Made by a program: the position numbers and the translations under genes. Under the pieces are notes generated by a model. That model saw only the letters and a list, made by a program, of their open reading frames with translations. It did no database searches and was not told where the DNA came from. Shown in pieces: positions 1-64,000 of a DNA stretch of 64,000 nucleotides. The stretch's first letter is position 1. Every line of letters begins with the position of its first letter. Source of the DNA: Hemileia vastatrix. Lineage: Eukaryota; Basidiomycota; Pucciniomycetes; Pucciniales; Zaghouaniaceae. The stretch lies in the NCBI GenBank assembly GCA_030280995.1, contig JASXTE010000012.1, positions 9,275,001-9,339,000 on the forward strand, read 5' to 3'.

Positions 1-1233
1 AACAAATTCTGTGAGTTAGAAAAATTATATGAAACACATTTATCGAAAACTGAATCAAGAACAAAGTTATCTTTTGCCCAGACAAATCAAAGTGTCTCTG
101 AGTTGCTACAAAGATTAACTAAAGTTGAGATTGAAACTGCCAATCTACTAATGAACCAGGATAATCATAAGTATAATCAATATAATAATAATCCTTTCAT
201 TGGCAAAAGTGAATCTCATTCCTTCCCTATACCACCACAATTAAAACCATCTGATGGTAGTGTCAAATCTGAAAATGTAAGTCACAAATCCGTGCAGGAG
301 GAAATACAAGACCATTTATCAAAAGTGAATGAGTTGTTGAATTTACCTAAGATTAGTGAGATAAAATCCAATCAGAAAAACTGGCCTAAGATAGATCAGT
401 ACCCAACTTATGATCGGGAAGCCAGCTCTGATTGGCAACATTTTATTCAAAGAATTGACAACTTGAAATTCTCATATAAGTTACCAGATGAAGAAATAAC
501 ATCAAAATTAATTTCTTTATTTAAGGATGTTGCTTTATTATGGTTTGAAGCTGTCTTGAGTGAGGGTAAAGATTACTCTTGGGCTGAATGGAAACAACTT
601 ATTGAAAAACAATTTGGAGGTTCTAAATTCAGGCTTACTCAGCAGAGACTTTATGAGAAGACTAGGTATAATCTGTTGAATGGTGACAAACCTATGGTAT
701 TTTTAATGAATTTAAACAAAATATTAAAAGCCATTGAGCCTCATATGGATTTTAACTTATGGAAAGATAAGATAATATATAAATTACCTATATCTGTCAG
801 AGACATTGTTGTAGCTAGAACATTAAATGTTACTGAATATTCTGACTTTATTAATATTTGCAATGAAATATTATTAAAACATAAGTATGAATCAAGGTAT
901 TCCACTTATAAACAAAATGTTGAACCTGTAAAAACTCAGAATTCAAAAACACTTCAGGAGAAGCAGAAAAAACCTACTGCACCTGTAGTACCTAAGAAGT
1001 ATGAAACAAATACTTGTTATAAGTGTAACAAACCTTGGGTCAAAGGTCCCAAATGTGAGAAAAACATAAATATTGTTGAAAATCAACGTGAATCTGAAAC
1101 TGAAACTGAAAAAAGTAAAGAATCAAGTGATTATGACAGCAATATCTCATATAGTGATGAAAATGAAGTCTGTATGTTGGAAGATGATTTGTCCATCTTT
1201 GAAAATCCAATATTAAATATGGACTCAAATTAA
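1..1233 (+). pseudogene. Gag of chromovirus copy A (5' partial)
   Basis: The frame is already open at base 1, so the start lies outside the window. The capsid-like part contains the block around WPKIDQYPTYD...SSDWQHFIQRIDNLK that is shared with the other two type-1 copies, followed by a helical Gag region. Near 1013-1055 is a zinc knuckle of the form C-x2-C-x7-H-x-C in the relatives (CYKCNKPW...), but here the His is replaced by Pro (KGPKC), so nucleic-acid binding by the knuckle is probably lost. An acidic Ser/Glu-rich tail follows. The frame ends with TAA at 1231-1233. The same frame continues after it into the protease region, so this is a nonsense mutation and not a natural gag end: the intact copy has no stop here. 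Confidence 0.9.
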
Positions 1234-1239
1234 TCTTTA

Positions 1240-1803
1240 ATGAATTTTGAGGATGCTGAAATCATTAAGGATATACAAGCTGATAACTTTAGAATGACAC
1301 CTATCACGGTTCCAGCTATCATTTCTGGTGAAAATTTTAATATAGTACTGGACACAGGAGCTGCTGGTTCTGTTGTTTCCACCAATACATTACACAAAAT
1401 TGATAGTGAATATAAGTCTAGGCTTGAACCACTTCAAAGTAAAAATTGGAGAGGTTTTGGATCAGTGCTACACCCCATTGGTAAATAAAAGGCTGCTGTT
1501 TTCTTTAAACACCAACATGGTTATGTACGGGTAACTTGTGACTTTGTAGTAATGGATAATACTAACTGTAGTAACTGTTTTATCATTAGAAATGATAATC
1601 TGACTAAATTTGGTGTAAAATTAGACCCTGCTAATTACAATTTTACAATTGGCATGAATGGTAAGAGGAAATTTAAAATAAATTCTTTTAACACAGTCTT
1701 ACACATTGAGTCAGTAACAAATTCCCGTGTAAAGGAAGAGAATCTAATGAGATGGAACTTCTGGAAACAGAAATTTCAAAAGCATCATTTGGCACTCAGA
1801 TAA
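1240..1803 (+). pseudogene. Aspartic protease region of chromovirus copy A
   Basis: This continues the gag frame after the stop at 1231. The retropepsin active-site motif is seen as VLDTGAAGSVVS near 1348-1383, with the catalytic D-T-G intact. A TAA at 1486-1488 follows the conserved block WRGFGS...HPIGK, and a second open piece (1552-1803) carries the rest of the protease-to-RT linker (NFTIGMNGKRKFKI). The reading frame must shift near 1750 to enter the RT frame. Function in a polyprotein would be self-cleavage of Gag-Pol. As it stands it cannot be expressed continuously. Confidence 0.85.
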
Positions 1804-4682
1804 GTGAAGCTGAGAAAGATAATATTTTGGAATTAATTAAAGCTTTTCCAATGGCTTTTGCACATGGTACAAATGAACTTGGCCTTGTAAACGATCATGA
1901 AATGAAGATTAGTTTAACCTGTGATATGGATAATATTCATGCTAGTCTTAAAAAGAAACCATACCCTGCTTCACCAATGAAGAGGAAAGACATAGAGGAT
2001 AATATTAAGATGTTATTAAAAATGAACATTCTTGAGAAGGTTGAAGCTACACCAAAATATTGTGTAATATCACCAGTGCTAATTTCTTATGAACAAGATA
2101 AAGCAAGACTGTGCGGTGATTATAGAGCATTAAATACATTTACAGTAGATGATATTTATCCCTTGCCAAGGATTGCCTCTATACATGCTACCCTTAAAGG
2201 TGCTAAATATATAAGTTGCCTAGATGGAAATAAAGGGTACCATAAAATTCCTGTTGAAAAGAATTCACAGAACTTTTTGTTGATAACAACACACATGGGA
2301 ATTTATAAGTATGTCAGAATTCCATTTGGACCAAAAAATGCTCCATCAGTATTTCAGAAGTTAATGGATATAACATTCCATAATGAAATGATTGAGGGAT
2401 TGTTAATGGTATACATTGATGACATCATAGTGTTCTCTAAAACTTTTGATGAACACTTAATCCATTTAAGGAAAGTATTTCAGAAAATGGATGAAATAAA
2501 AATGACCCTTTCATTGAAAAAATGTAAATTTGGGTTTGAATCTTTAAAAGTGCTTGGTCATATTGTATCTGGCTTACAAATATGTGTAGACCAAAATAAA
2601 GTGGCTGCAATAAAGAATATTGGCATTCCTCAAAATGTAAAGGATGTACAATCTTTTCTTGGAATGTGTGGTTATTATAGACAATATATAAAAAACTACC
2701 AATCAGTTGCTGCACCACTGACCACACTGATAAAGAAATCAGAAGCTCTCATTTGGAATAATGAAAGACAACAAGCTTTTGATAAGTTGAAAGAATGTTT
2801 AATGACAGCTCCTATCTTGGGTTTACCAGATTTCCAATTTCCTTTTGTATTATATACAGATGCAAGTTTTATTGGACTGGGTGCTTCTTTGCATCAAAAC
2901 CAACTTATTGAAGGAAAAATGTCAGAAGTAGTAATCTGCTATATCTCACGTACTCTAAGAAGTAGTGAATTGAAATATGGTGCTACTCAACTTGAATGTT
3001 TGGCAGTAGTATGGGCTCTTGAGAAGCTACATTATTACCTTGAAGACCAAAAATTTGAGTTAATAACTGACTGTAGTGCAGTTAAGTCACTCTTAAACAT
3101 GAAAACTCCTAATAGACACATGTTTAGATGGCAATTAGCTGTACAAGAATACAGAGGCCAGATGACTATTACACATAGAGCAGGAACCTTGCACTCTAAT
3201 GTAGATCTGTTATCTAGAGTACCTCTGCCTAATAATGATGATAATCCTGCTTATGTTCCTGAGTCAGAGATTATTAACATTTATGGCATTTATATTGTAG
3301 ATCTGGAGGATGAATTTATGCAATCAATTCTTGATAATTATAATTCAGATCCTGACTTGAGTAAATTAACTACAATATTAAATGATCCATCTAATGCTTC
3401 AATGAATGTTTTAATAAAAACATTACCAATTAAGTATAAAAAGGCATTAGAAAAAGTAAAATATTCCATTGAGGATGGTTTTATATATTACAGGAAAAAA
3501 TTAAGTAATGTAATTGTAATTCCCCCTTCAATGAAGGAGTTAATGTTAAGTATATGTCATGATGATATATTAGCAGGTCATTTTGACTACCATAAAACAT
3601 TAACCAGAGTAAAAAACACAGCTTGGTGGATTAACATGTCTGAGGATGTTCAGAAATATGTTGAAACATGTGATTCTTGTCAAAAATCTAAAAGATTAAC
3701 AGGAAAAAGAGCTGGTTTATTACAACAAATTGAGCAACCAAAAGCTCCATGGGAAATCATTAACATGGACTTTGTAACAGGTTTGCCAATAGCAGGGTAT
3801 AAGAGTTATAACTCCTGCTGGGTAATTGTAGATAGATTTACAAAGATGTGTAAATTTTTTCCTACCCACAAAGAGGTTTCTGCAAAGGACTTAGCTTTTT
3901 TATGGTGGACACAAATGTTAAATACAGCAGTTTTCCCCAAAGCAATAGTTTCTGACAGAGATCCTAAATTTACTTCTGAGTTCTGGACATCACTTATGGA
4001 TGTTTCAGGGTGTCAATTAAAACTTTCTACAGCACACCATCCACAAACTGATGGGCTAGCAGAAAGAATGATACAAACCTTAGAAGATATGATAAGAAGA
4101 TACTGTGCTTTTGGTCTTAATTTTAAAGACAATGACAAATTCACGCATGATTGGGTAACCCTTATCCCAGGTTTAGAATTTGCATATAATAGTACAGTAC
4201 ATTCTGTCACTGGAAAAAAGCCATTTGAGTTATGGTTGGGTTATGTACCTAATACCCCTGCTAAAACTCTTAACAAGTTACCTAGATTGGATATCCATCC
4301 AGGTACTAAATCTTTTCTTCAGATGCAGGAGTTATGCAGAAAACATGCTCAAGAATGTATAAATAAGGCGTTTGAGTATGAAAAGAAAAGATGGGATAAA
4401 GCCCATAAAGAAAAAATGTTCAAAGAGGGTGATGAAGTCCTTATTTCCACACCACATTTAAATTTAAATGGTAATGTTAAATTGAAGGATCCATTCATTG
4501 GACCATTTTTAGTTAAAAAGATGGTTGGTAATAATGCTGTTGAGGTTATTCTATATGCACCATATGATAGAAAACATCCAGTATTTTCTATTTCTCTTAT
4601 AAAACCATACCATTCTAATGATACTGCTCTATTTCCAAGAAGATCAGGAAGGCATAAACAGAAACCTGAAGAAATAGTTTAA
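1752..4682 (+). pseudogene. Pol (RT-RNase H-integrase) of chromovirus copy A
   Basis: One open frame of 976 codons. The reverse transcriptase has the catalytic YIDDIIVFSK motif near 2413-2443 and the fingers motif ARLCGDYRALN. RNase H shows Asp in LYTDASFIG, Glu in ATQLECLAVVWALEKL, Asp in TDCSAVKSL and Asp in NVDLLSR. The integrase has an HHCC zinc finger (HDDILAGHF...CDSCQKSK), then the D-D-E core: NMDFVTG, SDRDPKF and GLAERMIQTLED. The frame stops at TAA 4680, right before the chromodomain. The methionine at 1752 is only where the open frame begins after a frameshift, not a real start. All catalytic residues I can see are present, so only the frame breaks inactivate it. Confidence 0.93.
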
Positions 4683-4847
4683 AAGGCAGAAATTGAAAAG
4701 ATACTTAAAAAGAGACAACTTACTAAAGAAAAGGGAGTTGAGTATCTATTAAGATTTAAAAATAAATCAAGTGAATATGACCAGTGGATTCCAGAAAATG
4801 AAATCTCTGATCTTAAAAATCTCTTGAAAAAATTTAAATCTAAATAA
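4683..4847 (+). pseudogene. Chromodomain tail of copy A, separated by a stop codon
   Basis: Directly after the TAA at 4680 the same frame encodes about 54 residues (AEIEKILKKR...GVEYLLRFKNKSSEYDQWIPENEI...LLKKF) and stops at 4845. The aromatic and W residues and the E-Y-L-L-R-F-K-N-K-S pattern fit the chromodomain that chromoviral integrases use to direct integration to heterochromatin. It aligns with the C-terminus of the intact copy at 41590-41755. It would not be translated unless the stop were read through. Confidence 0.8.
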
Positions 4848-4971
4848 TACTGTTCATTCAGTATATGTATTATAAAAATTATTTTTTATTTTTATTTTTT
4901 ATTATTTCACTCCTTTGTTTTAATTAAAATGTCTTAACATTTTTTTTATTGTTTTTTTTGAGGTGAGGGAG

Positions 4972-5420
4972 TTTCAGCCTAAATATCCTTAGGACTGAGT
5001 ATTTCTTATGCTTAAAATAAGATAACCTTAAGTAAATTAAGCTTATATCTTAAAAATAAAGTTAAAATAATAATATATATTATTTTATTATATATATATA
5101 TAATTATTATTCTATTATATAACTTATAATAGTTTAAATAGCTTATCCATGGCCTAATAATACTTATTAAGGTGTTAATGGAGTCATAATATACTTATCT
5201 TAAGTGATATGAAGTAATTATTGACATACATAAGCTTATATGTATACATAAATCTCATATTCAGTGAAATATGCGGTATATTATGTATATTTAGGTATAT
5301 AAGTGGGTTTTAGACCTTTAATAGCCTATAAACTTTGTTTTTCTGCTTATTTTAGGTCATGTGGACAAAATCAGTGGACTCACAACGCCTACAGAAGTAT
5401 AGACACCTATATCAGGCGCA
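4972..5420 (+). repeat. 3' LTR start of chromovirus copy A (right end uncertain)
   Basis: The purine-rich GAGGTGAGGGAG ends at 4970-4971 and is followed by TTTCAGCC, which corresponds to TGTCAGCC at the 3' LTR start of the intact type-1 copy (minus strand, 41551) and of copy B (28379). The first T-G has mutated to T-T. The right boundary is a guess, because the LTR has diverged too far to align by eye beyond about 5.4 kb. The stretch 5420-5841 holds no gene I can support. Open frames at 5480-5739 look like chance frames in a slightly GC-richer patch. Confidence 0.45.
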
Positions 5421-5841
5421 TACACCCAGTTTGGACAACTAAAATTACTTCCTTGGATGGTTAATCACAGATTTATGGGTTGGAGGGATGTTTCTGGGTT
5501 AATATGGATGCTTGGGGATGTTATTGGGGGCTTGGATATTTTATTTGTTTCCTTTATATGCTTTTAGTTTCATTAAATCTTTTTTTGATTGTTTATTTTA
5601 CCTGTTTCTTTATGGTATCCGCTTTTATCTGGATTTTCTATTTATGGTATGGATCAGTGTTATTTTTAATAGTGATGGAGGGTCCTTAATGGAGGTCTGG
5701 GTGTTGAAACTGCTTGAAGTGGACTCCATGGGGAGGTGATGGGCCCTCACAGTGCTGTAATTGCCAGGGATAGCAGTGACATCATCTGGATTGAAGGTCT
5801 GTGCACTCCAGTGGATTTGGGTATAAGTAAGGAGGGATTTT

Positions 5842-6110
5842 GACGGTTATTTATCATCATTCAATTACTACAACTCCAATAAACACTACTATACAATTAT
5901 TAAAATTTAGAAATATATTAAAAAGCCATTATAAATTGATATTATCTTTATATAAGCTATAACTATATTTTATTCATCTATTTTCCACCACTAGCATGCA
6001 TTTAAATCCAAGTATTGTGAGTTTTATTTGAGTATAACTATTTTATTAGTCTTCCCCTGAGGTTTAATCACTAAATCATTTATCAATAAGTAGTAGGAAC
6101 ATAAATGAAC
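5842..6110. repeat. Dispersed repeat, inverted copy at 53460-53763
   Basis: The block from ACGGTTATT through CCAAGTATTGTGAG...CTTCCCCTGAGGTT reads as the reverse complement of about 53520-53760. Examples are CTATTTTCCACCACTAGCA against TGCTAGTGGTGGAAAATAG, and CTTCCCCTGAGGTT against AACCTCAGGGGAAG. It is non-coding. The second copy ends exactly where a type-2 LTR begins (53764), so the repeat may be an LTR or terminal part of a further, unidentified element. The next stretch, 6111-7083, is AT-rich and I see no gene or repeat in it. Confidence 0.75.
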
Positions 6111-7083
6111 ACTATTATATCATACTTATATACTAGACTATACTGACATTTATAGTTCCGAAATTATTCTAAATAGAATCCTATGATCTATTGTTCTTCA
6201 TTACCCTAATCAATTTTCCATAAAATCTAAGTAGACATGACTCAGTAAAATATTTTAATAGAGATAAGTCTGTAAATTTTTGCTCTTGACTCAAATTTAA
6301 CTGTCCTTTCTCTAAGCCTTGCGGTTATTCCTCCTCTAGAACTTCTGGTGACAAATGTTTTTGTTTTCATAAGACATATACCTTTTCCCATGATTATACT
6401 TAGTCTCTTCAGGTTGAGTTCAAGTAAAGAGACATGAAATAGCTTGAATAGTCATTTTTTTAGAATATTTTAGTGGTCCAATATGAATACTGTAGTACAA
6501 ATCCAATGAGTATTAAATTATAACTCAATATAAGGGTCTCAGTAATTTATATCTCACCAATTATATATGGCTTACAATCTTATAGTTGGTATAAAAATAT
6601 ATGTAATAATTGAGATTCTACTCAAAGACTTTATAATTAATATTGATATGTATTGTAATTGTATTGGTTATATATTTTGATTGTAATGATAAAGAATGTA
6701 GAAAACAAGACCAAAAATCACCTTCTTATATACCCAATAATTTTCCAAAGAACCCCTTGATTTACCAGTCCTATACATGACTAATGACACCTCATTCTAG
6801 CTAATACACCTGTCTAACAACATAAGGAATTACAAATAAGTTAATTAGAATGATATCACCTGCCAAAATCCTGGATTAATAGGGATAATCCATCAAAAAT
6901 AAAGAAAAAGCCAAAAAGAGATTATATGTGTGTAATATCGTAAAATAAAAGACTAAAAAACGAAATAATAACACTAAATATTATAGAATATTAAGGAGGA
7001 TCAACAGTAGAAATGATGGGGATAATTAAGACAATTGACTACGTGAAATCCCCATCAAAAAATAACCAATGTTGACTGCGAAA

Positions 7084-7344
7084 CACTACACAATATAGGG
7101 GGTGGACTTGCTATCAAGTCCCCAACCTGAAATCAGAAAGAACTCAGATGGAACTCAGACTGAACTCATACTGAACTAAGACTGAAATCTACTTGAACAC
7201 CCACCTAGAACTGTTCTGATGAGTGGTTTTCACCCCTGATTGTATGGCTCCTTTGTCAATAGCTCAATGCGTGTTCAATCTGTGGTGAATTTGAGTCCAA
7301 TGTTGTGGACTTGCTAACAAGTCCGCCCCCCATATTGCGCAGTG
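7084..7344. mobile_element. CACTA-like MITE, 261 bp
   Basis: The element starts CACTACACAATATAGGGGG and ends CCCCCCATATTGCGCAGTG, so the ends are imperfect inverted repeats of about 38 bp. It is flanked by AAA on both sides (7081-7083 and 7345-7347), a 3-bp target duplication. A CACTA start plus a 3-bp duplication fits the CACTA/EnSpm superfamily. No coding capacity. Inside each end lies a near-palindrome (GGACTTGCTAxCAAGTCC), and the body has short tandem repeats of GAACTCAGACT type. The copy at 26336-26596 has exactly the same length. The next stretch, 7345-8069, shows nothing recognisable. Confidence 0.85.
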
Positions 7345-8069
7345 AAACCACTGAGAAACCCAAAAAAGGGTGTGAGATGTGGGGTAACTACATGCATTCC
7401 TTGGCAAGAAATTTCACAGGTAAATCCTTGACTAATTTAGGCATATATAATCTTGGTAGTGAAATATAGGTGCCAAGCTTGAGGTTATTAATGAAATTAG
7501 TGCATATAATAAGGTCAATGCATTTGTAATTAAGCTAGGACACTAAATAAGCACCTGTTGCATATTTTAGTGTGGTTCCCCACTGTGGGCATAGAATGTG
7601 GAGTAATTAAAGTGTGAAAAATCTAATTTTTATGAAAATGAAGCTATTCACTTGGGAAAAATGCAGGCAGTATGTGGCCAATACACAGAAGCCATTTCTT
7701 GCATAAAAACACCAAAATTGAAGATTGTTATTTTTATGCATTTGAGTAGCCAAATCAATAGTCCTAATTAAGAAAAATTGATCTGTAAAATAGAATTTTT
7801 AATGTTATTAAATTTATAGCACATATAGTCATCTTTTAAGTGATTTAAAGTGCATTTCTTGTTTTTCACATAAAACAATGAAAACAACAGCTTTAAGTCT
7901 ACTTAAAAACTATGTAGCCTTATGTTTAAGGTCCTTAAGATTAACCTAGAATATTCCAACTTAATATTAAGTACATAAGACTTATAAAAGGTGGATATAT
8001 GCATGTATATAAGGTGATATAATAGCATATATTGTATTTTATCATAATTTTTACTTATGTATACAACTT

Positions 8070-8859
8070 GTGTACCTATATTTATTTTTCCCATGTATAG
8101 TACATGTGTTTAGAATGATTTATAAGTACTTTTTAATCATTCCTGGGGATATCCAGGCTTATAAGTCTCCTAATGATATCATACAAATCCCTCCTGGAGA
8201 TACATCTAGTGCTCCTACTGTAATAGCTAATGCTATAAGCACTACTCTTCCACCCACTGAGGCTTTAACCATTGATAGCACATCTCTTCCAGATTATACT
8301 CAACAAGAAAAATCTTTCTAACCCAAGGCCGAATTTCCTTTATTCATTGAATTAGATTTTGCCATGCAATCTTCTTCTACAAATGTACTGAATTCTGTGA
8401 GAGTACTCTCTCCCTCCATGTCCCCACAAATTTTCTTGCAAGTAAGTTCATCATTTCTTTTATTCTTAAATACCAAATTCTAATTTTTATTTTCTTCAAA
8501 TGTTTTAGTGAATCAATTTTCTTGGGATGAGTTCCCCAACCTCTCCCATTTGTTCACTCAATGAAAATCTTTTTGTTTCTCTGTCTTATCTTTGACGCCA
8601 TGTCATCATTTTATAAAGATGCTCCTTCGTTTTCAGAAAGAAAATTAAATTCCGGCTATCATCATATTGAAATGATAGGTCAATCAATGAAAAAAATTAG
8701 TTCTAAATCAATCCCTTGTTTTTCTGCAGATCCCAATAACTTCATCATGTCAAAGAATGGAAAGGATTCCCTGCCAGATTGGATGGTGATTATGATTAAT
8801 CATTATCTTCCTTCATTTCCTTCTGATCAGAATTTTTACTTAATCACTTGTACATAATC
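8070..8859 (+). pseudogene. Decayed intron-containing gene of unknown function
   Basis: A Ser/Thr/Pro-rich frame (about 8130-8318) is interrupted by TAA at 8319 and then continues in the same frame to 8441. There a consensus donor GTAAGT (8442) is matched by TTTTAG (8508) with a CTAAT branch-like site, giving a 67-nt intron typical of the other introns here. Coding-like sequence follows but needs a frame change, and the open frame 8561-8857 (LPDWMVIMINHYLPSFP) may be its end. I do not recognise the protein. It lies downstream of, and antisense to, the minus-strand pol at 9.3-14 kb, the same relative position as the antisense gene of the type-2 element at 61884-62897. The stretch 8860-9299 holds nothing I can name. 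Confidence 0.4.
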
Positions 8860-9559
8860 TAATATTAAACTATGCTTCCTCTAATAACAATCATCATAAA
8901 AAATTGTAACATTCATCAAAAATCATGAGCAAAGTTCTTAGTGCTTTAAGATGCACTTGCCTCTTCCTTGTATAAAATTTTTCCAGAGAGAACTTACGTG
9001 TGATCTCTTTACTATCTTTAAATGAATTTCAATTTGTTAATTAACCATTATTGTCTGAGACGTTTCATGATTTCAGATGCCTGAATTAGGCGCTCCATCT
9101 GCCAATCTTCTTCAGCTAAACTTACCACTTTCTGCTAAGTCTAAAGTAGCCTTCTGATTTTCCCAGAAAGCTGTTCCTCTATTTAGTTCACCCACTTCTT
9201 TATGTCCCCTTGAAAATTTTTAATTATTAAATCCGGAAAATCTACTTTGAGTGCTAATGCTAACTGCTTATTCAGCCATAGTTTTTTTTCCATCACTAGT
9301 GCCCTATCCATCACAGCTGTGTCATAGCCTTATATGAGTCCCCAAATAAAACTTAACATACTGATGATAGTTTACACTCTTTCCAGAGTAAATGTATTTA
9401 ATTTTGTTAGTAAATACTCTTCATAAAGGTAATTATGGTAGTTTTTTCTTGTTCCAGAGGTAATTCTTGTATTAATGGAACCCCTCTTGGGTAGAATCTT
9501 TTGATCTTATTGGCCCCCACATGTTGATTCAATTCAGTACCATCCAATACCTCCAATAA

Positions 9560-10629
9560 TTTTTTTCTGATCCTATAAGCAACATTTCATCTGTCTGAAA
9601 ACATTTTTCCCATTGACTCTCAAGGCTTCTGTTGTATACTAATACTGAGTCCCCTGTATTAAATTGTTTCCTTAATCTATGAACAAAGTGCTCATCCCAA
9701 TAACTGACTTTCTCCTGATCTGCATCATTCTTTCATATGCCTTTTACATGAGCTCATCTGTACTTTTTAATTGTGCTTGTTTGCTAAAATTAAATCTCTT
9801 TAGAGTGCACATGATCCCAATAAAATCCTAGAAAAGATTCAGCTTCTACATCAATAGGTAATACTTCCCTTTGAAGAAACATGATTTCATAAGGTGAAAA
9901 TTCTGTCATCCTTTTCACTGAAATCCTATCTGAAAATAAAACTAACAGAAAATAATATTGCAATTTTTCCCCATTAGTTCCACATAACTAAAATAGCACA
10001 TCTTTTATCACTTGATGCCCTCTCTCAGTCATTCCTCCTGCCTCTGGATAATACAGTGTTGCAAACCAATTTTTGGCACCAATTCGTTTGACTACATCTT
10101 GAAATTCTCCTGAAAATTCAGTGCCAACATCCATTGTTATCATCTTCATTACCCCATATCTATACACCTATTCCTTCTTCAAATACTCAGCCGCATTACT
10201 TGCCTTAAGATTAACTAAGGGAACTGATTCTACCCATCCTGATAAATCATCTCTGTCTGAAATCAGATACTTACATCACCCTTCTTTAATATGGACTGCA
10301 TCTAAGCTTATCCTACAAAAAATATTTTCTTTACCTGTGACCCTTCCTTTCTCTTTTGGCTTTCTGTAGCTCCTGAGCTGACATTCTGGACAAGATTGAA
10401 CCAAATCCATGACCTCTTCTCTCGTATTAGGCCGCCAGAATCATTATTTGACTCTTCTATTAGTCTTGGCTTGTCCCCTACGCCCCAAATTTTCATGTAA
10501 TTCTCTCAGAATCTTCTCTTTTCTGTCTCTATCCATTACAACTAGTTGCAACATAGAAAAATTTTCTCTCCATATCTTCCCATCCTCAACATAATATTTT
10601 CTGGTGTGTTTCTCTACTTTTTTCCACAA
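9560..10629 (-). pseudogene. Integrase relic (type-3 element)
   Basis: The minus strand encodes an HHCC-like segment (ILRELHENLGRRG, near 10470-10510), then the core. The second catalytic Asp is in TMDVGTEFSGEF (near 10110-10140) and the Glu in YYPEAGGMTERGHQVIKDV (near 10010-10060). Further down are C-terminal blocks (YWDEHFVHRLRKQFN, VLVYNRSLESQWEK) that match the type-2 integrase C-terminus. Stops and shifts are frequent, and the sequence fades out near 9.3-9.5 kb. Confidence 0.8.
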
Positions 10630-10861
10630 GTCTTCATTGCACTCTTCTGGTCAACTATTTCCCTCCAAAAAAATTCTCAGCAATTCTGCTTCTTCAATTG
10701 GCCTTTCAATTAAATCCCCATCTTCTAATGGCATATAACTTTCTTGACCTGATATAGAGTCATCATCCTCTTCTGATTCCCCAGTATCATTTATCCATGC
10801 TTTTCTTGGTACTATACTATATTCCACATCTAGTGCTGTTATCCTTCCTTTTAAGGATCTC

Positions 10862-11098
10862 CTAAAACTTTCTTCTAATAAACCTTAGTGCCTCCATTCC
10901 ATCACAATCCCCTGATAACTTTTTATCACTGAAATCCTTTAGTTTAGTGTCTTTACAGACATTCCAAAATGATAGTTTAAAATCTTCATGGATGCTCCCT
11001 GATGAAATTTTAACCTCTTCCCAGACACCTTTCACTAGTTTTAACTCTTTGAAGACACTCCCTGATGATAGTTTACCATATTTTTCGACTCTAGTCAT
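10862..11098 (-). pseudogene. Pol tether with tandem hairpin-derived peptide repeats (type-3)
   Basis: An open minus-strand stretch lies between RNase H and integrase. It contains repeated peptides VFKELKL, VWEEVKI, IHEDFKL and VCKDTKL. Each ends in K-L or K-I encoded over a TAAAACT or TAAACT core, and each starts in the 4-6-4 hairpin layout described for the type-2 element, where the peptides read LPHEVKL and LHQEDKL at the same position of Pol. The repeat at 10941-10961 keeps a perfect 4-bp stem (TGTC and GACA) that differs from every stem in the type-2 copies. The tether itself has no known enzymatic role. Confidence 0.6.
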
Positions 11099-11349
11099 TA
11101 TTTTTAAGTCTTTGCAGATGTCATGCTTAAACCTCTGATAGAAATAATCTAGCCCATTTATCCACTTTTTATCTTCTTCAAATTTTTCTGTCTCAGAGTC
11201 TTATTCACACAATGGCCTTCTAGATAAAGAATCTGGAATTGTGAAAGATTTTACAGGTTTATGAGCCAAATAAAAAGAAATAAATTAATCTGAACCACCC
11301 ATCTAGTCATAGGCACATCTGGTAAGCTTTGAATAACAATTATCTGCAC

Positions 11350-13018
11350 AAGTGGTAGTGAATCAATCTGAAACTCAAAATTTTTCCCCCAAATAATCCA
11401 TCACAACTTCTTCAGAATCTTTGAAACTCCACATAACTCCAATTTAGACTGTGAGTACCTAGACTCTATCCTTATAAAAGTCTCTGATTCATAAAGGACA
11501 GGCTTATACTTACCTTCATTATCCTCTTGCTTCAAGACTGGGCCTACTGCAGACACACTTAAATCCACTGCTAGAGTAATCTTTTCAGTTCCTTGTCCAT
11601 ATTCCAATTTCTTTAAGAAAATATCTTTCCATACAATTCTCTTCAAAAATTTGAATGATTTTTCACATTCCTCCGTCAAATACCAGAAAACATCTTTCCT
11701 TGTCAAGAACCTTATTTGAGAATATAACAAGGCAAAATCACAAATAAAAATTCTTACATATGTGCAAGTACCTAAAAACCCTCTAACTTCAGTAGTTTTT
11801 TTGGTCTTGGCCACATAAGTACCTTTTTTTTCTTTTTTTTTCAATGATCCTCCCTTTCCTACATACAAAATGCCCAAAAATGTCTAGCACTTGCACACAG
11901 CATGAAAATTTTGATCCTGAGACTTTTATTCCAGACTCCTCTATCTCAAAAAGTACCCTTTCAAGAGTGATCACATAATTCTAAATGAATCTTTTGGTTC
12001 TTGGATTCTCCCCCAGAACCTTTCCATTATAATTAGTTACTGGCTCTTTTATACCACTGTTTTCAATAAAAATTCCCACATATTTTGGAATTTCATTTTG
12101 TAATATCAACATCATCTGCCCCTGATACACTTCCACCAAGCTTTTAGTGCCCTTCAGTAACCTTGTTAATCAAAATTGCCCCAATGGAGTTTCAAACATA
12201 GTCATAGGCCTTGAAAATATATCTAACTTTCACTCATTGTATACTCTCATAATGTCTCCTAATCCATAGCATGCTCCTCCTGCAAAAGATTCCACAAACC
12301 CCTCTGGTGTTGGTGGGAATCCTGTGTCCTTTACTGTAACATTTTTCATCTCTCTTGAATAATGAACAACCCTTAATTTCCTTTTGTGTTTAACAACACA
12401 AACAACTTTAACTGAGTAATGAGACATTAAATTTTCATACATTCCAGACCTTAACCTCTCCCTAATTAGTTCTGTATACTCTTCTCTTATAGCCACTGGT
12501 ATAGGAAATGCTTTCTTTTGCCACAGCCCGTGAGGTATAACTAGAAAAATATAAGTTTATCCATGTGTATGCTTCAATGATCCTCTTTCCTCATTTGTAA
12601 ACACAATAGCCTTTTCCCTAAGTACCATAACATGTAAAAACAAGTTCTTTTCCTCTTGCAATAACCAATCTTCTGGTGCAAGATTAACAATCCCAATTCT
12701 TTCCAAATTTATCCTATAAGTAAGTGTAGGTTCAGGTGTATCATAAGTATTTCTTGATAGTTCTGGCCTCTGTAAAGGTATATTTAAATCCAACATTGGT
12801 ACATTTACTGGTTTATACTTTGATGCTAGACAGCCCCAGATACTACCTTCATTACTTAAAAATAGACCTTTTCTAATACAACATTGAGTTGAACTTACAT
12901 CCTGTTTTTGTCTTTTATTATTAATATAAGCATAAAGAAATCCATAATTAAAGAAATCAAAAATACTAGACACAATACACTCTATAGTAGTATTACCAAG
13001 ACACCTATGAAGTACCAC
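11350..13018 (-). pseudogene. RT and RNase H relic (type-3 element)
   Basis: Minus-strand fragments in several frames align by eye with type-2 Pol. The pre-RT segment (ERGSLKHTHG, 12560-13018) comes first, then the RT fingers and palm (KLRVVHYSREMKNVTVKDTG and FAGGACYGLGDIM, 12230-12496). Next is the thumb or connection (EVRGFLGTCTYVRIFI, near 11780) and RNase H (ITLAVDLSVSAVGPVL with the first Asp, and ESRYSQSKLELCGVSKILKK with the Glu, 11401-11600). No continuous frame remains. Confidence 0.85.
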
Positions 13019-13423
13019 TTTACCTATGCCTGCTTGGACTTACTGTTCACTATCCAGGTTCCTCTCATCCTGGGAGATAGTAATGCCTAAAATTCCAGCC
13101 CCTAATGATAAGATAGGTTTCTCTGTGGCAGAAACCCATTCCCTTCCTCCACATAAAACTCTCCTTCTTTCTCTAAACTCACAGCTCCAACATACTTAGT
13201 TTCCCAGTCACCATTCTTAGGTGCTACTAAGTCTGCTGGTACTAGAATACCATCATGAACCATAATCCTAATTCCTATATTTTTATTTCACAATAATGTA
13301 TATTGGCTGAATAATCCATCAAAAACGGTCATCATAAAACTTGATTTACCACACCCATTGGAACATAAAAATGCAAACCATTTGATTTCCCTACAACTCA
13401 CATCTTAAGATACTCAGCTACCA

Positions 13424-13780
13424 TTATAACTGGTAACCTAGCACCACCAATACCTGTGAAAGTTCCTTTTCAATCTTTAAATGGAAAATATAATTCCATT
13501 GTGTTTCTGCTGAAACCACATTGATCTGAGAAACAGTATCCAACAGTGCTCTGATCTGTTTTCCATTAATTATAAATGTTAGATACCCTAATGGACCTGC
13601 ATAATATGGAACCCTTAACAATCCAAAAACTGGCTGGAATGCATGATACACCATATCATACTCAGAACAATTAGAAACTCTTTGCTCCCCAAATTTTTCA
13701 ACTATTCCATTCACTTCATCTGGCACTACAGCTTTTAGCACCCCAAATGGAACTGAAACTGTTGTATGTAAATGTTTCAA
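13424..13780 (-). pseudogene. Aspartic protease relic (type-3 element)
   Basis: The minus-strand frame encodes the pattern I-x-G-K-x-I-R-A-L-L-D-T-V-S-Q-I-N-V-V-S. This is the retropepsin active-site segment, with the Gly of D-T-G changed to Val. The surrounding residues (PYYAGPLGYLTFIINGK before it) fit the first strand of the fold. Upstream on the minus strand (about 13860-14150) are fragments of the Gag-protease linker with an acidic stretch. The catalytic triad change alone would inactivate it. Its importance is comparative: the related type-2 element has no such domain that I can see. Confidence 0.75.
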
Positions 13781-15243
13781 ACCTTAATTTTCAGCTGCTT
13801 TTGGAAATTCAGAGTGAACTAGGAACTGCATCTTCCATTAGGTTTGAGCCACCTTCTTACCTGATTTCTCTCTTCCAGGTGGATTTTTAGGAGTATTATG
13901 CCTAGCTCCAGGAATCCCTTCAGCTGGTACCACTCTTTGCTGTACTAATTCTGGCTCCATCAACAATGGTTGGTCCTTGACCTGTTGATCCATGCCGTAA
14001 TCCATTTTATTCCCAGTTTAATCCTCCATTTCAACATCTTCAAGTGATTCTGGAGTATTCTCCCTCCTCATTATCTTCAGGGCTGACATACTTAGAATCC
14101 TCCCTCCTTGGCCTTTTAATAGTCTGTGTTGCCATCTTTTTATTCTTAGTGGAAAACATCTTTAACCACTGTAGAAATACTTATACAGTTGCCTTGATAT
14201 AAGCAAAATCCAAGGGTGTTGGATAAACAGAAAGAAACCCTTTCCCTTTGAGTAAAATAAGAGTTCACAATTAAATAAGCTATAATGTGTACTTTATATT
14301 AAAAAGACTTGTTGACCAATACAGATTTGTTGAATTTGGGATGATAGGGACCTGTTCAAAATAAAACAAAACTGAAATGCAACAAAAAGTTACACCAAAG
14401 AAATGATATTTTGAAAAGAAAATGATTTAAAAGTTTTTAAATTTTATAGATTCTATAAAGAAGGTTATCAATTTGAATCACTAAGGATAAGAGCTATCCA
14501 ATGGTACCCTATATGTTGATATTAATATAAGGTGTTGTTGCCTTATGTTAAATATTGTTAAATTATGTTTAAATTATAAAAAAGACCCTTATACTTGAAA
14601 TTAATAAGTTGAAAATAAGTAAAGGGCTAAGCCATTTTTTTCCTATGAATTGCCTCCTTCTGGAATTCCTAATGATACCTTACATGTATTTTCTCTACAA
14701 TAATTCAGTGATATAGTAGCATAATAAATTTAATAACCAAATTTTTCCACTGTGACTAAACTTTCCCCTTGTTAGCAAGTTTTTCCACAATGAGCTCTTT
14801 TTACCATAATGAGCTAATTTTTTCACCATGACCAAATTTTGCCACAGTGACAGAGTTTTCCCACAACACTTTGCTTTTGCACTGGAAAATCACCAGAGCA
14901 AGCCAGAATGCACAGGAGAACTGGAGCTCTGTGGCCATTCCATGAGCACACCACATCCACAAATAATACTTAAAACCACTACCTCAACTAAAAAAAATTA
15001 ATAAACAGAAGATAGAATAAAATCTGGGCTATCCAATGATAATAATCACCTTCCAAAATGCCAAATATCCAGCTGGATAATCCAGAAAATAGCTACTAAT
15101 CTTCAAAAAATAAACACAAGAGAGCCCCAGAAAATACCCAAATAGTAAAGAATCACCCCATAAATCCAATAAGACTATTACCTAATCCATAAAAACCATA
15201 TTTCTTCATTATAATCAGAAATCCTTCAAAAGTGACCACATTT

Positions 15244-16010
15244 TTAATGATAAATAAATTCATATTGAATTTTTTTTAAAAATAACCCTTTCTTTTTGAT
15301 GAAAATATCTAAATAGACCCCATAAAACCAAAATAATCTAAAATCTAGTAAATAGCATAATCCATAAAAATTGACACCATAAAGCCCACCCATATTTAGA
15401 ATGCCACACCATGCTGCAGTAAGTGGAGTTTCAACTGCTCCTTCTTTTGCCTTAAAATCCAATACCACAAAAGCTACTGCAATATAAAATGATTTTGCAT
15501 TCTTATCTTTTGTTTCAAGATCCTTGCCTTTAATGGATTTTCCTTCAATCGCTTTTTTATTGATATTATCAATGACCCTTTCTCACATCCCTAAATCTTC
15601 ACCCATGAGAATTTTTGTACCTTTTTCCAAAATTAGCATCCTTCCATCCTCATAAACCACCCCTTCTTCTTTATCCTTCTGAAGTGCATTAAATCTCAAC
15701 CTAGTATGACCTTATTTATTAAATTAAAAACGTAACATAGCAGAAGAATGCAATGGTTGAGGAGTAAACCTAGGCTTAGGTTTAGCTGTGTCACTCAGCT
15801 TCTTCTCCAGCTCATCAATCCTAGCCATTACTAAACCTAGATCCCATGCTGACACTTTCATTTTTGGGGTTGCTTCTGGTTGATATGACCCTGTACTTTA
15901 TGATACCTCTATTACCTCTAAGTTATACAAAGAATCCATAGATGCTTGGTGCTCTACACAATGCACTTTATTTCAGCTTCTACTTCTGTCTCTACCTCCT
16001 CTAATCCTGG
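15244..16010 (-). pseudogene. Gag C-terminal part with decayed zinc knuckle (type-3)
   Basis: The minus-strand translation shows a short heptad-like helix (MARIDELEKKL, near 15790-15830), then a decayed CCHC knuckle near 15680-15730 in which G-H-T is kept but Cys positions have become Phe or stop. The block GVVYEDGRMLILEKGTK...GMxERVIDNI follows. A knuckle followed by G-x-V-x-x-x-G-R and a L/M-x-ERV-D segment is the layout of the Gag end in basidiomycete Ty3/gypsy elements. Several stops are present. Between here and the protease (14121-15243) the sequence is too decayed to assign. It holds a degenerate run of about five 20-25-bp units of CCACAATGA type at 14765-14880. Confidence 0.5.
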
Positions 16011-16027
16011 GTATTTATCATTCTTGT

Positions 16028-17115
16028 TGTGGAAGTCTAAAGATTAGTGTGGAACTAAGTTTTATTTAAGGAGGATATTGGAAGTCTATTATAAAGATTA
16101 GAAAGTCCAATCTAATCTTATATAATTTTTATTTGAAATAATGGATGGTATTTATGTTGTGAAAGGGTTAGTTTTACAAGATTAAACAAATATTTCATGG
16201 TCAAGAAATGTAAGTATAGGCTTATAAGTGCATGGAAATAAAATGAAGAAGTCTAAGGAACATTTGGGATTTTCAGGAAATTATTATGATTTTTTAACTA
16301 TTTTTATTAATTTTATAAAGTATTTTTTTTTTCACAATTTACTTAACTTATATGATTTTTAATTAGATGAATATGGCTTCACAGACTACAAAAATTATTT
16401 AGGAATGTAGAGGAGAAGTAGCTTTATCATCTTTATTTTATTTAGATTCTTTTTAAGGTTTTAAGGTTCTAATTGAGTCCAGAAGTCTTTACAAGCTCCA
16501 GAATGCTCTGCACAGGCTGCATTTGAACTCTAAGATACTCTGGCTAAAATCCAGGATGCTCCAGGTGGGGAAAATCTAGCACATGACCTAAATATCCATA
16601 TAAAGCTGTAGACTCAAAATTAGATGAGAAATCCTATCATACAGTTAAGAAAAATATATCACATCATATCATTAACAACAACTATGCATATCAACAATTA
16701 TTAATCTTTAATACTCTTATAAAAATAACACTTTATATAACACTTTATATATATTATTCCACAAAATATTTACATATACTTATAGGGTATCGTTTTAAAG
16801 GTCTCATAATCATGGACTTGATTATAACATCTGTTCACACATATATTAATTCAGAAAAATATAAATTTTCAATCATTTAAAAAGCTTTTCTGGTACAACT
16901 TTACTGTTGTATTTTCTTCATCAAAACTAAAAGTACACTGATTCTACATATCAAACTGTTATTTTAAAATATTCAACTAGTTTTTTTACTAAGTAGACTT
17001 ATTAACTTAGTTAATTTTGAACCCATATTTTACTTAAAGAGACAGGTTTTTATTAGATTTATCCAACTCCCTTGGATTCTGCTTACAGAAAGGCAACTGT
17101 AAGAGTCTTTCTGCA
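16028..17115 (+). repeat. Type-2 LTR (outer element), with primer-binding site and leader
   Basis: It begins TGTGGAAGTC and ends CTGCA, giving TG..CA ends, and aligns throughout with the LTRs at 17233 and 53764. After a 4-nt spacer comes TGGTGCCCAACATGAGG (17120-17136), the primer-binding site. The short leader 17137-17232 is cut at TTTTAACGG, where the next LTR begins. In the complete copy the leader continues TTTTAACGGTTGTTAACG, so a second type-2 element inserted here. Both older LTRs have lost many CG dinucleotides relative to the 53764 copy. Confidence 0.85.
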
Positions 17116-17232
17116 TTGATGGTGCCCAACATGAGGTTTGACTTCTATGGCTTTTAATCCATCTTACTTGGTATCTGGACATGCTTAGCCTTCAAGAGGT
17201 TTATTTAAAAAACACTTATTTCATTTTAACGG

Positions 17233-18341
17233 TGTGGCAGGCTTAAGTTTAGTAGGACGCTAAAGTTTATTATAAAGGAATTTTTGGAAGATTATTGTTG
17301 AGATTGGAAAAGCCAATATAATTTTAAAATGTTTATGTTTAAAAGAATGAGTATTAGAAGTGGCTTAAAAGGGGTTACTTAAACAAGTCAATGAAAAATG
17401 AATAATTAACAGTCAGGAAATGCAAGTATAAGTCTAAAAGTGCATTGAAATTAAAATCAGGAGTCTCAAGAACCTTTGGGAATTTTCTTGAAATTTTTAC
17501 TATTTTTCTACAATTTTTAATAATTTTATAAAGGATTTTTGTATATTTTTAATTTTTCATAATAAATTTAGCTTTGATAATTTTTTACTAGATGAATAGG
17601 GCTGTGAAGACTACAAAAATTAGAATGGTTTATAAAGGAGAAGTAGCTCTATTATATATCATTTTTCTAGATTTTTAAGAAGTATTAAAAAGGTTCTAAT
17701 TGAGTCTAGAAGTCTGTACAAGTTCTTTACAAACTCCGGTTAACTCTGGATAAGCTCCGGAATACTCCGGTTAGGGAAAGTAGGGCACATGACATACTAT
17801 GCATATAAAGCCTGTAGACTCAAAATTAGACTGATATAGGGAGGAGAACAGTCTAACAACTTAATAAAAATTCACAACAACACATATTATTAACAATATT
17901 TATTACTTACATAAAAAATTATAAAATTGTAATACCCTTATAAATATAACACTTTTACATAACATTTTATTAAATTAACTCATCATAATATATAATAACT
18001 TTTAGGGTACCATTTTAAAGGTCTCATCATCAGGGATCTTATTTTAACAACTAAATATTATAAAAATAAAAGCTTCATAAAAACATATTACTCAATCCTT
18101 TATATAACTTTTATAAATACAGCTTCATTGTTGTGTTTCTCACTCTCATTATAAAGAACACTGTTTCAACATCTCAAAACTGTTTATAAAAAATAGTTTA
18201 TTGGTCATTTAATATCAACTATAGACTATAGCTTAGTTAATTGTGAACTCTTTATTTACTTAAATGGATAGGGGTTTACTTGGTTTATCCAACTCCCTTG
18301 GATTGTGCTTACAGAAAGGCAACTTTAAGAGTATTTCTACA
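17233..18341 (+). repeat. Type-2 LTR of copy C, followed by its primer-binding site
   Basis: It begins TGTGGCAGGC and ends TCTACA. After a 4-nt spacer, TGGTGCCTAACATGGGG at 18346-18362 is the primer-binding site. The complementary tRNA 3' end resembles the lysine tRNA family used by elements with TGGCGCCCAAC-type sites (inference). A run of CTCCGG-like repeats near 17730-17770 corresponds to the CG-rich array at 54215-54310 of the younger LTR. The leader runs 18363-18478. This is the 5' LTR of copy C, whose gag starts at 18479. Confidence 0.87.
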
Positions 18342-18478
18342 TTGGTGGTGCCTAACATGGGGTTCAAATTCTCTAAGTTTTAAAAGAAACTACTTGATAT
18401 CTGGACTATCTTAGCCTGAAAGAGGGATGTCTAGCAAACACTTATATTCATTTAATGGTTTAATCTTATGATTTTGGG

Positions 18479-19626
18479 ATGTCATTTGCTATTGGATCTG
18501 GTGTTTTTGCTGCTGGTGTACCCGTTAGGGCACCAGTAAGTATTGTATCTTGGGATGGAACAAAGTTTACTGGTAAAGATTTAGAGGTATTTTTATTTAG
18601 GTATTTAACTGCTGCTGGATTGGATTGAGCTTAACCTGTGGATATGGTAAAGCAGATTATGTTTTTTATGGGAGATATAGAGGTTGAAGAAGAGGGTATT
18701 GCTATGGATGGCTATAAAGGTCAAAATTAAGAAAAGCTGAAGATGGAAATGGAAAAGGTGGTGGCCAAAGGTTTATTCATTGGAGGATCTGAAGAATATT
18801 ACTAGGAAATGGGAATCAAAAGGTGGTGTAACATCTCTGGGTTAGTATTATCAGTTTATGATTGAATTTCAGGTGGTTTTGGATTATTTGTTGGAGTACA
18901 AAATTTTATATAATGATAATGTATCAAAGTATGTTTTTTGGGATACTTTAGGGGAAAAGTTTAAGAAAGACATTTTGATGCTGCTCATTAGTTCTAATTT
19001 GATGAAGAATCTCCCAGATAGAGAAACTAGGATTCCTGGCATGCAGGTGCTAAAGAAATTTATTTTAAAAAATCTGGATACTCATAATTCTGTTGATTTG
19101 AACTCTGGAGAAGATGTTTTGGTCAATCTAGAGGTAGAAGATTACGGTGTAGAAGATTTAGTTACTGTTTAAATTTTGGATTAAGATATTCCTGAAGATA
19201 TTATTTTTGATAACAATTCTGTTGGGAAAGAAGAGGTTTCTGAAGAAAAAGATATTTATTTCACTATTGAAGGATTTTTTGGATTGTGGGAAAGATTTTG
19301 TGTTGGATAATTTGGAGTTGGATTTGGAGGATTATTTGCCTCAGGGTTTGTCATCAGGAGAAGAGATTTTCTGCATTGAAGATGTGGAAATGGTTTATGG
19401 ATTAAGTATAAGTATGGAGGATTTGGTTCAATCTCAGGAAGAGATTTTAAAGGTGGATGCTGTTGTTCCTGCACTAATGGATGGTTCAGAGGCATTGATT
19501 GATGGGGTGAATAACTGGTATTCACCTAAAATTTGGAAAAAGGTGTGTGTTTATTTTAGTCCTTTAGTAGGACAAATTCTGGTGGTTTTTTTTTGTGGTT
19601 TAAGGATTGGGTGGATATACCATTAG
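18479..19626 (+). pseudogene. Gag of type-2 copy C, broken
   Basis: The start ATG lies in the same TTTTGGG-ATG context as the complete gag at 55059, and the product is similar over its length (FxGxDLExFLxRY, DILMLLISSNLMKNLPD, DTHNSVDLNSGED, acidic tail). Several stops and at least two frameshifts break it (open parts 18858-19172 and 19207-19626). No zinc knuckle is visible, as in the complete copy. After the gag end at about 19626 comes the conserved hairpin CCTC-CAAAAT-GAGG-A-TAAACT (19671-19691), then the start of pol, which is interrupted by the Harbinger insertion. Confidence 0.85.
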
Positions 19627-19743
19627 GGAAAATTTATAGATTTCAATTAAAGGATCTCAAAAATTTAATTCCTCCAAAATGAGGATAAACTATCTTTAAA
19701 TAGGCTGGATCTTCTATATCTTTTATTTGAATTATTTTGGATT

Positions 19744-19912
19744 CTTTTATTCCCTTCAAGAATTCTATGAAGACCCCCATTTTTTGGGGTAGTAATGGCT
19801 GATCACTCTAATGTTGTAATCTCTCTTCAACATGAGATCCCGGATTTTTATTCTCTTCAGAATTTTATGAATACCCTCATTTTTTGGGGGTAGTAAGGGC
19901 TGATTGCTCTAA
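19744..19912 (+). repeat. Local tandem duplication at the gag-pol junction of copy C
   Basis: A segment of about 100 bp is present twice: TTCAAGAATTCTATGAAGACCC...TTTTTTGGGGTAG...GGCTGATCACTC, then CTTCAGAATTTTATGAATACCC...TTTTTTGGGGGTAG...GGCTGATTGCTC. The complete copy at 56310-56375 has it only once. The Harbinger element inserted in the second unit, at its CTCTAA. Confidence 0.75.
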
Positions 19913-19945
19913 TAGGGGGTATCAATGTTCAGGGATCCGCAATTA

Positions 19946-20092
19946 GGGATCAGGAATTTTTTTTTCTGGGATCAGACATTATTAATTGTGGTAGATTCTT
20001 ATCCACTAGCCCCAGGGCTAGTGGATAAGGAATCCATGATAATGCATTATCCCGCCTCTTATACCCCAATTTCCATTCTAATTCCTGATCCC
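19946..20092. repeat. Long interrupted palindrome near the left Harbinger end
   Basis: The outer arms are GGGATCAGGAATT (19946-19958) and its exact complement (20080-20092). The inner arms are CTTATCCACTAGCCC (19998-20012) and its exact complement (20015-20029), with a 2-nt loop. It could be a foldback insertion or a subterminal transposase-binding or hairpin structure. It lies between the terminal repeat and the transposase gene. Confidence 0.85.
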
Positions 20093-20292
20093 AAACTCAT
20101 CTCAACCATGATGGATTTGCAAGAAAGTCAAATGACTCATAATTGCTGATGCCATCCTTAAGTCTTTCCTCACTCTATGCTACTTAGTTTTGGTGGAGAA
20201 CACTTAAGTTTTTTTTCTATATACACACCCCAACTGCACATTTGGTGGTGAATTTCCACTTCCCTCATCACATAACCCTTCCACTGGCAACA

Positions 20293-21414
20293 ATGAACCA
20301 CCTCTCTACTAGGAAGCTACTTCACTCAACAATGAATGCTATTACTTTTCTTTTAGTTCTTTACTATAAATCTAACTCTGATTTGGAAGATGCTTTAGCT
20401 TATATGTGTTTTCTTTCCAAAAAGTGTTACATCATCAACAGGGGGCCAAATCTTTATCATGATCCCCGATATGATCTGGCCTCCATTCTCAACATTCCTC
20501 ATTTAAACTTCACCCAACTTTTTAGAACTTCTCCTGATTCTTTCTTCAAACTTTATCAACTCAGCTACAATCATCCTATCTTTCATAACAATTCCCATAA
20601 CAAACAGCGTAATCCTGCCATACAACTTGCTGTTGCACTATGTTGCTTTGGCTCAAATGGAAACGGTGCTTGTGTAAGACATTTGGATAATCTCTTTAAC
20701 ATAGGATATGGTACCATGATATTATATACCAAGCACTGTATGATTGCTATCCTTTCCCTCAAGTCTTAAACACTTGCTTGGCTAACTCCAGAACAGGGAC
20801 TTGAATCCTCTCAAGTAATGCAAGCTGAAGGTTTCCCTGGCTGTGTAGTATTTGTTGATGGCACAACTATACCTTTGAGTCAAAAGCCTGCTCATGATGG
20901 CAACCATTATTTTGATCACAAAAAAAGGTTTCTTCAAAATCTTCTCCAATTTCTCATCCTTCATAAACTAACTTTTTATCTTCTTTCTAGATACTCTATT
21001 ACTGTTCAACTTGTATGCGATGTGAGTAAAAAACTTATTGCTTTTCATAGTGGCTACCCTGGCTCATGTCATGACTCTTCTGTCTTCCAAAGAATGAGGA
21101 TTTCTCAAAACCCTGACTCATACTTTGTTGAATCTCAGTACCTCCTTGCAGACTCAGCATATGCAAGTGTGAAGTACATTATAGCTGCTTTCCGTGGTGC
21201 AACCCAAGAAAATGACCCCAAAACTAAATTTAATTATCACCTTGCCCAATCAAGAGTACAAATTGAACATGCTATAGGTATTTTAAAGGGACGATTTTCT
21301 AGTCTTTGGGAGCTCAGAATCCAATTTCAAAAAAAATTGGAGATCAAAACTGCAAATCATTGGATCATGACTTGCATTATACTAACGGGAATCGAACTGC
21401 ACTCCAAAATTTAG
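20293..21414 (+). pseudogene. HARBI1-like DDE transposase with one intron and one nonsense codon
   Basis: It matches the DDE superfamily endonuclease (DDE_Tnp_4) of PIF/Harbinger. The N-terminal helical part (FFKLYQLSYNHPIFHNNS, LAVALCCFGSNGNG) is followed by the core with catalytic Asp in FVDGTTIPL (20857), Asp in LLADSAYA (21151) and Glu in RVQIEHAIGILKGRF (21265). The conserved GYPGSCHDSSVF is present. An unusual 21-residue insertion between YFDHKKR and YSITVQLVCD is explained by a 63-nt intron, 20928-20990: GTTTCT donor, TTTCTAG acceptor, ACTAAC branch site at 20967-20972. Removing it joins the two motifs in frame. A TAA at 20767-20769 breaks the frame, and both halves are in the same frame. 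The ATG at 20293 is the best start upstream; 20332 is an alternative. Confidence 0.92.
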
Positions 21415-22058
21415 GTTCATATATTGACTAAATGTCATATATATCGTGGTAATTTTTGAAATTACTATTAGTGGGTCACTTTGCACTCTTCATTCTCTAT
21501 GTATTTCCTTTTACTCAGCACTCTGTAAGTGGCATTAATTTGCTCATTTTACAGGGGGAGGTGTCAAGTAAATTGGAATTATTTTTTTTTATTTTCTTAT
21601 TTTTCCTAGTTGACAATAATAGAGCAATTGTGTTCTTAGTCCTAGAAGTAATAAAAATTATATTTTAAAAATTAATTATTATAATATTCAGTTGACTTTT
21701 GTACTGATAATTTTAATTTTATTTGTTTCAGTTGACAAATTGTGCTGACAATAAAATTTTATAAAATTCATATTTAATTATTTCAGTTGAAATGAAGTCC
21801 TGGTAGTTAATAATTCAGTTGATTTAAAAATCCTGATAATCATTCTCATAAAATTGTTAATAAAAAATTTAAATTTATTTCTTCAGTTGATTATATTATA
21901 ATCCTGGTTTTAAATTTTTTTGAATTAATAAATTGATTATTATTTTAGTTGATTTTATCCTGAAAATTTTATTTTATTATCTTTCTTTTAAATATAAAGT
22001 AAATATATAAATTAATTCATCTTATTTTCTCCCTCTCTCATTCCAGTAAAAACTAGAA

Positions 22059-23364
22059 ATGACTGATCAAGGTATCTATGCTGCACGTGAAGAAAAATTG
22101 GATTTGATTGATTATGATGAGGCTACTTCTGTGAGTTCCCATTTAACCAGTAGATTATCTCAAATTAATCAATCACTGCCCCAATCAGGATGTAGAAATG
22201 GAGGAAGTGGAAGTTCTGGTGGAAACAACTCAGGAACAGAAACCTATTATAAACCCCCCAGAAGGACTTCCAAAAGGCTTCAAGATAAAAAAGATGCCAT
22301 TGACTCAACAAGTAAAGAACCTGTCAACACATATAAAGTAACTAAGGACAGAAAACTTGAAATTGAGGTCAAGAGTAGATGCTTTAGAAGAAAAGGTAAG
22401 AAAAATAGATGTTTTTCTTCAAGAGAAGAGGAAACCTCCTCCCCACAGGGATCTTTAGCAATTGGCTCCCCAGCAGCCAGAGAAAGTGGAAGTATTCAAG
22501 TGGCAGTGGGATTGGCTGAACACTCAGTCAGTGAGATTACCTGTCTCAAAACCAACAGACGCCCCAAGCAGGTCCATCCAGACAAGACCAAGTCAACCCA
22601 ACACCTCCTCACCCCTATCAAGGAGGAAGAAGAAGAAAAAACAATATGATCTTTCCCAGAAAACCTTGGTAAGCCCCTCTATTGATTCTCAAGTACCATT
22701 TCTTGTAACTAATTCAGTTCCCTCAGGTAATTATGGAAGAGGAGATGAGACTGTGATTACTGTAGAGAACAGTAGACAAATTGCTCAAATTTCAAATTTA
22801 TCTAATCCTTTAGTTCTAATTGCTACCTCAATGATAAATCCTGATATGGCTGTTATTGATGAGACATTTGAACCTGAGTTTTATGAGATTCTGGAAAGTT
22901 ACTCTGTTTCCTTACTGAGAAACATTCCAGATGTAGCTAACATCAATGATAAATATTTGAGAGATATTATTGCCAAACATAACCATATAATGGACAACAT
23001 GCAATCGACTCAGAAATATAATAGTTTGTTAACTGAGCAGGGTTATCAAGCATTAAGAAGTGAATCACAGAGAGTCTCTGATGAATTGTCTCATTACAAA
23101 GCAACCCATGAAAAGAAAGTTGCTTTATGGCAAAATATCAAAAATGATTTGTCTAAACTGAAAGATACTGTATCTGCCTGTTGCCAGGAGGTGGAGATAG
23201 ACAAGATGAATCTGAAAAGATTGAATGACCAATTTTCATCTTTTCAAAATAAGAATCAGTTATCTTTTTCAACAATCAATGAGGGTTTATCTAGTCTTCC
23301 AAGATTGAAAACTAGACTAACAACCATTGAGGAGAAAATGAACTCATTGTTTATTGATGAATAG
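22059..23364 (+). pseudogene. Gag N-terminal region of copy B, two overlapping frames
   Basis: The frame from ATG 22059 (MTDQGIYAAREE...) runs to 22649 and matches the N-terminus of the intact Gag: RRTSKRLQDKK against RRSSKRLQNKK, and a shared DRK block. In the +1 frame, from a conserved ATG at 22198, the sequence EGLPKGFKIKK, then a heptad-like helix and EVFKWQWDWL, matches the overlapping +1 frame of the intact copy, and more closely than the first frame does. Here, unlike in the intact copy, the +1 frame runs on into the gag body (SMINPDMAVIDETFEPEFYEIL) up to TAG at 23362. Stops in the +1 frame near 22342 and 22454 make it a pseudogene. Confidence 0.8.
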
Positions 23365-24674
23365 TATTCTGAGATTTCTTTAAAAGAACAAATAGCACAG
23401 GATTCCCCAGAGTTACCTGTGGCTAGTTCATCTAAAAAAAATTAGTTCCAGAAATACATGTTGATACCCCTGAGTTTCCATTAAAAATTAATGATGCACC
23501 AGGACCTTCAACAGAGGGATTAACCAATGAGATTACTGCACAACTAGAGAAGTTACAGCTGCTCCTTACTCAGAAACAAGCTTGTACTATGGAGACTCCT
23601 TCAAATTAAAAGAATTGGCCAAAACTTGACCAGTATCCAACATTTGATGGTGATTCTTCTTCTGATTGGCAGAAATTTATTTGCAGAATTGATAACTTAA
23701 AAAATTCTTATAAACTCCCAGATGAGGAAATTGTGTCTAAGTTAATTTCTTTGTTTACTAATCTTGCCCAAATGTGGTATGAATCTGTTCTCCTGGATGG
23801 GAATGACTACTCATGGGATGATTGGAAGAAATTGATTAAATCACAATTTAGTGGCTCCAAGTTCAGAATGGCTCAACAAAGGCAGTATGAGGAAACTAGA
23901 TATAGCTCTTCTACTGATAAACGTATTGAGTTCTTAATGAAACTTGTAAAAATCTTGAGGGCAATGGACTCAAATATGGAGTTTGAGTTATGGAAGGACA
24001 GGATCCTTTATAAATTACCAATGTCTCTGATAGACTTAATAGTAGCTAGGACTGAGTTCTCCAGAGAACCCTCTTCTTTCATTAATACTTGTAATGAGAT
24101 CCTCCTAAACAATAAGTATGATTCCAGAAGATTCATTCCTAGGACCCCTTTGGAGAAACCCTCCACTTACCAACAGAAACCTCTGGAAAAGGTTGGTAAA
24201 CCTTCTGCCCCTGTTGCACCAAAAAAGTATGCAACAAACACTTGCTTCAAGTGCAACAAGCCTTGGCAGAAAGGCCATGTTTGTGACAAGAAGATAAATC
24301 TTGTAGAACAAACAGAGGAGCATGATGATGTCCCAGTAGCACTGGATGATACGTCAAGTGATTGTGCCAGCAATATTTCATATGAGTCTCAACAAGAACT
24401 CTTGATTCTGGAAGAGGATATTCATTACTTAAATACCATTGATATTGATAATAATTCTTTATCTACAATTGAAGATTCTGAGATTATAAAGAACATTGAG
24501 GATAGCTCAATTGTTATTGCCCCTCTCAAGACACTTGTCTTGATTAATGAAACAAGCATTGAAGTTGTTCTGGATTCTGAAGCTGGAGGAAGTGTAGTTT
24601 CTGAAAGAGCACTTGCTTCAGTGGATCAAGACTATAAATCAAAACTGATGCCTATCATTTCTGAAAACTGGTGA
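23365..24674 (+). pseudogene. Gag C-terminal part, zinc knuckle and protease of copy B
   Basis: The stretch 23365-23732 carries the linker before the capsid-like domain, with stops at 23362 and near 23607. The open part 23733-24674 encodes the shared Gag domain, then the intact knuckle CFKCNKPWQKGHVC (C-x2-C-x7-H-x-C; 24243-24284). The protease motif is VVLDSEAGGSVVS, in which Gly of the D-S-G triad has become Glu, so activity is probably lost. The frame ends with TGA at 24672 inside the conserved W-R-G-Y-G-S block (Arg to stop). Confidence 0.87.
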
Positions 24675-24689
24675 GGTTATGGCTCTGTT

Positions 24690-27600
24690 TTGTCCCCCAT
24701 TGGTAAATACAAAGCCACAGTGTTTTTTAAATATAACCATGGTTTTGTAAGAGCTATTTGTGATTTTGTTGTCATGAAGAATGATAACTTAAGCAATTGG
24801 TTTATTGTAAGGAATGATATTTTAACCAAGTATGGCATAAAATTGGATCCCTCAAACAAATGTTTCACAATGGGGATGAATAGGAAGAGGAAATTCAAGA
24901 TTTCTTCCTCCAAAAAATTATTAAAACCAGAATTGAACACATGTAATTCTGTAGTTCAATATAAAGGAAGATCTACAAAAGAAATGAATGCCCTTATGTC
25001 TGAAATTGACAATGCTTCTTTTGGAGAACAACTTTCTGGTGAGGATAAAGATTCCATCATTAACTTGATGAAGTCATTTCCTATGGCCTTTGCTCATGGG
25101 TCACATGAACTAGGATTAGTTAAAGAGGAAATAAAACTTTCATTGTCTTGTCCATTAACTGATATACCACCTAATTTAAAGAAGAAGCCTTATCCTGCTT
25201 CTCCCACAAAGAGAAAAGATATTGAAGACAATATCTCTACCCTTTTAAAAATGAATATTATTGAAAAGGTAGTTGAAACACCTAAATATTGTGTTATCTC
25301 ACCTGTCCTAATTTTTATGAGAAAGATAAAGCCAGGTTATGTGGTGATTATAGAGAACTAAATACTTATACTGTTGATGATATCTATCCTTTGCCTAGAA
25401 TTAGCTCTATACATGCTACCTTACAGGGTGCTAAATATATCAGCTGTTTCGATGGTATTAAGGGATATCACCAGGTACCTGTTGAGAAAAATTCTCATAA
25501 TTTTCTGATGATTGCTACTCATATGGTTATTTATAAGTATATTAGGATGCCATTTGGCCCTAAAAATGCCCCTTCAGTTTTTCAAAAAGTCATGGATAGC
25601 ACATTCCATCAAGAGATAATTGAAGGATGGCTGATGGTTTATATTGATGATATCATTATATTCTCAAAAACATTTGGGGACCATCTCAACCACCTGTGTA
25701 AAGTGTTCCAGAAAATGGATGAAATAAATATGACACTTGCTTTAAAAAAATGTAAATTTGGTTTCCATTCTTTAAAAGTTCTTGGTCATGTTGTTTCAGG
25801 CTTACAGATATGTGTTGACCAAAATAAAGTGGCCGCCATACATCAGGTGAAGGCTCCTAATAAAGTTAGAGAGCTACAGAGTTTTTGGGGGATGTGTGAA
25901 TACTATAGACAGTATATTAAAAATTACCAAGTCATAGCTTTACCACTTACCCAATTGACTAGAAAGGATGTTGCGTTTGTCTGGAATACTGAAAGACAAA
26001 GAGCTTTTTGACACTATGAAACACTGTTTGATGTCAGCACCTATTCTTGCTTTACCTGACTTTAATCAGCCATTTGTTTTATATACTGATGCCAGTTTTA
26101 TTGGTCTGGGTTCTGCCCTCCATCAAAAACAAGTGATGAATGATAAAGTATCAGAAGTAGTAATTTGTTATACTTCAAGAACCTTGAGAAATAGTGAATT
26201 GAAATATGGTGCTACTCAATTGAAATGTTTAGCTGTAGTGTGGGCTCTAGAAAAGCTACATTATTACCTAGATGACCAGAAATTTGAACTTGTCACTGAC
26301 TGCAGTGCAGTTAAATCCCTTTTTATTTGAAAACACACAACGCAATATAGGGGGTGGACTTGCTAGCAAGTCCTCAACCTGAACTCAGATGGAACTCAGA
26401 TGGAACTCAGACTGAACTCATACTGAACCCATACTGAACTCTACTTGAACACCCACCTAAAACTGTTCTGCTGAGTGGTGTTCATCCCTGATTGAATGGT
26501 TCCTTTATCAATAGCTCAATGTGTGTTCAATCTATGGTGAGTTTGGGTCCAAGGTTGCGGACTTGCTAGCAAGTCCGCCCCCCATATTGTGTGGTGACAC
26601 CTAACAGAAATATGTTCAGATGGAAGTTAGCTGTTCAAGAGTACAGAGGGAGAATAACAATTATTCATAGGGCTGGTATTGTTCACTCAAATGTGGACAT
26701 TTTATCAAGGTTAACTTTACCAAATGATGACTCTAATCCTGCTTATGATCCTGAGGATGAAATTATTCATATTCATGGGATATATGAGGTTGATATGGAG
26801 GAAGTGCTATTTCAGCTTATTCTGGATTCATATGATAAGGACACTGACTTAAAAAAGTTATGCACCATATTAAATGATGCAAAGAATGCTTCAATACAAG
26901 CATTAATTAAAACCCTTCCACCAAAGTACCAAAAAACTTTGGAAAAAGGTAAATTTTCAATTGATGAAGGATATCTATATTATAGAAGAAAGTTGAGTAA
27001 TGTCATTGTTATTCCTTCTTCTATGAAAGAAATCATCTTGAAAATTTGTCATGATGACATATTAGCTGGACATTTTGATCTTGAAAAAACAATGATCAGA
27101 ATTAAAAACACTGCTTGGTGGGTGAATATGTCTGAGGACACCAAATTATATGTTGAATCTTGTGATTCTTGCCAAAAATCAAAAAGATTAACTGGTAAGA
27201 GAGCTGAATTAATGCAACATATTGAACTTCCTGATGCACCATGGAAAATAATAAACATGGATTTTGTAACAGGATTACCTATTGCTGGTAAAGACAGTTA
27301 TAACTTTTGTTGGGTTATTGTGGACAGATTCACAAAAATGTGTAAATTTATCCCTACCCACAAAGATGTTTCCACTAAAGAATTAGCTTTCTTATGGTGG
27401 TCTCATATGTTTAATACTGATGGTTTTCCTAAAGCAATAATCTCTGACAGAGACCCTAAATTTACTTCTGAATTTTGGATGTCTCTGATGGATGTTTGTG
27501 GTTGTGATCTGAAACTTTCTACTGCCCATCATCCACAGACTGATGGCTTAGCTGAAAGAATGATTCATACTTTAGAGGACATAATTAAAAGGTATTGTGC

Positions 27601-28165
27601 CTTTGGCCTTGAGTATAAAGATAATGACAGATTCACTCATGGTTGGGTTACCTTACTTCCTGGGTTGGAATTTGCTTATAATAGCACTTTTCATTCTGTT
27701 ACTCAAAGAAAGCCTTTTGAGCTCTGGCTTGGATATGTTCCAAATACTCCTGCCCAAATTCTCAATAACAAAATACCTAAATTGGATATACATCCTGGTG
27801 TAAAATCTTTTCTTCAAATGCAACAACTATGTAGAAATCATGCTCAAAAATGTATTGAAAAATCATTTGAATATGAGAAGAAAAGATGGGACAAATCCCA
27901 TAAAGCATACACTTTTAAAAAGGGTGATGAAGTGTTGATTTCTACAGTCCACTTCAATTTAAAAGGTAATAACAAATTGAAAGACCCATTTGTTGGTCCA
28001 TTTGTTGTCAGAAGAATGATTGGAGATAATGCAGTTGAGGTTATTTTGTATTCTCCATATGACAGAAAACATCCTGTTTTTCCAATATCTCTTCTGAAAC
28101 CTTACACATCCAATAGTGATTTATTTCCAAAAAGGAGGGGAAGACCAAAGAAAACCCCAAATTAA
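24690..28165 (+). pseudogene. Pol of copy B, frameshifted and split by a MITE
   Basis: The protease end and the RT start are in one frame (24690-25361) and the RT palm in another (25289-26011), with motif YIDDIIIFSK near 25640-25670. RNase H is in a third frame (25968-26330: LYTDASFIG, ATQLKCLAVVWALEKL with the Glu of ATQLE changed to Lys in the first position after L). The MITE at 26336-26596 interrupts it at TDCSAVKSL. From 26591 to 28165 a single frame of 524 codons continues with RNase H NVDILSR and integrase HHCC, D (NMDFVTG), D (SDRDPKF) and E (GLAERMIHTLED), ending with TAA at 28163 before the chromodomain. Confidence 0.92.
26336..26596. mobile_element. CACTA-like MITE inside copy B, 261 bp
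   Basis: Ends CACAACGCAATATAGGGGG and CCCCCCATATTGTGTGGTG form imperfect inverted repeats. ACA flanks both sides (26333-26335 and 26597-26599). It has the same length and layout as 7084-7344. Perfect palindromes sit inside both ends: GGACTTGC-TAGCAAGTCC-type at 26356-26373, and a 22-bp one at 26557-26578 that includes GCGGACTTGC and its complement. The inserted sequence cuts RNase H between SAVKSL and TPNRNMFRW, and removing it plus one duplicated ACA nearly restores alignment with the other copies. Confidence 0.92.
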
Positions 28166-28345
28166 ATCACTGAAACAGCAGAAATTGAAAAAATTCTGAA
28201 TGACAGATTAGTCACTTCTGAAAAAGGTACAGAATACTTATTGAGATTCAAGAATAAATCATCTGAATATGATTCTTGGATATCTGGGAAGGAGATATCA
28301 AATCTTCCTACTCTATTAAAAATGTATAAAAAGAAAAAATCATAG
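28166..28345 (+). pseudogene. Chromodomain tail of copy B, separated by a stop codon
   Basis: In the same frame after TAA 28163 come about 59 residues (TETAEIEKILNDRLV...TEYLLRFKNKSSEYDSWISGKEISNLPTLLKMYK) ending at TAG 28343. They match the C-terminal chromodomain of the intact copy. The stop lies in the integrase-chromodomain linker, as in copy A, but at a different codon. Confidence 0.82.
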
Positions 28346-28378
28346 CATTTTTTTATTGTTTTTTTTAGAGTGAGGGAG

Positions 28379-29095
28379 TGTCAGCCAGGCTACTAGACTT
28401 ACCCAGTAAAATAATTAATTATCTTACTGAGTTGAATCCATGCCTTTTAGATCCTTATTAATAATTATTTATTTATTAAATACTTATGTATTAATTACAA
28501 TTAACTAACTAAGTACACTAAGTAATTAATTAATAAAAATAAGTAATTGTCCCACATATATTTTTACTCCCAGACACCATGCTCAATGATACAGATGAGA
28601 TGGGAATAAAAATTAGTATTAAAAAAATATATAAAATTATAAAAAGAAAAAATACTTTTCAAATTCCTTTAATTAGATTTTATTGATTCTATATTTCAAA
28701 TCAAATGTCCTTACACTAAAATGTGATGGACTAAAGGGTTCATAGTTTTATTTCAAATAAAATAAATACTTTTATTTACGCACTATTTAGACTTACTCTT
28801 ATTATTTCACATACTCTCTTTATTTAAGTTTTTCCTCTCAGACTCTTGTACTAGGGGGTGATAATTTGGTGTTTTATTTTCTCACATTTTGCCTATAAAA
28901 GGCCTTTTCTTTTTGTCTTTTTGATTCATTCCTTACTTACTTATTTATTATATTCACAACAAATCAATTATTATTTCTATACTTTACAACATTAGTATTT
29001 ACATCAACGTATTTCTAATCTATAAAATATATTAAGATTTAAAACTACCTCTTATTATTTGAGTAAAACAATCAAATTTATTAAGAAATATGTAC
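28379..29095 (+). repeat. 3' LTR of copy B (end approximate)
   Basis: It follows the polypurine tract TAGAGTGAGGGAG (28366-28378) and begins TGTCAGCCAGGC, identical to the start of the intact LTR. A TATA-type core promoter, GCCTATAAAAGGCC (28890-28903), corresponds to CCTATAAAAGGGCC in the intact LTR. The end was placed before the next coding-like sequence and is uncertain by tens of bases. Confidence 0.6.
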
Positions 29096-29117
29096 CTTAC
29101 TTTGGAGAGTCCATTAA

Positions 29118-30052
29118 AACCCTGAAAATCCTTGTATAACCTCGAATAAAACTTCTAGACTAAAAGGACCCCTTGACAATATCAAATATCTAACCAAACT
29201 TGGAGATGATTGAGTTGTTGCAGTTATCAGTGATACTTATAAGGCTCAAGTCATTTTGGAATTTCATTCATTTGATAGTGTAAAAGATGAATATTTTAAT
29301 CAACTATCAGATCTTATCATAACTCTTTATCAAATGGCTTTGGTTTGATTACCTATAAGGAATACAAATTTGTTGGGTGGTATCATGATTGGATTTGGTT
29401 GGAGACCAGGTTTTGTTAAAGGATATTCTCTTGGTATGTCTTATAATTTTTTTTCCATTCTTAATATCATTTCACATATTTCATTTATATAGGCATATAT
29501 ATATTGCTCAAGAATATCACTAAAGCTCAAAAAGATGAAGATTTTTGCTTATGGGACACTCTACCTTCCTTTAATACTTTTCTTGCTCTTTGACTTAAAA
29601 AGCTCTGTAATAAAGCATTTGAAAAAAATCAAGAACTTGCAACCAAAGTTGGAATACCAAATTTTTGTGACTCCAAATGGAAAGATATCACCCACAAATA
29701 TCTTTTATTTTTTAATGTTATTATCACTCATTGTGGATTCCACAATAGGATTCATATTGATAGGAATGACGCCAATTTTCTTACTTTTGGTATATTCTCA
29801 TATATCAGTCCAATAACTGGCCAACCAATACCATCTCCAGCTAAAATCAAAGGACATGGTTTATATTTTCCAGACCACCAGTGCATCATTGATTTTGGTT
29901 TGGGAAATGGTATCATCGAAACTATTTGGAATTCTTCTAAGGATAATCATCAAACGACCAAAGCACCTCCTGGTTTGGAATCCTGTCAAGATTTAACACA
30001 TTTTGGTTGCTCATTTCAAATCAGTCATAAGTTGATTCAAAGAATCATCTAG
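29118..30052 (+). pseudogene. TET/JBP-type 2-oxoglutarate, Fe(II) dioxygenase pseudogene
   Basis: Two exons, 29118-29433 and 29493-30052, joined across a 59-nt intron (GTATGT donor, TTATATAG acceptor), read as one frame. The encoded protein has MIGFGWRPGFVKGYSLG in exon 1, then FHNRIHIDRND with the metal-binding H-x-D (H codon at 29753). Further on come GHGLYFPDHQCIIDFGLGNG, the distal metal His in NHQTT (29948) and THFGCSFQIS near the end. This is the order of the fungal TET/JBP oxygenase domain, a family that oxidises 5-methylcytosine or thymine in DNA. Near the distal His, where JBP has its 2-oxoglutarate-binding Arg, there is a His (ACACAT). In-frame TGA codons occur at three sites (GDD*VVAV, ALV*LPI, LAL*LKK), so it is inactive. 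The N-terminus and the true start are not seen. Confidence 0.72.
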
Positions 30053-30394
30053 GTAAAGTTAATCAATTTAAAAAATCTTTATCTAGATCCAAAAAGTATG
30101 GGGATTAGAGTTGTCATCGAAAATTTTATATTTTTTCATAAATTTTTAATAAATATTTTTTATATATAAATTTGCTCAGGTAAAGTGATGAGCCAACCAC
30201 CTTTGGTTGTATAACAGGTAATCATGATAACATTTTTTTGTTTCATGGGGTTCCTCTAGCCTATACCTGTGGAAATTCCCAAACTTTTGTTTCTAGATTT
30301 GATCTGCATTTTGGCTTGAGGAATTGTCATTACTTTAAACTAGGAAAATTGATATATATTAGATATTTATTTAATAATTTATGTAATTATATTA
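30053..30394 (+). other. Coding-like remnant after the TET/JBP pseudogene
   Basis: A short frame reads DEPTTFGCITGNHDNIFLFHGVPL...FDLHFGLRNCHYFKL (about 30188-30345). It could be a further exon or a piece of a second diverged copy. I do not recognise it, and the evidence is only that it looks less random than its surroundings. Confidence 0.25.
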
Positions 30395-30850
30395 AATTTA
30401 GATGACTTCAACCCCTTAATTCAATAAAATGCAGGGGGGTTATTGCCAAATTTTCAAATCTGACATGTGAAATTGATGACTTAGAAAAATTTTGGTGATA
30501 CCCACCCCTTGCTTCAACAAAATGCAGGGGAGAGTATTGCCAATTTTTCAAAACAGATATAGAATTTTTTTGACTTGTAAATATTTTGCTGAAAATTTTT
30601 TGGTGATACCTGTCCCTTACTTCAATAAAATCCATGGGGGGTTTTGCCAAAATTTCTTATAAGACTTGTGAAATTCTTGACATGTAAGAATTTCGGGGAT
30701 ACCAGTAAAATGCAGGGGGTAGTAAAGCCAAAGTTTCATATAAGATTTCAAGATTCATGACATGAAAGAATTTTGGTGATACCCACCCCTTACTTCAAAA
30801 AATTCCAGGGGTGGGGGATTGTCAAATTTTCAAAGGAGACATGAAAATTT
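30395..30850. repeat. Tandem repeat array, about 80-108 bp per unit
   Basis: About five units share TTTTGGTGATACCCACCCCTT, CTTCAATAAAATGCAGGGG and GCCAAATTTTCA, with unit starts near 30405, 30494, 30602, 30694 and 30774. Each unit contains a C-rich arm (CACCCCTT) and a later G-rich arm (GCAGGGG), so a unit can fold on itself. It lies between the TET/JBP pseudogene and the MYB-like gene, inside the Harbinger element. Confidence 0.85.
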
Positions 30851-30988
30851 TATTTAAAAAAAGAATATTTAACATTAATATACAAAAATTCAAGTAATGA
30901 TTGATAGAGTAATGAAATACAGGAAATTATTGTAAATTTTATGTACAAATAAATATGAACAGTTGAAGTGTGATAGAAATAAAACAAA

Positions 30989-32337
30989 CTAGTCATCCAA
31001 CAATTTCTTTAAACGTTCAATTTCCTCAACAGATTTATTAGATTTAACACATTCTATCAAGAAATCTTTCTTTTTGGAATTTTCTTTATGATCAAACTTA
31101 TATTTCATCTGCTCTAATAGGTTTTGATGTTCAAGTGTTTTCTCCTCTTTTTTGATTTTTCAATACTTAGAGTTAACTCAAACTTCTTCTCCTCCAAATC
31201 TTAGGTCGGACCATCCTTCTGTAAAGAGAGCTCGTACTTCCTCTCTTCCAAATCTTGTAGCCTATCATCCCTCCTTAAAGAGAGCTCATATTTCTTATTT
31301 TAAAAGCTTAGAGTCTCTTTAGCAATTTCTACTTGTTCTAGAGTGATAATAAAAATCAATATAAAGTAGAAGAAAAGTAGAGTAAAGTAATAAGAGGTAT
31401 GGTATCACTTACCAGCATCATGTTTCTCTAAAAATTGTTCCATAGACAAAAAAGGGGTTTGTGATGAAGTATCACTTTTTCCTCTTCTTTGGGAGTGGAA
31501 ATTTAGACTACATGAAGCCCTACTCTTCTTGTTCAAGGTCATGTTTTTCTCCTCACCATTGTCACTACCTTCAGACTCAGTTGATTGAGGATCCTGGGTT
31601 TGTTTTTCAGCCTTTTAAGAAATAAGAAAAAGATAAGTAAATAAAAAACAGGATTGATAAGATAAAATAAAAAATAAAAAGACCACTGTTAGATTTGGTT
31701 GGGTTAAATCACCAATAGGATCTACAGAAAATCTATCTAGATTTGTCTCATTCAAATGAGGGGAGGCTTGAGTGGAGGAAGATGATGGGAAAAGATTTGC
31801 TTTAACATCATGTTTATAGATAGGATCTTCTCCATCCAACATGTTTACAGGATTAACATCAGCTCGCTCTCCAAAAATTGCATCCATCTCTTTAAAGTAA
31901 GGACATAAAGATTCAAGTTTATCTTCTATGGATTTGATACTTTTAGTTATATCAATGTCGGTAACCCCAAAACCAGTGGAAGATGAAAGAGCCTTTTCCT
32001 TCTTGTATTTGGCTCAGTAATTCTTGAAGCGTTCAGACATCTTTTTAGGCAAAAGATCAATCCTTCCCTTGGTCTTATTCTGTAATTCATTTGCCATTAG
32101 AAGATAGCCATTAAACTTTGATGCTGGGTGCCATCCTACTTTAGTTGCATACTCAGTACCAAAACAAGAATCATAGTTAGATTTGGTTTTCAGCCAGTTG
32201 ATAAGAATGAGATGATCATCTTTTTTTAATTGAACAGTCTTAGATTTCTCAGCTGAGTGGGGGAAAGAGGGAGTAGTGGGATTTGAAGAACAACTGGGTG
32301 ATGGCTGCCTTTGAGAAGATCTAGGACAAAGAGGCAT
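30989..32337 (-). pseudogene. MYB/SANT-like second protein of the Harbinger element
   Basis: The start ATG is at 32337. Exon 1 (to about 31687) encodes a Ser/Pro-rich N-terminus and a trihelix MYB-like domain: DHLILINWLKTKSNYDSCFG, GWHPASKFNGYLLMANELQNK, KMSERFKNY. After one nonsense codon (TGA, 32014-32016, where the pattern asks for an aromatic residue), AKYKKEK...SLCPYFKEMDAIFGERADVNP follows. Two further exons, 31413-31611 and 31337-30989, are bounded by consensus sites (GTAAGT donor at 31412, TTAAAAG and CACTCTAG acceptors; 75-nt introns). They encode a charged segment and a C-terminal coiled coil with additional breaks. PIF/Harbinger elements typically encode such a DNA-binding partner, which helps the transposase reach the nucleus and the element ends. 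Its opposite orientation to the transposase fits that layout. Confidence 0.8.
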
Positions 32338-32339
32338 GT

Positions 32340-32736
32340 TAGAATATAACTGAAGATGAAAAGGAGCAGAAACAAGCAGATGAGATAGCGAGGTGAAAAA
32401 GGAGCAGAAACAAGCAGGTGAGATGGTGAGGCGTTCTGAGCGGATAGAATGGATAGAATGGACAGGATGGGATGAGAATGTGAGTGTGCAGCAAGGTATA
32501 AGTCATATCCAGAGAGTAGTCCAAGATGTGGTTATGGCAGAAAATAGGTCAAGATTTGGTTATGACAGAAAGTTGTCCAAGATGTGGTTATGAAAAATTG
32601 AGTAAAAAAATGTCTGATAAGAGATGAACATTGACACGTAAAGTGTCAAATAACCCAATTATCAGAAAAAATAATTGCGGAAGATAATTGGGGTATGCAG
32701 ATTATTTTCCATAATTAATTTAATTGTGGATTGGTC
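32340..32736. promoter_or_regulatory. Upstream and subterminal region of the Harbinger right end
   Basis: This is non-coding. It holds direct repeats: GGAGCAGAAACAAGCAG twice (near 32358 and 32401) and about three copies of GTCCAAGATGTGGTTATG type (32517-32596). A perfect 7-bp inverted repeat, TTGACAC and GTGTCAA with a 5-nt loop, lies near 32630. Its position suggests the promoter of the MYB-like gene plus subterminal transposase sites. That role is inferred. Confidence 0.5.
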
Positions 32737-32751
32737 AACATTGATACCCCC

Positions 32752-35700
32752 TAATGTTGCAATCTCTCCTCAAGAAGAGATTCCAGATTGCAATTGGTTA
32801 GCTCACTTGGAGACAATTCAAGTGGATTCTGAATTATTTACTTTTGATATTTCATTGGAATGTCATTACATGTTGTATTTTTCTATATTTTTATTATCTT
32901 TATCAAATTATTCTATAAAATTTAAAAATGGTTCAAAGGGAAAAATTGAATGTATTATGTTGGATAAAAGTTGGAAAGGGAATTTTGTTAATTATGGTTT
33001 TATTAGTGGTGGATTTTTTATGGCCTCCAGCAAGATGATAAACTGAATTTATCACATCAAAATCAACAAAAAAATCTTAGTATAACTAATTCACAAAAAA
33101 TAATATTTGTGATGATTCTATTTCTTTCCTTCAGAAATAGGTTAAACTGCCAAATTTACTTACTGGTGACTTTATGGTGGAAGATGAAAGGGAAAAAGTT
33201 GTTGGAAATTATATGGTATATTAGATGAAGGAAAAGGGGGTGGTAATTATAATAATGAAAATATTGAAAATAAAAATTATGTTTTAGCTTACTCTATTTC
33301 TTATTCCAGTTCTGAAGCTGAAGAAAATTGTAATGAAAAATTATATAATGGCAAAACTATATTGGATCAAGTATCTCAAGTAAAAGTGGACATTGGTGTG
33401 GAAAAATATAAAAAGGTAAAAAATAAAATTAGGCCAATCAATGAACCTCTTCTGGCTGAATTAAATCCACCTTTGAGAAACCAAATTTATCAAAAGATCC
33501 ATATGACTTTCCTTTATTCAAGAACCCTCCTGAACTTTCTGAAACTTCTAGGATCACTGTCAAGAAATTTTAGGTTGTTATATTTGGATCTGAAGGATGG
33601 CTATCAGGTGAAGAAAAAAGTTTTTTGTTGGATGCAATGTTTAAGATTGAGAAAGATAATGCATTTTTAGAAGAGGAGATAGGTGTGTTAAAGAATTTTT
33701 ATGGGGAGCCCTACATGATTCCAGTTTTTTTCCATGAACCACAGCAACAGAAGCCAATTCCAATACCCTCTGATTTAATAAAAGATTATATTTAAGTCTT
33801 TAGAGAAATAACTCAAACTGGATTATATGAAAAATCATCAGAAAGTTATTCAAGTCCAGTATTCTGTATTAAAAAACATAATGGCAGGCTTAGGGCAGTT
33901 CATGATTTAATGGAACTAAATAGGGTTACAATAAAAGATGCAGGAATAGCACATAGTGCAGAGAAGTTTGGAAAAAAAATTTGTAGGGAGAGTGTGTTAT
34001 GGTTTGGGAGATATAATGAGGGGATATGAAAAAGGGGATGTAATCCATTCTCCAGACTTCTTATAAATTTTGATATGCCACTAGGACAAATACAGCTAAC
34101 AATATTAACTCAAGGAGCAACAAATTCAGTTGCTGTATATCAAGCTCAGATGGCTTGGATTCTACAGGAAAAAATTCCACAATATGCTATTATATTTATT
34201 GATGATGGTGGAATAAAAGGACCTTCAACTGATTATGGTAGTGAAGTATTGAAGAAGGATCCAGGGAAATAGAAATTTATCTAGGAATATGCTGTTATTT
34301 TAGACAGGATTTTGTTTAGGATAGAAGAGACTTTTTCAACAATTTCAGGCTCCAAATTTTCTTATTTTGTGCCATATTTAGAAATCTTAGGTCATGTGGT
34401 ATGTATAGAGGGCATAATTATGTCAAAGAAGAAGGTGAGCAAAATTAAGTTTTGGCCAAGAACCAAGAATACAACCAAAGTAAGAGGTTTTTTATGCATG
34501 TGTGTTTATGTTAAAATGTTCATCAAGGACTTCTCTTGATTGGATGCTCCTTTGAGATGGTTGACTCAAAAGGGTGCTTATTGGGAGTAAGATGAAGAGT
34601 ATGAAGAGGAATTTTTAAGGTTAAAAAAGGTAGTTGGGGAAGATATCATCCTGCACAAGTTAGATTATGGGAAAGATTCTGGCCAGATTTATTTAGCAGT
34701 GGATTTAAGTCAGATTGCTACTGGGGAGGTTCTGTCTCAAATGGATAAAGCTAGTTATATTAGACCAGTCAGGTATGAATATGTAGTTTTTAATGAGGTG
34801 GAATCAAGATATTCTCAACCTAAATTAGAACATTATGGTGTGGCAAGAATCTTAAAGAAACTTAAAAATATTTTAAGGGTACAACACTTTGAATTAAATT
34901 TTGACACTAAATCTTTAATTCTGATGATTTATTCCCCAAGTTTACTGAATTCGCCTATGACTAGATGGGTAGCTTTAATTTAGCATTTTTTTATCAATTT
35001 ATTTCACAAGCCTAGAAAGAAATTTACTATTACAGATGTATTGTTAAGAAGACCACCTACTGAAGAGGATTCTGACTCAAAGGAATTTGATGAAGATATA
35101 CCTGTGATTAAGTACAGTACAAAAGGTGCTAAAGACTTTCCATATATCTCCCATAAGGTTAAAATGGCAGGCTTAATATCTGTGGATAAAGATGATGAAT
35201 ACCTCTACCATGAGGAATAGCTGGAAAATAATAATAAAAATTTAAATTATGTGCTTGGGAGATTGATGATGGTGTAGATAAATTCAGTGAAAAAGAGGTT
35301 GGAGATGTTGTGTATATGGATGAGGATGGAGAAATAGTGTGGGATAGGAAAAATTTGGTGAATGGTGTATAGGTTAGAGTTTTAGAAAATATGGTTAAAG
35401 AGAGGTTGGGTTTTTATAAAAATTTGGTAAAAAAGAGGTCGGACAAAGATGATGATGATGATGCTGAAAAGGGTAAAAAGGAATAAGAAAAAAATGTGGT
35501 TGATAAAAGGTTGGAAGGTTAAAAGATGGAAAATTTAAAGTATTTAAAAGTAAAAATGCAACAACTAGGAATAAAGTTATTACCTCATTCATGTGCAGGT
35601 GATCTAGGAGATAGGGAAGTGCCTGTAGATTTAATATTAATGGATTCTCAAGAAAATGTCTGGGGAAAGACAGGATTTCATTTTTGCTAATGCTAGAAAG

Positions 35701-36900
35701 GCTGTATAATTGTGATAATGATGAATGGGTGGCTATCAAAAAAAATTGACCAGAATTCATATATCTGGTTCAAGATTAATAAAGAGGAGGTATCCAAATT
35801 CTCATGTAGTTTTTACTCAAAAGAAAGTGCAAGAATTGGTTATGAAATCACTGCATGAAGATCTTGGGCATAGAAGAGTTGTTGAAACTTATAGACAAAT
35901 TGCTTATAGATTTTGGTGGCCAGGAATGAAGCTGACTGTTAAAAAATGGGTTCAGTCATGTGAATAATTTCAAAGGAGATGCTATTTAAGGCTAAAGGAA
36001 CCTGGACATGCAACCGGTGAAAATACTCTTTTTGTAGGGTTAGTTTGGATTCTTTTCATATTAAGGAGGGAAGAGATAAATATTTGATTGTAGCCAGAGA
36101 TGATTTATCTGGATGGGTAGATTCAGTGCCTCTTATTAATTTAAATTCCAGGAATGTGGCAGATCTTTTGGTGAAAAATTGGGTATATAGGTATGGAGTG
36201 ATGAAGTTGGTGACAGTTGATGGTGGTCCTGAATTTGGGACAGAGTTTAGAGAGGCTATATCAAAAGTTGGATCAAATGTTAGGTTAGCAACCCCATATT
36301 ATTTTGAAGCTGAAGGAATGTTATAAAGAGGGAATCAAGTTATAAAGGATGCTTTATTTAAAATGTGTGGAGCAAGTTCTGATAAGAGGAGGCACTATTT
36401 ACCATTGGTGTTATTTGCTGGCAGAATAATTTTCAAAAGGACAACTGGATATTCACCATATAAACTATTTTTTGGTCAGAAAGCAATTTTACTAGTTGAT
36501 TTAGAGGCTGAATAATATCTTGGAGTAGACTGGGACATGGTCAAAACTACTGAAGAAATATTATGTGCAAGAATGGTTGAGTTAGAATAGAAAGAAGAAA
36601 CTCTAGAAAAGGCATATTTAAAAATGATAAATATTAGGAATCAGTCAGTTAGATACTGGGATAAGAGGTTGGCTCATAGGTTAAGGAATCCTTTGAAAAT
36701 TTGAGATATGGTCTTGGTGTATAATAGGAGTTTGGAAAGTCAGTGGCAAAGAATGTTGGCGGATAGGTGGAATGGATCATATAAATTTAGATAAGATATC
36801 TTGTGGTTCATATGTATCAGAAGAGGGTAGCTTCTGATCAGGTCAAGTGGCTCTATCCTACAGACACTAGGTTTTCTAAAGTCTAACTCTAATATGAAAA
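32752..36900 (+). pseudogene. Pol of type-2 copy C, right of the Harbinger insertion
   Basis: The sequence resumes exactly where copy C was cut and follows the complete pol at 56370-60470. In order come the N-terminal region (DCNWLAHLETIQVDSELF), hairpin-repeat remnants (33015, 33130), pre-RT (YKKVKNKIRPINEPL), RT (FIDDGGIKGP near 34195-34225), RNase H (LAVDLSQIATG, ESRYSQPKLEHYGV) and tether. Integrase follows, with HHCC, a D in KLVTVDGGPEFGTEF near 36210 and the Glu position lost to a stop at 36323. A C-terminus ends near 36880. Stops and frameshifts are frequent. CG dinucleotides are mostly replaced by TG or CA relative to the complete copy. Confidence 0.9.
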
Positions 36901-37650
36901 TAAACTGATTACCATTGTTTGAAGAAGATTTCCTTCAAAATTTAACTATTGCTTAGAGAAGATTTACTGCACAAGAGAGTATAAACTAAAAACTATCATT
37001 AAAATGAACAATCATTAAATTCTAATGAATCAAATTTTATTGTGAAGAATTTTGTTAGAATGTATTGTATTTAGGTAGAAGTGTTCACAGGGGAGCCTTC
37101 TAAATTTAATATTGGCAAGTTTGGGGGTGATTGATGGGCTGGCTGCTCTATATACAATTACCCCACAATGTTTGTAACCATAGTGTCCCTGTTTCTAGTT
37201 TAATGCTGGCTTTGTTTTTGTTATATAAGAAGTCCACTAAGTCTATAAACTAGATTAACATGACATCAATTGAATACACTCATTCGAAGCTGGATTAAAG
37301 GATTTTTTTTATATTTTATTTTTGATTTATGTATTTTTTTTTAAAAATTTTTTTATGTTAGAATTTTATTTTAATTTCATCTAAAAATTATTAAAATTAA
37401 TTTGTTCAGAGATAATGATGACTGGTGGTCTCCAATTATTTTTACAAATTGGAGGGAGCTCACCCAGTGATCATTTCTATTTTTGTTTGTTATTTATTTC
37501 AATTTTTTTTAAAATCATTTATGTTTATTTTCAATTTATTTTCATGTGTATCCCACATCAAGATGCACTTGGATGTGGGTATGATGTCAGGGATATGGCT
37601 CATCAAATGGCTGGGGGCATTTTTATATATTTAATTTTAATTTTAAAATT
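36893..37650 (+). other. Type-2 3' non-coding module, copy C
   Basis: Three blocks are shared with 60860-61365 and 38690-39255: GTGTTCACAGGGGA...GGGGGTGATTGATGGGCTGGCTGCTC (37080-37180), ACTGGTGGTCTCC...GGAGGGAGCTCACCCAGTGATCAT (37421-37475) and CACATCAAGATGCACTTGG...GGCTCATCAAATGGC (37553-37612). Each contains inverted arms. A degraded stem-TAAACT module lies at 37231-37252 (AGTC, CACTAA, GTCT). AT-rich filler with an (AT)n run follows at 37650-37950. Confidence 0.8.
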
Positions 37651-37950
37651 TTAGGACATCTTTTATATATATTTTATAATTTTTAATCTAAAAGCTTCAT
37701 AAAATCTTTTAAAATAATTTTATTCAAATTTTTTAAAATTTTCAGATTCATAATTATATATTTTCCATTTCAAAAAATTTTTTACTTTAAAATTTTATAT
37801 ATTAATTATATATAAAAAAAGAGAAAAGAGAAATTAGATATATATATATATATAGTATTATGGTGTTTTAGGATTTTTATATATAGTTTTTTTTAGTTTC
37901 TTTAAAGTTTCTAGCAAGAACCTGAAGAATTAAGGAAGTTTATCTTTCAA

Positions 37951-38240
37951 TTAAGATGTAACAGTAAAGTTTTCAGGAGAGTCTATATTAAATCTTTCAA
38001 TATTTTCAAATAGATGATGTTGTTTATGGTCAAGCCAAGTGGCCATTTTAAAGTGACATTTCAAAAATTTCTCTCTTTCAAATACTTCTGCACAGTCTTT
38101 TGGTAGATAATATTTGTAATGGGCCAAGTTAACGTTGAAAATAGAATTTAATTGTTGAGAGACCTCATTACATTTCAACATAGCTGAATGGGTTCCAAAT
38201 AAGGGATAAAATAAGCAGACATAGAATAGTGGGATCCAGA
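37951..38240 (-). pseudogene. Relic of the type-2 antisense gene, second exon
   Basis: The minus-strand frame (YKYYLPKDCAEVFEREKFLKCHFKMATWLDHKQHHLFEN) aligns with exon 2 of the antisense gene at 61884-62200 (FQRYPPSDRSESWMREQLLRDLFKIANWLQHYRDREIRFE). It has the same spacing and the same A-x-W-L motif. No first exon precedes it, because the sequence jumps at about 38325 into the integrase end of another type-2 copy. Confidence 0.6.
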
Positions 38241-38325
38241 AGAATCTAGATCAGGTCATAAATGAAAGTCAAGATATAAAATTTAAAAGAATGAAAATAT
38301 TAATCAAGTATCTGGTGGTTCATAT

Positions 38326-40416
38326 GTTTTAAAATAGTTTCATGGAAAGATATTAAAAAACAGGGTAGCTGCTGACCAGGTCAAGAGGGTTTATCCTAGA
38401 GGCACTGGGTGTGCCAAAGAATAACTCCAAAAGGAGGGTAAACCATTAATTAAAAAACAAAGATAACTCCAAAATGAGGGTAAACTATTAATTAAAAAAA
38501 TGAAGATAACACTGGGATGAGGATTAACCACCTACCATTGTTTATGAAGATTTCCTCCTAAATAAGGATAAACTATTTTACTATCACTTAAAGAAGATTT
38601 ACTCTGCAAAAGAGTGTAAACTAAAAACTATCATTAAAAATTAAAATTGTTATAAAACTTGGATGTTAAAAAGGTTTATGGTGAAGAAGTGTAATGGAAT
38701 GTAATTATTTTTGGTAGAATTCTTCACATGGTAACCTTCTAAATTTAATATTGGAAATTTTGGGGGTAATCAATGGGCTGGCTGCTCCATACACAGTTAC
38801 CCCACAATGTTTGTTACCAATTTTTCCCTGTTTCTAGTTGAATCCTGGCTTTGCATTCTGTTATATAGGTATTTCTCTAGGACTATAAACTGGATTAATA
38901 CAAATTTAACCAAATTCCCTCCTTCAAAGCCAGATTTATTCATTTTTTTATGTTTTATTTTTTATTTTTAAAATTTTATTTTTGAATTTTATTTTGTTAG
39001 AATTTATTTCCTTTTTAAAAAAAATTATCATAAATTAATCTCTTCAGGAATAATTATCACTGGCGATCTCCAATCATTTTTACAAATTGGAGGGAATCCA
39101 ACCAGTGATCATTTCTATTTTCATTCATTATGATTTTAAATTTTTTTTCAAAAACCATTTATGTTCATTTTCAATTTCATTCTTGTGTATCCCACATCAA
39201 GGTGCACTTGGATGTTGGTATGATGTCAGGAGTGGGCTCATCAAATGGCTGAGGGACATATTTTAAAATAATTTTGTTTATTTTTAATTCTTAATTGATA
39301 ATTATATATATTCAATTTCAAATTTCTTTACTTTACAAATTTATTTCAAAAAGCAAAAAAATAAAAATAAAATAAAAAAAGTAAAAAATTAATTTTAAAA
39401 CTTAATTAAGATTTTAGTTTATTTCTTTTATATTATTTATTACTATTTTTCACAGGGAACAGGATAAAATGGAGCACAATATCTGTTGGATTCTATCTTA
39501 GGATATTCTGGTAGTCTTCCAAGACTTTAAACTGGCTAAGGTTTAGAAATATTCCAAGACTTTTGATTGATGCTTTTGGATCTGTTAGTGCTTCAAGACT
39601 TTAAACTGAATACTTATGAATATTTTTGAATCCTATGTGATCTTTTAGTCCATCAATGCTTAAAACTGAATTTTAACAAATGTTTTTGAAATTTCATGAA
39701 TGTTTTATTGAACAAAAAAAGTTTTTATGGAATAGATGGAATGTTTAGTCCACCATGACCTAAAACTGGAATAAACTAAATTATTTTGTCTTCCTTGACC
39801 ATAAACTGGAAATAAACAGCAAAATGTCCATCACTGGTCCCCCATGACCTTAAACTTGCAAATTTCTTTCTATTTGGTCTACCAGGACTATAAACTGGAA
39901 ACCAATTTAAAATTTGGTTTTCAAGGATTTTAGAAGGAAAGTTTAATCTAACTGGATATTCAATTTAGTCATTTTTAATGTATCACTGGTTTATCAGTGC
40001 TCAGACTGGTACTCACTCATTTGTGCAACTCAGTATTTGATTGAAACAGTGCAACTAATGTTAGTGAATGAAGATATTATTAAATGTATTTATTTTAGGA
40101 TTTAAAGAAAGATGGAGATTTTAAAGGTTTTTTATGGAGATTTTTAAAAGCTGAAAATAAGGCACTAAGAAAGTCTGGTAAAAATATGAATTCTGATAAA
40201 ATTTAGGAGTGATTTAAAGGGTTGGGAAATTTATTTGAATGTTGTGATGCTGAGTCATAGAAGATTGATAGTATTTGGATTTATTGGGTCTCTTTGGTAG
40301 ACTATTTAGGTGAAGCTTGGAGGACCTTATGGTGAGAATGGAATCATAGTATTTGACTTAGGGGGAAGTCCAATGGGAATTAAATCAAAATTATTTGGCT
40401 CATTAGGGAGGCCTGC
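38326..40416 (+). mobile_element. 3' end of another type-2 element (integrase tail, 3' module, hairpin array)
   Basis: It starts with the end of Pol (GGTTCATATG..., ACAGGGTAGCTGCTGACCAGG, then the GGCAC/GTGCC hairpin at 38402-38416). Degraded CCTC-type hairpins follow at 38425, 38466, 38554 and 38601, then the conserved 3' module (38690-39255) and AT-rich filler (39256-39470). A hairpin array (39513-39897) and the terminal segment GTGAAGCTTGGAGGACCTTATGG (40312) complete it. The homologous segment at 63745 lies just before the end of the window. The antisense gene is absent here. It is cut at 40416 by the intact chromovirus. The low-support open frames in it are ignored. Confidence 0.8.
39513..39900 (+). 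repeat. Hairpin-TAAACTGG array, older copy
   Basis: Units occur at 39513 (AGTC/GACT, perfect), 39587, 39647, 39747 (AGTC/GACC), 39787, 39835 (GGTC/GACC, perfect, loop CCCCAT) and 39875 (GGTC/GACT, with one G-T pair). Each is followed by one base and TAAACTGG or a one-base variant. The spacing is irregular, 40-100 bp. This array matches the position and structure of 62992-63459. Confidence 0.85.
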
Positions 40417-41551
40417 TGTCGGTCAGTCGTCTAGAAGAGGTAAGGAAAATAGGAGAAAAGGAGGAGAGAAGGAGGAGGACAAAGGAAAATAAAGAAATAA
40501 TTCACAATAATATATATTTAATTTATTTGAGAGGGAAACAACGGTGAGCAACTTTGAGAGGTGACAAAAACTTAGATTTTATTAACAATAATATTATTAA
40601 ATGTAAGGGTTCTGCGCGGCAAACACTTTTAATTACTATCAGACTTAAAGCAACCTTTAATTTGTTATATAGACTTTTAATTAGATTTGTATTACTAATA
40701 AAAAAAATATAAACGTAATAAAATAGTTATTTAATTTGTTGAGTGTGTAATAAGTGATGAGGCTACAGGGGATTATCCAAGGCCCTTTTATAGGCAATGG
40801 GTCCTCTGAAGCGCTACTATATTTGTAAATACAATTATTAGAATAGAATAAAACAAATATATCAAAGAGTAAATGAAACATAACAATATAGAGAAAAATA
40901 TGAAACAATTAATTAAAACCCCAATTAAGAATCCAATTTTCCCGCCATTAATTCCCAAATCAGTAAGTGACAATAGTGAATAACTAAACAAGATTGGAAC
41001 ATAGGAACTATGAGAAAAATAATTCCAAACAGATGGTAAAGTCTGATTAAAGGATATTTTAAGAGAAACAAAAATACTTTGACGCAACAAAACATGTAAT
41101 TAATCTCAATTCAGTCTAAATTAATTTATTTGTTTTTTCTAACACAATTAAGGGTCAAAAAAAGCGTCATTAATTATTGTTTAGTATCATACGAGAGGTA
41201 TTATTTAATATATAAATTTAAGTAATTAATTTAAATATATTATAAGTCAATTTTACACTTATAATTATAATATATGTTTTTCAATTAATTAAATATAAAT
41301 TTATAATTATTAAATACATAAAAATGCACCATTATTTGTAGAATATATTATATTATGTTCAATTTAACTGTATATAAAAATATATATAACCAATAAATTT
41401 AATGTAACACTTGTATATAATAAAATACTTATATAATTTCATTATGCAATAAAATATTAAGTTATATTCATTTAATACAATTCTTACCCACTCTTTAAGG
41501 TTTTATAAGTTATATATCATTTACTGGACTCCTGGAATAGCCTGGCTGACA
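40417..41551 (-). repeat. 3' LTR of the intact chromovirus
   Basis: On the minus strand it begins TGTCAGCCAGGC and ends GACTGACCGACA. A TATA-type promoter, CCTATAAAAGGGCC, lies at about 40783-40794 (minus). Only scattered single-base and short indel differences from the other LTR are visible. The polypurine tract AGAGTGAGGGAG lies immediately internal (41552-41563, minus). Confidence 0.95.
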
Positions 41552-41586
41552 CTCCCTCACTCTAAAAAAAAAACAATAAAAAAAAT

Positions 41587-44500
41587 CTAAGATTTTTTCT
41601 TTTTGTATTTTTTCAACAGAGCAGGCAGATTTGAAATTTCCTTGCCAGGTATCCATGCATCATGTTCAGATGATTTGTTCTTATATCTCAATAAATATTC
41701 AGTACCTCTTTCAGAAGTGATAATTCTATCATTGAGAATTTTATCAATTTCTGCTGTTTCTGTGACTTCCTGAGGGTTCTTCTTAGGTCTTCCTCTTCTT
41801 TTTGGAAATAAGTCACTGTTGGAAGTATAAGGTTTAAGCAAAGAAATGGGAAAGACAGGATGTTTCCTATCATATGGAGAATACAATACAACTTCTACTG
41901 CATTATCACCAACCATTCTTTTAACAACAAATGGTCCTACAAAAGGATCTTTTAATTTGTGGTTACCTTGTAAATTGAAATGTACAGTAGAGATCAACAC
42001 TTCATCACCCTTGTTAAATGTGTATTCTTTATGGGATTTATCCCATCTTTTCTTTTCATATTCAAATGCTTTATCAATACAACTCTGAGCATGTTTTCTG
42101 CATAGCTGTTGCATTTGCATAAAAGATTTTACACCAGGGTGTAGTTCCAACTTAGGTAATTTATTATTGAGAATCTGAGCAGGAGTGTTTGGGACATAAC
42201 CTAACCAAAGCTCAAAAGGCTTTTTCTCAGTGACAGAATGAACCGTGCTATTATATGCAAATTCAAGAGCAGGCAAAAGAGTGACCCAATCATGAGTAAA
42301 TCTGTCATTGTCTTTATATTCTAAACCAAAGGCACAATACCTTCTAATCATATCTTCCAGAGTTTGAATCATTCTCTCAGCTAGACCATCAGTCTGAGGA
42401 TGGTGAGATGTAGACAATTTTAACTCACAGCCACAAATATCCATCAAAGAGGTCCAAAACTCAGAAGTGAATTTTGGATCCCTATCAGAGATAATGGCTT
42501 TTGGAAAACCAATAATATTAAACATGTAAGACCACCATAAGAAAGCTAATTCTTTGGTGGATACATCTTTGTGGGTTGGAATAAATTTGCACATTTTTGT
42601 GAACCTATCAACTATTACCCAACAAGAGTTAAAGCTGTCTTTACCTGCAACAGGAAGACCAGTGACAAAATCCATATTAATGATTTGCCAGGGAGCACTA
42701 GGTGCCTCAATATGTTGTAATAACCCTGCTCTCTTACCTGTTAACCTTTTAGATTTTTGGCAGGAATCACAAGATTCAACATATAATTTTGTGTCTTCAG
42801 ACATATTAGCCCACCATGCAGTGTTTTTGATTCTAATCAATGTTTTTTCAAGATCAAAATGACCAGCTAATATGTCATCATGACAAAGTTTGAGGATAGT
42901 TTCTTTCATTGAAGGAGGAATAACAATTACATTGGTAAGCTTCCTTCTATAATATATATAACCATCTTCAATAGAAAACTTTCCTTTATTTAAAGCATTT
43001 TGGTACTTTTCAGGAAGAGTTTTTATTAATGCTTGAATTGAAGCATTCTTAGGATCATTCAAAATAGTAACTAATTTATTTAAATCAGAATCTTTATCAT
43101 ATGAATCCAGTATTAACTGTAATAACTCTTCTTCCATATCAACTATTAATATACCATGTATATGAACAGTATCATCTTCAGGTACATAAGCAGGATTGGA
43201 GTCATTATTTGGCAGGGGAAATCTGGAGAGCATATCAACATTAGAGTGAACATTTCCAGCTCTATGGATAATAGTCATCCTTCCTCTGTATTCTTGAACA
43301 GCAAGTTGCCACCTGAACATATGTCTGTTAGGTGTCTTGAGGTTTAAGAGAGATTTCACAGCACTAAAGTCAGTTATTAACTCAAATTTTTGGTCATCCA
43401 AGTAGTAATGAAGTTTCTCAAGAGCCCAAACAAATGCTAAGCACTCCAATTGAGTGGCACCATATTTCAATTCACTATTTCTCAAGGTTCTTGATATATA
43501 ACAAATTACAACATCTGAGGATTTATCATTAATAATTTGCTTTTGGTGAAGGGCAGCACCCAGACCAATAAAGCTAGCATCTGTATAAAGGACAAATGGC
43601 CTGTTAAAATCTGGAAGAGCCAATATAGGGGCTGTCATTAAGCAACTTTTTAATGTATCAAAAGCTTTTTGACAGTCATTATTCCAGAGAAAAGCAACAT
43701 ATTTTCTGGTCAGTTTTTTAAGAGGCAAGGCTATGACCTGATAATTTTTAATATATTGTCTATAATAGCCACACATACCCAAAAAACTTTGGATTTCTCT
43801 TACAGAAGTTGGTGCTTTCACATTTTGAATGGCAGCAACTTTATTATGGTCTACACAAATTTGTAAGCCTGACACAACATGGCCAAGGACTTTCAAAGAT
43901 TGAAAACCAAATTTACACTTTTTTAAAGATAAGGTCATATTGATTTCATCCATTTTTTGGAAAACTCTATTCAAGTGAATCATATGTTCATCAAAAGTTT
44001 TAGAAAAAACAATAATATCATCAATATAAACCATGAGCCAACCTTCAATAATTTCTTGATGGAAAGTGTTATCCATGACTTTCTGGAAAACTGAAGGAGC
44101 ATTTTTAGGGCCAAATGGCATCCTAACATACTTATATATTCCCATATGAGTAGCAATAAGCAAAAAATTTTGAGAATTTTTCTCAACTGGAACTTGATGA
44201 TAACCTTTATTACCATCCAGACAACTAATAAATTTTGCACCTTGCAAGGTAGCATGTATTGAATTAATTCTGGGTAAAGGATAAATATCATCAACAGTAT
44301 AAGTATTTAAAGCTCTGGAATCTCCACATAATCTAGCTTTATCTTTTTCATATGAAATCAAGACTGGGGAGATGACACAATATTTGGGGGTGACATCCAC
44401 TTTCTCAATGATATTCATTTTCAATAATGTTTCAATATTATCTTCAATATCTTTTCTTTTTGATGGAGAAGCAGGATATGGTTTTTTCTTAAGGGAAGGA

Positions 44501-47500
44501 GGAATATCACTCAAATTACAGGATAAGGTAATTTTCATCTCTTCCTGAACAATTCCCAAGACATGAGAACCATGAGCAAAAGCCATAGGGAAAGAGGTAA
44601 TAGAGGCAACAATAGAATCCTTTTGTTCACTAGTCAACTGATCACCAAAAGAAGCGGTATTTATTTCATGTAATAAATCATCCATTTCAGTTGTTGTTCT
44701 ACATTTACATTGGTTCAGTGAGTTACAAGATTTCAACAAATGCCCAGAAGGTCTAGGAGAAGAAATTTTGAATTTTCTTTTCCCATTCATTCCTAAGGTA
44801 AAGCAATTATTTGCTGGGTCCAGTTTCACACCAAACATGGTTAAAATATCATTTCCCATAATAAACCAATTGCTCAAATTATCATTTTTCATGACAACAA
44901 ACTCACAAATAGCTCTGACAAAACCACCATTATATTTGAAGAATACAGAGGTTTTGTATTTGCCAATAGGAAATAAGGTAGAACCATACCCTCTCCATTT
45001 TTCAGAAGTTATAGGCAATAATTTACTCAAATATTCCTTATCCACTGAAGCCAAAGCTTTTTCAGATACTACACTTCCTCCAGCACCAGAATCAAGAACT
45101 ACATCAACAGTTTTACCATTAATGATAACAGGTGCCTTTAAAGGGGATATAGGAATAGAATTGTTAGTAATATCTTTAATTATTTCAGCATTTTCTACTG
45201 AAGATAAATTCAATACACAATCTTCAGATATATTATTTAAATAATGGACATCATGTTCCAACATTAAAACATCTTTAACAGATTCATTGTCATAGGAGAT
45301 ATTACTTTCACAGTCACTGGAAGAATTATTGACATCAAGTTCAACTTCATCAGTGTCTTCATTTTGTTCAACAAGATGAATTTTCTTGTCACAAACATGA
45401 CCCTTCTGCCACGGTTTGTTACATTTATAACAAGTATTTGTTGCATATTTTTTAGGTGCAACTGTGGAAGAGGGTTTACCAGATTTTTCTGGGAGCTTTA
45501 TAGAAGGTTTATTCTGATCATTATAAGATTTACTAAGGTAATTCTTTGGTTCATATCTATGGTTTAGTAGTACTTCATTACAGATATTAATGAAAGAAGA
45601 ATTTTCCCTTACATGCTCATTTCTAGCAACAATCAAATCCCTAAGAGAATTTGGTAATTTATACAAGATTTTATCTCTCCAAATATCATAATCCATCTTT
45701 GGATCAATTGCTCTAAGGATTTTAGTTATTTTCATCAGAAAAACAATGGGTTTTTCAACAGAGGAGGATACATATCTAGTATTCTCATACAGTCTCTGCT
45801 GAGCTAACCTGAATTTTGAACCACCAAACTGATTCTCAATCAAGGATTTCCAATCATTCCATGTATAATGATTGTTATCTAAGAGGACAGATTCATACCA
45901 CATCAAGGCTACATTGGAAAATAAAGAAATTAGCTTAGAAACAATTTCCTCATCAGGTAGTTTATAAGATCTCTTTAAATTATCAATTCTCTGGATAAAG
46001 TGTTGCCAATCAGAGGAAGAATCACCATCAAAGGTAGGATATTGGTCTAACTTAGGCCAATTTTTCTGACTACTGGGATGGTCCACTTTTTGGTTTGAAT
46101 TATTCATTATTAATAATTCCTGAAGTTTAGCCAGGTGTTCAGAAATTTCATTATTTACAGAAACAGCTGGTGCATTACCATCACAAGATTTTTTTCTAGT
46201 AGCAAAAGATTTTACAGACTCATTGTCAGTTTGTTTAATGGTTGAAATATGAGGAAGAAAGGATGAACTTTGCTCTGGTTTTTTCCCTTTATTTTTATGC
46301 AGCTTATTTACAGAAATCTCATTTAATTCATTATTGATGGTTAAGGTTGAGAACTTTTCCTGCAGGTCAGACACATAGTTTCTTATTCTTGGAATTTCAG
46401 ACATCTGGTCATTTACTTTTGCAAGAGATAGAACATTTCTGTCCTCAGAAACTGAGTGTTTGGTACTTAGTGCATGGAAATCATTTTTTAGCTTCTTAAA
46501 CTCATTTTGCAGAGATTTTATTTCATTCTTGAATGAATAATTTTCTTCAATAAGGGGTATCAATTCACTCAAGGTCTTATGTAGACTGATATTATTATCT
46601 GAGATAGCTCTATGGTCACTTCCTATTTGTTTTTGTTGACTAAGAACAATATTCAAGGTTTCTTTGATTTTTAAATAAGCTGTATCTTGTACAGAAGAAC
46701 TCACTTTACATTGCAAGTGTAAATTGTTTAATCTATCATTTTCATGGATTAACACATCTCTCACATGTTTGTCTTTCACAATATTAAAATCAAGGGTATC
46801 TTTCAATATTTCCTCAGAAGTTTTTTCAATTAAGGTATAGATTTCAGGGGGAACAGAATCATTTTTAATTGCAAGAGAGGGATTAATTAAAGATGTAGAA
46901 GTTAAATGTAAAGGTTCATCAAATGACAATTTGCTAATTAAATCAATAGGGCTACTAGTTACAGGAAGCTGTCTTTTAACAGGTTTAACTGTTCTTTCAC
47001 CATTTTCAATAATATTACCTGCAGAAGAAGATTTATTAGAAAACATACCCGAGTGACTATCAACCAAATTACTTACCATGGCTGAGGAGGAAACTTCCCC
47101 TGAGACTGGGTTTGGGATTGTGCATGGGCCTTCTTTCTCCTGCCTTGTTGGTAGGGATGAGGAGGTGGATGGAAATCGGGTGTTCTGGATGGGCCAGGCT
47201 GATGATGAGGAGGGTGTTGCACATTCTGTTGGTAGTGACTCATTAGATAATCCCATTTCCATTGCTCTACTTCTATAGTATTTGGATTTTGGATGGTTGA
47301 GCTGGGTGGCTGTGAAGGTTGAGCCTGAAACTGAGGCTGATTGGGAGGCAATTGAGGAGGGGCCTGGGCCTGAATCTGGTTCCTGAGTTCTTGGACCTGA
47401 TCCCACAATGTGTCTACCTTTGCTTTGTACATCATATTTTCTGTCTTCAACTCTTTTATATGACTGGATAGGTTGCTGATTTGTTGTGGCAGAGGAAGCT

Positions 47501-47754
47501 TTTTTATTTTGAAGCCTTTTGGAAGACCTTCTTGAGGCACTAGAGGCTTTACTTCCTTCTGTGGTACTGGGGGAAGGGGGTTTGGTTTGTTTGCCTTTCC
47601 TGTCATTTCCACATCCTGCAGTATGTGAATTCTTTGTGTTAGTATAAGATTTTTTATGACCAACTTTAGAAGAACTTACAGTGTCAGCATCATAGTCAAT
47701 TTCTATTTCATCCACTTGCATGTTATCCATTTTTTCTGCCAAATTGTTGGACAT
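41587..47754 (-). CDS. Gag-Pol polyprotein of type-1 chromovirus, 2055 codons, uninterrupted
   Basis: One frame with no internal stop. Approximate residue positions are: a basic Ser-rich N-terminus with KRLQNKK (1-250), a helical Gag region (300-480) and the capsid-like domain (550-720). These are followed by the zinc knuckle CYKCNKPWQKGHVC (775), protease LDSGAGGSVVS (886) and RT with YIDDIIVFSK (1243). RNase H has LYTDASFIG, ATQLECLAFVWALEKL and NVDMLSR (1394-1510). The integrase HHCC finger lies at 1628-1668 and its D-D-E at NMDFVTG (1693), SDRDPKF (1755) and GLAERMIQTLED (1795). The chromodomain is C-terminal (about 2000-2055: EYLLRYKNKSSEHDAWIPGKEI). All catalytic residues are present. 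Gag and Pol are in one frame, so there is no frameshift signal between them. The first ATG (47754) lies four lines of leader from the LTR, and an internal ATG at 47727 is an alternative. Confidence 0.96.
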   Translation of the reverse strand: MSNNLAEKMDNMQVDEIEIDYDADTVSSSKVGHKKSYTNTKNSHTAGCGNDRKGKQTKPPSPSTTEGSKASSASRRSSKRLQNKKASSATTNQQPIQSYKRVEDRKYDVQSKGRHIVGSGPRTQEPDSGPGPSSIASQSASVSGSTFTATQLNHPKSKYYRSRAMEMGLSNESLPTECATPSSSSAWPIQNTRFPSTSSSLPTRQEKEGPCTIPNPVSGEVSSSAMVSNLVDSHSGMFSNKSSSAGNIIENGERTVKPVKRQLPVTSSPIDLISKLSFDEPLHLTSTSLINPSLAIKNDSVPPEIYTLIEKTSEEILKDTLDFNIVKDKHVRDVLIHENDRLNNLHLQCKVSSSVQDTAYLKIKETLNIVLSQQKQIGSDHRAISDNNISLHKTLSELIPLIEENYSFKNEIKSLQNEFKKLKNDFHALSTKHSVSEDRNVLSLAKVNDQMSEIPRIRNYVSDLQEKFSTLTINNELNEISVNKLHKNKGKKPEQSSSFLPHISTIKQTDNESVKSFATRKKSCDGNAPAVSVNNEISEHLAKLQELLIMNNSNQKVDHPSSQKNWPKLDQYPTFDGDSSSDWQHFIQRIDNLKRSYKLPDEEIVSKLISLFSNVALMWYESVLLDNNHYTWNDWKSLIENQFGGSKFRLAQQRLYENTRYVSSSVEKPIVFLMKITKILRAIDPKMDYDIWRDKILYKLPNSLRDLIVARNEHVRENSSFINICNEVLLNHRYEPKNYLSKSYNDQNKPSIKLPEKSGKPSSTVAPKKYATNTCYKCNKPWQKGHVCDKKIHLVEQNEDTDEVELDVNNSSSDCESNISYDNESVKDVLMLEHDVHYLNNISEDCVLNLSSVENAEIIKDITNNSIPISPLKAPVIINGKTVDVVLDSGAGGSVVSEKALASVDKEYLSKLLPITSEKWRGYGSTLFPIGKYKTSVFFKYNGGFVRAICEFVVMKNDNLSNWFIMGNDILTMFGVKLDPANNCFTLGMNGKRKFKISSPRPSGHLLKSCNSLNQCKCRTTTEMDDLLHEINTASFGDQLTSEQKDSIVASITSFPMAFAHGSHVLGIVQEEMKITLSCNLSDIPPSLKKKPYPASPSKRKDIEDNIETLLKMNIIEKVDVTPKYCVISPVLISYEKDKARLCGDSRALNTYTVDDIYPLPRINSIHATLQGAKFISCLDGNKGYHQVPVEKNSQNFLLIATHMGIYKYVRMPFGPKNAPSVFQKVMDNTFHQEIIEGWLMVYIDDIIVFSKTFDEHMIHLNRVFQKMDEINMTLSLKKCKFGFQSLKVLGHVVSGLQICVDHNKVAAIQNVKAPTSVREIQSFLGMCGYYRQYIKNYQVIALPLKKLTRKYVAFLWNNDCQKAFDTLKSCLMTAPILALPDFNRPFVLYTDASFIGLGAALHQKQIINDKSSDVVICYISRTLRNSELKYGATQLECLAFVWALEKLHYYLDDQKFELITDFSAVKSLLNLKTPNRHMFRWQLAVQEYRGRMTIIHRAGNVHSNVDMLSRFPLPNNDSNPAYVPEDDTVHIHGILIVDMEEELLQLILDSYDKDSDLNKLVTILNDPKNASIQALIKTLPEKYQNALNKGKFSIEDGYIYYRRKLTNVIVIPPSMKETILKLCHDDILAGHFDLEKTLIRIKNTAWWANMSEDTKLYVESCDSCQKSKRLTGKRAGLLQHIEAPSAPWQIINMDFVTGLPVAGKDSFNSCWVIVDRFTKMCKFIPTHKDVSTKELAFLWWSYMFNIIGFPKAIISDRDPKFTSEFWTSLMDICGCELKLSTSHHPQTDGLAERMIQTLEDMIRRYCAFGLEYKDNDRFTHDWVTLLPALEFAYNSTVHSVTEKKPFELWLGYVPNTPAQILNNKLPKLELHPGVKSFMQMQQLCRKHAQSCIDKAFEYEKKRWDKSHKEYTFNKGDEVLISTVHFNLQGNHKLKDPFVGPFVVKRMVGDNAVEVVLYSPYDRKHPVFPISLLKPYTSNSDLFPKRRGRPKKNPQEVTETAEIDKILNDRIITSERGTEYLLRYKNKSSEHDAWIPGKEISNLPALLKKYKKKKS
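47073..47606 (-). CDS. Overlapping +1-frame ORF inside the 5' part of gag
   Basis: From an ATG at 47606 the +1 frame stays open for 177 codons within the gag N-terminal region. It encodes QEGLPKGFKIKK, a heptad-rich helix (ISNLSSHIKELKTENMMYK...VDTLWDQVQELRNQ), a Pro/Gln-rich stretch, VEQWKWDYL and a basic end (GRRKK). The same frame in copy B, from a matching ATG (22198), encodes clearly similar protein, including the identical EGLPKGFKIKK and W-x-W-D. Conservation in a second frame argues for coding, either as a separate small coiled-coil protein or as an alternative Gag N-terminus. Translation start and expression are unproven. Confidence 0.55.
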   Translation of the reverse strand: MTGKANKPNPLPPVPQKEVKPLVPQEGLPKGFKIKKLPLPQQISNLSSHIKELKTENMMYKAKVDTLWDQVQELRNQIQAQAPPQLPPNQPQFQAQPSQPPSSTIQNPNTIEVEQWKWDYLMSHYQQNVQHPPHHQPGPSRTPDFHPPPHPYQQGRRKKAHAQSQTQSQGKFPPQPW

Positions 47755-48444
47755 ACTAGTGGGAAGATTTATAATTTACTTTTTATTTTATAAAAAAATA
47801 ATAAAAGTTAGTCAATAATTGCTCCAAATAATAAAAAAAAAATTTATTAATTAAATTATAGAAAAAATAATTTTCAATATAAAGTAATAATTAAAAAAAA
47901 TTAATTTTTAAAAAAAATGGATTGCAAGGTTAAATTGGCAATAACAATCAAGTTAATTCAACCAATTAATTACCAATATTAAATATGGCAATATATTTGG
48001 GACTAAGCACAATGTACTTTTAAGTCAACCAAAATTAACAATAATTAATAATAATAAAAATTAAATTAATAATTCAATTTGTATTAATAAAAAATGTCAA
48101 TTCTTCTAGGACTAAGAGGATTTAACACTCTATAATGGTCAACTAGGAAAAAAAATTTTTTTAAAATTGAACACTTACACTCAGTGAATCAGAAATTAAG
48201 CCACAATCACTGTTATTGCAATAAAAATATAGTAATATGAGTGAGAGGCGCAAAGGTGAACTTACTATAGTGATCGAAAAATCACTTCAAAATAATATAA
48301 AAATTAATATAATATAAACCTAAGATGTCGAACCCAAGTTTGAAACACAGTCGCGGCAAAAGTTTTGTTTTTGCTAGGTGGTCCGTGCATTTTGTCGTTT
48401 GTCTCCAGGCTCGATCGTCGTCGTTGTTTGGAAAGGTCCCCAGT
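47755..48444 (-). other. Leader (5' UTR) of the intact chromovirus
   Basis: About 690 bp between the LTR and the gag ATG, AT-rich after the first 100 bp. It contains several GTTGAC-type short repeats (complements of GTCAACC and GTCAACT near 48140 and 48025), which are also numerous in the leader of copy B (CAGTTGA at 21690-21950). They may be packaging or regulatory repeats. There is no open frame of note. Confidence 0.6.
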
Positions 48445-49582
48445 TGTCGGTCAGTCGTCTAGAAGAGGTAAGAAAAATAGGAGAAAAAGGAGGAGAGAAG
48501 GAGGATGACAAGGGAAAATAAAAGAAATAATTTGTAATAATATATTTAATTTATTTAAGAGGGAAAAACAACGGCGAGCAACTTTGAGAGATGACAAAAA
48601 CTTAGAATTTGTTAATAATAATATTATTTAATGTAAGGGTTCTGCGCGGCAAACACTTTTAATTACTATCAGACTTAAAGCAACCTTTGATTTGTTATAT
48701 AGACTTTTAATTAGAATTGTATTACTAATAAAAAATTATAAACGTAATAAAATAGTTATTTTAATTTGTTGAGTGTTTAATAAGTGATGAGGCTACAGGG
48801 GATTATCCAAGGCCCTTTTATAGGCAATGGGTCCTCTGAAGCGCTACTATATTTGTAAATACAATGATTAGAATAGAATAAAACAAATATATCAAAGAGT
48901 AAATGAAACATAACAATATAGAGAAAAACATGAAACAATTAATTAAAACCCCAATTAAGAATCCAATTTTCCCGCCATTAATTCCCAAATCAGTAAGTGA
49001 AAATAGTGAATAACTAAACAAGATTGGAACATAGGAACTATGAGAAAAATAATTCCAAACAGATGGTACAGTCTGATTAAAGGATATTTTAAGTGAAACA
49101 AAAAATACTTTGACGCAACAAAACATGTAATTAATCTCAATTTAGTATAAATTAATTTATTTGTTTTTTCTAACACAATTAAGGGTCAAAAGAAGCGTCA
49201 TTAATTATTGTTTAGTATTATATGAGAGGTATTATTTAATATATAAATTTAAGTAATTAATTTAAATATATTATAAGTCAATTTTACACTTATAATTATA
49301 ATATATGTTTTTCAATTAATTAAATATAAATTTATAATTATTAAATACATAAAAATGCGCCATTATTTGTAGAATATATTATATTATGTTCAATTTAACT
49401 GTATATAAAAATTTATATAACCAATAAATTTAATGTAACACTTGTATATAATAAAATACTTATATAATTTCATTATGCAATAAAATATTAAGTTATATTC
49501 AATAAATACAATTCTTACCCACTCTTTCAGGTTTTATAAGTTATATATCATTTACTGGACTCCTGGAATAGCCTGGCCGACA
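48445..49582 (-). repeat. 5' LTR of the intact chromovirus
   Basis: It carries the same sequence as the 3' LTR, with the TATA element at about 48813-48824 (minus). Immediately internal (minus strand) is AC followed by TGGGGACCTTTCCAAAC (about 48426-48442), which takes the place of the primer-binding site. It starts TGG as expected for a tRNA CCA end, but the rest does not look like a typical tRNA T-arm, so the primer is unclear. Confidence 0.95.
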
Positions 49583-50337
49583 AAAATATTCAAAATATCA
49601 TATATTTATTGCTTTTACTAAATTTATATTAAAAAATTGTTTTTTAGTTGAGGAATAAGTAGAACTAAAAAAAGAGCAAAAATTAATTTCCTTTTAATTT
49701 TTATCATCTTCTCAAATATAGAAATCTTCAAAACTGGATTAATATATACTATTATATGAATTATACTTCTTTAACACATATAATCAAATAACTTCATAAA
49801 TATTAGTGCTTAGAATATAGAAGCTGTTAGAGTACTTAATTGAGAAATAAATTTGGAAAACACCTTTCCTTCTTTTATTTGTTTAGTTATGAATTTTTTA
49901 CTGTATTCTAGGATATAAAAATAAATAATTTTGATTCTTCAACATTTTTTTCAAATAAATCAATTCAATTAAAGCTAATTATCTTGCATGATCAAATATT
50001 TTAAACAAAGATCATAAAAAATAGGTGACATGGTTTAGATTTCAGAATTGAAGCCTGAAATTTTATGTTAAAAGGAGTTTTAAATTATAAGAGCCATCAC
50101 TTTTTATATATATTCTTTTGTAAAAAAATTAATAAACTCTTTAGACAGTTCAAAAGTAATACTTTGAAAAAAATAGTATGTTTTTTAGTCTTTTTAATGA
50201 TCAATTGAAATTTAAAATGAAAATTGAATTGTGTTTTATGAAAATATACTGTGAATTAATCATATTCTTAAGCTACCTTTTGTTTGTATTTCTATTAGTT
50301 TTTCATTAAACTCTCACTATCATTTCAGCACATCATC
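49583..50337. other. AT-rich stretch without a recognisable gene
   Basis: I see no open frame, repeat family or RNA gene here. It is the right flank of the intact chromovirus and shares nothing obvious with the left flank. Confidence 0.6.
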
Positions 50338-50488
50338 ATCCATCCTTGGTTAATGGCTCATGATGAGCTCAAAGCAGAGTTCAGTATTGGCTCATTATAA
50401 GTTCCATCTGAGTTCAATATAAGCTCCATCTAAGCTCAAATTAAGGACTTGCTAGCTAGTCCCCCCCCCCCTCAAATATTGTGTGGTG
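50338..50488. mobile_element. CACTA-like MITE, right part only
   Basis: It ends in AATATTGTGTGGTG (50475-50488) preceded by a C-tract and a near-palindrome GGACTTGCTAGCTAGTCC (50444-50461). The body has GAGCTCAAAG/GAGTTCAG repeats like the bodies of the 261-bp copies. No left terminal repeat was found, so it is truncated or rearranged. The following stretch, 50489-51640, is somewhat GC-richer and holds open frames (50452-50745 minus, 50884-51135 plus) without recognisable domains. Confidence 0.55.
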
Positions 50489-51639
50489 AAATAAAACCCT
50501 TTCATTTCCCTATCAACCCCATAAAGCCCCTTTTTCATAGTGTAAATATTCATCCATTCCAAAATCAAGATTGAAATAGAGAAGTCCAGGGTACCCACTG
50601 TTTTCTTTTTCTGTGCTCTTGCCATTCTTCTAGGAGGAAGCTTTTCTGTTTTAAGATAGGTCATCAGGAACAAGAATGTGGTAGCTGAAGGGCAGAAAAA
50701 ATAGAATGAGATCATTTGAAGGGACTGGTGCCTCAATGGCTCCAATAAAAAGGAAAAGTCAGGTTTTTGATGTTGGAAGAAGTGGATTGGAGGGGGAATG
50801 GTGAAAGGGTGGTTCAGATAGGGTGAAAACAGGTTTAAGGCCAGTGCTTAGGATTTTGACTAGGGTGACAGTCAGACTCATTTTTGGTTAGAACAGACTT
50901 GTTTCCAGGGAAGAAAAGGCGTGCAGTCATGATTGGGACTCTAAATAGCACATTTCCATCAGCCATTTTCACAGTTAGAGTGAATTGGACTCTAATTTTT
51001 GCCTTTTACTTTCCCTCAGCCTACTTTCACAGATATACCAAATTCAGCAGAACACTCTGTCTTTTTCTCTCACTGAGTGTCAAACTTTCCATCTTTCTAG
51101 AAGGGGCTGAAAATGGGATAAGGTCTGACTTTTGATTTTGGACTCAGATATTTATTACATGGTTTTAACTCCACCCTCCACTTTTTAATATCTACTAGGT
51201 ATGTCTCAAGATTACTCCTGAAATGAATCATCCAGAAATCTAACACCAGTATCACCCATTGGTTAGGAAAAGATTTTTAGTTTTTGGAAGACTCCAACCC
51301 CCAAAATTCAAGTTGGGTGAGATCTTAGGATAAATAACCCCTTTTTTTTATGAACAATGCCCCTGAGTATACAAATTTCTCTCCTTGGCATGCTTTAATA
51401 TTTATTAATATTTATCTTTATATTGGTAGCTAAAAATATTATAAAACAATTTAAAATGTCTCTTAGCTCATTTCATATGAAAATTTTATTATTTTATAAG
51501 AATAAAAAAATATAATATTTTTTATAATTTTTTGCATGTGCAAGCCAGGTTGGGTAGTGGGATTCAATTATTTTAATATTCATTCAAAAATTCTTGTAAT
51601 TCAAGCATAAATATTATAGTTTCTAATATTTAAAGGTGT

Positions 51640-51798
51640 TTCAATTAATGTTCAAATTAGCTTCAAGTTGTGTTCAAAGTCAATTCACTACTTTTTCATG
51701 GTTGTTTCATTACTGCCTCAATGTGTGCTCAATTAGATATAAATTAGGGTTCAAGGTTGCAGACTTTCTAGAAAGTCTGCCCCCCATATTGCATGGTG
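51640..51798. mobile_element. CACTA-like MITE, right part, with changed but perfect palindrome
   Basis: It ends CCCCCCATATTGCATGGTG at 51798. Upstream, TGCCTCAATGTGTGCTCAAT...GGTTCAAGGTTGC follows the right half of the 261-bp MITEs. At 51759-51780 lies a perfect 22-bp palindrome, GCAGACTTTCT and its complement. Compared with 26557-26578 it differs at two positions in each arm, changed together. The left end was not found. Confidence 0.65.
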
Positions 51799-51935
51799 AT
51801 GGTAGGTTTTAAAATTTGAATGCTGTTTAATTATGTTGACAGTAACATTTCTATCAAATATAAACTTTTTGATGAAGATTTTGATAAATTTTCTTTAAAA
51901 ATTTTAGCAGGGCCACAGCTTATATTTTCTTGTAT

Positions 51936-52151
51936 TTAATCATCAGGTTTTGAAGCACTGGCTTCATTTTGATTCTTTTTTTTTTGGATGGAGTTTAAAA
52001 AATCATCTTTGGAGTGCTTAGCCTTTGGATTATGCTTTCCATCACAGCAAAACTCCCATTTTACTTTTTGATTAGTTTTGGTTATATTCAATAACACAGA
52101 ATGAGAACTTGATGAGTTTTTGGATTCAATTTCTTCATATGAATGAGCCAA
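51936..52151 (-). pseudogene. Ty1/copia-like Gag zinc-knuckle remnant
   Basis: The minus-strand frame contains VKWEFCCDGKHNPKAKHSKDDF, close to the C-x-x-G-K-H-N-P-x-A-x-H-x-x-D-x-C knuckle of fungal copia-type Gag proteins, with the last Cys changed to Phe. The open frame at 52567-53010 (minus), upstream in this orientation, may be more of the same element, but I recognise no domain in it. It is a short, old fragment. The remaining stretch 52152-53459 shows nothing else. Confidence 0.4.
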
Positions 52152-53459
52152 ACAGGAGAGATGATTTGAACCAGAGAGATGATTTTGAGTATCTTTTCAA
52201 GAATGTAAAATCAATGCTTTTTGGTTCAAATAGGATTCAGGTAATTGCCTTAATAATTGGTGTGCTTCATTTTCACTCTCCACTGAAATACCTATAGATC
52301 CTAGTTTTTTGATTCAGGTTTGTAATTCATTAAAAAAACCCACAAATTGCCTGCTTGACACTTGAAATCATGATATCAAGCAAAAATTGAAGCATGATTG
52401 GAGGCATCAGCTGTGGCATACTTATTTGTCATTTTTCCAATATTTTTTATGGCTTTATCAGCCCTCCATTGAAATTACAGCTTGAAAATTTTAGTGGCAT
52501 ATTGTGGTGGTGGTGATTCAAGACCAAAAAAAAGATTCTAGAGATCTAGATAAATGAGAAGGGCTCTCATCCTGATCCTCCATTTGTGAAAGTTATTGAC
52601 ACTAAGGACTGGCATGTTTCTGAGAGTATCAACAGAGGTTTCATAATTTGTATCCATTCTTGATGGAGAAGGGAGTCTTTAGTTTGCAGATTTCCAACTG
52701 AAGATTTTGTTTTATTTTCTGCATAGATACATAACTTTTGAAAAAATATGGAAGTATTTGACCTTGCTAGTATTACCCAAAATATAGTAAACACAGAGAA
52801 GAAATCTTTAAAATATAACACATAGGTGCCACTAGTTTCTTCTTGAAGTAATGGAATGATTAAATAAAGAACAAAAATCTCTAATAAACTATAATCCTTA
52901 AGAGAAGAGGGGAAAGCAAGAGAAATAGTAGAGCTAAATAATGCACACTCAGTAGAAAATGATAGATATTTTAATTTATCTATATTATAACCAGTAGTAC
53001 AATTGATCATATTTTTAATCCATTTCTAACTCATCTTTCCCCAAAATAAATTCCAGATATTGTATGGTGATGTTTGAGATATCCATTGCATGTATAAAAG
53101 GTGTTAATGAGAGTCAAGAATCAATGATAAAGGTACAAATATTAGAATTACAAAATAAATTTGTTATTAATAAATTTTCAGAATTATATAAAGCTATATA
53201 ATTATCAGCAAATATAGGCAGAATAATACTCTCTTATGAATTGATAACCTGAAATTATAGTATGTGTTAAATCTTTACAAAAGTAATTTTTTTCTAATTA
53301 GGTGGAGTTTCCAGTAAAATGATCAATTATGTATGATTAACAAACATTAATTATTGAAGATGTATATTTTTGCTAAAATTTACTTGTAAATTAGGTGTTT
53401 AAGGTTTTTAATGATAAAATCTTTTATTGAATCTTTATTTTGATGAGTAGCACCAGTGT

Positions 53460-53763
53460 CAGTGTATGCTAGTATCTAAGTATAATTTAATAATAAATAT
53501 TAATTGTCCTACTAATTATTGTTAAACAATTTAGTGATCAAACCTCAGGGGAAGACTAATAAAATAGTTATTCTCAATATAAACTCACAATACTTGGATT
53601 TTTATGTGTGCTAGTGGTGGAAAATAGATCATTAAAGTATAGTTATAGCTTATATAAAGATAATACCAATTTATAAATGCTTTATAATATATTTATATAT
53701 TATAATAATTGTTTTATAGTGTTTATTTGTTGTGTAGTAAGTAATTGATGTCTAATAACCCGT
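53460..53763. repeat. Dispersed repeat, inverted partner of 5842-6110
   Basis: AACCTCAGGGGAAGACTAATAAAATAG and TGCTAGTGGTGGAAAATAG are complements of sequence near 6000-6075 and 5985. Similarity continues to AATAACCCG next to the LTR start at 53764. The type-2 element therefore inserted at, or next to, the end of this repeat. Confidence 0.75.
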
Positions 53764-54881
53764 TGTGGTAGCCTAAAGTTTAGTACGGCACCTAAATATG
53801 TAAATGGAGTTATTACGGCGTGCAAGATTGGCGTTATTATTTTTTATAAAAAGGGTTTTATTTAATTTATTGGAGTTTAAAATATGAAGAAATTGGTCAC
53901 GAGCGAATGCCTACACAAATACAATTTATTTTACGGAGAAAACTTATTTTTACGGTCTGAAAAATTTATAAGTATCAAGTCAAGTCACTCAAGAACCTTG
54001 GGAAATTTTCCCAGAATTTTTACTATTTTTCTTATATTTTTAAATGAATTTTAAAGTTTTATAGAAATATTTACGTTTTCAAAAATTACTTAACTTTGAT
54101 GAATTTTCACGGGGTAATTAGAGCTGCGCAGACTACAAAAATTAGTTTGGTACGTAAAGGGGAAGTAGCTCTATTATGTGTAATTTTTGTAGATTTTTTA
54201 TTATGGTTTTAAGGTTCTAAATTGAGTCCGGAAGTCCGGACGGACTCCGTACAGACTCCGTTTCGACTCCGTACGGACTCCGTACGGGCTCCGGATTGAC
54301 TCTGGAAGAGCTCTGGAGGGGAAAACTTAGGCACGTGACTAGGAATACTTAAGCGCTTCTCAAACTCGAAATTGAGGGGGGGACACATCATACAGCTTAA
54401 TCTTTAACCACCACGGTCTCATTTTTTATTACTCAACAAATTAAATAAATTGTAATACCCTTATAACTTTATATTTTATATATAACATTTTAAAAATACT
54501 ACTCAACAATTTAAATAACACTTCATATAGGGTATCTTTAGAAAGGTCTTCATCACTGGGACTTGATTATTGCTGTCTCATAAAAATTTAAATTATTATA
54601 AAAACATAAAAGTCAATCTTTTCAGATCTTTCACTGGTACACCTTAATTGTTGTTATCAGTATTTCTTTCCTCAACAGCCACGATCATTTAATCTCAATA
54701 AGCGTTAATTATTTTAGAGTTTCATTATTTTTATCAATCAGATTCAAGTAGATTGGTTAGCTTAGTGATTTAGAATTCCCATTTTGTTATTTTTATTGGA
54801 AGGACAGGGTTTTCAGCTAAATCCACATATCTCCTCCGGATTCTGCTTACAGCAAGGCGACTGTAAGAGTTTACCTTACCA
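53764..54881 (+). repeat. 5' LTR of the type-2 element
   Basis: It begins TGTGGTAGCC and ends TTACCA. It contains a CG-rich run of short repeats (GGACTCCGTAC, AGACTCCGTTTC and similar) at 54215-54310, which has lost its CG sites in the older LTRs at 16.5 and 17.7 kb. A transcription start is expected in this LTR, but I see no clear TATA box. Confidence 0.88.
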
Positions 54882-54885
54882 TAGT

Positions 54886-54902
54886 TGGCGCCCAACATGG
54901 GG
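54886..54902 (+). promoter_or_regulatory. Primer-binding site of the type-2 element
   Basis: TGGCGCCCAACATGGGG lies 4 nt after the LTR end. It begins with TGG, complementary to a tRNA CCA end, and resembles sites that pair with lysine tRNA in other retroelements. The tRNA is inferred. The leader continues to 55058 and shows direct repeats of TAGCCTGCAAGAGGCTT type. Confidence 0.8.
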
Positions 54903-55058
54903 TACGATTTCTCTAGCTTTCTTTAAAGACTTACTTGGATCAAGAACGTTCTTAGCCTGCAAGAGGCTTATTTTCTGGAACTCTAATTGGATTTTTGTTA
55001 TTGGCCTGCAAGAGGCTTGTTATTTTAACGGTTGTTAACGCTTTTCTTATGTTTTGGG

Positions 55059-56240
55059 ATGTCTTCTACTAGTGGAACTGCTGTGTTGGCTGCTGGTGTA
55101 CCTGTTAGGGCATCAGTAAGGATTGTATCTTGGGTTGGGCCCAAGTTTTCTGGAGATGATTTAGAAGGATTTTTACATAGGTATGAAACTGCAGCTGTGA
55201 TTGATGGTGCTTTACCTTTGGATATGGTGAAGCAGATTAGGTTCTTTATTTTGGACAGAGAGGTGGAAAAGGAGGTTATTTCTATGGATGGTTATAAAGA
55301 TCAAGATTGGAGAAAGCTCAAGATGGAAATGGGAAAAAGGTGGCCAAAAGTTTATTCATTGGAGGATCTAAAGGATATAGCTAGGAAATGGGAATCAAAA
55401 GGAGGTGTAACATCTCTGCATCAGTATCATCAGTTTATGGTTGAATTTCAGGTGGTTCTGGATTATTTGTTGGAGTATGAAATTTTATTTCATGATAATG
55501 CATCAAAGTATATTTTTTGGGATGCTATGGGGGAAAAGGTTAAGAAAGATATTTTGATGGTGCTTATTAATGCGAATTTAATGAAGGATCTTCCCGATGG
55601 AGAAACTAGGATTCCTGGTATGGAGGTGCTAAAGAAGGTTATTTTGGAACATCTGGATACTCATAACTCTGTTGATTTGGACTCTGGAGAAGACACTGAG
55701 GTCGCTCAAGAGATAGAAGAGGATGGTTTAAAAGAACTAGTTTCTGGTGAAATTTTGGATTCAGCCATTCCTGAAGATTTTGTCCAGCCTGAAGATATTA
55801 TTTTTGTTGACTCTTCTGTTTGGAAAGAAGAGATTTTTGAAGATGAAGATATTGTTTTCATTAATGACAAAATTTTGGATGATGGGGATAATTTTGTGTT
55901 GAATGATTTGGAATCGGATTTAGAGGATTTTTCGCCTCAGTTTTTCTCTTCAGAAGCAGAGACTGTCTGCAATGAAGATATGGATATGGTGGATTTGTTA
56001 CAATCTCAGGGAGAGATTGTTAAGGAGGATATGGTTTTCCCTGCACTAATAAAGAGTGTAGTGGTATTTGATAATAGAGTGCATAAATTGGATGCACTCA
56101 TATTTTGGAAAAGGGTTGTTTATTTTTTATGTCCAATGGTAGGACAAATTATGGGGGTTTATTTTTGGGTTTTATGGAATCGGTGGATAAGCCCTTGGGG
56201 CAAAATTATGGATTATCTCCAGGGGATATCAAGAATTTAG
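55059..56240 (+). CDS. Gag of the type-2 element, 393 aa, no zinc knuckle
   Basis: The ATG at 55059 (MSSTSGTAVLAAG) is preferred over upstream in-frame codons because copy C has an ATG in the same context (18479). Residues about 30-110 show the Gag pattern W-x-G-P-K-F-S-G-D-D-L-E-G-F-L-H-R-Y, then VKQIRFFI and GYKDQDWRKLKMEMGKRW. A helical capsid-like part follows to about 215 (LDTHNSVDLDSGED), then a long acidic tail and a hydrophobic, Trp-rich C-terminus. I see no C-x2-C-x4-H-x4-C knuckle, which most Ty3/gypsy Gags have, so RNA binding must be by another part. It ends with TAG at 56238, 2 nt before a hairpin, and pol starts 56 nt later in another frame. Confidence 0.88.
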   Translation: MSSTSGTAVLAAGVPVRASVRIVSWVGPKFSGDDLEGFLHRYETAAVIDGALPLDMVKQIRFFILDREVEKEVISMDGYKDQDWRKLKMEMGKRWPKVYSLEDLKDIARKWESKGGVTSLHQYHQFMVEFQVVLDYLLEYEILFHDNASKYIFWDAMGEKVKKDILMVLINANLMKDLPDGETRIPGMEVLKKVILEHLDTHNSVDLDSGEDTEVAQEIEEDGLKELVSGEILDSAIPEDFVQPEDIIFVDSSVWKEEIFEDEDIVFINDKILDDGDNFVLNDLESDLEDFSPQFFSSEAETVCNEDMDMVDLLQSQGEIVKEDMVFPALIKSVVVFDNRVHKLDALIFWKRVVYFLCPMVGQIMGVYFWVLWNRWISPWGKIMDYLQGISRI

Positions 56241-56242
56241 TT

Positions 56243-56263
56243 CCTCCGAAATGAGGATAAACT
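56243..56263 (+). promoter_or_regulatory. Hairpin module at the gag-pol junction
   Basis: CCTC (56243), a 6-nt loop CGAAAT, GAGG, A, then TAAACT. It starts 2 nt after the gag stop and is conserved in copy C (19671-19691) with loop CAAAAT. The site suggests a role in reinitiation or other recoding to express pol, which lies in a different frame. That role is inference. Confidence 0.7.
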
Positions 56264-56610
56264 ACCTAAACTCGGCTGAAATTTTTTTTTATTGTTATGT
56301 CTTCAATTTATTCAGGATTCAAATTATTATGGATGCCCTCATTTTTTGGGGTAGCAGGGGCTGATCACTCTAATGTTGTAATCTCTCCTCAGGATGAGAT
56401 CCCGGATTGCAATAGGTCAGCTCACTTGGAGATAATTCAAGTGGATTCTCAATTATTTTCTGTTAATATTACTTTGGAGTGCAAATATGTTATGGACTTT
56501 TCTATATGTTTATTGGATTTACCCGGTTTTTCTATTAAATTTAAAAATGGTGAAAAAGGCAAAATGGGCCAAATCAGGTTGGATAAAAATTGGAAGGGTA
56601 TGTTTTATGG

Positions 56611-56782
56611 CCTCCAGCAAGAGGTTAAACTGCAATTATCTCCTTCTATTTTGGACCTCCAGCAAGAGGGTAAACTGCAAATATCACATCAAAATACGAT
56701 AAAAAATCTCAGTATAATTAAAACTCAAAAAAATAATTTTTGTGAAAATTCAATTCCGGTCCTCCAGCAAGAGGTTAAACTG
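56611..56782 (+). repeat. Three in-frame hairpin modules in the pol N-terminal region
   Basis: Units at 56611-56632, 56656-56677 and 56761-56782 each read CCTC, CAGCAA, GAGG, one base, TAAACTG, and all encode LQQE-V/G-KL in the pol frame. They sit where a protease would be expected. Copy C keeps damaged versions at 33015 and 33125. Confidence 0.85.
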
Positions 56783-58761
56783 CCGACTTTCTTTACAGGT
56801 GATTTAATGTTGGATAAGGGAAGCAAAGGTGTTGGAAAATCTGTTTATAAATTAGACAAGGGAAAGGAGAAAAGGGTAAAATTTAAAAATAAAATAAAAT
56901 ATTTTTCTAATTTTTCTTATTCCGATTCTGGCGATGAAGAAGATTCATTTGATGAAAGTTTTAATGGCGATACAAAAGAAAATCTTTTACCTCAAGTTTA
57001 TTTAGATGTGGACGCAGCCAAATATAAGAAGGTAGCAAATAAAGTTCGACCTATTAATGAACCGCTACCTGCTGAATTAAATCCACCTTTGAGAAGACCA
57101 AGGTTATCAAGAGATCCTTATGAAATTCCCTTGCTAAAGAATCCGCCTGAATTTTCTGAGACGTCAAGAATCACTTTTGAGAGACTGGGTGTTGTTAATT
57201 TTGGACCTGATGGTTGGTTGTCTGGAGAAGAGAAGAAGTTGTTGTTGGATGTGATAGTCAAGCGAGAGAAGGCCATTGCTTTTGTAGAAGAGGAGAGGGG
57301 TGTGTTGAAGCATTCCTATGGGGAGCCTTACAAGATTCCTGTGGTATGTCATGAACCGTGGCAGCAGAAACCGATTCCTATTCCAGCTGCATTGAAAGAA
57401 GCTTATATCGAAGTTGTCAGAGAACGGATACGCACTGGACTGTATGAGCAATCAACATCAAGTTATTCTAGTCCGGTATTTTGTATCAAGAAACCGAATG
57501 GCAAGCTTAGAGTTGTTCATGATCTTAGGGAATTAAATAGGGTTACAATAAAGGATGCTGGGATACCGCCTAGTGCTGAGGAGTTTGTGGAAGCGTTTGC
57601 AGGGAGAGTGTGTTATGGTTTGGGAGATATTATGGGTGGATATGATGAGAGAGAGTTACATCTGGACTCAAGACCTCTCACTACATTCGATACACCACTT
57701 GGACGTTTACAGTTAACAAGATTACCTCAAGGAGCAACAAATTCAGTTGCAGTTTATCAAGCTCAGATGGCTTGGATCCTTCAAGATGAAATTCCACAAT
57801 ATGCTGGAATATTTATAGATGATGGAGGAATTAAGGGACCAACAACCGACTATGATAACCAGGTGTTGGAAGAGAATCCCGGGATACGCAAATTCATTTG
57901 GGAGTTTGCAATTACTTTAGAAAGAATCTTGTTTCGAATTGAAGAGGCTGGTTTAACTATTTCAGGTTCAAAATTTTCATGGTGTGTGCCAGCCTTAGAA
58001 ATATTAGGCCATGTGGTATGTAGAGAGGGTAGGATTATGTCCAAGAAGAAAGTTAACAAAATTCAGTCCTGGCCAAGACCCAATAATACGACCGAAGTTA
58101 GAGGGTTTTTAGGCGTTTGCGTATATGTTAGAATGTTTATCAAGGACTTTTCTTCATTGGCAGCTCCATTGAGACGGTTAACGAGAAAGGATGCAGACTG
58201 GGAGTGGGATGAAGAGTGTGAGAAGGCGTTTGTGAAGTTGAAGGAGGTTGTGGGGAAGGATTTAGTCCTGCACAAGTTGGATTATGGAAAAGATGCTGGC
58301 AGAATTTATTTAGCAGTTGATTCAAGTCAGATTGCAGCTGGGGCGGTTTTGTCTCAGATGGATAAAGCTGGTTACATCAGGCCAGTTAGGTATGAATCTG
58401 TAGTATTTACTGAGGTCGAATCAAGATATTCTCAACCAAAATTGGAATTATGTGGTGTGGCGAAAATACTGAAGAAACTTCAGCATATTTTGTGGGGGCA
58501 ACATTTTGAGTTGCAAGTGGATGCGAAATCGTTAATCCAGATGATTAATTCCCCAAGTTTACCGAACGCACCCATGACAAGATGGGTAGCTTTTATTCAA
58601 CATTTTTCGTTTGATTTAGTTCATAAGCCTGGCAAAACTTTTACTATGCCAGATGGTTTATCAAGGAGACCACCCACTGAAGAAGATTCGGACTCAGAAG
58701 AGTTTGATGAAGATATACCTATTATCAAAGCCAGCACTAAAGGAGCTGAAGACTTTCCATA

Positions 58762-58841
58762 CCTCCCCCATGAGGTTAAACTGGCAGGACTATTGTGTTT
58801 AGATTATGATGATGATGACCTCCACCAAGAGGATAAACTGG
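58762..58841 (+). repeat. Two in-frame hairpin modules in the pol tether
   Basis: 58762-58784 has CCTC, CCCCAT, GAGG, T, TAAACTGG. 58819-58841 has CCTC, CACCAA, GAGG, A, TAAACTGG. They encode LPHEVKL and LHQEDKL. Copy C has damaged counterparts at about 35148 and 35200, and the type-3 element has a diverged set at 10862-11098. Confidence 0.85.
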
Positions 58842-60474
58842 AAAATAGTTTTTATGTTAAAAAAGGTGTTGAAAAAGGTGTAGATAAATTCGGCAGAGAG
58901 GAGGTAGAAGAAGATGTGGTGTATGTAGAGGAAGATGGATTGGTAGTGTGGGATAGTAGTAAATTAAGGAATGGTGTATATGTTGGAGAATTAGAGAATT
59001 TAAATAAAAAGGTGGATAAAGAGAAAGAGGTATTTTTGAATACGGTTTTCGAAGGATCCAAAGGTTCAGAAGAAAAACGTCGACATAGCTCGATTAAAAA
59101 TTTATTTAGGGGTCAACGATTATTGGCTCATTCATGTGCAGGTGATATTGGTGATAGAGAAGTCCCTATTGATGTTATATTATTCGATTTTCAAGATGAA
59201 GTCTGGGGTCAGACTGGTTTTTATTTTTTGTTAGTCAAATATTTGTTGACTTTAGAGAGGCCAGAAGATTGTGAAGACAATGAATGGGTGGCTATCAAGA
59301 GGAAGTCATCTACGTTTTACCTATCTGGTCGACGTTTAATGAGGAGGAGGTATCCAAATCCTCAAGTAGTTATAACTCAACAGAAGGGGCAAGAATTAGT
59401 TTTGAAATCACTGCATGAAGATCTCAGGCATAGAGGTGTTGGAGAAACATTTAGAAGAATTTCTGATTGATTTTGGTGGCCTGGCATGAAGATGGCTGTT
59501 AAACAGTGGGTTCAGTCATGCAAAGAATGTCAAAGACAAAGTTATTTAAGGCCAAAAGAACCTGGACGCGCGACCGGTGAATATACGCTCTTTGGAAGAG
59601 TTAGTTTAGATGCCGTTCATATAAAAGAGGGACGGTATAAATATTTAATTGTGGCCAGAGATGATTTATCTGGTTGGGTAGAGGCAGCGCCTCTTATTAA
59701 TTTAACTGCCAAAAATGTGGCAGAATTTTTTTTGAATAATTGGGTATATAGGTATGGGGTGATGAAGTTGGTAACGGTAGATGGAGGTCCTGAATTTGGG
59801 ACAGAGTTTAAAGAGGCCGTATTGAAAGTTGGATCAAAGGTTAGGGTAGCAACCCCATATTATCCTGAAGCTGAAGGCATGGTTGAAAGAGGGCATCAAG
59901 TTATTAAGGATGCTTTAGTTAAAATGTGTGGGACAAGTGCCGAAAAGTGGAGGCACTATTTACCTTTAGTTTTATTTTCTGATCAAATCACTGCCAAAAG
60001 GACGACCGGATTTTCACCTTATGAACTTGTTTTTGGACAGAAAGCAGTTTTACCGGTTGATTTAGAAGCTGAATCATATCTTGGAGTTGACTGGGGCACA
60101 GTCAAAACTACTGAAGAATTATTGTGTGCAAGAATGATGCAGCTAGAAAAGAAAGAAGAATATTTAGAAAAGGCATATTCGCGGATGATGAAGATCCGAA
60201 ATCAATCAGTCAGATATTGGGATGAGCGGTTGGCACATCGATTAAGGAAACCTTTGAACCCAGGAGATATGGTCCTGGTGTATAATAGGAGTTTGGAAAG
60301 TCAGTGGGGAAAGATGTTTGCAGATAGGTGGAATGGACCGTATAAAATCAAGGAGCAAGTTTCCGGCGGTTCATATGTGCTAGAAGAGTTGGATGGAGTA
60401 GTATTAAAGAAGAGGGTAGCAGCCGATCAAGTGAAAAGGTTCTATCCTAGAGGCACCAGGAGTGCCGAAGTCTT

Positions 60475-60690
60475 CCTCCGCAATGAGGATAAACTATGAA
60501 TTTTCTTAAATTTTATCAACTCCGAAATGAGGATAAACTAAAATTTTAATGACTTTTATTAAATTTATTCCTCCGCAATGAGGATAAACTATGACATTTA
60601 TGAAATTTTATGGACGAACTCCAAAATGAGGATAAACTACAATTTTAATGACTTTTATTAAATTTATTCCTCCGCAACGAGTATAAACTA
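60475..60690 (+). repeat. Hairpin modules at the pol end and just after it
   Basis: Units lie at 60475 (CCTC/GAGG, inside the last codons, encoding LRNEDKL), 60519 (ACTC/GAGG), 60570 (CCTC/GAGG), 60618 (ACTC/GAGG) and 60669 (CCTC/GAGT). Each is followed by one base and TAAACT. The spacing is about 45-52 bp, with a shared linker ATTTTAATGACTTTTATTAA in two of them. A GGCAC/GTGCC hairpin at 60452-60466 precedes them and keeps its stem in the copy at 38402. Confidence 0.85.
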
Positions 60691-60859
60691 TCTTCTTATT
60701 TTTATCAAAAATACTTTACTATCGTTACACTGCATATGGGCAACAAAACTGTGATGAAACATAACGAAATACGAGAAAACCTTCATTGAAAATTTTCAAA
60801 ATTTAAAATTCTTAAAATATGGGTGAAGATAGTGTTGGAAAAATTTTAAAATTTATTGG

Positions 60860-61365
60860 AAGAAGTGTTCACAGGGGAACCTTCTTAATTAAATATTGGC
60901 AAGTGTGGGGGTAATTGATGGGCTGGCTGCTCTATACACAATTACCCCATAATGTTCGTTTCCAAAATTTTCCCTGTTTCTAGTTGAATCCTGGCTTTGT
61001 CTTTTAATTTTAGGAAGTCCACTAAGACTATAAACTGGAACGAATCAAGAGACACCGCTCTCAACGCCGGATTCAAGATTCTTTTATTTTATTTTGTTTT
61101 TGATTTTTTATATGTTAGATTGTGATTTCTTTTCTTTAATATATATTATGAATTATTGTAAAGGTGATGCTCACTGGTGGTCTCAAATCATTTTTATAAA
61201 TTGGAGGGAGCCCACCCAGTGATCATCATTATAAAAATTATCTTCTAAAAACTTTCATTTATTTTCTTTTCTTTTCAATTTCTCAAAATTGTGTAACCAC
61301 ATCAAGTTGCACTTGGATGTGGGTATGATGTCGAGGGTACGGCTCATCAAATGGCCGGGGGGCAT
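60860..61365 (+). other. Conserved, structured 3' module of type-2 elements
   Basis: It is non-coding but conserved in three copies (also 37080-37612 and 38700-39255). Inverted arms visible are GGGGTAATTG (60908) with CAATTACCCC (60940), TCACTGGTGG with CCACCCAGTGA (61169 and 61211), and CACATCAAG with CTTGGATGTG (61293). A hairpin module AGTC, CACTAA, GACT, A, TAAACTGG lies at 61016-61038. Possible roles are 3' end processing, packaging or translation control (inference). 60691-60859 shows nothing else. Confidence 0.75.
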
Positions 61366-61377
61366 CTTTTAAAATTT

Positions 61378-61380
<3 letters not shown>

Positions 61381-61410
<30 letters not shown>

Positions 61411-61742
61411 TTTATTACTTTTTTATTTTTCTTTTCACATTCGTTTATCTTTCTTTAAAAATTAAATTTTAACTTTTATTTCAAAACTATCTTTTTTTTT
61501 AAAAAAAAAAAATTATTAAAATTAAAAAAAAATAAATAAATAAAAAAAAAAAATTTTATTACTTTTTTATTTTTCTTTTCACATTCGTTTATCTTTCTTT
61601 AAAAATTAAATTTTAACTTTTATTTCAAAACTATCTTTTTTTTAAAAAAAAAAAATTATTAAAATTAAAAAAAAATAAATAAATAAAAAAAAAAAAAAAA
61701 ATCTTTTATTTTAAATGGTAAAAAAAAAATAATAATAATAAT

Positions 61743-61773
<31 letters not shown>

Positions 61774-61800
61774 TAAAAATAAGAAATAAATAATAAAAGG
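61381..61800. repeat. Low-complexity A/T region with a 144-bp tandem duplication
   Basis: A poly-A run is followed by a unit (TTTATTACTTTTTTATTTTTC...CACATTCGTTTATC...) that starts at 61411 and again at 61555. An A-rich (AATAAAAATA)n tract runs to 61800. Such sequence is error-prone in assembly. Confidence 0.85.
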
Positions 61801-61883
61801 TATTTTAGTTTTAGGTAGTTTAGATGTTTATATTTTATTTTTCAAACATTATTCAAGAAAGCTACATACCAGGAAGAACACCA

Positions 61884-62897
61884 TCAAGGGTTGTTATCTT
61901 TTGAAGAATCGAAATTAGAAAATTTAGAAGGACCTTGATTGATTTCCTGGGATTCGAATCTTATTTCACGGTCACGATAGTGTTGAAGCCAGTTGGCTAT
62001 TTTGAAAAGGTCTCTTAACAGTTGCTCTCTCATCCAAGATTCTGATCTATCAGAGGGCGGGTATCGTTGGAAATAAGCGATAAGCTTATTAAAATTAGCA
62101 AAAAGCTTTTCAGACACTAGGTGAATTGGAACTCTAGGGAAGCTTGGATTAGGTTCTGGTAGTTCATAAGCAGAATATGAAATTTGAGAACCGGTGGACG
62201 CTTATCAAATTAAAATATCAGCAAATTAAAACCTGAAGATTAAGAAAATAAAAAGAGACAACTAACCTGTGTCAACACTATCATGATCATAGATAAATGG
62301 CTTACTTGGTAATGGAGTGGGATTTTTTATGTTTAGAAAAGGATTTTTTATTTTTGATAGATGAGGAGGACTGGTGTTGGATTTGGTGTTTGAAGTAGAT
62401 GTTCTGGGCCTTTTGGATGATACAAGAGAAGATGAAGACTGCTGGCTATTATAGGACATTTTGTGCTTCAAGATGTTGGAAGAAGGAGAAGAATTGTTAG
62501 AAGGTTGAAGCATGGCCTTGGGAGCAGCAAGAGTTCTTGGGGGACTAGCAGCAAGTCTAGATTGGAGAGAAGGACCCAGAGGATTAGGTGATGGAGAAAG
62601 ATTTAAATAGGCTGATGGAGAAAAAGGGATGGGATCTTTAGAGGTTGATGGAATAGGGGGTGGAGTAGAAGGTGAAGAAGAAGGAAGAGGTTTGCAGAAG
62701 GTGGCGAAGCTAGTAGCAGTGATGGGGAAAGAACCACAGTTCAAGCCAGAACATTTTCTTTTCTTCTCATAGCAGGATAAACAGGCCCTGTTATAAGTGT
62801 GCTTTTGCCAGTTAAAAGAGAAGATACATTCCCTATGGGTGAAGGCACAGTATTTGCAAGATTGATCAGCTGAAGCAATGAAGTCAGAAGGTTTCAT
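61884..62897 (-). CDS. Antisense two-exon gene in the type-2 3' region, Cys-rich protein
   Basis: Exon 1 runs from ATG 62897 to 62267. Intron 62201-62266 (66 nt; donor GTTAGT, acceptor ATAAG, CTGAT branch-like site). Exon 2 runs from 62200 to the TGA at 61884. The splice keeps the frame (VDTA-STGSQISYSAYELPE). The N-terminus has two Cys clusters, CKYCAFTHREC and CLSCYEKKRKC, the second like half of a fungal Zn2Cys6 domain. A Ser/Pro-rich middle with a possible nuclear signal (SSKRPR) follows, then an exon-2 helical region (LLRDLFKIANWLQHYRD). A relic of exon 2 at 37951 supports it as a family trait. The function is unknown; a zinc-binding, nucleic-acid-binding regulator is a guess. Confidence 0.65.
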
Positions 62898-62991
62898 CTT
62901 GTTAGGAGATATTTTTTTGAAGAAGAAAACTTGAAACTAGGATGAAGAAAGCTGGTGGCAAAATCTGGGTTCAAGGATAGAGAAGTTGTTA

Positions 62992-63459
62992 GGTCCACCA
63001 AGACCTTAAACTGGACTATTATCAAGTGTTGGGTCCACCATGACCTTAAACTGGATTTCTTATCGATTAAATGTTTGGTCCACCATGACTTTAAACTGGT
63101 AGTTCATTCATTGTTTAGTCCACTATGACTTTAAACTAGAAAATTAATATCTGCAGGATAATTCAACATTCATTGGACCACTATGGCCTTATACTGGATT
63201 ACTTGTCGATCAAATGTTTGGTCCACTATGACATTAAACTGGATTATCAAATTTATTCAATCTTTGGTCAAGCCTAGGCCTTAATTAGGAATATTTCAAG
63301 TTATTTATGCACCTAAACGATCTTTGGTCCACCAAGACCATAAACTGGCAATCGATTATATGTTTGGTCCACCAAGACTTTAAACTGGAATGTCAATCTT
63401 GTTTGGATAACTCAATTCAATCTTTTAATTTATCACTGTCCACTAAGACTCTAAACTGG
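62992..63459 (+). repeat. Hairpin-TAAACTGG array upstream of the antisense gene
   Basis: Ten or so units at mostly 40-58 bp spacing. GGTC/GACC perfect at 62992, 63032 and 63326; GGTC/GACT (one G-T pair) at 63077 and 63366; AGTC/GACT perfect at 63117. Weakened units are at 63175, 63220, 63266 and 63437. Loops are CACCAA, CACCAT, CACTAT or CACTAA. All but the damaged ones end in TAAACTGG. The array is non-coding in either strand and lies 95 bp upstream of the antisense ATG. Confidence 0.9.
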
Positions 63460-64000
63460 TTATTCAATTATTTCTGGAATTGGGTGCTGATAGCTTTAGG
63501 AGGTTAAAACTTTAGGTGGTGATGATGCGAAAGAAAGCATAATGGTTAATTAGGTAAAATTTGTGGCGCTTTAACATGGTCTAAAGTTAAAATTATTATT
63601 GGAAGCCTGGCAAAAGTATTTTATGGGTTTGCTGTATAGCAAAGTTTGAAAATTGTGATGAAGGAATCAGAAGTTAGGATGGTAGTTGGATTTTAGGGAA
63701 TGATTTTTTTTAGTGCCTCATAGTTAGGCCCTTTTTTTTTGGTGTGAAGCTTGAAGGACCTTATGGCGAGATTGGAATCATAGAATTCGGCTCAGTGGGG
63801 GGCCCTATGAGGTTGGAATCAGGAGTATTCGGCTCATAGGAAGATCCACTCTCTCAATGCTGTGACAAGAAGGAAGACTGGTATATGGGAGTCTGAAGGG
63901 ATTCAAACCTTGCTCTCAGTAGTGGAATCATCACAAGATTTATATTATTTTATTTTATGTTATATCAAGCCAGAGAAGAAAGAAAACATCATTTATGTTG
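63460..64000 (+). other. Terminal 3' segment of the type-2 element
   Basis: It is non-coding. GTGAAGCTTGAAGGACCTTATGG (63746 onward) and the following 90 bp match 40312-40410 of the older copy, so this is internal sequence close to the 3' LTR. The LTR itself would lie right of the window. No gene seen. Confidence 0.65.

What the first reader, a model, noticed from the sequence alone, without database searches (positions are those of the whole stretch)
56243..63459. A repeated hairpin module with covarying stem and fixed TAAACTGG tail
At least 15 clear units in the complete type-2 element share the layout 4-nt stem, 6-nt loop, complementary stem, one free base, TAAACTGG. Loop and tail are nearly constant while the stem changes in step on both sides: CCTC/GAGG, GGTC/GACC, AGTC/GACT, and TGTC/GACA in the type-3 relative (10941-10961). 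Some units keep a G-T pair, which pairs in RNA but not well in DNA. Paired change is the classic sign that the folded form matters. I know of no described retrotransposon element with this layout. Candidate roles are RNA binding by Gag (which lacks a zinc knuckle), packaging, translation control, or a mobile mini-hairpin spreading within the element.
Basis: partly seen in the sequence, partly recalled or inferred. Interest (0 to 1): 0.9.

Follow-up and report, generated by a model that had tools for sequence, protein, structure and literature searches.

The report
Repeated RNA mini-pseudoknots in a retrotransposon
A jumping element of a fungal genome carries about twenty copies of a 23-letter module whose letters change in matched pairs, as expected if each copy folds as RNA into a tiny knot, and the same module occurs more than 100,000 times in that genome.

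Summary
The element (Ty3/gypsy type, about 53764 to beyond 64000) holds 21 units that I list, on the gag-pol strand; 15 have a complete 4-bp stem, and shuffles of the element give a mean of 0.25, maximum 3. The fixed part of the tail is TAAAC(T); only 10 of 21 end in TAAACTGG. Genome-wide there are 46,760 CCTC/GAGG units and 69,257 GTC/GAC units, against 1 and 0 for the reversed patterns.

Loop bases 3-5 can pair with tail bases 6-8 (CCA/TGG, GCA/TGC, TCA/TGA, CTA/TAG, CAA/TTG). In an all-column scan this ranks fourth, behind three column pairs of the stem region. Pairing exceeds shuffles made within class and family. The unit is best read as a minimal H-type RNA pseudoknot: S1 4 bp, L1 2 nt, S2 3 bp, 1 nt, A-rich L3 6 nt. 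This favours folded RNA over a duplex protein site or a peptide motif.

Limits: the stem's C-G/G-C switch is largely one old split; G.U is not preferred over A.C; units after integrase lack S2; the partner is unknown. Gag is acidic without a zinc knuckle, so Gag-driven packaging is only a guess.

The parts
53764..54883 (+). 5' LTR (approximate ends); its partner lies beyond the window at L009 about 868-1983
   Evidence: read by eye: TGTGGTAGCC... start and shared sequence to ...CTTACCATA; no unit of the repeat lies inside it
54884..54905 (+). primer-binding-site-like stretch GTTGGCGCCCAAC... just after the LTR
   Evidence: read; the assignment is from general knowledge
55032..56240 (+). gag ORF (402 aa), no CCHC, acidic; called gag by its place and by similarity to the same region of other loci, no Pfam match
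56297..59470 (+). pol ORF (RT, RNase H), ends at an in-frame TGA
59486..60499 (+). integrase ORF; its last seven codons are the unit at 60475 (LRNEDKL)
56243..56265 (+). unit after the gag stop: CCTC/GAGG, S1 only, no S2
56611..56633 (+). gag-pol spacer unit 1, in pol frame (LQQEVKL), S1 and S2 complete
56656..56678 (+). gag-pol spacer unit 2, S1 and S2 complete
56761..56783 (+). gag-pol spacer unit 3, S1 and S2 complete
58762..58784 (+). RNase H-integrase linker unit 1 (LPHEVKL), S1 and S2 complete
58819..58841 (+). RNase H-integrase linker unit 2 (LHQEDKL), S1 and S2 complete
60475..60691 (+). tandem array of five post-integrase units (60475, 60519, 60570, 60618, 60669); S1 complete in 2 of 5, S2 in 0 of 5
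61016..61038 (+). unit AGTC/GACT, S2 CTA/TGG with one U.G
62992..63459 (+). distal array of nine units (62992, 63032, 63077, 63117, 63175, 63220, 63326, 63366, 63437); S2 complete in 9 of 9 (U.G allowed), S1 in 6 of 9
62262..62897 (-). antisense ORF, 211 aa, C-x2-C-x6-C ... C-x2-C-x6-C, basic; lies between the post-integrase and the distal arrays
   Evidence: no Pfam match, no homologue at E<=0.001
10939..10961 (-). unit TGTC/GACA in the type-3 relative

Best explanation
The unit is a cis-acting RNA module of the element's genomic transcript that folds as a minimal H-type pseudoknot: S1 of 4 bp (5' NNTC with GANN), a 2-nt L1, S2 of 3 bp between loop bases 3-5 and tail bases 6-8, one junction base, and a 6-nt A-rich L3 (N-TAAAC) crossing S1. 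Shown: the sequence layout, its repetition at six places of the element on one strand only, nucleotide-level constraint inside the ORF, and paired changes in both helices. Inferred: that it folds so in the cell, that a protein recognises the fold (the fixed TAAAC loop plus shape, while stem letters are free to vary), and that many copies act together by avidity on the genomic RNA. I rate selective assembly or packaging of the genomic RNA at about 0.3, and translation or stability control by tandem 3' pseudoknots at about 0.25; the rest is open. The post-integrase units are a variant or degenerate subclass without S2.
For: S1: on alignment A1 (85 distinct strings found by loop and tail alone, about six of them chance, plus 4 added by hand) 87.9% of cells pair against 66.8% shuffled, score 0.436 against 0.137, 0 of 500; slid versions pair in at most 48.9%. 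All-column scan of 93 distinct strings chosen by TC, GA and TAAAC alone, keeping column pairs with at least 55% pairing: the largest excesses over shuffling are 2-14, 2-13, 1-14 and 7-23. S1 plus S2: 83.9% of cells pair against 65.6%, 0 of 500; S2 alone 78.7% against 63.8%, 0 of 500 (pair 9-21 is fixed in A1 by the way it was collected). Shuffling only within class and family: 7-23 is Watson-Crick in 64 of 93, expected 48.6, 0 of 4000 shuffles; 8-22 in 50 of 93, expected 42.3, p 0.0015; complete S2 in 48 of 93, expected 36.4, 0 of 5000. All four Watson-Crick types occur at 7-23, and 9-21 is A-T in 88 of 93. Later listings not used to find S2: in the 100 GTC-type rows, whose pattern allowed only C/T in the loop and A/G in the tail, loop T goes with tail A in 16 of 16 and loop C with tail G in 72 of 84 (Fisher p 2e-11 by rows, 0.0013 by 28 distinct strings). 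In the 100 CTC-type rows, read by eye, G goes with C and C with G without exception. Separate paired change at the matching linker site: CCTC/GAGG in family A, TCTC/GAGA in family D. Nucleotide constraint in the ORF, with units picked by peptide pattern only: of 35 distinct DNA strings, codon 1 ends in C in 33 (29 of 247 Leu/Ile/Val codons in the window's pol), codon 5 ends in T in 31 while its second base takes all four letters, codon 6 is AAA in 35. The two linker units agree at 18-22 of 22 bases among families A, B and D, while their 45-nt flanks are near the unrelated level of 51% between A or B and D; some A-B left flanks reach 30 of 45 (the sites were located by the unit itself). In the window's element units are found on the gag-pol strand only; its 5' LTR holds none.
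Against: S2 was first noticed by eye on the same alignment, and the listings that confirm it are related by descent. No wobble preference: over the two variable S2 pairs G.U plus U.G is 15 and A.C plus C.A is 17, in 93 strings (8-22: U.G 11 to C.A 4; 7-23: 4 to 13, which also has one extra A.T-type minority state); the off-state at 7-23 is C.A in 12 rows and U.G in none; stem pairs 2-4 show 0 to 8, genome-wide pair 2 428 to 496. Two of five measures for S2 alone do not beat shuffles, and the number of extra pair types for S1 is higher at slide +2, 13 against 12. Within class and family the outer stem pair is weak: Watson-Crick 67 of 93, expected 62.4, p 0.0375; with G-U 74, expected 72.8, p 0.30. 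In the CTC class alone it is absent, 30 of 42, expected 28.8. A hand-built table of 46 family-by-site states gives p 0.002 stratified by class and 0.13 by family and class. Pair 2 carries no information within a class. Six of 21 window units lack S2. Type-3 linker units keep the peptide pattern better than the stem. The distal array does not fold better than shuffles (z +1.17), and the reverse complement of a unit folds about as well; these programs ignore pseudoknots.
Confidence: 0.5

Rival explanations
1. The unit is a double-stranded DNA site with dyad symmetry, bound by a dimeric protein, for example a regulator from the antisense C6-type ORF; many sites make an enhancer, an insulator or an autoregulatory array.
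For: Stem covariation is also what a dimer site gives, and G.U is not preferred over A.C. An antisense ORF with two C-x2-C-x6-C motifs lies near the arrays in families A and B. The LTR has its own palindromic array at 54235-54306.
Against: Loop-tail complementarity in S2 has no role in a dyad site. In the window's element the units are on one strand and outside the 5' LTR. The half-sites differ between classes while TAAAC is the fixed part.
Confidence: 0.16
2. The unit is neutral or selfish: a mini-hairpin that multiplies inside the element by slippage, recombination and template switching during reverse transcription, without benefit to the element.
For: Copy number varies between copies: 1 to 9 post-integrase CCTC-type hits in a cluster in the listing, and 3 to 6 gag-pol spacer units in family A loci. 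Tandem period of 51 bp, and of 99 bp for the pair, in the post-integrase array, 45 bp in the distal one.
Against: Units stay nearly identical across families while flanks diverge, and loop and tail change together within class and family. Both suggest selection on the fold, unless the fold itself is what spreads.
Confidence: 0.22
3. The unit is a peptide motif, Leu-x-x-Glu-x-Lys-Leu, at domain borders of the polyprotein (processing or docking), and the nucleotide pattern is its shadow.
For: Coding units are in frame between gag and RT, between RNase H and IN, and at the IN C-terminus. Type-3 linkers keep V/I-x-x-E/D-x-K-L/I.
Against: 15 of 21 units of the element lie outside the ORFs. In units picked by peptide alone, synonymous positions are nearly fixed while amino acid 5 varies. 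Only 3 of the 120 listed relatives (30-78% identical) hold even two matches to the peptide, at scattered places.
Confidence: 0.08

Closest known systems
Minimal H-type pseudoknots with short stems and an A-rich third loop, as in some viral frameshift signals (recalled, no call)
   Same: S1 about 4 bp, L1 2 nt, S2 3 bp, short A-rich loop across S1 (layout)
   Different: Here about 20 copies per element, inside ORFs without a frame change and in a long 3' region; no slippery site was tested
Tobamovirus upstream pseudoknot domain in the 3' UTR (PMC4683447: only the start of the abstract seen)
   Same: Pseudoknots in the 3' non-coding part of an RNA genome, said there to play a role in replication and translation
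   Different: A retrotransposon, near-identical short units, also within coding linkers; no homology claimed
Short stem-loop packaging signals proposed for STNV-1 (PMC6475782: passages seen)
   Same: Short stem-loops with a fixed loop motif, overlapping coding sequence
   Different: There the motif is degenerate, and that paper's data weigh against it as a true signal in vivo
Ty1 Gag and Ty1 RNA pseudoknot (PMC8396678: passages seen)
   Same: An LTR element whose Gag differs in organisation from retroviral Gag and prefers a pseudoknot in its genomic RNA in vitro
   Different: One long-range pseudoknot at the 5' end, not an array of local ones
Drosophila gypsy insulator with repeated Su(Hw) sites (recalled; papers listed, not read)
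   Same: Array of a short repeated site inside a Ty3/gypsy element
   Different: A DNA-protein site, no loop-tail pairing known to me

Membership tests
H-type RNA pseudoknot | Loop of a hairpin can pair with bases downstream of its stem | tested here: met
   Columns 7-9 with 21-23; complete in 15 of 21 window units against 8 of 182 control TAAAC sites; not met in the 6 gag-end and post-integrase units
H-type RNA pseudoknot | Fold forms in solution or in the cell | not testable with these tools
   needs probing; the folding programs used do not model pseudoknots
Ty3/gypsy LTR retrotransposon | RT, RNase H and integrase in that order, between LTRs | tested here: met
   Pfam RVT_1, RT_RNaseH and rve (rve 32.2 bits, just under its cut-off 32.6); LTRs by eye
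Ty3/gypsy LTR retrotransposon | Gag CCHC knuckle and aspartic protease motif | tested here: not met
   Neither regular expression matched in six frames of 53761-64000; of 18 relatives printed, 3 have CCHC and 6 the protease motif, several being partial. Some Ty3/gypsy elements lack the knuckle (recalled)
Tobamovirus-type tandem 3' pseudoknot domain | Several consecutive pseudoknots in a 3' non-coding region | tested here: inconclusive
   Layout met on sequence alone (62992-63459); no function tested, no homology
-1 frameshift signal | Slippery heptamer upstream and an overlapping -1 frame | not tested
   Not scanned for; the linker units are inside one open frame
DNA dyad site (insulator type) | Recognition by a duplex-binding protein | not testable with these tools
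   no binding data; loop-tail pairing is unexplained by it
Known Rfam family | Match to a covariance model | tested here: not met
   No match over the units at E<=1 in 53700-64000; the two weak matches lie at 54228-54295

The most novel reading that the evidence does not exclude
A Ty3/gypsy lineage without a Gag zinc knuckle marks its genomic RNA with about twenty copies of one tiny pseudoknot, spread through ORF linkers and the 3' region; they act together as the assembly code of the particle and are read by a still unknown protein of the element, such as the basic patch of Pol 177-201 or the antisense C6 protein.
Probability: 0.15. Interest if true: 0.88.

Novelty: new variant of a known kind. 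Interest (0 to 1): 0.7.

Why it matters
If the fold is real, this is a repeated RNA structure small enough to write as 23 letters, kept by paired change in two helices, present over 116,000 times in one genome, and sitting both in coding linkers and in non-coding arrays of one element. It gives a direct handle on how retroelement RNA is recognised when the usual zinc knuckle is absent, and a large natural mutant library for pseudoknot rules.

Tried and rejected
G.U against A.C as a genome-wide test of RNA pairing: GGTC..GACT 5,370 against AGTC..GACC 179 looked decisive, but the listing shows mostly the same two array positions in copy after copy, so I dropped it. CTC class, with reversed control in brackets: wild type 46,760 (1), U.G at pair 1 1,634 (1, roughly half of the listed rows one string by eye), C.A 643 (1), paired double 58 (4) against 22.5 expected from the singles. 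Non-partner double 31 (10) against 17.3 expected, with CCTC..GAAG 496 (5). So there is a modest excess of paired doubles, some of it from a few families; age differences between copies inflate both.

The coding-unit table (48 units chosen by hand, four L029 spacer units left out) showed fixed codon-1 and codon-5 third bases in 28 of 28, but the units had been found by those very bases, so I replaced it by the peptide-picked count. Extension of the stem beyond 4 bp: counted by eye in the window units, no excess; columns 0-15 are not among the 16 pairs printed. RNA folding of the distal array: no excess stability on either strand. Relatives in viral contigs: 12 and 27 contigs with one match each, taken as chance and not examined. 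Homologues of the antisense ORF: none at E<=0.001. Literature: searches listed nothing that describes such units; only their listings were seen.

Rows dropped: and later counts leave out L004, L005, L007 and L008, which overlap L003 and L006. One search kept 83 of 89 rows. Searches used 93 of 194 distinct strings, those with a perfect anchor. The 46 states were listed by hand and leave out the decayed unit at 63175.
Full report
What is there. The window lies in a 747.6 Mb assembly (G000, 791 contigs). The finding sits in a Ty3/gypsy-type element that starts at about 53764 and ends about 2 kb beyond the window. It has a gag ORF 55032-56240, a pol ORF 56297-59470 with RT and RNase H, an integrase ORF 59486-60499, a long 3' region, and two antisense ORFs with a pair of C-x2-C-x6-C motifs (window 62897-62262, and L009 from about 740 downward). 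Its closest named protein relatives come from Puccinia, Austropuccinia and Phenoliferia (and two records labelled as a bacterial MAG), so the host is probably a rust fungus or close to one; no tool named it.

The observation. I list twenty-one units of 23 bases in the element: one after the gag stop, three in the gag-pol spacer, two in the RNase H-integrase linker, five after integrase, one at 61016 and nine at 62992-63459. Fifteen have a complete 4-bp stem; 500 shuffles of the element give a mean of 0.25 and a maximum of 3. A loose scan of both strands finds units on the gag-pol strand only (20 and 0). TAAACT is present in 20 of 21, TAAACTGG in 10 of 21. The five units inside pol are in frame and read L-x-x-E-x-K-L; the sixth coding unit ends integrase.

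How widespread. Exact patterns count 46,760 CCTC/GAGG units with TAAACT and 69,257 GTC/GAC units, with 1 and 0 hits for the reversed patterns. Units occur in several families of one clade, which I call A (window element, L001, L003, L006, L014, L019, L029), B (L002, L012, L022, L027, L030-L033), C (window 28-42 kb), D (L073), E (L074) and type 3 (window 9-13 kb, minus strand). More distant gypsy elements, about 25-31% identical to this pol, at window 1.8-4.7 kb and 41.6-47.8 kb and in L011, L015, L025 and L028, showed none in the same scan. Of the 120 relatives listed only three had even two matches to the peptide form. Single matches in 12 and 27 viral contigs look like chance.

Stem pairing. 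On 89 distinct strings 87.9% of stem cells pair, against 66.8% in shuffles (0 of 500 as high) and at most 48.9% when the 3' arm is slid. Much of this is the split into a CTC and a GTC class. Within the GTC class the outer pair is still Watson-Crick in 32 of 40, expected 23.5 (0 of 5000); within the CTC class there is no signal, 30 of 42, expected 28.8. Family D shows a separate paired change at the matching linker site, TCTC/GAGA in two of three units and a U.G state in the third. Paired doubles at pair 1 exceed expectation genome-wide (58, of which about 4 background, against 22.5); non-partner doubles exceed it less (31, about 10 background, against 17.3).

The second helix. Reading loops beside tails suggested that loop bases 3-5 complement tail bases 6-8. 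A scan of column pairs on 93 distinct strings, picked without using those columns, put 7-23 fourth, after 2-14, 2-13 and 1-14. With shuffling confined to class and family, 7-23 is Watson-Crick in 64 of 93, expected 48.6, and 8-22 in 50 of 93, expected 42.3; complete S2 in 48 of 93, expected 36.4, 0 of 5000. All four Watson-Crick types occur at 7-23. In later genome listings loop T went with tail A in 16 of 16 and loop C with tail G in 72 of 84 GTC-type rows, and the 100 CTC-type rows showed no G.G or C.C when read by eye; both lists are dominated by a few sites copied many times. In the window, S2 is complete in 15 of 21 units and fails in the gag-end unit and the five post-integrase units; among TAAAC sites without the TC/GA core it is complete in 8 of 182. 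Wobble does not help the case: over the two variable S2 pairs G.U and U.G total 15, A.C and C.A 17.

What constrains the coding units. Picked by peptide alone from 24 linker and spacer stretches, 35 distinct DNA strings have codon 1 ending in C in 33, against 29 of 247 such codons in the window's pol, and codon 5 ending in T in 31, against 140 of 266 Val, Gly, Asp and Ala codons, while the second base of codon 5 takes all four letters. The two linker units keep 18-22 of 22 bases among A, B and D, with flanks near the unrelated level between A or B and D. This is selection on nucleotides more than on the peptide, with the caveat that strings are related. A peptide signal remains in type 3, where one of four listed linker units has a full stem.

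Mechanism. I read the unit as a minimal H-type pseudoknot in the genomic RNA. Strand, absence from the 5' LTR, nucleotide constraint in ORFs and above all loop-tail pairing favour RNA over a duplex site. What binds it is not known. Gag has no CCHC and is acidic (pI 4.4); basic stretches are at Pol 177-201, at Pol 1001-1025 and in the antisense protein. A multi-copy mark used in assembly, or a translation or stability element like the 3' pseudoknots of tobamoviruses, are the two roles I find likeliest; neither was tested.

Doubts. S2 was found after looking. Copies are related by descent, so p values by rows overstate. There is no wobble preference in stem or S2 apart from pair 1 and 8-22. Secondary-structure folding gives no excess stability. 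A selfish origin by slippage in arrays is plausible for the copy numbers, if less so for the paired changes.

Literature. Listings of searches were seen; passages of PMC6475782 and PMC8396678 were read. Nothing in those listings describes such units. Most subscription papers are not in that library.

Noticed in passing
window 54235-54306: LTR array of an 11-bp palindromic unit (TCCGTACGGAC type); other 11-bp arrays (CTGAACTCAGA) lie at 7127 and 26379. They look like promoter binding sites. A weak Rfam hit there (mir-Ro6-3, 32.7 bits, gathering 79) is likely chance.
   Followed up: no
window 62897-62262 and L009 about 740-320, minus strand: Antisense ORFs with two C-x2-C-x6-C motifs in a Ty3/gypsy element; a similar one in family B (L031 9052, minus), and a + strand match in L015 at 193. 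No Pfam match or homologue found for the first.
   Followed up: partly
window 53761-64000: No CCHC knuckle and no D-S/T/N-G protease motif in six frames, although relatives P0004, P0013 and P0052 (68-71% identical) have both.
   Followed up: partly
window 59468-59470: In-frame TGA between the pol and integrase ORFs of this copy.
   Followed up: no
window 56238-56265: The gag stop is followed at once by a unit whose gag-frame reading (FLRNEDKL) matches the end of integrase (VFLRNEDKL).
   Followed up: no
L019 and L029 against window 61.8-62.9 kb: These family-A copies have AGTC-type units in the stretch where the window's copy has the 211-aa antisense ORF; the C6 motif of that ORF was found only in the window's copy among the loci scanned.
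   Followed up: no
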